Positions 1 to 27,879 of a stretch of 27,879 nucleotides of DNA are shown piece after piece. Made by a program: the position numbers and the translations under genes. This DNA comes from a virus, in IMG/VR virus record IMGVR_UViG_3300046515_000164, positions 1 through 27,879 of that record; one strand, 5' to 3'. The first letter of the stretch is position 1; every line of letters begins with the position of its first letter. The notes under the pieces are model-generated. The model ran no database searches and had not been told where the DNA came from. It was given only the letters and a program-made list of their open reading frames with translations.

Positions 1-1161
1 CAGCCCAAGGTCCTCTGTAGTCAGCTGGTCGCCCGCGGTCACCAAACCTTGGGCATTAATGGTGACGCTGGAATAGGTTCCCGCCGTAGCTCCGCTGTCA
101 GCCAGAATCAGTTCTATGTCGGCATTGGCGGTACCATCGAACATCGCGCTACCGCTGGCCGCCCCAGTGATGACCAGCGAGCGCGCTGTTTCCAGTTGGG
201 TGGCCGCCACAGCGGTACCGTCCACGGGCAAGGCATCGGTAATGCCGTAGCCGTCCAGGGTGGTCGGGTTGGTGCCAGCGATCACACGCCCAAGGGCATC
301 GACGGTGACACTGCGAAACGTGCCCACACCGACCCCACTGCCGCCCGCGATCATTTCAAACTGCAAACCGGTGGTGCCGAGCGTAATCGGCGCGTCGGTG
401 ACCAGTTGCCACAGGCTGTCGCCGTTGGTCGTGCCCTGCTCGACGTGGATGAACAACCCCGGGGTCACTTCCAGGCTGTTGTCGGCATCGGCGGCCCGCG
501 TCCAGCCTTCGGCACTGACGACATAGAGGCCGTTGTCTTGGGCTTCTGCCTGGGCAGTCACCAGCACCCGGTCACCGACGACCACGGCCACGTCATCGAT
601 AGTCTGTACATTGCTCAGGGCAATGGCGGCGATTGCCGCCACCCGCGCTGACTGTTTGTGATCCAGCTTGGCCAGCGCTTCGCTGATCGCGAGGTCCACG
701 TATTCGCGGGTGGCCAGCACCACCGCCGGATCGATCTTCAGCACGATGTTCGCCGAGCTGCTGACGATGAAGTTCATCCGCACGACCTGGGTCTTGCCGC
801 TGCCTTGGTCCAGCAACGGTTTGTAGCTCGGTGCGCAGTTGGCCACCGCCACCAGGTCGCCGTCGACATCGTACAGGCCGATCTCGCGAATCCACTCACC
901 GCCCACTTCGGGCGGAATGATCTGCTCGGTGATCACCGTGTTGGGGTTGGCCGGATCGACGCGGATCTGGTTGATCGGCGCCCGGCGCCATTCGTTGATC
1001 AACTGGGTCTGCAGGCGATCGGGAATCGGGTCGGTACCGTTGGCATCGCCCAAGCCCATCTCGGTGAACATCCAGTCCAGGCCCATGGCGATGGCATTGG
1101 CGTGCTTGGCTTCACCGACGGCCGTGAGAATGGCAAAAAACTGACTGGTCTTATCAATCAT
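1..1161 (-). CDS. Tail-collar fibre protein, P2 gpH-like (3' end cut by window edge)
   Basis: The reading frame is open from an ATG at 1161 to the window edge, giving 387 residues with no stop. Residues 1 to about 165 (MIDKTSQFFAIL..., with GGEWIREIGLYDVDGDLVAVAN) match what I know of the DUF3751 phage tail-collar fibre N-terminus, which anchors the fibre to the baseplate. A middle segment (KQSARVAAIAAIALSNVQTIDDVAVVVGDRVLV) is common in tail fibres. Two copies of the short phage fibre repeat follow (FRSVTVDALGRVIAG and YSSVTINAQGLVTAG). The receptor-binding C-terminus lies outside the window. The start overlaps the end of the tail protein I gene by 8 bases, as expected in a P2-like V-W-J-I-H order. 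Confidence 0.88.
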   Translation of the reverse strand, partial: MIDKTSQFFAILTAVGEAKHANAIAMGLDWMFTEMGLGDANGTDPIPDRLQTQLINEWRRAPINQIRVDPANPNTVITEQIIPPEVGGEWIREIGLYDVDGDLVAVANCAPSYKPLLDQGSGKTQVVRMNFIVSSSANIVLKIDPAVVLATREYVDLAISEALAKLDHKQSARVAAIAAIALSNVQTIDDVAVVVGDRVLVTAQAEAQDNGLYVVSAEGWTRAADADNSLEVTPGLFIHVEQGTTNGDSLWQLVTDAPITLGTTGLQFEMIAGGSGVGVGTFRSVTVDALGRVIAGTNPTTLDGYGITDALPVDGTAVAATQLETARSLVITGAASGSAMFDGTANADIELILADSGATAGTYSSVTINAQGLVTAGDQLTTEDLGL

Positions 1162-1765
1162 AGGGATAAACGTCCAAAGTATCGGTTTCATCGACGCAGA
1201 GCGCCGGGCCAAAAGAGCCGGTCACATCGATGTCTTGCGGAGCCGGTGGGTACACGTCGATCTCTTCGCCCTCTTGCACGCACACGGCAATGCCCAGCAC
1301 CCCCTCGGTCTGCAGACTGAGCGCCAGGTTGGTCATGTGCCGGCTGACCGGGCGGGCATCGTCGATCAACCATGCCAGTTCCTCGTACAGTTCCTCGGTG
1401 ATACCGGCGTCATTCAGGCCGACCTCCAGAGCGAAAGTGCCGGGCACGCCTTCCGGCACGGTGTCGAACCATTCCACGACGTCGATCAGGTAGCCCAAGG
1501 GCTCGACCACCCGCCGCAGCGCACCGATGGTGCCTTTGCGCGCGTGCACGTCGTACGCCGAACGGATCGCCGTGCGCTTGGCCTCCTGGGTCCAGTTGTT
1601 GTTCCAGCGGTCCACCGACCAGGCCGAGGCCAGATACGGCAACAGGTGTTCGGGGCAGGTGTCGGCGTTGTACAAACTGCGCAGCGGAATCAGCGTGTTT
1701 TCGTAGTTCGCCGCTTCCACGGCCAGCTCCAACGGCGTGCTATTGAGGGGTAGCTGACTGCTCAT
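1154..1765 (-). CDS. Phage tail protein I (baseplate, P2 gpI-like)
   Basis: The 203-residue product has the P2 gpI pattern: an N-terminal segment TCPEHLLPYLASAWSVDRWNNNW followed by a helical section (KRTAIRSAYDVHARKGTIGALRRVV) ending in EPLGYLIDVVEWF. In P2-type contractile tails gpI sits at the baseplate periphery between gpJ and the fibre gpH. The gene lies one base after the gpJ stop and overlaps the fibre start, so the three are translationally linked. The C-terminus carries two acidic repeat-like stretches (EIDVYPPAPQ and DTLDVYPYD), which is an extension I cannot assign. Confidence 0.88.
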   Translation of the reverse strand: MSSQLPLNSTPLELAVEAANYENTLIPLRSLYNADTCPEHLLPYLASAWSVDRWNNNWTQEAKRTAIRSAYDVHARKGTIGALRRVVEPLGYLIDVVEWFDTVPEGVPGTFALEVGLNDAGITEELYEELAWLIDDARPVSRHMTNLALSLQTEGVLGIAVCVQEGEEIDVYPPAPQDIDVTGSFGPALCVDETDTLDVYPYD

Positions 1766-1766
1766 G

Positions 1767-2645
1767 TCAGACCCCCAGTGTCACGGTGTAGCCGGTGCAG
1801 TACGCGGCCTCGGCCTTGCTTGGTCTGATGTCGGTCCAGTCCAGCAGCTCGACCCGGGCGATGCCGGGAACGTGTAGCTGCGCATCGACGCCTGAACGTG
1901 CCACTTCCAGCCCCAGACGACGACGCGGGTTGATCCACTCGCTCAGGCGTTTCTGGCTTTCGGCCAGATAGGCTTCGTTTTCCGGCCCCGGTGCCTGCGG
2001 ATAAAGCACCGCTTCAATGTGGTAGTCGATGACCACGGCGCTCTGCACCGTGAGGCGGTCGGCCACCGGCCGCACGTCCTCGTCATTGAGGTGCAGCCGG
2101 ACCTCTTCCAGCAATTCTGGCGAGGCCGCGCCGCTGCCTTCCAGACTGAGCACGGTGACCACCACCACGGCCGGCGACGGACTTTCCGCCGTGGCATCGG
2201 CCACCAGGCCCGACGCGTTGCGCGCGTGCAAGATGTAGCTGTTGCGCGGCCCCGCCGTGGTCAACCCCTCATACGACAGCTGCACCCGCTCGCGCAGGGC
2301 ATCATCCTCTTCGAGCACCTGCGGCGTCGGTGGCACCGTGCTCGGATCTCCGGCCTGAATCACCAGGCGTTGCAGGTTGACGTTGGCCGCCAGGTGATCG
2401 AGGTCGGCCCGCTCAGCGTGGGCCAACAGCAACGCCTTGCCCGCGTCGTTGACCCGCGCCCGGTTCTGCAACGCGACATACGCGGCCTGCTCGATCAGCT
2501 TGAGCACCGGATCACTCTCCAGCTCCGCGCTCCAGTTGTCGCCCATGCTCAGGCGGAAGGCTTCCAGTTTCTCCTGATAGACCACCTCAAAGTCGAGGTC
2601 TTCCAGCACTTGCGGCGGCGGCAGGGCCGCCAGTTCCATGGTCAT
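1767..2645 (-). CDS. Baseplate assembly protein J (P2 gpJ-like)
   Basis: The 292-residue product begins MTMELAALPPPQVLEDLDFEVVYQEK, a typical gpJ N-terminus. It contains LIEQAAYVALQNRARVNDAGKALLLAHAERADLDHLAANVNLQRL, the best-conserved stretch of the family. Length is close to the roughly 300 residues usual for P2 gpJ. The protein forms the baseplate wedge with gpW and gpI. The ATG overlaps the gpW stop codon as ATGA, so translation is coupled. No anomaly seen. Confidence 0.92.
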   Translation of the reverse strand: MTMELAALPPPQVLEDLDFEVVYQEKLEAFRLSMGDNWSAELESDPVLKLIEQAAYVALQNRARVNDAGKALLLAHAERADLDHLAANVNLQRLVIQAGDPSTVPPTPQVLEEDDALRERVQLSYEGLTTAGPRNSYILHARNASGLVADATAESPSPAVVVVTVLSLEGSGAASPELLEEVRLHLNDEDVRPVADRLTVQSAVVIDYHIEAVLYPQAPGPENEAYLAESQKRLSEWINPRRRLGLEVARSGVDAQLHVPGIARVELLDWTDIRPSKAEAAYCTGYTVTLGV

Positions 2646-2977
2646 GCGGACACCTCCAGAGTCACGTCACTGCCCAGGTACTGCCCGGTCAGTTCAAAGG
2701 TGATACGCCCGTCGAGAATGGCCACGGCGCGCACGCGGCCGAGTTTCAGGCGAGGCTCCCAACGCCCGAGCGTGCTGGCCACTTCCGCCTGCACGGCACT
2801 TTTCCAGCCGTCATTGACCGGCAGGTCGACAAAGCGCCGCAGCTTGCTGCCGTACTCCGGGCGCATGCGCCGGCTGCCCAAGGGCGTCGACAAGATGTCC
2901 TCGATGGACTGGCGCAGGTGATCGAGGCCGGAAATCAGCTGGCCGGTGCGGCGATCCAGTCCGATCATCCCGATCAT
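2642..2977 (-). CDS. Baseplate assembly protein W (gp25/gpW-like)
   Basis: I chose the ATG at 2977 because the product then starts MIGMIGLDRRTGQLISGLDHLRQSIEDILSTPLGSRRMRPEYGSKL, the canonical start of the gp25/P2 gpW lysozyme-like baseplate family, and a GAGGG ribosome site lies just upstream. The frame is open further upstream, but that extension is arginine-rich and not family-like. The 111-residue length is normal. In P2-like tails gpW bridges the baseplate hub and wedge. It is followed by an ATGA overlap with gpJ. Confidence 0.92.
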   Translation of the reverse strand: MIGMIGLDRRTGQLISGLDHLRQSIEDILSTPLGSRRMRPEYGSKLRRFVDLPVNDGWKSAVQAEVASTLGRWEPRLKLGRVRAVAILDGRITFELTGQYLGSDVTLEVSA

Positions 2978-2981
2978 TGAA

Positions 2982-3212
2982 TCAGCCCTCGACCGCGACA
3001 AAATCCTTGCGACCCTGCAAATACTCGAGCGCGACCGTGTCCTCCGACGCCACCGCAACTTGACTCTTTTCCACTTTCAAGGTGCGCCCGGCCTCCAGCA
3101 AGACCAGTACCCGCGAGGTATACAGCGTGTCGCGGAAGGTACAGAGTGCGGCCGGCGTGGCCGGGATCGGCTCATCGCTGGCTACCGATACGTCCTTGGT
3201 TTTACTCGTCAT
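2982..3212 (-). CDS. Small phage protein between baseplate genes V and W, unknown function
   Basis: This is a 76-residue product beginning MTSKTKDVSVASDEPIPATPAAL. I chose the ATG at 3212 because GGAGA precedes it at good spacing and because the frame upstream runs back through an intrinsic terminator. The body (TSRVLVLLEAGRTLKVEKSQVAVASEDTVALEYLQGRKDF) is compact and mixed alpha/beta. I do not recognise the family. The stop is 4 bases before the gpW start, so it belongs to the baseplate operon. A small structural or assembly role is inference from position only. Confidence 0.7.
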   Translation of the reverse strand: MTSKTKDVSVASDEPIPATPAALCTFRDTLYTSRVLVLLEAGRTLKVEKSQVAVASEDTVALEYLQGRKDFVAVEG

Positions 3213-3230
3213 GCTTTTTCTCCAGACATG

Positions 3231-3252
3231 AAAAAGCCCGCACGCGGCGGGC
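3231..3252 (-). terminator. Intrinsic terminator between baseplate V and the next gene
   Basis: Reading the minus strand, AGCCCGC pairs with GCGGGCT across a short loop and is followed by a run of Ts (seen as AAAAA at 3231-3235). It sits inside the late operon, so full expression of gpW, J, I and fibre needs read-through, as a Q-modified polymerase would provide. Confidence 0.7.
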
Positions 3253-3269
3253 TGAAGGTGAATGTTCAC

Positions 3270-3830
3270 TCAATGCGAGTGATTGCTGCTGTTGCCCCCG
3301 GCGTCCATGATCGTGCCGGCGCCGGTGATGTCGCCGGATACACTCAGCGCGCCGTCGATGCTCACCTCACCCGCCAGGGTGATCTGGCTGGCCGTCACCC
3401 GGATTTCAGCCGGCGTCACTTCAAACTGCGAGCCACCGACCGCGATGGTCGCGCGGCTGCCATTGGGCAGGTCAATGCTGTAACTGCCGGCCTGCCAGTC
3501 GTAGATCAGCGAGCCGCCATCGTCGAAGTACCAGGCCTCAACGTGATCGCGGTTGTCCGGCGGCGTCCCGGCGTTGCCATACAGCCCCGGGATAAAAGTG
3601 CCCATGGCCGGGTCCCCACTGGGGCTGAACAATGCGCCTTGCTCCCCCGGACTCGGCGCCCGCCAGTGGCGGGCCTTGCCGGCGGCCAGGCTGTGCCAGC
3701 GCACCCAGGCACTGACCCAGGTACCGGCCTTGACCCGCACCCGGCCGGCCATCAGATCGATGCCGACCACCACACAGGGCAGCAGCATCGCCGCGATCAT
3801 CCGGTCGTGTTCAGCGCTGGCGTATCCCAT
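3270..3830 (-). CDS. Baseplate assembly protein V (P2 gpV-like spike)
   Basis: The 186-residue product starts MGYASAEHDRMIAAMLLPCVVVGIDLMAGRVRVKAGTWVSAWVRWHSLAAG, an OB-fold-like N-terminus of the gpV family. The middle contains DWQAGSYSIDLPNGSRATIAVGGSQFEVTPAEIRVTASQITLAGEVSIDGALSVSGDITGAG, a repetitive beta-helix section typical of the membrane-piercing spike. It ends in the His-containing tail NHSH; histidines near the tip bind iron in known spikes. The ATG at 3830 was chosen because GGAGG lies 8 bases upstream; it overlaps the end of the preceding gene. Confidence 0.9.
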   Translation of the reverse strand: MGYASAEHDRMIAAMLLPCVVVGIDLMAGRVRVKAGTWVSAWVRWHSLAAGKARHWRAPSPGEQGALFSPSGDPAMGTFIPGLYGNAGTPPDNRDHVEAWYFDDGGSLIYDWQAGSYSIDLPNGSRATIAVGGSQFEVTPAEIRVTASQITLAGEVSIDGALSVSGDITGAGTIMDAGGNSSNHSH

Positions 3831-4348
3831 GCCAGATCCTCCGGCTGAAAGTAGTGGTCTTCGTTGCCGGTACCGGTGCAGCCGTCGACGTTCAGGTACA
3901 GGGAACCGGGCGGCTCGACTGCCCATAACCATTCGGTTTCGCCGATCTGGAACACCTGCTTCCACTCAACGATCCACACCACAAATTGCGCCAGCTCCGG
4001 CATCGAGTCGTCCGGGAATGCACGGACGTCCTGCACCTCTTCGACAAAGTCCAGATCCCAATACTGCCCGCGCAGGATTTTGCTGATTTCGGCGGCCAGG
4101 ATCGCAGCCTGCAAGGCCGCTTTACTGATGGTGGAATCGACCATGATGCACACCTGAAAGCGGCCGCTCAGGGAGGTTTTGCCGCTGCCGTTGTCGGGTG
4201 CTTCACCGATTTCCGTCAGGGCAAACAACACCGCCGGCAGACCGACTTCAGCATCCAGTTCAGGGAACGCCTCGACGCTCACCACCGACGGTAAGCCGGC
4301 GCGGAACGTCGCCTCGATCGCATTGTGTAAGGTCGTCAGCTCATCCAT
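3797..4348 (-). CDS. Probable tail completion or terminator protein, unknown family
   Basis: The product is 183 residues. The N-terminus (MDELTTLHNAIEATFRAGLPSVVSVEAFPELDAEVGLPAVLFALTEI) resembles small tail terminator or completion proteins that begin with a helix followed by a beta-sheet, and FQVCIMVDSTISKAALQAAILAAEI supports a compact alpha/beta fold. It lies between a head-tail joining gene and baseplate V, overlapping both by a few codons. The role as tail completion protein is an inference from position and general pattern, not from a recognised motif. Confidence 0.65.
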   Translation of the reverse strand: MDELTTLHNAIEATFRAGLPSVVSVEAFPELDAEVGLPAVLFALTEIGEAPDNGSGKTSLSGRFQVCIMVDSTISKAALQAAILAAEISKILRGQYWDLDFVEEVQDVRAFPDDSMPELAQFVVWIVEWKQVFQIGETEWLWAVEPPGSLYLNVDGCTGTGNEDHYFQPEDLAWDTPALNTTG

Positions 4349-4706
4349 TGTTCAAACTCAGTATGAAAGTGACCATGCCAGCGCCGTCCGGCTCGCGCTT
4401 GCTGACCTTGTAACGACCACCACCCTGCTCCACCGGTAGATCGACGGTAAGAAAGGTATCTTTCTCGATGCCCATTGCCTCCACCACACGAGCCGTGAAG
4501 GTCGGCGCCAGAACGTTATCCGTAACGATGGCATTGCCCAGGCGCACGCTCTTCGATTTGCCGCCGACATCCGCACCGACAAAGGGCGAGAAGAACGCAC
4601 CGGACAGCGGCAGGCCGTCCGGCTTGATGGCGCGATCGCCGAGGCGATCGACCAACACTGCATCCATTCGGGCCGTGACGTCACGAAAGCGGCCCAGCGT
4701 GGTCAC
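4341..4706 (-). CDS. Probable head-tail joining protein
   Basis: This is a 121-residue product beginning MTTLGRFRDVTARMDAVLVDRLGDRA, with a central AIVTDNVLAPTFTARVVEAMGIEKDTFLTVD and a C-terminal GGGRYKVSKREPDGAGMVTFILS. The pattern and size fit the lambda FII / Gifsy-2-type head-tail attachment proteins that dock below the portal. The start overlaps the upstream gene as ATGA and the stop overlaps the downstream gene, a tight structural operon. Family assignment is moderate. Confidence 0.65.
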   Translation of the reverse strand: MTTLGRFRDVTARMDAVLVDRLGDRAIKPDGLPLSGAFFSPFVGADVGGKSKSVRLGNAIVTDNVLAPTFTARVVEAMGIEKDTFLTVDLPVEQGGGRYKVSKREPDGAGMVTFILSLNNG

Positions 4707-5023
4707 TGGATCAACAACGCTTCGGCAATACCGCCGACCGGAGCGCTCATCAGCTTACCGAATGGCACCAAATCACCGGTGGCCGTGAGCGGATCAACCA
4801 GCACGCCGGCTTGCAGGGCCACCTTTTGCCCCTGCAGCAGCGCTGCATCGGCAGGCAGACGCCAGACGCCGTCGAGATGGCCGACCAGGACATCACCCGC
4901 CACGCCACTGGCCATCGGAATGACCACCGTATCAACCAGCACCAACGGCACCCCCGCCGTCGCGCCACCGTCTGGTGCCACAAAAGTCAGCGTGCTGCCG
5001 GGACCCGAATAATTCTTGGACAT
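4703..5023 (-). CDS. Capsid decoration protein, DUF2190-like
   Basis: The product of about 106 residues starts MSKNYSGPGSTLTFVAPDGGATAGVPLVLVDTVVIPMASGVAGDVLVGHLDGVWRLPADAA and contains GQKVALQAGVLVDPLTATGDLVPFGKLMSAP. This is the DUF2190 pattern, a beta-rich protein with a role comparable to lambda gpD on the capsid surface. Two ATGs are possible; the inner one at 5023 is better spaced from AGGAG. It follows the capsid gene after a terminator-like hairpin and couples by ATGA to the joining gene. Confidence 0.82.
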   Translation of the reverse strand: MSKNYSGPGSTLTFVAPDGGATAGVPLVLVDTVVIPMASGVAGDVLVGHLDGVWRLPADAALLQGQKVALQAGVLVDPLTATGDLVPFGKLMSAPVGGIAEALLIQ

Positions 5024-5047
5024 GCGCATTTCTCCTGTACAGAAACA

Positions 5048-5070
5048 ACAAACCCCGCTCGCGGCGGGGT
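5048..5070 (-). terminator. Intrinsic-type hairpin between major capsid and decoration genes
   Basis: On the minus strand ACCCCGC pairs with GCGGGGT across a 5-base loop and is followed by TTTGTT. The T-run is broken, so termination is probably partial. That would raise capsid transcript relative to the tail genes, or be overridden by Q. Confidence 0.55.
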
Positions 5071-5091
5071 GTATAGGGTTATCAACAGCCG

Positions 5092-7188
5092 TTAGCGGGC
5101 TTTAGTTGTTGCCGCACCGATCGACTTGTTCAGGCCGCGATAGTCCAGCGCCGCGACCCCGGCGTCGATTCGAACCTTGCTCGTCACGCCATCAATGGTG
5201 AAACCCTGTTGCTGTTCCATGTATGGCTGCTCAACGCCGTCCAGGTAGGCGACTTCGATGGTGTCGGCGCCTTGGCGGGCTGCCTGATACCAGGTGGTTG
5301 CTGAATCATCGTCAAGGCGTGGCTCGGCGATCACTGCGGCGAAGTTGCGGATCGGGTTGTCGATGCCGGCATTGGTGTCAACGCCAGGCACCGATGCCGA
5401 GCGAATCAATTGATTGGTCTTGTCTTCCAGCGCCACCGGCACCAGGACAAACGCCGGGCGAATGTTCAGGGTCCGGGGCTTGCCGCCCTCGACTTGAGTT
5501 TTCTGCAAGGCCATGGCGGTCTTGGCCTTGCTCAGCGCCTCGATCGACATATTGGCGCTAGCACCGGTAAACAGGTTGTTGCGCTCGGCATCGAACAGCG
5601 CTTTGCCGTCGCTCATCACCGGCGAATGGATCAGCGTGTCGTAGACCAGATCGCCGATGGTGCCGCGCGCGGCCAGCCCCATGTTGTAAGGCACGGTGCT
5701 CAGTTGGTCGAGGTCATCGTTGATGATCGCCTGTCGGGTGATGCTGAACATTTCACCGTAGGTGGCCAGGCGGATTTTTTCGCCACGGTCACTGGTGGTG
5801 ATGTACTTGTATTCCGCACCTGGGCGAACTTCACGCAGGCTCGGGAACGCCCCCATGCCAACCCGGGAAGCCACCTTGAAGTCACTCAAGCGGCCCTTTT
5901 TGGTCCACAGGTGATAGGTCTCCGGCGCCTCGTCCCAACCAAGCAGCACCGACTTGGCGGCGCTGTCCACCAGGATGTTGCCGAAGTCGCTGGAGTCATG
6001 GGTGAACGCCAGACCGACCATGGCCATCGGATCAAGGGTCGCCACCAGAATGCCGCGATCATGCAGCGAGGCGCGAGCCAGTTCGCGCAGGCTCATGTGG
6101 TTATAGGCGTTGTCTTTCTGGTTTTCCGCCTGCCCCAAACGACCGGCCAGCGAGGCGCGCACCGAATCGCCGACCAGGTTGCCGTTGCTGATGTGGCCAT
6201 GGTGGTGAGGTCCACCCGTTGGGGTGGTGGTCGAGCCCAGCGCAACCAGCAGTTTTTCCCGCGCCATCTCGGCCGTACAGCTCAGGTCATTGAGGCAGGT
6301 GTTGAGCAGCTCGGTGTGGCTGGTGACCAGCGAACCGCAGAACGCGGCATTGATCGCCGTGCGGCGAGCGCCGTCCGCCGCCATGACTTGGGCGCGCATC
6401 TGATCCAAAGTCAGCGCGACCGGCGCCGGATCGACAGCTGGCGTTGGGGTCGGGGCTGGAGCCGGGGTTGGGGTCGGTGCTGGGGTTGGAACGGAAGCGC
6501 GTGGATTGAACAGATTTTGTGCCGAGGTAGGCATGTTGGTGAACTCCTGCATGCGTTTTGAAGTGAGTTGAGCGGCCGCCTTGAACGGGTCAAGCACGTT
6601 GTCAGCGAAACCGGCCGCCACCGCTTCGTTGCCATCCATCCAGGTTTCAGCCTTGAGCAGGGCCTGAATGTCCTCGATCGCCTTGCCCGACTTGCGCGTA
6701 TACGCCTGAATCAGCGTGCTCTCGACCTTGTCGAGTAGGTCGGCGTACTCGCGCATGGCATCGGCATCCCCCACCTGACCACCCCACGGCTTGTGAATCA
6801 TCATCATGGCGTTGGCCGGCATGTTGATTTCATCGCCGGCCATGGCAATCACGCTGGCCATCGAAGCGGCGAGACCGTCGATGTACACCACCACCCGCGC
6901 CGAATGCCCACGCAGCAGGTTGTACATGGTGGTCCCTTCAAACACGTCGCCACCCGGCGAGTGGATGTGCAAGTTGATCTGAGACACGTCGCCGATGGCG
7001 GCCAGATCACGGGCGAACTGTTTGGCGGTAATCCCCCAGGCGCCGATCTCGTCATACAGCATCACTTCGACCACCCCGCGCTGCTGCGCAGCACGGAGCG
7101 AGTACCAGCTTTCGCCGGGCTTATTCGTCGGGGTTATCGAGGCCCTCGGCCTCATCATCGGCAGGCTTAGCTTTGTTTTGCTGTTCAT
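5092..7188 (-). CDS. ClpP-type prohead protease fused to major capsid protein
   Basis: One uninterrupted frame of about 698 residues joins two jobs. Residues 25-210 are a ClpP/S14-like protease: LHIHSPGGDVFEGTTMYN near 73-90, nucleophile Ser109 in GLAASMAS, and His132 in MMIHKPWGG. Residues 230-255 form a proline-alanine-threonine linker of the PTPAP type. The rest is a major capsid protein (LRELARASLHDRGI, TYGEMFSITRQAIINDDL, and a final FTIDGVTSKVRIDAGVAALDYRGL). A fusion of this kind is known in some Pseudomonas and related phages; the protease presumably trims the scaffold part and is then lost. The start is uncertain: ATGs at 7206, 7188 and 7158 all lie inside the overlapping portal 3' end and none has a strong ribosome site. 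Confidence 0.9.
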   Translation of the reverse strand: MNSKTKLSLPMMRPRASITPTNKPGESWYSLRAAQQRGVVEVMLYDEIGAWGITAKQFARDLAAIGDVSQINLHIHSPGGDVFEGTTMYNLLRGHSARVVVYIDGLAASMASVIAMAGDEINMPANAMMMIHKPWGGQVGDADAMREYADLLDKVESTLIQAYTRKSGKAIEDIQALLKAETWMDGNEAVAAGFADNVLDPFKAAAQLTSKRMQEFTNMPTSAQNLFNPRASVPTPAPTPTPAPAPTPTPAVDPAPVALTLDQMRAQVMAADGARRTAINAAFCGSLVTSHTELLNTCLNDLSCTAEMAREKLLVALGSTTTPTGGPHHHGHISNGNLVGDSVRASLAGRLGQAENQKDNAYNHMSLRELARASLHDRGILVATLDPMAMVGLAFTHDSSDFGNILVDSAAKSVLLGWDEAPETYHLWTKKGRLSDFKVASRVGMGAFPSLREVRPGAEYKYITTSDRGEKIRLATYGEMFSITRQAIINDDLDQLSTVPYNMGLAARGTIGDLVYDTLIHSPVMSDGKALFDAERNNLFTGASANMSIEALSKAKTAMALQKTQVEGGKPRTLNIRPAFVLVPVALEDKTNQLIRSASVPGVDTNAGIDNPIRNFAAVIAEPRLDDDSATTWYQAARQGADTIEVAYLDGVEQPYMEQQQGFTIDGVTSKVRIDAGVAALDYRGLNKSIGAATTKAR

Positions 7189-8671
7189 TGTTTTGCGTTT
7201 TTCCATAGGTCTCGTGATAGAAGTCCGAGCTGAAGACCAGTCCCTGTTCCCGGTTGGTTTTGATTTCCGAAGCCCGGGAACGCTTGAGTTCCTGCGGATT
7301 GCGCTGCCGCGCCCGCGCCACTTCCGATTCATCGGAAAAGCCGGCCTCGACCAGAATTTTCCAGGCATTGGCCTCGTGGATTGGGTTGATCCAAGGCATC
7401 ACCGGCCCTTGGTAAATCGCGCCAAACACGGTGTCCGGATCGACGTCGACCGGCACTTGGATCACCCCGCTGGCAATCGCCATGTGCAGCCATTCGCGAT
7501 AAACCGGGCGACTCCAGTAGTCGATAAATTCGTGTTGCAGCAGGTCATACCCCGCTTGCCCCTCGACCAGCTCCTGGCGCTGTGCGGAATAGGTCCCGTC
7601 ATAACTGCGCGCCACGCTGGAATAAGTGCCCCGGGTGCCGGCGGCCACAGCCTTGAGCTGGCCGTTGCGGAAGCCTTCGAGAAAAGGGTTCGGCCGATTG
7701 CTTTCGATCATGCCGACGTCTTCGCCGGGCAGCAGGCCGTCGAACACCATGCCCGGGCCGATGGGAATGCTGCGAGCAGCGGCAGCCTGGCCATTCACCG
7801 CCGATGGCGTGGTGTAGTCGTCCGGTGTGCCTTTTTTGATGTACATGGCCAGTGCCGCGCTGATACGTGCGGCAACCCGTTCGCTTTCCTCGTAATCCTT
7901 GATGTCCGCCAGACGAATCAGCACGGCATGCAGCAGTGGTTGGCCGCGGTTTTGACCGATGCGCTTCCGGTGCGCGATGTGAATCATCTGCTCGACCGGC
8001 ACGCGCTTGGTGGTCAAAGTCAGCTGAAAACCGGCGGCGTGCCCGGGGTGATGCTTGACCAGGTGATAGGCCCGGACCCGCCGCCACTGATTGCGCTCGA
8101 TACCCTGCACAATGCCTTTGGCTTCATCGTTGTATTCCCACGGCAGGTAATCCGGTTCCAGCAACTCCAAAGCGAAGGGCACCACGCTCAGATGCTCATA
8201 GCTGGGCACACGCCCCTTGAGCTTCTGCGCCAAGGCTTCGCCATCGCGCAGCCAGGTGCGGCACACCTGCCGCTCCATCTGCGGTCGGGACAGCTCGCCA
8301 GACGTTTCCGGGCGCAACGACCACTCGGCCCAGCGGGCCTTGATCTGCGCCGCAAACTCCAGATGCACTTCCCCGGCGTAACTCAAGGGAAACGGCTCGA
8401 CCGCGATGCCCATGCCGCCCACCACTCGCTCTTCCAGACGATCGAACAAGCCAGTGACGATGTCGTGGTCTTCGTCCAACTTGCGGCACTGCTCGCGCAA
8501 AGAGCGCGCCGAACGCTGCAGCGAGCGGTCCGCGCTGGCGGATTGTTTTTTGGCTTGGTGGGTTCGGGTCGCCTGCGCCGCTTCAAAGGCCATGATCGTA
8601 CTACGGGCACGCAGACGGTCAGCCACCAGCCCGGGAAACACCGGGGCCAGCACGCGATCCAGCAGGTTCAT
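7121..8671 (-). CDS. Phage portal protein, lambda gpB type
   Basis: The 516-residue product starts MNLLDRVLAPVFPGLVADRLRARSTIMAFEAA and contains RSARSLREQCRKLDEDHDIVTGLFDRLEERVVG, SSVARSYDGTYSAQRQELVEG and YWSRPVYREWLHMAI, all marks of the lambda gpB portal family. The portal ring forms the DNA entry channel and binds terminase. The ATG at 8671 overlaps the gpW stop as ATGA, which decides the start over the longer open frame. The 3' end overlaps the capsid fusion gene, ending in a charged tail KAKPADDEAEGLDNPDE. Confidence 0.94.
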   Translation of the reverse strand: MNLLDRVLAPVFPGLVADRLRARSTIMAFEAAQATRTHQAKKQSASADRSLQRSARSLREQCRKLDEDHDIVTGLFDRLEERVVGGMGIAVEPFPLSYAGEVHLEFAAQIKARWAEWSLRPETSGELSRPQMERQVCRTWLRDGEALAQKLKGRVPSYEHLSVVPFALELLEPDYLPWEYNDEAKGIVQGIERNQWRRVRAYHLVKHHPGHAAGFQLTLTTKRVPVEQMIHIAHRKRIGQNRGQPLLHAVLIRLADIKDYEESERVAARISAALAMYIKKGTPDDYTTPSAVNGQAAAARSIPIGPGMVFDGLLPGEDVGMIESNRPNPFLEGFRNGQLKAVAAGTRGTYSSVARSYDGTYSAQRQELVEGQAGYDLLQHEFIDYWSRPVYREWLHMAIASGVIQVPVDVDPDTVFGAIYQGPVMPWINPIHEANAWKILVEAGFSDESEVARARQRNPQELKRSRASEIKTNREQGLVFSSDFYHETYGKTQNNEQQNKAKPADDEAEGLDNPDE

Positions 8672-8880
8672 CGGAATGTCGCCAAGGCGTACGGCGGCTG
8701 CCCCGCCGCTGCTGACTGTTGTGCTCGCAGCCGGCGCTCCCATTCCAGTCGGCCGGCGCGGATTTCCTCCAGGTCATCCATGATCAACTTGCGACCATTG
8801 AAGAGGATTTCCTTGCCCTGCAGGATGGCCAGTTCGGCCTCCAGATAACGGTCCACCATGTCTTGAGCGGTTATAGCCAT
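8668..8880 (-). CDS. Head-tail joining protein gpW-like
   Basis: The product is 70 residues, almost exactly the 68 of lambda gpW: MAITAQDMVDRYLEAELAILQGKEILFNGRKLIMDDLEEIRAGRLEWERRLRAQQ. The pattern (helix, short beta hairpin around FNGRKL, helix) and place between terminase and portal match gpW, which completes the head before tail attachment. It overlaps the end of the terminase gene and couples to the portal start. Confidence 0.9.
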   Translation of the reverse strand: MAITAQDMVDRYLEAELAILQGKEILFNGRKLIMDDLEEIRAGRLEWERRLRAQQSAAAGQPPYALATFR

Positions 8881-10952
8881 GCGCCTTGTCCTGTATTAAG
8901 CCAGCCACCCGACTCGGCGGGCTGGTCGGATGATTGTTCAGGCTCTACCTCAGGCACCGACACCGTGGTCGGTGTCAGAGCGGCAACGGTGGCCCGTTTG
9001 CTTTCCTGCTCGTGACTCATCGGCACAGCCCAGGTGCCTGACGGCAACTGCTGCGCGAGCAAGTCGAGATTCATGCCAAAGCGCTGCTGCGTTATGCGTA
9101 ACGCCGCCAAGGCGTACACCAGGCAATCGAGCGCTTCGTTTCGGCGCCCGCCGGCGTCCCAGCGCTGGACGCGTTGATGTTTGACGATCACCCACTTGCG
9201 ACGCTCGGCAGTCAGTTGCCGCAACTCGTCTTCGCCACAAATCATCTCGTTGGCCGGCAGGTGAATACAGCCGGGTACAGGCGCACCGGAGCCGTCCGGC
9301 TGCATCTTGAGGCGGCCATAAATCAGCTCTTTGGCGTTATCGGTACCCACTTCGACCAGGTAGGCCCGCCCGCCTTTGACCTTGGTTTTTTTACGCGGCC
9401 AGGTCGCAATCGGCTTGCCATAGGTCGAGGCACCGAACACAGGGATCACCCACTGGGTGCCGTGCTTGATGCATTCCTCACGGACTTCATCGCAGTAGTG
9501 ACCACCCTGGTCCCAGCACCAGCGCTCTACACCCATGACCGTGCCATCCGCCCGGGTGAAGGTCTTGTGGATCTCGATGCCGACCTTGGACCGTAGCTCG
9601 ATGCTGCCCGGGTCACCTTGAAGCACGAACTTATGGACCAGCCACGCTTCCTCACCCGCACCAAACGCCCAGACCCGACCTTCATAGCGGTCATCCTGGG
9701 TATCAATACCGCCGAACAGAGCAACCGCTTTAGGCGGTACTTGCGGGTATATCTCCCGGCGCGCGTGCAACTGCTGCCATTCCAGCTGCTCGCCTTGGTC
9801 CTCTTCCCACGCTTCGCCCAGCGTGGTGTTGACGAAGGTTTTGAGCTTGCCCCGGTCCTTCTTGATCTTGAGCCATTCCGTGACGACTTCGGCCCAGGTC
9901 ACAAACTCCGAGTACACCGTCCAGATATGGAAAGTCACCGAACGCGGCGGCTGTATCGACTCGTCTGCAGCGCTGAACCAAGCCATGCCGTCGCGCGTCC
10001 AGATGCCGGTCCGCTCACAGATGTAGCGGCCGTTGACGGATGCCGCGACCATTTCGTGGTATTCGAACGTGCAGCCATGGCCGGACTCGCACAGATACCA
10101 AGCCTTAATCACCTGCCCCAGTTCATCCACGGCCCACTTGATACCGAATGGCGTAGCCGGGTCACCCCACTTTAGGTATTGCTCGGTACCGCAGCACGGG
10201 CACTTGATGTTGAAGCGAAGAAGGTGCGGGGAATCGTTGGCCGCCCGTGTGATCTGGCAGCCCTCCCCCGAGGTTTCCTCATTGTCATCAGCGACAACCA
10301 CTGTCGTCGGGGTCGATCCGCGTATGGACTTTTTGAACGTGGCACCTTCCAGGCGCTTGTCGCCAAGAATGGTCGGAGCCCCCTCGCCCTCGATGTCCGC
10401 ATTGAACTTCGACAGCTCGTCATAGATCACTTCATCCGGGCTTTTCTCCCGGTAGTTTTTTGCCGCCGTACCACCCAGGCACCACAGCATCTTGGCGTTA
10501 TCGAAGCGCTTTTCATCCAGCGTGTTATCGCGATGCTTCACCCCATACCAAGGCGCCAAAGCGCGCACCACAGGACTGTCACGAATCATCGTTTCGATGT
10601 GCCGCTTCATCATCCCGTCAGCGTCGCCATCGGTTGGGCACCAGACGATGACGTTGCGTTTCTTGTGCTGGACCTTGTAGCCCATGTTGGCTACCAGCAT
10701 TTTGGTGTAGCCAACCCGCGCCGATTTCAGCACGTTCACTTCACGGATCAGGTCGTTACCCATCGCGTTGAGAATCGCGACCTGAAAAGGCGCCGTCGTC
10801 CAATCGCCCTCTTGATAGGACGACTCGGACGACAGATAGAAATGCTCATCGGCCCATTCAACCGCTGTGCGCGGCGGCTCTTTATAGAGGCCGGCGAGTC
10901 CCTTGCGGACACCCTCAACCAGCGCCCTCATCCAAGGTGTCGACAAACTCAT
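8871..10952 (-). CDS. Terminase large subunit, lambda gpA family
   Basis: The 693-residue motor cuts and pumps phage DNA. It shows the family's deviant Walker A, VLKSARVGYTK (about residues 74-84), where lambda has KSARVGYSK, and the Walker B VIYDE (about 175-179). A CPCCG plus CESGHGC cysteine set suggests a zinc site, and the C-terminal half (GGIDTQDDRYEGRVWAFG) carries the nuclease-type start. I chose the ATG at 10952 because GGAG lies 7 bases upstream; it overlaps the small subunit gene by 38 bases. Length is near the 641 of lambda gpA with a short extension. Confidence 0.95.
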   Translation of the reverse strand: MSLSTPWMRALVEGVRKGLAGLYKEPPRTAVEWADEHFYLSSESSYQEGDWTTAPFQVAILNAMGNDLIREVNVLKSARVGYTKMLVANMGYKVQHKKRNVIVWCPTDGDADGMMKRHIETMIRDSPVVRALAPWYGVKHRDNTLDEKRFDNAKMLWCLGGTAAKNYREKSPDEVIYDELSKFNADIEGEGAPTILGDKRLEGATFKKSIRGSTPTTVVVADDNEETSGEGCQITRAANDSPHLLRFNIKCPCCGTEQYLKWGDPATPFGIKWAVDELGQVIKAWYLCESGHGCTFEYHEMVAASVNGRYICERTGIWTRDGMAWFSAADESIQPPRSVTFHIWTVYSEFVTWAEVVTEWLKIKKDRGKLKTFVNTTLGEAWEEDQGEQLEWQQLHARREIYPQVPPKAVALFGGIDTQDDRYEGRVWAFGAGEEAWLVHKFVLQGDPGSIELRSKVGIEIHKTFTRADGTVMGVERWCWDQGGHYCDEVREECIKHGTQWVIPVFGASTYGKPIATWPRKKTKVKGGRAYLVEVGTDNAKELIYGRLKMQPDGSGAPVPGCIHLPANEMICGEDELRQLTAERRKWVIVKHQRVQRWDAGGRRNEALDCLVYALAALRITQQRFGMNLDLLAQQLPSGTWAVPMSHEQESKRATVAALTPTTVSVPEVEPEQSSDQPAESGGWLNTGQGAWL

Positions 10953-11469
10953 CAAGCAACTCCGGCAATAGATCAGCCAAGCCGACCGCATCGTTACGCG
11001 TCACGGCGACTTCGCGCTGGATCGCCTCAAGGTGACGCACCTCGATGTCGGGACACTTGCGCTTGACCTTCAAGTGCACGGTGTCGAGGGTTGACCCGAG
11101 CTTTGCGCTCAGACGCGACAATGCGAACAAGCAAAAATCAACCGGTACCAGCTTCTTGGCCTTCACCTTGTTGCGCATTTCCTGAGCGTCCGCCTGCTCA
11201 GTTGTCAGCCGCAATTTTTGCTGCGCCTGTTTGTATTCAATGAGCGGATCAATCGGATCACCGTTGTCGTCGACAGGTTGGTCTTTTGTCACCTGATGCT
11301 TGAGCCGGTTATCCAGCACCGACCGGACGTCGTAGAAGACGTCGCGGCCGATCTTCGCAACAGGCTGCACGCCCCATTTATCAAAGGCCTGAGTCGTGAT
11401 GCCGAGGCTCGTAGCCATGCGCGACTTGTTCAGCCAATGAGGCTCGCGGGAGATGGTCGGATTGGCCAT
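10915..11469 (-). CDS. Terminase small subunit, Nu1-like
   Basis: The 184-residue product begins MANPTISREPHWLNKSRMATSLGITTQAFDKWGVQPVAKIGRDVFYDVRSVL, a winged-helix DNA-binding domain like lambda Nu1, followed by a long charged helix (EYKQAQQKLRLTTEQADAQEMRNKVKAKKLV) that would bind the large subunit. Length matches Nu1 (181). It is the first gene of the packaging block and should bind a cos site near its own gene. Confidence 0.9.
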   Translation of the reverse strand: MANPTISREPHWLNKSRMATSLGITTQAFDKWGVQPVAKIGRDVFYDVRSVLDNRLKHQVTKDQPVDDNGDPIDPLIEYKQAQQKLRLTTEQADAQEMRNKVKAKKLVPVDFCLFALSRLSAKLGSTLDTVHLKVKRKCPDIEVRHLEAIQREVAVTRNDAVGLADLLPELLDEFVDTLDEGAG

Positions 11470-11631
11470 GGACTAAACAACAACCTCGATTCAAAAATGG
11501 GTCATATATAGCGAAGCAGCGGGGCCCGAATTACCCCCTGCCCCCCACCCCCTCGGGAGGACCCGTTAAATTTTCGTCTGGGCAAACAAGTCGAGCATCA
11601 CCAGCCAGAAGCTGGCCTTTCTTGCTCGTTG
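11470..11631. other. Non-coding gap with G/C-run block, candidate cos region
   Basis: This gap upstream of the small terminase gene holds GGGGCCCG followed by three C-runs (around 11520-11560) and an inverted GGGAGGACCC. In lambda-type phages the cos site lies just upstream of the small terminase gene and cos ends are often G/C-rich. That placement plus composition is the only evidence; the nick positions cannot be read from one copy. Confidence 0.3.
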
Positions 11632-12384
11632 TCAGGGCTTGGCGGTGGGCTTGGCGGTGGCCATCGCATCAGCAAATGCGCCGCGAAACTCCGCGCCGTA
11701 GTGGGCCTTGACGATGTTGTTGGCGATCTTGAAGAACGGGAAGATCGTGCGGTACATCGGTGCGCTCCTGCTGAAGACAAACACCGGCCTGACGGCATCA
11801 CCGAACGCTGTGTCTTTGCGTTCCCACACACCGGCTGTTCCCCCGACAATGCCGGAGAAATAGCTCTTGGCGTTGCCTTTGCGTTGGCTGCGCTTACTGT
11901 TCGAGGCGTTGGCCTGATAGCCACGCGAGGTTTCGGCAGCGCCAAGGCCCGACAAGATCCGGGTCATCGTTCCTCGGGGAACGTTCCCATGCTTGTCGAG
12001 CACATTGGGATTAGGAATCGCGAACTGGCTGGACTTCATAAAGCCACGCGCGATCAGAGACTTTTCAAAGCGCTTATGCGGTCGTGGCCCGCCCCTGACA
12101 GTCTGCTGAAGGTAGGTATCAGCGGGAATGCCCGAGGTCCAAGAGTCCTTGAAATACACTTCGGCGGGCTTGCTATTGGTGGCCATTTTGACAAACAAGC
12201 TGTTCATGGTGGTTCGGGTTGGCCGGTCCAAGCGCTGGGCCATGACGGCCAGTTCACCCTTCTTCACCCGCTGGGCCAAGCGTGTAGCGGTCAGGGTCAG
12301 CACATGCGGAATGTGCTTTTTCTCCAGTTCCATCAGCGCCTCTGACACAGGCAGCATCTCAGGCGTGATCTTGATTTTGACCAT
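11632..12384 (-). CDS. Phage protein of unknown function upstream of terminase
   Basis: The 250-residue product begins MVKIKITPEMLPVSEALMELEKKHIPHVLTLTATRLAQRVKKGELAVM and ends in a degenerate MATAKPTAKP tail. Its pattern (a basic N-terminal helix domain, then PTRTTMNSLFVK, then a C-terminal segment around YRTIFPFFKIANNIVKAHYGAEF) resembles minor structural proteins seen near packaging genes, but I do not recognise the family. The start directly abuts the stop of the preceding gene. Highly basic; coding use looks like that of its neighbours. Confidence 0.7.
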   Translation of the reverse strand: MVKIKITPEMLPVSEALMELEKKHIPHVLTLTATRLAQRVKKGELAVMAQRLDRPTRTTMNSLFVKMATNSKPAEVYFKDSWTSGIPADTYLQQTVRGGPRPHKRFEKSLIARGFMKSSQFAIPNPNVLDKHGNVPRGTMTRILSGLGAAETSRGYQANASNSKRSQRKGNAKSYFSGIVGGTAGVWERKDTAFGDAVRPVFVFSRSAPMYRTIFPFFKIANNIVKAHYGAEFRGAFADAMATAKPTAKP

Positions 12385-12585
12385 TTAGCGAACCGCTACG
12401 TCAGGGTTGTAGCTGTCTGGCGGCCCATTAAGCGGGTCATAACAAGCCATGATCACGCCATCGTCGTTGAAATAAAGATTGATCAGCCGCTCTGGGTTTT
12501 CTGGGCTACCATCGCCCCGCATTGCGCTGACCCATATCAGCGATATCCGTTTAGCTTGTGGAGGAATGTGGCGTTCGATGGACAT
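12385..12585 (-). CDS. Small phage protein, unknown function
   Basis: The 66-residue product is MSIERHIPPQAKRISLIW... with a central LYFNDDGVIMACYDPLNGPPDSYNPDVAVR. I do not recognise it. It is supported by exact abutment with the downstream gene (stop at 12385, next ATG at 12384), the sign of a translationally coupled pair. Its start overlaps the start of a plus-strand gene. Confidence 0.55.
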   Translation of the reverse strand: MSIERHIPPQAKRISLIWVSAMRGDGSPENPERLINLYFNDDGVIMACYDPLNGPPDSYNPDVAVR

Positions 12586-12901
12586 AGAAAATACTCAACG
12601 ATTGCGTGAAACACTGAAAAAGCTGGAAGAGGCTTTTCGTCGTTATGACGTGCCTGGCAAGGACCAATCTGCTTTGCGAGCGATTCAGCAGCTCTGTATT
12701 GGTCTAAAGGGCGAGAACGACTACATCACCGAAAAGGCAAGTCGTATTGCAACGCTCGCTGGCATCTACTACAGCGCTAGGTACGAGAGGCATCCCGGTG
12801 GAGCAACAGACCTGATGTCGGAAATGAGCTATCAGTTGCCAAGTATAATTCGAAGTCAAATCAGTCATCTCGAACGACGACAGCGAGACACAGAGGTTTA
12901 A
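12578..12901 (+). CDS. Unknown protein, opposite in direction to the late operon
   Basis: The 107-residue product MDIENTQRLRETLKKLEEAFRRYDVPGKDQSALRAIQQLCIGLKGENDYITEKASRIATLAGIYYSARY is strongly helical and hydrophilic. The start could be the ATG at 12566 or 12578; GGAGG lies at 12560-12564, too close for the first and rather far for the second. It points against the surrounding late genes and ends 9 bases from the holin stop. An independently expressed accessory gene is likely; function unknown. Confidence 0.6.
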   Translation: MDIENTQRLRETLKKLEEAFRRYDVPGKDQSALRAIQQLCIGLKGENDYITEKASRIATLAGIYYSARYERHPGGATDLMSEMSYQLPSIIRSQISHLERRQRDTEV

Positions 12902-12909
12902 AGCACTAC

Positions 12910-13236
12910 TTACGGTTCAGCCTGGTCGGAAACTCCCGCTTTCTTGGCCAGGAACTGGGTATACAGGCCGCCCGAAACGTCTGCACCGATGACCGCTATT
13001 ACGATGCCCAGGCCGGCGGCAAGATAGAAATTGCTCCACAGCGCCATCGCAAGCAGCAGCGTGGCCATGCCCAACAGGCCAGACGCAAGAAAGCGCAGGG
13101 CTACACGCTGGAGGATCTGCCGAAGGCCGAGGTCAGTGCCTGATGCCCTGAGCATCTCCCCGGACAAGCCGGCCATGCTCAACAACACCAACAGCCAAAG
13201 GGGCACATCCGCGAGAGCCTGATGCTCAGTGTTCAT
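12910..13236 (-). CDS. Holin-like membrane protein
   Basis: The 108-residue product starts MNTEHQALADVPLWLLVLLSMAGLSGEML, followed by ILQRVALRFLASGLLGMATLLLAMALW and FYLAAGLGIVIAVIGADVSGGLYTQFLAKK. That gives three hydrophobic segments and a charged C-terminus, a class I holin-like layout. It is the first gene of the late operon after two tandem terminators, the position of lambda S. The ATG at 13236 is preceded by GAGGA. No endolysin gene follows it, which is unusual for a lysis cassette. Confidence 0.75.
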   Translation of the reverse strand: MNTEHQALADVPLWLLVLLSMAGLSGEMLRASGTDLGLRQILQRVALRFLASGLLGMATLLLAMALWSNFYLAAGLGIVIAVIGADVSGGLYTQFLAKKAGVSDQAEP

Positions 13237-13315
13237 CGGTAGTCCTCGAATAGGTCCGGCCTCCATGTCACTGTCATCCGCTCGGAGCAAAGAGCCAGGC
13301 ATGGGGCCGAAAACG

Positions 13316-13342
13316 AAAAAGCCCCGCTCGATGGCAGGGCTT
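13316..13342 (-). terminator. Intrinsic terminator before the late operon (second of tandem pair)
   Basis: Minus-strand AGCCCTGC pairs with GCGGGGCT (one G-T wobble) over a 6-base loop and is followed by five Ts. Together with the next entry it forms a tandem block that late transcription must cross, as at lambda tR'. Confidence 0.75.
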
Positions 13343-13355
13343 ATAAATTGGCTAC

Positions 13356-13381
13356 AAAAAACCCGACTCAATGGTCGGGTT
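13356..13381 (-). terminator. Intrinsic terminator before the late operon (first of tandem pair)
   Basis: Minus-strand AACCCGAC and GTCGGGTT form a perfect 8-bp stem with a 6-base loop, followed by a run of Ts. It is the stronger of the two. Confidence 0.8.
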
Positions 13382-13444
13382 CTTGAAAGGCGTCTCGCTG
13401 CGTTCACAGCAACACACGCTGCTATAAAAGCAGGTCTATTCCGC

Positions 13445-13463
13445 GCGGAAAAGGCTTTTCCGC
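13445..13463. repeat. 19-base inverted repeat GCGGAAAAG-G-CTTTTCCGC
   Basis: Two perfect 9-base arms flank a single central G, placed between the tandem terminators and the left end of the mobile element. Without a proper loop it looks more like a protein-binding dyad than a hairpin. Purpose unknown. Confidence 0.6.
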
Positions 13464-13480
13464 AGCAAATGCGAAATTAC

Positions 13481-13596
13481 CCCCAACTTGACCACGCATT
13501 TGCATTTGACCTGACCAGTCATTTGCATTCGTTCTGACCACCTATTGCATCGGATTTGACCAGCACGCTTTGTAACCATGATCGGCAGAGAACGGC
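13481..13596 (+). repeat. Left terminal repeat of the mer-carrying element
   Basis: It contains three tandem 22-23 bp units (13495-13517, 13518-13540, 13541-13562), each with TTGCAT near its start and TGACCA at its end, plus an outer TTGACCA at 13488-13494. It continues through CACGCT to GGCAGAGAACG. Confidence 0.8.
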
Positions 13597-13693
13597 CAGA
13601 AGCGGTCATACCTGACCGCTAACAAGCGGCCTAACGATTGCACTGCACGGGTTGCGGGCCTGACGCCTGTGCATGATGCCCTGCAACCAGGCA

Positions 13694-14093
13694 TCACTCC
13701 CTGTTCAGCACATCGATGATAGGGCAAGCTGCCCCGCCGTCGCTTGCATCGCACTCCTGCACTAGTCTGCCCAGCACCTGCCGAATTGCGGCAAGGCCGG
13801 CCATCTTTTGCTCGATCAAGGCCAGCTTGCGCACGGCCAGTGCCCGAGTCTCGCTACAAGTGCAGGCCGCATCCAGTGTCAGCAGTGTGCCCACCTCATT
13901 CAGCGTGAATCCCAGCGCCTGCGCCCTCTTAAATGAAGCGCAGCCGTTTGACCTGCTCCGGTGGATAGCATCGATAACCGCTGAGCGGCTTGGGTGGTTC
14001 AGCCAGCAAGCCGCGTCGCTGGTAATAGCGAATAGTCTCGACGTTCACCCCGGCAGCTTCCGCCAACATACCGATACTCAGCCCTGTCGCCAT
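13694..14093 (-). pseudogene. merR: merR-like mercury regulator, frameshifted
   Basis: From the ATG at 14093 the minus strand reads [20 protein letters not shown], then [20 protein letters not shown] and [14 protein letters not shown], a complete MerR winged-helix domain, then hits TAA. Skipping one T at about 13929 restores the frame: KRAQALGFTLNEVGTLLTL and on to the end. The second half keeps three cysteines in MerR mercury-site positions (CSE, ECDA, ACPI). So the gene is an otherwise intact mercury-type MerR broken by a single inserted base. It lies divergent from a merT fragment with a MerR-type promoter between. A sequencing error would explain it equally well. Confidence 0.85.
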
Positions 14094-14103
14094 CACACGC
14101 CCC

Positions 14104-14135
14104 TTGATTCTGTACCCGGGTACGGAGTGTAAAGT
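14104..14135 (+). promoter_or_regulatory. MerR-type operator/promoter for merT
   Basis: TTGATT (14104-14109) and TAAAGT (14130-14135) are set 20 bases apart, longer than the normal 17, with the dyad GTACCCGGGTAC between them. Over-long spacers with a central dyad are characteristic of MerR-activated promoters; 19-20 is usual for the family. Confidence 0.75.
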
Positions 14136-14169
14136 GACTCTAGGTTAGATCGATTCAATAGAGAAAACG

Positions 14170-14370
14170 ATGGCTCAACAAATCGGCAAAGGTTCGCTGG
14201 TCGTGGGTGCATTGGCCGCGATTAGTGCGTCGGTGTGTTGCGTCGGACCACTGGCACTGTTGGAGCTCGGCATCAGCGGCACATCCGGACGAATGTTCTC
14301 CCACATGTGGGAAATCCCATTTTGGGGGGGGAGATTTAGGGTCAACTTTCGTCTGAAGGAAGTAGCCTAG
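14170..14370 (+). pseudogene. merT: merT-like mercury transporter, 3'-truncated
   Basis: The first 40 or so residues, MAQQIGKGSLVVGALAAISA then SVCCVGPLALLELGISGTSG, match the first membrane helix of MerT including the vicinal CysCys pair that takes mercury from MerP. MerT is normally about 116 residues with three helices. Here the similarity stops near 14295 and the frame runs into unrelated sequence (WEIPFWGGRFRVNFRLKEVA) and a stop. The start is at the expected place downstream of a MerR-type promoter. It cannot be a working transporter; merP and merA are absent. Confidence 0.8.
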
Positions 14371-14504
14371 AACGCAGCGCTAAAGGCCCGAGGCTTGCGG
14401 CCAAGCATCTTTCACTCAAATGGCTTGATTATTGCCTTATTGCTCATAGGAACTCCCAATTTACCAGGCACCAATGTAAAAACAGCGGTTATGGGAGGTG
14501 TATC

Positions 14505-14600
14505 ATGTGGAATCAGCCTCTGATGCTTGTGGTGATCTACCTGACTATCACCCTCAGCATCGGCTGGTTGTATACCATCGCGCTCCTGTATTGGCTTTGA
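14505..14600 (+). CDS. 31-residue single-helix membrane peptide
   Basis: A short frame preceded by an excellent ribosome site (GGGAGG, 6 bases before the ATG) encodes MWNQPLMLVVIYLTITLSIG followed by WLYTIALLYWL. Nearly the whole peptide is one or two hydrophobic helices with no charges. I do not recognise it. It lies inside the mer-carrying element downstream of the merT fragment, so it may be native cargo. Small hydrophobic peptides of this size can be toxins, transporter subunits or chance frames; the ribosome site is the main argument. Confidence 0.45.
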   Translation: MWNQPLMLVVIYLTITLSIGWLYTIALLYWL

Positions 14601-14692
14601 TCCAATGGGTGACGATCGGTCAGTCTGCATTTGGTACCGTTTTCGGCAGGTAGCTTTGTCCCGATCACAGTCGTTGGGGAGTGCCTGCAATG

Positions 14693-14788
14693 GGTCGTTC
14701 TCTGCCGGTTATGGCCATGCAGCGTGATGGTCAAATCCGATGCAAATGATTGGTCAGGTCGAATGCAAATGGGTGGGCAAGTCCGTGC
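14693..14788 (-). repeat. Right terminal repeat of the mer-carrying element
   Basis: Mirror image of the left end: units at 14728-14750 and 14751-14773, partial unit 14774-14782, and inner tail GGTCGTTCTCTGCC. The middle unit of the left end is missing here, so the right end has one repeat fewer, as is common for elements with asymmetric ends. Confidence 0.78.
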
Positions 14789-14952
14789 AATTACCCACAA
14801 CTAGGCTGGGTTCGCTGATGGGTTACGCTGCCGTTGGTCGGCGCCTTGCGCAGCAGTGCGACAGAGAACTATAGGAATAAACTCTCGTGCCGATATCAGT
14901 GAGGCAAGGCCTGCGCGCGCCTGACCTTGAACCTGAGCGTACGAGCACATTG

Positions 14953-15267
14953 ATGAGTAATAAATCTTTGGAAGAAAAAGCGGCAGTGATGGTCGACCCA
15001 CATGAAACGATGGCCAGTATCGGACAGATCACTGCCGAGCGCGATGCCCTGCAACAGCGCCTGGACAAGGCTGATCGCGCGGCTCAGGAGCTTCAGAAGC
15101 AACTGGACTTGGCAAAGACGCTGATGACCCGTCTGCTGGCGGCGAGTTTTGCGTCGACCGGCAAACCTTCCGCGCCCCTGACAAACTGGGGGCTAAATGA
15201 GATCGACGTTGTCGAACGGGAGATGGCCTGCTATTTGAATCCTACCAACGAGGCGAGTGCCGCTTGA
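14953..15267 (+). CDS. Coiled-coil protein of unknown function
   Basis: The 104-residue product starts MSNKSLEEKAAVMVDPHETMASIGQITAERDALQQRLDKADRAAQELQKQLDLAKTLMTRLLAASFAS and ends with a conserved-looking NWGLNEIDVVEREMACYLNP. Residues 27-60 have coiled-coil heptads. I chose MSNKS because the upstream in-frame codons are arginine- and proline-rich; no clear ribosome site is seen. It lies in plus orientation between antiterminator and late genes, against the flow of late transcription. Function unknown. Confidence 0.6.
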   Translation: MSNKSLEEKAAVMVDPHETMASIGQITAERDALQQRLDKADRAAQELQKQLDLAKTLMTRLLAASFASTGKPSAPLTNWGLNEIDVVEREMACYLNPTNEASAA

Positions 15268-15604
15268 TAGGTCGCGCACTGAACGCCTACAGGTTGCGTA
15301 GATACTGGCTCCAAGCAGAATGCCGCTGTTGGGTTACCACAGCGGTTACCCATCGCGGTGTACCCAACCTGACTGGGCCTGCATGATCGCAGGCCCTTGG
15401 CGCTTCGGGTTGGGGTTACTCATGGGTTATCCCCTCACCAGTGACCGCCGCCCCCGTATCAATGGATGCAAGATTCAGTTCGGTTGATTCCGGTCCGCTT
15501 GAACGAAGGGTTAGGCCTCATGCTGCAATCTTACTTTGGTGGGACGGACTATCTATATTGGGTCGTTCTCTGCCTGTCGCGACAGGCAGCAATCGGCTAA
15601 TAGC
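15268..15604. other. Non-coding stretch with overlapping hairpins, downstream of Q
   Basis: No gene is supported here. It holds two mutually exclusive stems (CCGCTGT 15323-15329 with ACAGCGG 15339-15345; GTTGGGT 15328-15334 with ACCCAAC 15362-15368), a perfect 8-bp hairpin GGGCCTGC/GCAGGCCC (15375-15396) without a T-run, and a 20-base palindrome at 15570-15589. By analogy with lambda the late promoter should lie in this stretch on the minus strand; a TATAGAT element near 15551-15557 is possible, but I see no good -35. Confidence 0.5.
15570..15589. repeat. Perfect 20-base palindrome
   Basis: The sequence CTGCCTGTCGCGACAGGCAG is its own reverse complement. The 16 bases TGGGTCGTTCTCTGCC ending within it (15559-15574) recur exactly at 14691-14706, in the right end of the mer-carrying element. 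It looks like part of a dispersed Pseudomonas intergenic repeat, but that needs a genome search. Confidence 0.7.
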
Positions 15605-15994
15605 TTAAGCAGCTTTCCGCATTTCATCGACAGCACAATCGATCCACGCGATTCCGGCTCTCACTAATTCCCGTGTCTTCCCTTCACTTATGCCGTAGTG
15701 CTTGCCAACCCGAAGCATGGGCCATTTAGCACCGTAGTAAAGCCAAATAATATCGCCCATTTGTCGGTCACGATGTGAGAGCCGCGCAATCGCGCTATCA
15801 ATAGCTCCGGCCCATTCATCTGTGATGCAATAGCTCTTGCTCGCCGACACTTGCGGCATTGCCTGACGCATTAGCGCAAAAGTCGGTGAGATATAGGTTG
15901 GGACACCGGCCCCATCTATCCGCCACCATCCCCACTGCTCCAGCAGGTATTCGGTATCACCCAAAGGTCGGCCTACCGGCTTTCGAATCATCAT
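15605..15994 (-). CDS. Q-type late antiterminator (phage antitermination protein Q family)
   Basis: The 129-residue product contains EYLLEQWGWWRIDGAGVPTYISP, the start signature of the phage antitermination Q family. This is followed by ITDEWAGAIDSAIARLSHRDRQMGDIIWLYY and KHYGISEGKTRELVRAGIAWIDCAVDEM, a sigma-4-like helix-turn-helix. Q proteins let polymerase pass terminators between the late promoter and lysis genes; here the tandem terminators at 13.3 kb are the likely targets. I chose the ATG at 15994, four bases after the upstream stop; the length fits the family. Confidence 0.82.
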   Translation of the reverse strand: MMIRKPVGRPLGDTEYLLEQWGWWRIDGAGVPTYISPTFALMRQAMPQVSASKSYCITDEWAGAIDSAIARLSHRDRQMGDIIWLYYGAKWPMLRVGKHYGISEGKTRELVRAGIAWIDCAVDEMRKAA

Positions 15995-15998
15995 GTTC

Positions 15999-16319
15999 TC
16001 AATCCCCTGTGTAATTCGTTCCGCCGGCACCGCGACGATTGTTCTGTTGGTAGTACGCGGCCGGGCCAGATATCGACGAGCCCTGCTGGAGCACTTCAAT
16101 TTCGCGCTGCGCCTGCTGCAATTTGAAGCTCAGTTGGGTAACTAATTCGTCGGAAGAAAGCACCAACCTACTACCCAGAACAACCCAACCTGAGCCATTG
16201 CAAGCAGTACAAATCCGCTCATAACACACCCCTTCTACTACCGCTTTGCCCTTGCAGGTCGAGCAAGGCTCCAGCTCGATCCGCTCCCTCTTAATGCCAC
16301 GCCCCTGCCCTTTCTGCAT
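15999..16319 (-). CDS. CxxC zinc-binding protein, DnaJ-like finger
   Basis: The 106-residue product carries EPCSTCKGKAVVEGVCYERICTACNGSGWV at residues 17-46: two CxxC(x)G pairs as in the DnaJ zinc repeats. After that comes a coiled region (SDELVTQLSFKLQQAQREIEVLQQ) and a Gly/Asn-rich tail. Small proteins of this type occur just before Q in lambdoid phages. GAGG lies 9 bases before the ATG, and the stop is 4 bases before the Q start. Role unknown; DNA or protein binding is inference. Confidence 0.72.
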   Translation of the reverse strand: MQKGQGRGIKRERIELEPCSTCKGKAVVEGVCYERICTACNGSGWVVLGSRLVLSSDELVTQLSFKLQQAQREIEVLQQGSSISGPAAYYQQNNRRGAGGTNYTGD

Positions 16320-16358
16320 GTTTAAATCCTCTTGTAAGATTAATTTCTGTTTTCGGCT

Positions 16359-17636
16359 TCAGGCCAACCAGCCCGAGGGGTCCAGGGCAACCGGCTTACT
16401 CGCGCGTCTTGCTCCTGTCTTGTCCTGCAATGCATCAAAACCCTGTGCGTCGAGCCAGCCGTGCCACCGCTCCAGGGCGTTGCGCTTTACCACCTCGCCC
16501 ATCGCCTGAAAGTAGGTGCGCTCCAGTTCGGTCAGGGCATGGTTGAGTAGTAGTTTTCCCACCAGTGAATCGACACCGAGGTTGGCCCAGATGGAAGGCG
16601 CCAGTTTGCGCAGGTCGTGACTGGTCCACTCGCCCGCTCCCAATCGGGCAAAAATGGCAAAGGCCTGGCTGCGCGACATCGGGCGCCCCGCACGTGAAGT
16701 CGCCGGAAACAGGTACACCCCGTCGTAACCCTGGGCCCGCTGCTGCGCACGGTAACGTTCCAGAAAAGCCACGGCCTGCGTGGTCAACGGCAACAGGTGG
16801 TCGCGCTTGGATTTAGTGTCATCGGCTGGGATGAACCACTCCCCCGCATCCAGATGGATGTTTTTCCACTTGGCCAGACGGGTTTCGGTGATTCGCGTGG
16901 CATGGGTCAGCATCAACACCAGCAGCGTCACGGCCGTCGGTTCCGTGGTGAACGCTTCACTCCATTCAGCCAGCAGATCCACCACGGCGACGTGTCGCAA
17001 GCGCGCACCCTTGGGCTTGATTTTGGCCTTGGTGAAGTGACTGAACGACACCCCGAGCAGTGGATTCACGGTGATCTTTTTCAGCGTCAAGGCGGCGCCG
17101 AACACCACCTTCAGAACGTCCAAAACCGACTTGACGTAGGACAGGCTGTACTCGGCCTGCATGTGCCAGACCAAGTGTCGATCCAAGGTATCGGCATTGA
17201 GTTTGCCCAAGGGCAAATCCCCCAGAGCGGGAAACAACTGGCAGCGGATCGCCGACAACGACGATCCTCGGCGGCTTTTGGACAGACTGTTATCGGTGTT
17301 CAGGCGCGCGGCATACCACTCCAACACCTGCCCGACCCGCTCCCAACCATCCACCGTGGCAGCAGCCGACGGATCGGCCAACAACCGGGCCTGCACTACC
17401 GGCAAGCTGTCGAGCATTACCCGCGCTGGAACGTCGGGCCAGTTGGCAGCCTTTTTCCATTTGGCGCCCTTGTCGAAACGCACCAGGTGCCAACTGCCTT
17501 TGCTGCGGTCGTGACGGTAACGAAAGCGCAGCGGGTGCCGAGGATCCTTCAGCTCGGTAATGGTCGGGTCGATGGCATGTTGTTTGATGACGGCATCAGA
17601 CAGTTTCACAGTCAGGGTTTTCAAGGGGGCAGTCAT
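16359..17636 (-). CDS. Tyrosine recombinase inside the early operon
   Basis: The 425-residue product has the P4-like integrase layout. An N-terminal arm-type region (residues 1-90) is followed by a SAM-like core-binding domain (about 100-190) and a catalytic domain. The catalytic set is visible: Arg in THATRITETRLAKW (about 248), Lys in DDTKSKRDH (about 275), HDLR (about 340-343), His in LNHALTELE (about 366) and Tyr in RTYFQ (about 375). It therefore looks active. It starts by an ATGA overlap with the upstream gene, so it is part of the replication operon and not next to an att site. A second integrase lies at the right edge of the window. Confidence 0.9.
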   Translation of the reverse strand: MTAPLKTLTVKLSDAVIKQHAIDPTITELKDPRHPLRFRYRHDRSKGSWHLVRFDKGAKWKKAANWPDVPARVMLDSLPVVQARLLADPSAAATVDGWERVGQVLEWYAARLNTDNSLSKSRRGSSLSAIRCQLFPALGDLPLGKLNADTLDRHLVWHMQAEYSLSYVKSVLDVLKVVFGAALTLKKITVNPLLGVSFSHFTKAKIKPKGARLRHVAVVDLLAEWSEAFTTEPTAVTLLVLMLTHATRITETRLAKWKNIHLDAGEWFIPADDTKSKRDHLLPLTTQAVAFLERYRAQQRAQGYDGVYLFPATSRAGRPMSRSQAFAIFARLGAGEWTSHDLRKLAPSIWANLGVDSLVGKLLLNHALTELERTYFQAMGEVVKRNALERWHGWLDAQGFDALQDKTGARRASKPVALDPSGWLA

Positions 17637-17872
17637 TGGTCATCGCCCTTTTTGCCAAGCAGGTCGACCACTTCAAATGTCGAGGGCCACATCCAGGCGC
17701 CGTAGCGCTCGGCCATTGCCTGGTCAACGAACAGCGCCAATGCGTGATCGGGGGTGCTGCCCAAGTCCAACTTGTACGAACAGCAGAACACGGCAAACCG
17801 ATAATTTGCCGAATCCGGAATAGCCAGGCGGCGATCAGGCATCTCCGAGCTGATCTCCATGCGCTTGCCCAT
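17633..17872 (-). CDS. Small unknown phage protein
   Basis: The 79-residue product is MGKRMEISSEMPDRRLAIPDSANYRFAVFCCSYKLDLGSTPDHALALFVDQAMAERYGAWMWPSTFEVVDLLGKKGDDQ. I do not recognise it. It overlaps both the upstream stop and the integrase start by one to four bases, so it is certainly part of the coupled operon. Composition is ordinary and there is no signal or membrane segment. Confidence 0.68.
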   Translation of the reverse strand: MGKRMEISSEMPDRRLAIPDSANYRFAVFCCSYKLDLGSTPDHALALFVDQAMAERYGAWMWPSTFEVVDLLGKKGDDQ

Positions 17873-18372
17873 TAGCCCCCCTTCAGCAGAGATTGCAGGA
17901 GCTTGAATTTATCGAGTGCTTCAGCATTGATCTCGCGCTCTGCCTCAACGGACAACGCCACTTCCTCGATACGCGCGGCGAGCTTTTTCATGCGCTGGCC
18001 GACTTCCTCGGCAAAGCTGATGACCTCGCCAGACAGCACCGCCAATGTATCCAGAGCGCTACCCTCAGGTTTCTTGGTGGTAGCCATGGCCGGCTTGGTA
18101 TCTTTCGACATGCTTTGTTCTCTCTGAGGCGTGATGGTGATGGCGGTGCGCTGGAAGTGTCCGTTAACGGGTTCGCGAATGAGACCAGCGTCCTTCAACT
18201 CGCCCAGGCCGCGACGGACGGCCGGAAACTGGGCGCCCGTCGTTTCGGCAACCATCAAAGAATTGAAAATATCGTGAGCACTCCAGCGCTCCTGGATTGG
18301 CACGACTTGAAATACTTTGCGGGCGAGCGACGATTGCCCGGCGAGCATGTTTTGTTGCTTGGCGGCGTTCAT
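17872..18372 (-). CDS. Unknown protein, possible winged helix plus coiled coil
   Basis: In this 166-residue product, residues 12-75 (LARKVFQVVPIQERWSAHDIFNSLMVAETTGAQFPAVRRGLGELKDAGLIREPVNGHFQRTAI) read like a winged-helix DNA-binding unit. Residues 105-160 (VISFAEEVGQRMKKLAARIEEVALSVEAEREINAEALDKFKLLQSLLKGG) are a long amphipathic helix. It starts at the DnaC stop (TGATG overlap) and runs into the next gene the same way. A DNA-binding accessory factor for replication or regulation is possible but unproven. Confidence 0.7.
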   Translation of the reverse strand: MNAAKQQNMLAGQSSLARKVFQVVPIQERWSAHDIFNSLMVAETTGAQFPAVRRGLGELKDAGLIREPVNGHFQRTAITITPQREQSMSKDTKPAMATTKKPEGSALDTLAVLSGEVISFAEEVGQRMKKLAARIEEVALSVEAEREINAEALDKFKLLQSLLKGG

Positions 18373-19154
18373 CAGAAGCCCTCCTTACCGCGTTGAGATT
18401 CCCACTCGAATGCCACGCCGATGCAGCCGTTTTCGCGGATGCGGTCGACACAGCGCGCACCAATGGCGTCGTTCAGTTCAGTGGGAGACAGGTTGCTGAC
18501 GATGATCGTCGGACGGCATTGCTCGTAACGACCATTGATGATGCTGAACAGAGTGGCCAGCTCGAACTCGCTCTGCTTGGTTGCACCGACTTCATCGAGC
18601 ACCAGCAGGTCCGCGCCAATCACCTCACGCAAGATGTGCGCCTCGGACTCGCCTGAGCGATCATTGAACGTCGCCCGAATCTCGCCGATGAGCGTGCCCA
18701 CCGTGCGGTAAATCGCCTTGACCATGCATTCGTTGATCAGATGACTGGCCGAGGCAATGGCCAGGTGGGTCTTGCCGGTACCGACCTTCCCCAACAGCAA
18801 CATGCAGCGCCCTTCCCGGCGATGCTTCGAAAAGTTGTCGACGTAGTCGCTGCACGCATCCAGGGCAATCTGCTGGGCCGGATTCGACACGACGAAATCG
18901 GCGAATGTCTTTTCCGCGAAACGCTTCGGAATCCGGGCGCTTGAGTGCTGAACTATCCGAAACTGACAGCGCTTGCGCTCGAGTTCTTGCATGTCGCGCT
19001 TGTTGCTCGCGCAGATGGGGCAACCAGACAGCCTGCCGTCCCTGAGAATGACCGCCGAGTAAGGGCCATGATCCAGGCAGCTCGCCGGCTGACGGCCGAT
19101 GACGCCGAATTTGCGGTCCAGTTGAGCGCCGAAGTTAGAGACGGAAAGTGCCAT
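18372..19154 (-). CDS. DnaC-like helicase loader ATPase
   Basis: The 260-residue product has an N-terminal cysteine set (SCLDHGPY...SGCPICASNKRD), a Walker A GKVGTGKTHLA near residue 108, a Walker B DLLVLDEVGA and a sensor 1 segment PTIIVSNLSP. This is the DnaC/IstB AAA+ group; downstream of an O-like gene it should load the host DnaB helicase at the phage origin, as lambda P does. The ATG at 19154 has AAGGAGAA eight bases upstream and was preferred over the upstream in-frame ATG at 19187. Confidence 0.93.
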   Translation of the reverse strand: MALSVSNFGAQLDRKFGVIGRQPASCLDHGPYSAVILRDGRLSGCPICASNKRDMQELERKRCQFRIVQHSSARIPKRFAEKTFADFVVSNPAQQIALDACSDYVDNFSKHRREGRCMLLLGKVGTGKTHLAIASASHLINECMVKAIYRTVGTLIGEIRATFNDRSGESEAHILREVIGADLLVLDEVGATKQSEFELATLFSIINGRYEQCRPTIIVSNLSPTELNDAIGARCVDRIRENGCIGVAFEWESQRGKEGF

Positions 19155-19989
19155 TGGCGTTCTCCTTGGTGCCGGCCTTGTAATCACGACTGTCGAAGCC
19201 GGAGTGCCGACTGGTCGGAAGTGGATGTGCGGGGCTGACCGTTTTGTCGGGGAAGATCCCCGTCCATCCGTTGCTGATCGAAAGGGTCAGCACAGAATCG
19301 GGAGTTGGATGGTTCGCCAAGGCCTTGGCCTGTTGTTCACAGCTCTTGGCGGTGAGGGGTTTGTGGATTTCCTTGCGGTGCTGGCACCAGTCGGCCCAAA
19401 CCTCGACGCTGACGTTTTCCGGCTTGGCCAACAACGGGTCAAACTTTGGCGACTTGCCTGGCGCGTCAGCACCCTGCTTCTCCTGATTACTGGTTACCTG
19501 ATTGGTACCCTGATTACTGGTACCCTGATTTGTCGGAAATTTTTCCGACCCTCCTCGGATTTTTTTCCGACCCTGTTCGGATATTTTTCCGACCTTGCTC
19601 GGAGATTTTTCCGAGGTAGATCGGATTTTTTTCCGACCCGCACACACCTCAGAGGTCGGATATTTTTCCGACCCGTCCAACTTGCGATTCCACTCCTTGG
19701 CCTTCTCGGTCAAACGAAACAAACTGATGTTTGCCGTGTGGGATAGTTCGATCAGCCCGGCGGTCTCGAGCCCTTTGAGAAGTCGGTACGCGGTATCTGG
19801 TTTGTCGGTGAGCAGGGGTAACTCCTCGACGATCTTCCCCTTGCTCAAGGCAAAGAAAATCCCCTTATCGGTCTTGATTGGCCTTGCCCAGCTAGGGCAC
19901 TCGTAGACAAAGGAAAACAGCAGCGCCTGCTGGCAGTTCAACCCCCACTCCAGCGCTTTCACCTGGTTGATCGTGATCGTGAACTGCAT
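19135..19989 (-). CDS. O-like replication initiator with origin iterons in its gene
   Basis: The 284-residue product starts MQFTITINQVKALEWGLNCQQALLFSFVYECPSWARP and has a winged-helix-like N-terminal domain (DKPDTAYRLLKGLETAGLIEL near residue 61-80). A low-complexity middle follows (KKIRSTSEKSPSKVG...SEKFP and NQGTSNQGTNQ), then a C-terminal helical domain (VEVWADWCQHRKEIHKPLTAKSCEQQAKALANH) that would recruit the DnaC-like partner. The repeated amino acids come from DNA iterons inside the gene, as in lambda O. The ATG at 19989 overlaps the upstream stop. I am confident of the role, less so of the exact family. Confidence 0.85.
   Translation of the reverse strand: MQFTITINQVKALEWGLNCQQALLFSFVYECPSWARPIKTDKGIFFALSKGKIVEELPLLTDKPDTAYRLLKGLETAGLIELSHTANISLFRLTEKAKEWNRKLDGSEKYPTSEVCAGRKKIRSTSEKSPSKVGKISEQGRKKIRGGSEKFPTNQGTSNQGTNQVTSNQEKQGADAPGKSPKFDPLLAKPENVSVEVWADWCQHRKEIHKPLTAKSCEQQAKALANHPTPDSVLTLSISNGWTGIFPDKTVSPAHPLPTSRHSGFDSRDYKAGTKENANGTFRL
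19490..19531. repeat. Short tandem repeat of the TGATTACTGGTACCC type
   Basis: Units CTGATTACTGGTTAC and CTGATTGGTACC alternate three times immediately beside the iterons, encoding the NQGT/SNQ stretch of the initiator. It is A/T-richer than the gene and could serve as part of the unwinding region. Confidence 0.6.
19532..19673. repeat. Six palindromic iterons, probable phage replication origin
   Basis: Six copies of a TCGGA-(6-8 A/T-rich bases)-TCCGA unit occur, starting near 19533, 19555, 19577, 19599, 19621 and 19656. The first five are spaced exactly 22 bases apart, two helical turns; the sixth is 35 bases further. Each is a palindrome. Iterons inside the initiator gene are the hallmark of lambda-type origins. 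Confidence 0.85.
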
Positions 19990-19990
19990 A

Positions 19991-20488
19991 TCAACTCTTC
20001 CCACTTGGCGGTGGGGCTGGACGTTTCGATTTGTGCAACTCAATCAGCGCGGTCACTTCCTCATGCCGGGCAGCCAAATGCTTCGCGTGCAAGGCCAGAA
20101 TTTCTGCGGCTTCCGCTGCCGTGATTTCGCCGTCCTCCAGCGCCAGGGCAAGAAACTGGTCAACCCGGCCGCGCTTCACAGAAGTACGCAACGAGCGCTG
20201 GTGCATGTCTACGTTGTCCAGATCGCCAACCTCAGGCAGGCGAACAAATACGCCGCCGTACATCGCGCAGATGTAGTCCGGCAAGAAGGTGGTTCTGGCT
20301 TCAGTCTCAAGCGTGCAGACCTCATCGTCTGTAAGAGGCCTCACGCCTGCCGACTCGTAAATCCGGTTCTTGAAGCGCTTGAGATTCTCCTCGCCAAGAA
20401 AGTCAGAGGCGTATGCAAGTCCGCCAGGGAATGCATTGGCAGAGGCAATGACAGCTTTGCGACGGGTGTCTAGCACTGGCGATTTCAT
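19991..20488 (-). CDS. CII/YmfL-like phage regulator
   Basis: The 165-residue product reads RRKAVIASANAFPGGLAYASDFLGEENLKRFKNRIYESAGVRPLTDDEVCTLE. This resembles the YmfL / phage CII-type pattern (a helix, then 'AFPGG', a helix-turn-helix, then 'NRIYE'). The C-terminus (ITAAEAAEILALHAKHLAARHEEVTALIELHK) is a long helix that probably oligomerises. Its place between cro and O is that of cII. Activation of repressor or integrase promoters is inference from position. Confidence 0.72.
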   Translation of the reverse strand: MKSPVLDTRRKAVIASANAFPGGLAYASDFLGEENLKRFKNRIYESAGVRPLTDDEVCTLETEARTTFLPDYICAMYGGVFVRLPEVGDLDNVDMHQRSLRTSVKRGRVDQFLALALEDGEITAAEAAEILALHAKHLAARHEEVTALIELHKSKRPAPPPSGKS

Positions 20489-20528
20489 CGTCTAGTTTTC
20501 TCTCGGCGCCGTTGCGCTCAAAGTTTGC

Positions 20529-20750
20529 TCATGAAATGGGCAGCATCCGGCGACGCGACCTTTTTGCGCTTTGGACCGGGAATGGTCTGAGCTCTTCAGC
20601 TGTGAAAGAGCCATCTGAGTGTTCAGTTACAAAAATGTCACGGCCAACCTGCAGAGCTTTGTTGAGCGACCCTTGGGACATCCCAAGCAAATTTGCTGCG
20701 TTGGTTTGCCCACGCGCACGAGCAAACTCATCCAGACTTTTTCGGCTCAT
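20529..20750 (-). CDS. cro: Cro-like repressor
   Basis: The 73-residue product is MSRKSLDEFARARGQTNAANLLGMSQGSLNKALQVGRDIFVTEHSDGSFTAEELRPFP. It has a small helix-turn-helix (QTNAANLLGMSQGSLNKAL) and a short beta strand, as in lambda Cro (66 residues). It is divergent from the repressor across the operator region and is preceded by AAGGAGAT. It should start the lytic operon and turn down the repressor. Confidence 0.85.
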   Translation of the reverse strand: MSRKSLDEFARARGQTNAANLLGMSQGSLNKALQVGRDIFVTEHSDGSFTAEELRPFPVQSAKRSRRRMLPIS

Positions 20751-20781
20751 CTCGCCGATCTCCTTTATTAAATACCTACCA

Positions 20782-20810
20782 AGTATCTCCGGCGGAATTT
20801 AATTAATCAA
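20782..20810 (-). promoter_or_regulatory. PR promoter (cro direction)
   Basis: On the minus strand TTGATT (20810-20805) and GATACT (20787-20782) are 17 bases apart, reading into cro. Operator cores overlap both elements. Confidence 0.72.
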
Positions 20811-20850
20811 GCCCGGCGGCATTTGATTAAATATCGCCGCTAGGAATAAT
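20784..20850. promoter_or_regulatory. OR operator region (three CCGGCGG-type sites)
   Basis: The sites are at about 20784-20801 (TATCTCCGGCGGAATTTA), 20811-20828 (GCCCGGCGGCATTTGATT) and, in the opposite sense and more degenerate, 20832-20850. The shared core CCGGCGGnATT recurs at a second promoter at 22.04 kb and nowhere else that I noticed. Confidence 0.75.
20823..20850 (+). promoter_or_regulatory. PRM promoter, probably making a leaderless repressor mRNA
   Basis: TTGATT (20823-20828) and AATAAT (20845-20850) are 16 bases apart. Only six bases separate the -10 element from the repressor ATG at 20857, so the transcript would begin at or next to the start codon, as for lambda cI. Confidence 0.68.
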
Positions 20851-20856
20851 CGTGGA

Positions 20857-21579
20857 ATGAAAAAACGCGAACTCGAAGACTGGGAAAAAGAAGAGTGCTT
20901 GGCACTCAAAGCGGCTGTGGATGCCTTCAACACAGGCAAGTCACGGCGTGACGCCCTGACTCAGGGAAAGATCGCAGATGCCCTAGGCATAAATCAGGGC
21001 TCCGTCAGTTCGTACCTGAACGGCTACAACGCACTGAATGCCAAAGTCGCTAGCGCAATTGCCGGATTGATTTCCAAGCCCGTGGAGTCATTCAGCCCTC
21101 GACTGGCTGATGAGATTGCGAAAATGGCGAAGTCCAGCTTCGAATCCAATGTCGAGGCTGGCCCCCCCATCTATTCCTCACCTCGCAGAATCAATATCGA
21201 AGGCACCGCACAGCTCGGCAGTGAGGGATATTGGACAAGCCTTGACCAGGCAGCTGGCTGGGTTGAGACCTACTCCAGAGATGAGGACGCCTACGCACTC
21301 AGGCTCAAGGGTGACTCAATGGCACCAGCGATCCGTAGCGGATGGGTCGCTGTCTGCGAACCCAATCACCGCCTAGTGCCAGGTGAGTATGTGATGGTCA
21401 CCACCGTTGATGGACAAAGCATGGTTAAAGAACTTCTCTTCGAGACCGAAGAAGAGGTCAGCCTCATGTCGATCAACTCGGCTTACGGCGAGCGGCTGAC
21501 AGTAGCTCGGGTTGATATCGAGAAAATCCATTACGTAGGGGCAATTCTTGCCCCCAGCAAGGTGCTAGGCAGAATCTAA
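20857..21579 (+). CDS. CI-type repressor, LexA/S24 self-cleaving
   Basis: In this 240-residue product, residues 36-60 (QGKIADALGINQGSVSSYLNGYNAL) are a helix-turn-helix. Residues 99-102 (VEAG) hold an Ala-Gly bond where LexA-like proteins cut themselves. Ser154 in KGDSMAPAI and Lys191 in QSMVKELLF form the S24 dyad with the usual 37-residue spacing. Induction by RecA-dependent self-cleavage after DNA damage is therefore expected. It maintains lysogeny by holding the operators at 20.8 and 22.05 kb. It is followed directly by an intrinsic terminator. Confidence 0.94.
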   Translation: MKKRELEDWEKEECLALKAAVDAFNTGKSRRDALTQGKIADALGINQGSVSSYLNGYNALNAKVASAIAGLISKPVESFSPRLADEIAKMAKSSFESNVEAGPPIYSSPRRINIEGTAQLGSEGYWTSLDQAAGWVETYSRDEDAYALRLKGDSMAPAIRSGWVAVCEPNHRLVPGEYVMVTTVDGQSMVKELLFETEEEVSLMSINSAYGERLTVARVDIEKIHYVGAILAPSKVLGRI

Positions 21580-21628
21580 ATTTGAGCCCTTCGATTTGTC
21601 TCTAATTCCCTTGTGCACCTCCCTCCTG

Positions 21629-21652
21629 AAGCCCGCAAATTGCGGGCTTTTC
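21629..21652 (+). terminator. Intrinsic terminator of the repressor gene
   Basis: AAGCCCGCA and TGCGGGCTT form a perfect 9-bp stem with a 3-base loop followed by TTTTC. Confidence 0.85.
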
Positions 21653-21741
21653 TCAGTTAAATAATTGTTTTTAATCGTTAATCTTTAGCGCTTAGGGTTC
21701 AAGCCATTCACTGTGTATCCATACAAAAATGGAGCAGTGCT

Positions 21742-21990
21742 ATGACAAAGCCAAAAAACAAACCAACACCGTCAAATTCGTTTGAGCTTCTTGGACTCCG
21801 CATCCAAAAAATCATCAGCGCCCCCGCTGCCCAAAAACGAAAAACGGCAGTCATTTGCAAGGGAGCGGATGAATGCCTTGAGGACTGGAAACGGCTCCTT
21901 GAAGAGATAGCAGAAAACGAGCACGTACTAGTGCGTCGAGAAGATGACTGTGCCGCGCGTATCTCTTGGGACCTCCCCGCAAATATCTAG
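21742..21990 (+). CDS. Unknown lysogenic gene in the immunity region
   Basis: The 82-residue product is MTKPKNKPTPSNSFELLGLRIQKIISAPAAQKRKTAVICKGADECLEDWKRLLEEIAENEHVLVRREDDCAARISWDLPANI. It has a basic N-terminal tail and a small alpha/beta body, with no membrane segment. GGAGC lies upstream of the ATG. It is bounded by intrinsic terminators on both sides and lies in the repressor direction between cI and the second operator, where lambda has rexAB. Expression in the lysogen, and perhaps superinfection exclusion, is inference from position. Confidence 0.65.
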   Translation: MTKPKNKPTPSNSFELLGLRIQKIISAPAAQKRKTAVICKGADECLEDWKRLLEEIAENEHVLVRREDDCAARISWDLPANI

Positions 21991-21998
21991 CCCAAAGC

Positions 21999-22025
21999 AA
22001 GCCCGTCCAGCACGGGCTTTTTTTT
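21999..22025 (+). terminator. Intrinsic terminator of the immunity-region gene
   Basis: AAGCCCGT and ACGGGCTT form an 8-bp stem with a 5-base loop, followed by eight Ts. Very strong. Confidence 0.88.
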
Positions 22026-22040
22026 CATAGAGCGCAAATA

Positions 22041-22085
22041 TATCTCCGGCGGCATTGACTTTAAATATCCCCGGCGGCAATATTT
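22041..22085 (+). promoter_or_regulatory. PL-like promoter with two OL operator sites
   Basis: TTGACT (22055-22060) and AATATT (22079-22084) are 18 bases apart. Two operator copies overlap it: TATCTCCGGCGGCATT at 22041-22056 and TATCCCCGGCGGCAATATTT at 22066-22085. The first shares TATCTCCGGCGG exactly with the first OR site, so the same repressor should shut the right-hand operon. Confidence 0.78.
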
Positions 22086-22091
22086 GTTCGT

Positions 22092-22108
22092 CGCTGTGAA
22101 TCACAGCG
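22092..22108 (+). promoter_or_regulatory. Perfect dyad at the start of the PL transcript
   Basis: CGCTGTGAATCACAGCG reads as a 6-bp stem with a GAATC pentaloop in RNA, or as a 17-base dyad in DNA. It begins at about the predicted transcript start. A stem of this size with a 5-base loop is boxB-like, but it lies before boxA instead of after it. Confidence 0.45.
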
Positions 22109-22127
22109 GCAATACGGGGCCACCCGC

Positions 22128-22140
22128 CGCTCTTTAACAA
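22128..22140 (+). promoter_or_regulatory. boxA antitermination element in the PL leader
   Basis: CGCTCTTTAACAA is a near-perfect match to the boxA consensus of lambda nut and rRNA operons, which binds NusB-NusE. It lies about 40 bases into the leader. A possible boxB-like hairpin, GTGGG-CGATT-CCCAC, follows at 22189-22203, further away than usual. An intrinsic terminator at 23256 within this operon is a possible target. Confidence 0.75.
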
Positions 22141-22314
22141 CCTAACCGCTACAAGGCTGTCACCAGCAAAAAGACCAACGCACCCGGCGTGGGCGATTCC
22201 CACCTAAGTGCGCCGTATCTGAGTCCCGCTGACAGCCCAATCAGATTTCATTGCATGTCCTTGGCAACAGGGCCATGCGGGAAATTCCCCTCCCCCCTGT
22301 AATAAGGAAACACC

Positions 22315-22764
22315 ATGTTCGAAATGAAAAAACTCTTCGGAAAACAAGTCGGCAATGCCCAGGCCGAAATGAAGAAGGTCGTTAACCGCGACTTGATGCA
22401 GGCCATTGTCGGTGGCGGCCTATTGGTCGCTGCGGCTGATGGTGAGATTGAAGCCAGCGAGGTTTCCAAGCTGGATGAGTTGATTCGCTCCAACCCGAAT
22501 TTGACGCACTTCGGCAGCGAGATCACCGAAACTATCAATCGTTTTACAGGCCAGTTGAACGCCAACTTTCAAGTAGGTCGATTGGCGATCAAGCGGGAGC
22601 TGGCCGACATCAAAAACGTTCCGGCCGACGCGGAGGAAGCCTTCGTCAACGTTCTTGCCGTTGCCCAGGCTGATGGTCAGATCGAGCCAGCAGAGTTGGT
22701 GGTGCTGAAGGAAATAGGCATGCACTTCGGTCTGCGCCTGGCTGACTACGGTATCGAGGCGTGA
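22315..22764 (+). CDS. TerB-like protein, first gene of the PL operon
   Basis: The 149-residue product is MFEMKKLFGKQVGNAQAEMKKVVNRDLMQAIVGGGLLVAAADGEIEASEVSKLDELIRSNPNL...VLAVAQADGQIEPAELVVLKEIGMHFGL. The paired AAADGEIEASE and AQADGQIEPAE segments are the TerB/DjlA-type metal-binding repeat of tellurite-resistance proteins. Stand-alone TerB-like proteins occur in phages with unclear function. AAGGAAAC lies before the ATG. The 230-base leader carries boxA. Confidence 0.78.
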   Translation: MFEMKKLFGKQVGNAQAEMKKVVNRDLMQAIVGGGLLVAAADGEIEASEVSKLDELIRSNPNLTHFGSEITETINRFTGQLNANFQVGRLAIKRELADIKNVPADAEEAFVNVLAVAQADGQIEPAELVVLKEIGMHFGLRLADYGIEA

Positions 22765-22964
22765 AGTACGCGACAAAGGTTCTGCTGATCCTGCTGGCAC
22801 TGATCGTCGGCTGCATGTTGCTGAGCAACGTAGCCTCTCGGGCCACTTGCTCCTACTACGGCTTCCAGACGGACCGAGAGACGCGCTACGCCGCCTTTGT
22901 AGGCTGCATGGCTCTGGTTGACGGGGCGTGGTTCCCGCGCAATGAAATCCGCGTAGTGCAGTGA
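22761..22964 (+). CDS. Small membrane or lipoprotein, GTG start
   Basis: The 67-residue product begins (GTG)KYATKVLLILLALIVGCML: a basic N-terminus, a hydrophobic run, and IVGC, a plausible lipobox with Cys18. The remainder (ATCSYYGFQTDRETRYAAFVGCMALVDGAWFPRNEIRVVQ) would face the periplasm. The GTG overlaps the TerB-like stop (GTGA), so the two are coupled. I do not recognise the family. Phage envelope proteins of this sort can alter receptor access. Confidence 0.65.
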   Translation: MKYATKVLLILLALIVGCMLLSNVASRATCSYYGFQTDRETRYAAFVGCMALVDGAWFPRNEIRVVQ

Positions 22965-22974
22965 CGCTTCACTG

Positions 22975-22998
22975 ATGCCGCCTCTTACAAGGCGGTAT
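22975..22998 (+). other. Hairpin ahead of csrA
   Basis: TGCCGCC and GGCGGTA form a 7-bp stem (one G-T pair) with an 8-base loop, ending about 30 bases before the csrA start. No T-run follows, so a terminator is unlikely; a leader structure is possible. Confidence 0.4.
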
Positions 22999-23029
22999 TG
23001 GGAAACCAACTAACGCAAGGAAATGGACA

Positions 23030-23230
23030 ATGCTGATTTTGACTCGCAAAGCAGGCGAAAGCATCAACATAGGCAACAACATCACGATCACCGTACTGGG
23101 TGTGAGCGGTCAACAAGTACGCATCGGGACAAGCGCGCCCAAGGACGTCGCAGTGCATCGAGAAGAAATCACGCAGCGCATTCAGGCGAGTTTGTCGAAG
23201 TCCGCGATGACAACACCTGCGATCACTTAA
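23030..23230 (+). CDS. csrA: CsrA/RsmA-family RNA-binding regulator encoded by the phage
   Basis: The 66-residue product is [58 protein letters not shown]. It is a full-length CsrA: the N-terminal LTRKAGE strand and the VAVHREEI segment with the RNA-contacting Arg44 are intact. CsrA proteins bind GGA motifs in leader RNAs and control translation. In Pseudomonas the host homologues RsmA and RsmE control biofilm, secretion and metabolism. AAGGA precedes the ATG. Its place in the repressed PL operon implies expression during induction. Confidence 0.95.
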
Positions 23231-23255
23231 GTAGGTCTTTGTGACGCAAACAGTG

Positions 23256-23279
23256 GCCCGGTTCCGATCGGGCTTTTTT
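23256..23279 (+). terminator. Intrinsic terminator downstream of csrA
   Basis: GCCCG and CGGGC form a stem with an 8-base loop, followed by six Ts. It lies inside the PL operon, so int and xis expression from PL would need antitermination. Confidence 0.8.
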
Positions 23280-23380
23280 ACGCCTGCCTTTTATCAATCA
23301 GCATCCTTCCCTGCCCAATAGCGACCAGCAGGTGGTCGAAGAGCTGACGAATACACGCAACCAACTCCGAGGGATCAACC

Positions 23381-23653
23381 ATGCATCCATCATTTCAAGA
23401 GCGCATCGATGAAGTCGGTGAACTGCTGCAACGCACAAAGGCCGCCCGCTCCGGGTTCTACATTCGTATTGATCGACGAGCCCCATCTAAACCGGTGCGC
23501 TACCAAGTCGCCGGCGGAAGCTTCGGCATGTATCAGATTAAAGACCTCACCACCGGCAAGACTCGCGCCTTTCGTAACGACTACAAGGCCGCTCACGACC
23601 TCGCCATGCAGTTTGAAGCAAAGGTCAATCGCCAAGTTGCAGTGACTCTATGA
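23381..23653 (+). CDS. Unknown small phage protein
   Basis: The 90-residue product is MHPSFQERIDEVGELLQRTKAARSGFYIRIDRRAPSKPVRYQVAGGSFGMYQIKDLTTGKTRAFRNDYKAAHDLAMQFEAKVNRQVAVTL. It is basic, with a helix-beta-helix look, and I do not recognise it. GAGGG lies before the ATG, and its TGA overlaps the next ATG as ATGA. Early phage operon position. Confidence 0.7.
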   Translation: MHPSFQERIDEVGELLQRTKAARSGFYIRIDRRAPSKPVRYQVAGGSFGMYQIKDLTTGKTRAFRNDYKAAHDLAMQFEAKVNRQVAVTL

Positions 23654-24111
23654 AAAAGCGAAAGCCCAACAACATGCGGACCCGGATAGAGCGAGCGATC
23701 CGGGCACTGCTCAATGCCAATCACGTTGCGGTGGTCCACATCGACCCCAGCAGACGCCAAGGGATGATCAACAGGAAGAGCTGCAAGAGCATCCCGCCAG
23801 GACAACGCATGGCCGAAGCAATCTGCGACGTTGCCCATCGCTGGACGATCTATGTCAGCGTCCAGTGTCGAGATCAGCGCGGCCACCGCTACACCAAATC
23901 GGTAGAGGTCGCCCCTCAAGGCAACTATCTGGCCGCCCACCTCGAAGACGTGATCGAGGACACCTACAAAGCCCTGGTCGCCGAGAGCAATCCGAATCAT
24001 CGGGTCGCTTCAGGCTGGATCGCCATTCCCGCCGAGGTCTCGCTGACTGAAGAACAGGCCGCCCGGGTGTTCGACGCCGTGGGTGTCTGGAATCAGCAGA
24101 TAGCAGCATGA
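23650..24111 (+). CDS. Unknown phage protein
   Basis: The 153-residue product starts MKKRKPNNMRTRIERAIRALLNANHVAVVHIDPSRRQGMINRKSCKSIPPGQRMAEAICDVAHRWTIYVSVQCRDQRGHRYTKSVEV. It has a very basic N-terminus, then mixed alpha/beta with acidic C-terminal helices (EDVIEDTYKALVAES, LTEEQAARVFDAVGVWN). I do not recognise it. It is coupled to the gene before by an ATGA overlap. A nucleic-acid-binding role would fit the basic start but is only inference. Confidence 0.68.
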   Translation: MKKRKPNNMRTRIERAIRALLNANHVAVVHIDPSRRQGMINRKSCKSIPPGQRMAEAICDVAHRWTIYVSVQCRDQRGHRYTKSVEVAPQGNYLAAHLEDVIEDTYKALVAESNPNHRVASGWIAIPAEVSLTEEQAARVFDAVGVWNQQIAA

Positions 24112-24245
24112 AGCGAGTTAGCAGCCAGCGGCGCCGACGCCTTCGTCAGCCTCAACTCAACCTTCCCCCCAGCGGCCTATTGGCCATCCCGGAGAAACAG
24201 CCATGCCCATTCCCACCGACGCCGCAGCATTCCTCGAAGAGTTGA
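24108..24245 (+). CDS. Possible 45-residue basic peptide
   Basis: This short frame opens by an ATGA overlap with the gene before it, which suggests coupling: MKRVSSQRRRRLRQPQLNLP and on. It is arginine- and proline-rich and its 3' part overlaps the better-supported frame at 24203, so it may be only a chance frame. Confidence 0.3.
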   Translation: MKRVSSQRRRRLRQPQLNLPPSGLLAIPEKQPCPFPPTPQHSSKS

Positions 24246-24295
24246 ACGGCGGCGCATTCACAAACCAAACCGGCCTACATCGATTGATGTACTGA
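24203..24295 (+). pseudogene. Truncated 5' end of a phage gene
   Basis: GGAG lies 8 bases before the ATG. The 30 codons read MPIPTDAAAFLEELNGGAFT then NQTGLHRLMY. The start resembles the N-terminus of a family of about 100 residues that I remember from Pseudomonas prophages (xFLEELNGGxFxxx followed by a helix and a beta-rich body). Similarity stops after about residue 22, exactly where base composition turns AT-rich, so the gene seems to have been cut by arrival of the neighbouring cassette. The family memory has not been checked. Confidence 0.5.
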
Positions 24296-24305
24296 TGCCC
24301 TATAA

Positions 24306-25181
24306 CTACTCACCATTATCTAGCCAGTGAAATAAATCATCAGCCCCGTTCAAAAGACTTGACTGTTCCACGGAACAAGAAAGTCCAAAAGATTTTGCAA
24401 TTGCGCCAACAGCCTTAACATACGGCCTCCCTACAAAAGGCGATACATAAACTCCATCAATAAGACTAAAAACATCGCAGTGCGCCATATATGCCTTAAT
24501 AACAAAATCATCCAAATTATTTACATCTAGGTCAGGACACAAAAAAGCACGCACCTCGTTCTCATGCGAATAAGATATTCTTTTTAGCAACGGCATAATA
24601 TGCCCATCGACAACACAATCAGATGGAGCAATAGTTGAATCTGAATAATCTAAATACTTCACCTTCCCAAGGAAAATCTTTGTTTGTCTTTCCGTCGCTA
24701 TCGCAGACTCCAAAGCGTGCCTTAGCTTACCAACAGTAGTTTTTACAGCAACTCCTTTTCCTTGATCACTGTAAAGCTTCCACATAGCTTCTGATTGATA
24801 CTCAGAATAATACCAGCAACTTACCAGCGTCCCTTTTGACAGCAAATTGAACAGCTTGCGAAACACCGCTGAACGTGTTGCCAGTTGATCTTTAGCTTTT
24901 TGTATTGCCGCAACAAACTCTGGTGTTTTTTGATGGTTCGAGCTTTCCATTAAAGACACATATTCGATTACATCACTATAAACATGATCACTCACTGAAT
25001 ACATTGCTTTAATGGCCACAGCCGGAGGAAAACCTTCATATGGATCAGAAGTCATATATGAGTCAAGAGGCGCAAAATAGACACCGCCATCATCCAGCAA
25101 ATTTACAAACTTATCCAATGACATATATCTCCATAAAACCATGTCATCATTTAAACTTTTCAGCACCTCTACTTCCACCAT
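24306..25181 (-). CDS. DUF2971 protein, AT-rich, against the operon direction
   Basis: The 291-residue product starts MVEVEVLKSLNDDMVLWRYMSLDKFVNLLDDGGVYFAPLDSYMTSDPYEGFPP. The DUF2971 pattern is present: WRYMSLDKFxxLL, a YFAPLDSYxxSDPYEG loop, VSCWYYSEYQSEAMWKLYSDQGKGVAVKT (about 120-147), VKYLDY, and SHENEVRAFL (about 214-223). Function of DUF2971 is not settled; members are scattered among mobile regions and near defence genes. The gene is clearly AT-richer than all neighbours. GGAGG sits almost on the ATG, so the GTG at 25178 is an alternative start. The promoter was not identified. Confidence 0.82.
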   Translation of the reverse strand: MVEVEVLKSLNDDMVLWRYMSLDKFVNLLDDGGVYFAPLDSYMTSDPYEGFPPAVAIKAMYSVSDHVYSDVIEYVSLMESSNHQKTPEFVAAIQKAKDQLATRSAVFRKLFNLLSKGTLVSCWYYSEYQSEAMWKLYSDQGKGVAVKTTVGKLRHALESAIATERQTKIFLGKVKYLDYSDSTIAPSDCVVDGHIMPLLKRISYSHENEVRAFLCPDLDVNNLDDFVIKAYMAHCDVFSLIDGVYVSPFVGRPYVKAVGAIAKSFGLSCSVEQSSLLNGADDLFHWLDNGE

Positions 25182-25234
25182 ACCTCCTTATGCCTGCTTC
25201 ATATCAGGCCGAACACCAATCTCGTCCCAACGAA

Positions 25235-25699
25235 TCACACCAACTGATGAGCTAAGCGAGAAAGCACAGCTGCGTAGGCCTCAGAAAAATATCCTCTGAC
25301 CCGAGGATCGTTCACGAATTTAATTCGGAAATCAGCCATTTCAGGCTCTTCCTCCACTTCGAATGTATCGAGAAAGGCGTCTTGCTCTGCGATCAGGATT
25401 TCGGGTTGGTCGTACCCATCAAACTGGCTCCCTGTAATATCTATTTGGAAGCGATCAAACCTCAGCCAGACGTGACTAACCAATTCTCCACCTTGGCCGC
25501 CGCCCGCGCCCGAAACTCGAAGAGCGCCCGGAAAACCCTGATCCGATAAATACGCGGCGAGCAACATTGATGAATCATCACACGACGCAAATGGAAACCT
25601 GTCCGTGATCGAGATCTGAAATGGAAAACCTCCCCATGAGCATTCCCGAACCGCAGTTCTGAACGGCCTCACCAGTTCAAGCAAATCACATCGTTCCAT
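25235..25699 (-). CDS. Transglutaminase-like protein with Cys-His-Asp set, unknown role
   Basis: I chose the ATG at 25699 because GGAGG is 8 bases upstream, giving 154 residues; the frame is open 20 codons further. FASCDDSSMLLAAYLSDQGF (Cys40), SHVWLRF (His76) and FQIDITGSQFDG (Asp87) form the order and spacing of the transglutaminase/papain-like triad. The 'HxWLxF...DIT..QF' pattern recurs in small uncharacterised bacterial proteins. It is divergent from the DUF2786 gene and 50 bases upstream of the DUF2971 gene on the same strand, so they may form one unit. Catalysis has not been shown for such proteins as far as I know. Confidence 0.7.
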   Translation of the reverse strand: MERCDLLELVRPFRTAVRECSWGGFPFQISITDRFPFASCDDSSMLLAAYLSDQGFPGALRVSGAGGGQGGELVSHVWLRFDRFQIDITGSQFDGYDQPEILIAEQDAFLDTFEVEEEPEMADFRIKFVNDPRVRGYFSEAYAAVLSRLAHQLV

Positions 25700-25748
25700 C
25701 TGCAACCTCCATTTTGAATCGCTCCAAATATACCTGCGAGAGTCCCCT

Positions 25749-26528
25749 ATGTCCGACAATCACATCGACGAAAAGAAACTCGAGCGAGCGCTCCGTAAAA
25801 TCAAGCACTGCTTGGCCCTATCCACGAGTGCCAATGAGAACGAAGCGGCCACGGCACTTCGGCAAGCACAAGCGCTGATGCGTGAATATCGATTGACCGA
25901 GATGGACGTGAAGCTCAGCGACGTCGGAGAGATCGAATCTCAATTCTCTCGCAACGAGCGTAGGCCTATGTGGGATCAGCAGTTGAGCGGCGCTGTTGCC
26001 GAAGTGTTCAGCTGCACCTCACTGCGCAACAGACAATGGTGCAAAACCAAGCAACGAGTAGTTGAGCGCGCATCATTCGTCGGAGTTACACCAGCTCAGA
26101 ATATTGCGCTGTATGCCTACGAAGCACTACTGACCAAGCTAACCACGGCGCGCAAGGAGTACGCCGCTGGTGTTCGGTCGGGCAAACATCTCAGCTCGTA
26201 TTCTGCCGAAACGGCTGGTGACCACTTCGCCCTTGCCTGGGTCGGTCAAGTCTACGGAAAGCTTCGGGCTTTAATCCCGCAAGGCGAGGAAGACAGCATC
26301 GCCACGTCAAGTGATGGTCGTGGTCTAGTAACCCTGCAATCACAGGACAAGGCGCTGATCGCCGAGTACCTAGCCAATAACGGCGTTGGCAAAGCCCGAA
26401 AGGCGCGTGAGACCGAGCTCGATTGGAACGCCCAAATTGCGGGCATGCTCGCGGGGCGAGACGTAGACCTGCACGCCGGCATTGCGCGCGGTGACGATGA
26501 TGTTCTCGCGCTATGTGCGATTGCCTGA
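25749..26528 (+). CDS. DUF2786 domain protein
   Basis: In this 259-residue product, residues 9-50 (KKLERALRKIKHCLALSTSANENEAATALRQAQALMREYRLTEMDV) are the DUF2786 motif, a helical N-terminal unit. The C-terminal part (FVGVTPAQNIALYAYEALLTKLTTARKEYAAG...FALAWVGQVYGKLRAL) is its usual partner domain (DUF7168 type). The family is common in Pseudomonas phages; function unknown. It stands between the inserted cassette and the integration genes in the normal operon direction. Its start is divergent to the transglutaminase-like gene across about 50 bases, where promoters for both should lie. Confidence 0.85.
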   Translation: MSDNHIDEKKLERALRKIKHCLALSTSANENEAATALRQAQALMREYRLTEMDVKLSDVGEIESQFSRNERRPMWDQQLSGAVAEVFSCTSLRNRQWCKTKQRVVERASFVGVTPAQNIALYAYEALLTKLTTARKEYAAGVRSGKHLSSYSAETAGDHFALAWVGQVYGKLRALIPQGEEDSIATSSDGRGLVTLQSQDKALIAEYLANNGVGKARKARETELDWNAQIAGMLAGRDVDLHAGIARGDDDVLALCAIA

Positions 26529-26548
26529 GCATCAATTCACCACCTTCC

Positions 26549-26568
26549 ACCTGCCGGGCAACCCCGGC
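26549..26568. repeat. Hairpin between DUF2786 and DUF4224 genes
   Basis: TGCCGGG and CCCGGCA form a 7-bp stem with a 4-base loop and no T-run. The gap around it (26529-26658) shows no other feature. Confidence 0.5.
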
Positions 26569-26658
26569 ATACATGCCAACCCTCGCCTCACTGCCTCCGT
26601 TTAAAACGCGAGCAAGTTTAACCACCTTCTGCCGCCACGCGGCGACATGGAGCATCAC

Positions 26659-26898
26659 ATGGAATCCGAAATCCTTTCGCCCGCAGAGCTGGAGGAACTC
26701 ACTGGCTATAAAGCCCCAGCTTCCCAAAAACAATGGCTAGTAGATCGCCAGTGGGTGTTCGAGGTAAACCGCAACGGCCCACGAGTTGGTCGGCACTATG
26801 CCCGAATGAAGCTGGGCTTTGTGATACCTACTTCTCTCAACCCACCCCCTACACCCACAGCTCCAGTATGGACGCCAGACTTCTCACGAGTGAATTGA
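26659..26898 (+). CDS. DUF4224 protein, excisionase position
   Basis: The 79-residue product MESEILSPAELEELTGYKAPASQKQWLVDRQWVFEVNRNGPRVGRHYARMKLG matches the DUF4224 pattern closely: 'LSxxELxELTGYKxxxxQxxWL' then 'GRPxVxR'. Genes of this family almost always precede a phage integrase, where an excisionase or directionality factor would be. I chose the ATG at 26659 over 26647 because GGAG lies 6 bases before it. Its stop is one base before the integrase ATG. Confidence 0.88.
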   Translation: MESEILSPAELEELTGYKAPASQKQWLVDRQWVFEVNRNGPRVGRHYARMKLGFVIPTSLNPPPTPTAPVWTPDFSRVN

Positions 26899-26899
26899 A

Positions 26900-27879
26900 A
26901 TGCGTCCCCGCAAAGCCGAAACACGTAATTTACCGCCAAGGATGTATCAGTGGACACGCCCCCGAAAAAGCGGAAAAACTTGGATTGCTTACTACTACCT
27001 GGACATATTGGGAAAGGCGATACCGCTAGGCAAAGACTTGGACAAAGCCAGGGTCAAATGGGCCGAACTCGAAGCCAAGGAAGCGCCGCTCGATCTGCGC
27101 ACAATGAAGGGCATCTTCGACCGATACATCCGCGACATAGTCTCCAAGAAAGCGGCGCGCACCCAGAAGGACAACCTCGCGGAAATCAAGCAACTGCGAC
27201 CGATGTTCGACAGCGCACCTATTGACTCGATCACCCCAGCCACGATTGCTGGGTACCGGGATGCACGGACGGCCAAGGTGCGGGCTAACCGTGAGATCGC
27301 CATCCTCTCCCATGTTTTCAATATCGCTCGGGAATGGGGGCTGACGACCAAAGAAAATCCCTGCCAAGGCGTTCGCAAAAACAAGGAGACTCCGAGGGAT
27401 TATTACGCGAATGACGTGGTTTGGGTTGCTGTTTACAAGAAGGCAGCTCAAGAGCTGAAAGACGCGATGGACCTGGCTTACCTGACCGGGCAACGACCGG
27501 CGGATGTATTGGTCATGCGGAAGGATGACATAGAGGGGGGATACTTGGGTGTGCAGCAGAACAAGACGCACAAGAAGCTGCGTATCCAGATGACTGTCGG
27601 CGATGAGGCAAACAGCCTAGGGCAGTTGATCGCGAAAATGGCCGAGCGCAACGCTCAGCACATTTGCAGCTATCTGATTGTGAGCGCGCGCGGTAAACGC
27701 ATGACGGCGAAGATGCTTCGTGACAGGTGGGACAAGGCTCGGGAAAAGGCCAAGAAAGAGGCGAATGAACTCGGCGACACTCTCCTGGCCGAAAAAATCG
27801 GCAGCTTCCAGTTCCGTGACATCAGGCCAAAAGCTGCGTCAGAAATCCTGGACGTCGGCGATGCGAGCCTTCTCCTAGG
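26900..27879 (+). CDS. int: Phage integrase, tyrosine recombinase (3' end cut by window edge)
   Basis: The frame is open to the window edge (326 codons). The product starts MRPRKAETRNLPPRMYQWTRPRKSGKTWIAYYYLDILGKAIPLGKDL, an arm-binding domain, then a core-binding domain (TMKGIFDRYIRDIVSKKAARTQKDNLAEIKQLRPMF...NREIAILSHVFNIAREWG) and the catalytic start, AYLTGQRPADVLVMRKDDI with the first Arg, the Lys in QNKTHKKLRIQ and FQFRDIRPKA. The final His-Tyr lies outside. The RDIR in place of HxLR is worth noting but occurs in phage integrases. The attP site should be just to the right. Confidence 0.93.
   Translation, partial: MRPRKAETRNLPPRMYQWTRPRKSGKTWIAYYYLDILGKAIPLGKDLDKARVKWAELEAKEAPLDLRTMKGIFDRYIRDIVSKKAARTQKDNLAEIKQLRPMFDSAPIDSITPATIAGYRDARTAKVRANREIAILSHVFNIAREWGLTTKENPCQGVRKNKETPRDYYANDVVWVAVYKKAAQELKDAMDLAYLTGQRPADVLVMRKDDIEGGYLGVQQNKTHKKLRIQMTVGDEANSLGQLIAKMAERNAQHICSYLIVSARGKRMTAKMLRDRWDKAREKAKKEANELGDTLLAEKIGSFQFRDIRPKAASEILDVGDASLLL

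Follow-up and report, generated by a model that had tools for sequence, protein, structure and literature searches.

A DUF2971 gene and a C-H-D protein gene as neighbouring cargo in a two-position slot of a virus related to Pseudomonas phages

The window, i.e., the whole stretch of DNA under investigation, is a virus record of 27,879 bp whose best named relatives are Pseudomonas phages. Two reverse-strand genes are located just before its integration genes, one belonging to the DUF2971 family and one encoding a small protein with a Cys-His-Asp (C-H-D) triad. Their best reading, on comparison with related loci (indicated by L and a number), is that they are separate, exchangeable cargo genes which stand side by side by chance. 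A modular anatomy of the slot and an independent swapping of its cargo have been shown at the level of the aligned DNA. The complete interpretation, to which a probability of about 0.6 can be assigned, is that of a chance pair of independent moron genes in a two-position slot, where DUF2971 would be an exclusion effector with an ADP-ribosyltransferase (ART) fold and the C-H-D protein a cysteine enzyme.

According to the model proposed here, the slot would offer two cargo positions between the phage genes DUF2303 (deleted in the window) and DUF2786. Position X, occupied here by the C-H-D gene, would begin at a promoter-like segment extending over the start of the divergently oriented phage gene, whereas position Y, occupied by DUF2971, would begin at a shared leader with a Shine-Dalgarno site at its end. 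As the comparison shows, each cargo can be exchanged independently of the other, with breaks located within the conserved leader or promoter segments. Since both genes run against the phage operon, they could be expressed in the lysogen, where DUF2971, as a single-gene effector of exclusion or abortive infection, would modify a nucleic acid or a protein when infection takes place.

The features of the region are listed in Table 1. The reversed arrangement described in the original prediction is correct, both ORFs lying on the minus strand and the surrounding genes on the plus strand.

Table 1. Coordinates of the cargo slot and its flanks in the window
Feature	Positions	Strand	Basis or details
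Conserved phage gene, left flank of the slot	23650..24111	+	phrog_5434
Truncated phage gene, 31 codons left	24203..24295	+	N-terminus of 115-aa gene, BLASTN
DUF2971 gene, position-Y cargo	24306..25181	-	PF11185 1.4e-5; PDC-S31 1.4e-23
Degenerate copy of the shared leader	25182..25245	-	Hairpin GCCTG/CAGGC, AAGGAGG, promoter-like part
C-H-D (transglutaminase/YunG-like) gene, 154 aa, position-X cargo	25235..25699	-	C40, H76, D87
Promoter-like site CGGACA-17-TATATT, position X	25727..25755	-	Consensus match
DUF2786/DUF7168 phage gene, bordering the slot on the right	25749..26528	+	Pfam 3e-11 and 1.5e-15
Excisionase-like gene	26647..26898	+	phrog_4764 2.9e-25
Integrase, runs off the window	26900..27877	+	Pfam and PHROG matches

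The cargo slot and its two positions

The presence of a truncated phage gene beside the two genes, as originally proposed, was borne out: the short ORF remaining in the window matches the N-terminus of a 115-aa gene which is intact in L002 (6051-6398). The BLASTN homology of the window to L002, L003 and L152 breaks off at position 24275 in all three cases. About 1.19 kb of L003, comprising the remainder of the 115-aa gene and the DUF2303 gene, corresponds to 34 bp in the window; the junction of this deletion lies after 24275, and the DUF2303 gene, present in both L002 and L003, has been lost as well. L003 has, in the same slot, a DUF2971 gene 87-88% identical to that of the window, with DUF2786 and DUF2303 as its direct neighbours and no upstream partner; the window is equivalent to L003 with an insertion of about 533 bp that contains the C-H-D gene. 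In L002, a DUF2971 gene with the same degree of identity (87-88%) is found in this slot behind a different gene, encoding 364 aa and with no Pfam or PADLOC match. The nearest relative of the C-H-D gene (64%) was found in L020 (Pseudomonas brenneri), where the next gene encodes 85 aa; in the viral contig L262, which has a close copy of this L020 gene, the next gene encodes 76 aa.

The base composition of the two genes is different, which counts in favour of swapping. The DUF2971 gene (GC 39.7%, GC3 33.6%) is indeed much AT-richer than the DUF2786 gene (56.5%) and the window as a whole (57.6%); since the C-H-D gene has a GC content of 50.5% (GC3 49.0%), this description holds strictly for DUF2971. 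The view that these are foreign genes, placed independently in a variable slot that precedes the integration genes, is supported. As for the neighbourhood, a TerB-like gene (tellurite resistance family) is located at 22315-22764, sharing the strand of the phage genes to the left of the slot, and a CsrA/RsmA-like protein, recognized by eye, is encoded just left of the slot (23030-23230). Genes resembling PAPS reductase by eye, for which Pfam gave no match, are found at the border of the cargo slot in other loci (L020:7160-7951, L152:5172-5945 and L021:8458-9162); those of L020 and L152 apparently belong to one family, and different cargo (C-H-D or DUF2971) is located beside them.

At position X, the CGGACA hexamer of the promoter-like site extends over the start codon of DUF2786, the divergent phage gene. 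The number of promoter-like sites in the region is not above that of shuffled sequences, and this site is a consensus match among them. It is conserved upstream of the C-H-D genes of L020 and L262, which have their upstream DNA in common with the window gene, and its TATATT part is also located upstream of the 364-aa gene of L002. The alignment of the DNA upstream of the C-H-D gene with that of L020 had a score of 81, and none of 2000 shuffles was as good; the match with the DNA preceding the 364-aa gene of L002 is weaker (1 of 2000 shuffles as good).

At position Y, the DUF2971 gene of L003 is preceded by a leader with the consensus TGGCG..TTGATATGGGGTATTACGGGTGACCGGCATGGRGCCGGATCAAGGAGG. This leader is about 65 nt long and consists of a promoter-like part, a nearly invariant hairpin (CCGGC/GCCGG) and a Shine-Dalgarno site; its locations include L262-L326, L020:8442-8522 and L003:5905-5985. 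A 24-base core, with three positions left free, is found exactly in 65 viral contigs, and a 23-base version occurs in 11 of 79 Pseudomonas genomes, the reversed pattern occurring in none. In Pseudomonas prophages, strong copies of the leader precede at least 17 unrelated families of small genes, and the ten leader-borne cargo genes that were searched against Pfam gave no match. The same prophage stretch can contain up to four copies (L288; three in L286). In the phages phiAH14a, H66 and UFJF_PfDIW6, the leader is directed against the annotated operon, as in the window. In phage H66 (L341, KC262634.1), a leader-borne ORF of 108 aa is located from locus position 3501 onwards, on the strand opposite to the operon, and the start of this ORF has no annotated gene.

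A covariance model of the leader (R1) was built from 20 copies, those of L002, L004 and L005 not being among them; it finds the leader before DUF2971 in L005 (9.2e-10), L002 (2.6e-5) and L004 (5.4e-4), and it misses the leader of the window. The latter copy keeps the hairpin, as judged by folding, and the AAGGAGG sequence, and the stop codon of the C-H-D gene falls inside its motif. When its first half was locally aligned with L002, L003 and L004, respectively 5, 1 and 1 of 2000 block shuffles were as good. The leader has no match in Rfam and, the sequence of the hairpin being nearly invariant, covariation provides no evidence for its structure. The control of the leader by CsrA/RsmA was considered and dropped, the hairpin loop not being consistently GGA. 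Downstream of the leader, the GTG at 25178 seems more likely to be the start of DUF2971 than the ATG at 25181, since L003 reads ATA in the place of the latter.

Families and predicted folds of the two proteins

The DUF2971 protein is a member of PF11185, its score of 26.8 bits exceeding the Pfam gathering cut-off of 22; DUF2971 is the only family listed by Pfam, the DarT family (PF14487) being absent. With residues 121-278, it also matches PDC-S31, a candidate family of the PADLOC catalogue, which is matched by diverse relatives too. In the literature, the family is named in a genome reannotation, with no tested function found, and no paper naming PDC-S31 was retrieved; moreover, NCBIfam has no family for either the DUF2971 or the C-H-D protein, and a PDB sequence search with both gave no convincing match. 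Relatives of the DUF2971 gene are located in other prophages in well-defined positions. In L160, the gene lies between Phage_tail_S (tail-completion S) and Phage_base_V (baseplate V), both confirmed by Pfam, and the gene orders called in L157 and L161-L163 are similar; the S-V interval is presumably the site of P2 fun(Z). In L156, it adjoins the portal gene (confirmed), and L153 and L159 are similar. In P2-like phages, the region from gpA to the portal gene gpQ is known as a hotspot where anti-phage genes, old and tin among them, are located (PMC9122126). The PADLOC match, together with these relatives in P2-type exclusion slots, lends support to the proposal of a candidate anti-phage gene as far as DUF2971 is concerned.

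The AF2 model of the DUF2971 protein (mean pLDDT 94, pTM 0.89) suggests a fold most like those of ADP-ribosyltransferases (DarT, Tpt1). The six top structural matches in VIA all belong to DarT (Z 8.2 over 148 residues, at 3.9 A) or Tpt1 (Z 7.3), where a Z of about 8 is the level of the best matches obtained for models with no clear match; DarT1 and SopF appear further down, and the remaining rows are read as helical look-alikes. In Foldseek, DarT holds ranks 1-3 with a weak E value (0.027). Three profile comparisons with DarT gave nothing (hhalign P from 0.22 to 0.82; trimmed profile score 12.9 versus a shuffled mean of 13.9). Homology to DarT at the sequence level was rejected on this basis, and the likeness would be one of fold rather than of membership in the DarT family. 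The invariant residues are R18, in the first strand, S130, M133-W134 and E207-x-E209-x-R211, with E209 beginning a strand, and they may represent a candidate ART active site. DUF2971 is probably an NAD-dependent phage-exclusion effector, in which the use of NAD, the target and the phenotype are all presumed.

The predicted fold and the conserved triad of the C-H-D protein point to a small Cys-His-Asp enzyme, most likely an amidase, deamidase or protease. In its AF2 model (mean pLDDT 97.4; helix 40-53, strands 73-81 and 84-87), the conserved Cys stands at the start of a helix and the His and Asp on the next strands, as expected for papain/transglutaminase-like proteins. C40, H76 and D87 are invariant in an alignment of 68 sequences, and F35, P36, C40, H76, W78, D87, T89, Q92 and F93 in both alignments constructed. 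The better structural matches are mostly papain-like, including protein glutaminase, SseI, LapG and NTAQ1 (Z about 5 to 7), while BFVD gave weak matches and nothing better; the assignment as a transglutaminase-like protein agrees with these data. The window protein has no Pfam match at E 0.01 (best 0.19), it fits no NCBIfam or PADLOC family, and its 12.3 bits against YunG (PF24585) are below the cut-off of 27. Weak Pfam matches were found among the 68 relatives, to YunG in 19 and to Transglut_core in 10. The family, which spans Pseudomonadota, Bacillota, Actinomycetota, Bacteroidota and others, is broad and has no Pfam model of its own.

In L087 (7908-9932), a C-H-D domain forms part of a fusion, together with a TPR-like region and a HEPN domain of the LA2681 type. 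Some copies of the gene adjoin restriction-modification genes; in L028 and L070, they are located 78 and 4 bp, respectively, from apparent MmeI-like type IIG restriction-methylation genes. The PADLOC scan of near versus far neighbours of the C-H-D genes gave 185 versus 131 models in 150 versus 127 proteins, without a clear difference. Matches being present in both sets of neighbours, an enrichment of the family in defence islands was dropped.

Pairing and possible roles of the two genes

The two genes had been regarded as one paired system. If they formed a dedicated two-gene system, for defence or of the toxin-antitoxin kind, the C-H-D protein would process or inhibit DUF2971, or exclusion would need both. 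The genes are indeed adjacent, on the same strand and 53 bp apart, possibly on one transcript, and they may be co-transcribed in this prophage. Moreover, a DUF2971 gene is located near one C-H-D gene among about 140 loci, i.e., in a plasmid of Vibrio sp. HDW18 (L013 / L063, the same locus twice), where the C-H-D gene is followed by DUF2971 amid integron-type cassette genes. However, near-identical DUF2971 genes and close C-H-D genes are found without each other, their base composition differs, and their co-occurrence in Pseudomonas is at chance level: among 299 genomes, C-H-D is present in 25, DUF2971 in 16, and both in one (on separate contigs), versus 1.3 expected. Similarly, no C-H-D gene is located in the available flanks of the 49 viral DUF2971 loci (45 loci plus L002-L005). 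On the basis of this independent occurrence and chance-level co-occurrence, the paired system was rejected, and its probability is very low.

The role of DUF2971 might also be that of a phage counter-defence gene, an ART-type enzyme disabling a host or rival defence. The ART-like predicted fold would fit this possibility, and so would the occurrence of DUF2971 in phages and plasmids as well; a precedent exists in the anti-CRISPR AcrIF11, an ADP-ribosyltransferase whose gene is carried by phages and plasmids (PMC12421852). Against it, the family is found among the defence candidates (PDC-S31) and in the exclusion-gene slots of P2-like prophages, and the gene opposes the phage operon, as morons expressed in lysogeny do; the counter-defence role is, therefore, considered unlikely. 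It is similarly improbable that both genes serve host fitness through lysogenic conversion, without any anti-phage role, or that they are neutral cargo maintained by recombination at the leader. The leader-borne genes are mostly small, the ten tested lack Pfam matches, and PADLOC matches near C-H-D genes do not clearly exceed the far ones, all of which would be in keeping with such cargo, but the catalytic-type residues of both proteins are strongly conserved and neutral cargo would lose them. The reading as independent morons, with an ART-fold exclusion effector and a cysteine enzyme, is preferred, even though the weak Foldseek value for DarT, the null profiles, the window leader missed by R1 and the 53-bp gap count against it.

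On a wider scale, it is tentatively suggested, with less than even confidence, that the temperate phages of Pseudomonas might share a leader-based cargo system in which unrelated small reverse genes are exchanged, and that DUF2971 might be a new ART-type anti-phage branch. If this were true, the leader would let cargo be exchanged and perhaps co-regulated, with up to four copies per prophage. An attractive pairing is corrected into a testable anatomy, with two cargo positions and an upstream element for each of them. The shared leader also represents a simple DNA handle for locating prophage cargo genes, some of them apparently unannotated, such as the H66 ORF. Lastly, for DUF2971, a function-unknown family of phages, plasmids and prophages, the guess based on the fold names residues that can be tested.

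Comparison with known systems

The C-H-D family shares with YunG and Transglut_core the C-H-D order and the SHxW and DIT motifs, whereas the window protein has its own FPxxxC...DITxxQF signature. DarT of the DarTG system and other ADP-ribosyltransferases are the best structural matches of the DUF2971 model, whose predicted fold would resemble theirs; however, the DarT signature HDYVPFYF..SPML is absent as such from DUF2971, and there is no significant sequence or profile similarity. The DarG macrodomain partner is also missing beside the DUF2971 gene, whose neighbours encode the C-H-D protein and DUF2786, and real DarTG loci (L244-L246) are unlike the window locus.

By profile score, the window protein belongs to PDC-S31/PF11185, a single-gene family often found in prophages and plasmids; it differs in that its gene is preceded by the leader shared among Pseudomonas prophages, in a degenerate copy. 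As for the P2 slots, the slot of the window is different in that it precedes the excisionase and integrase genes and lies beside DUF2786, in a prophage without P2-like signs. Nevertheless, P2 old and tin and the morons of the S-V slot are comparable, each being a lone foreign gene placed in a temperate phage's variable slot, and relatives of the window DUF2971 gene occupy such slots.
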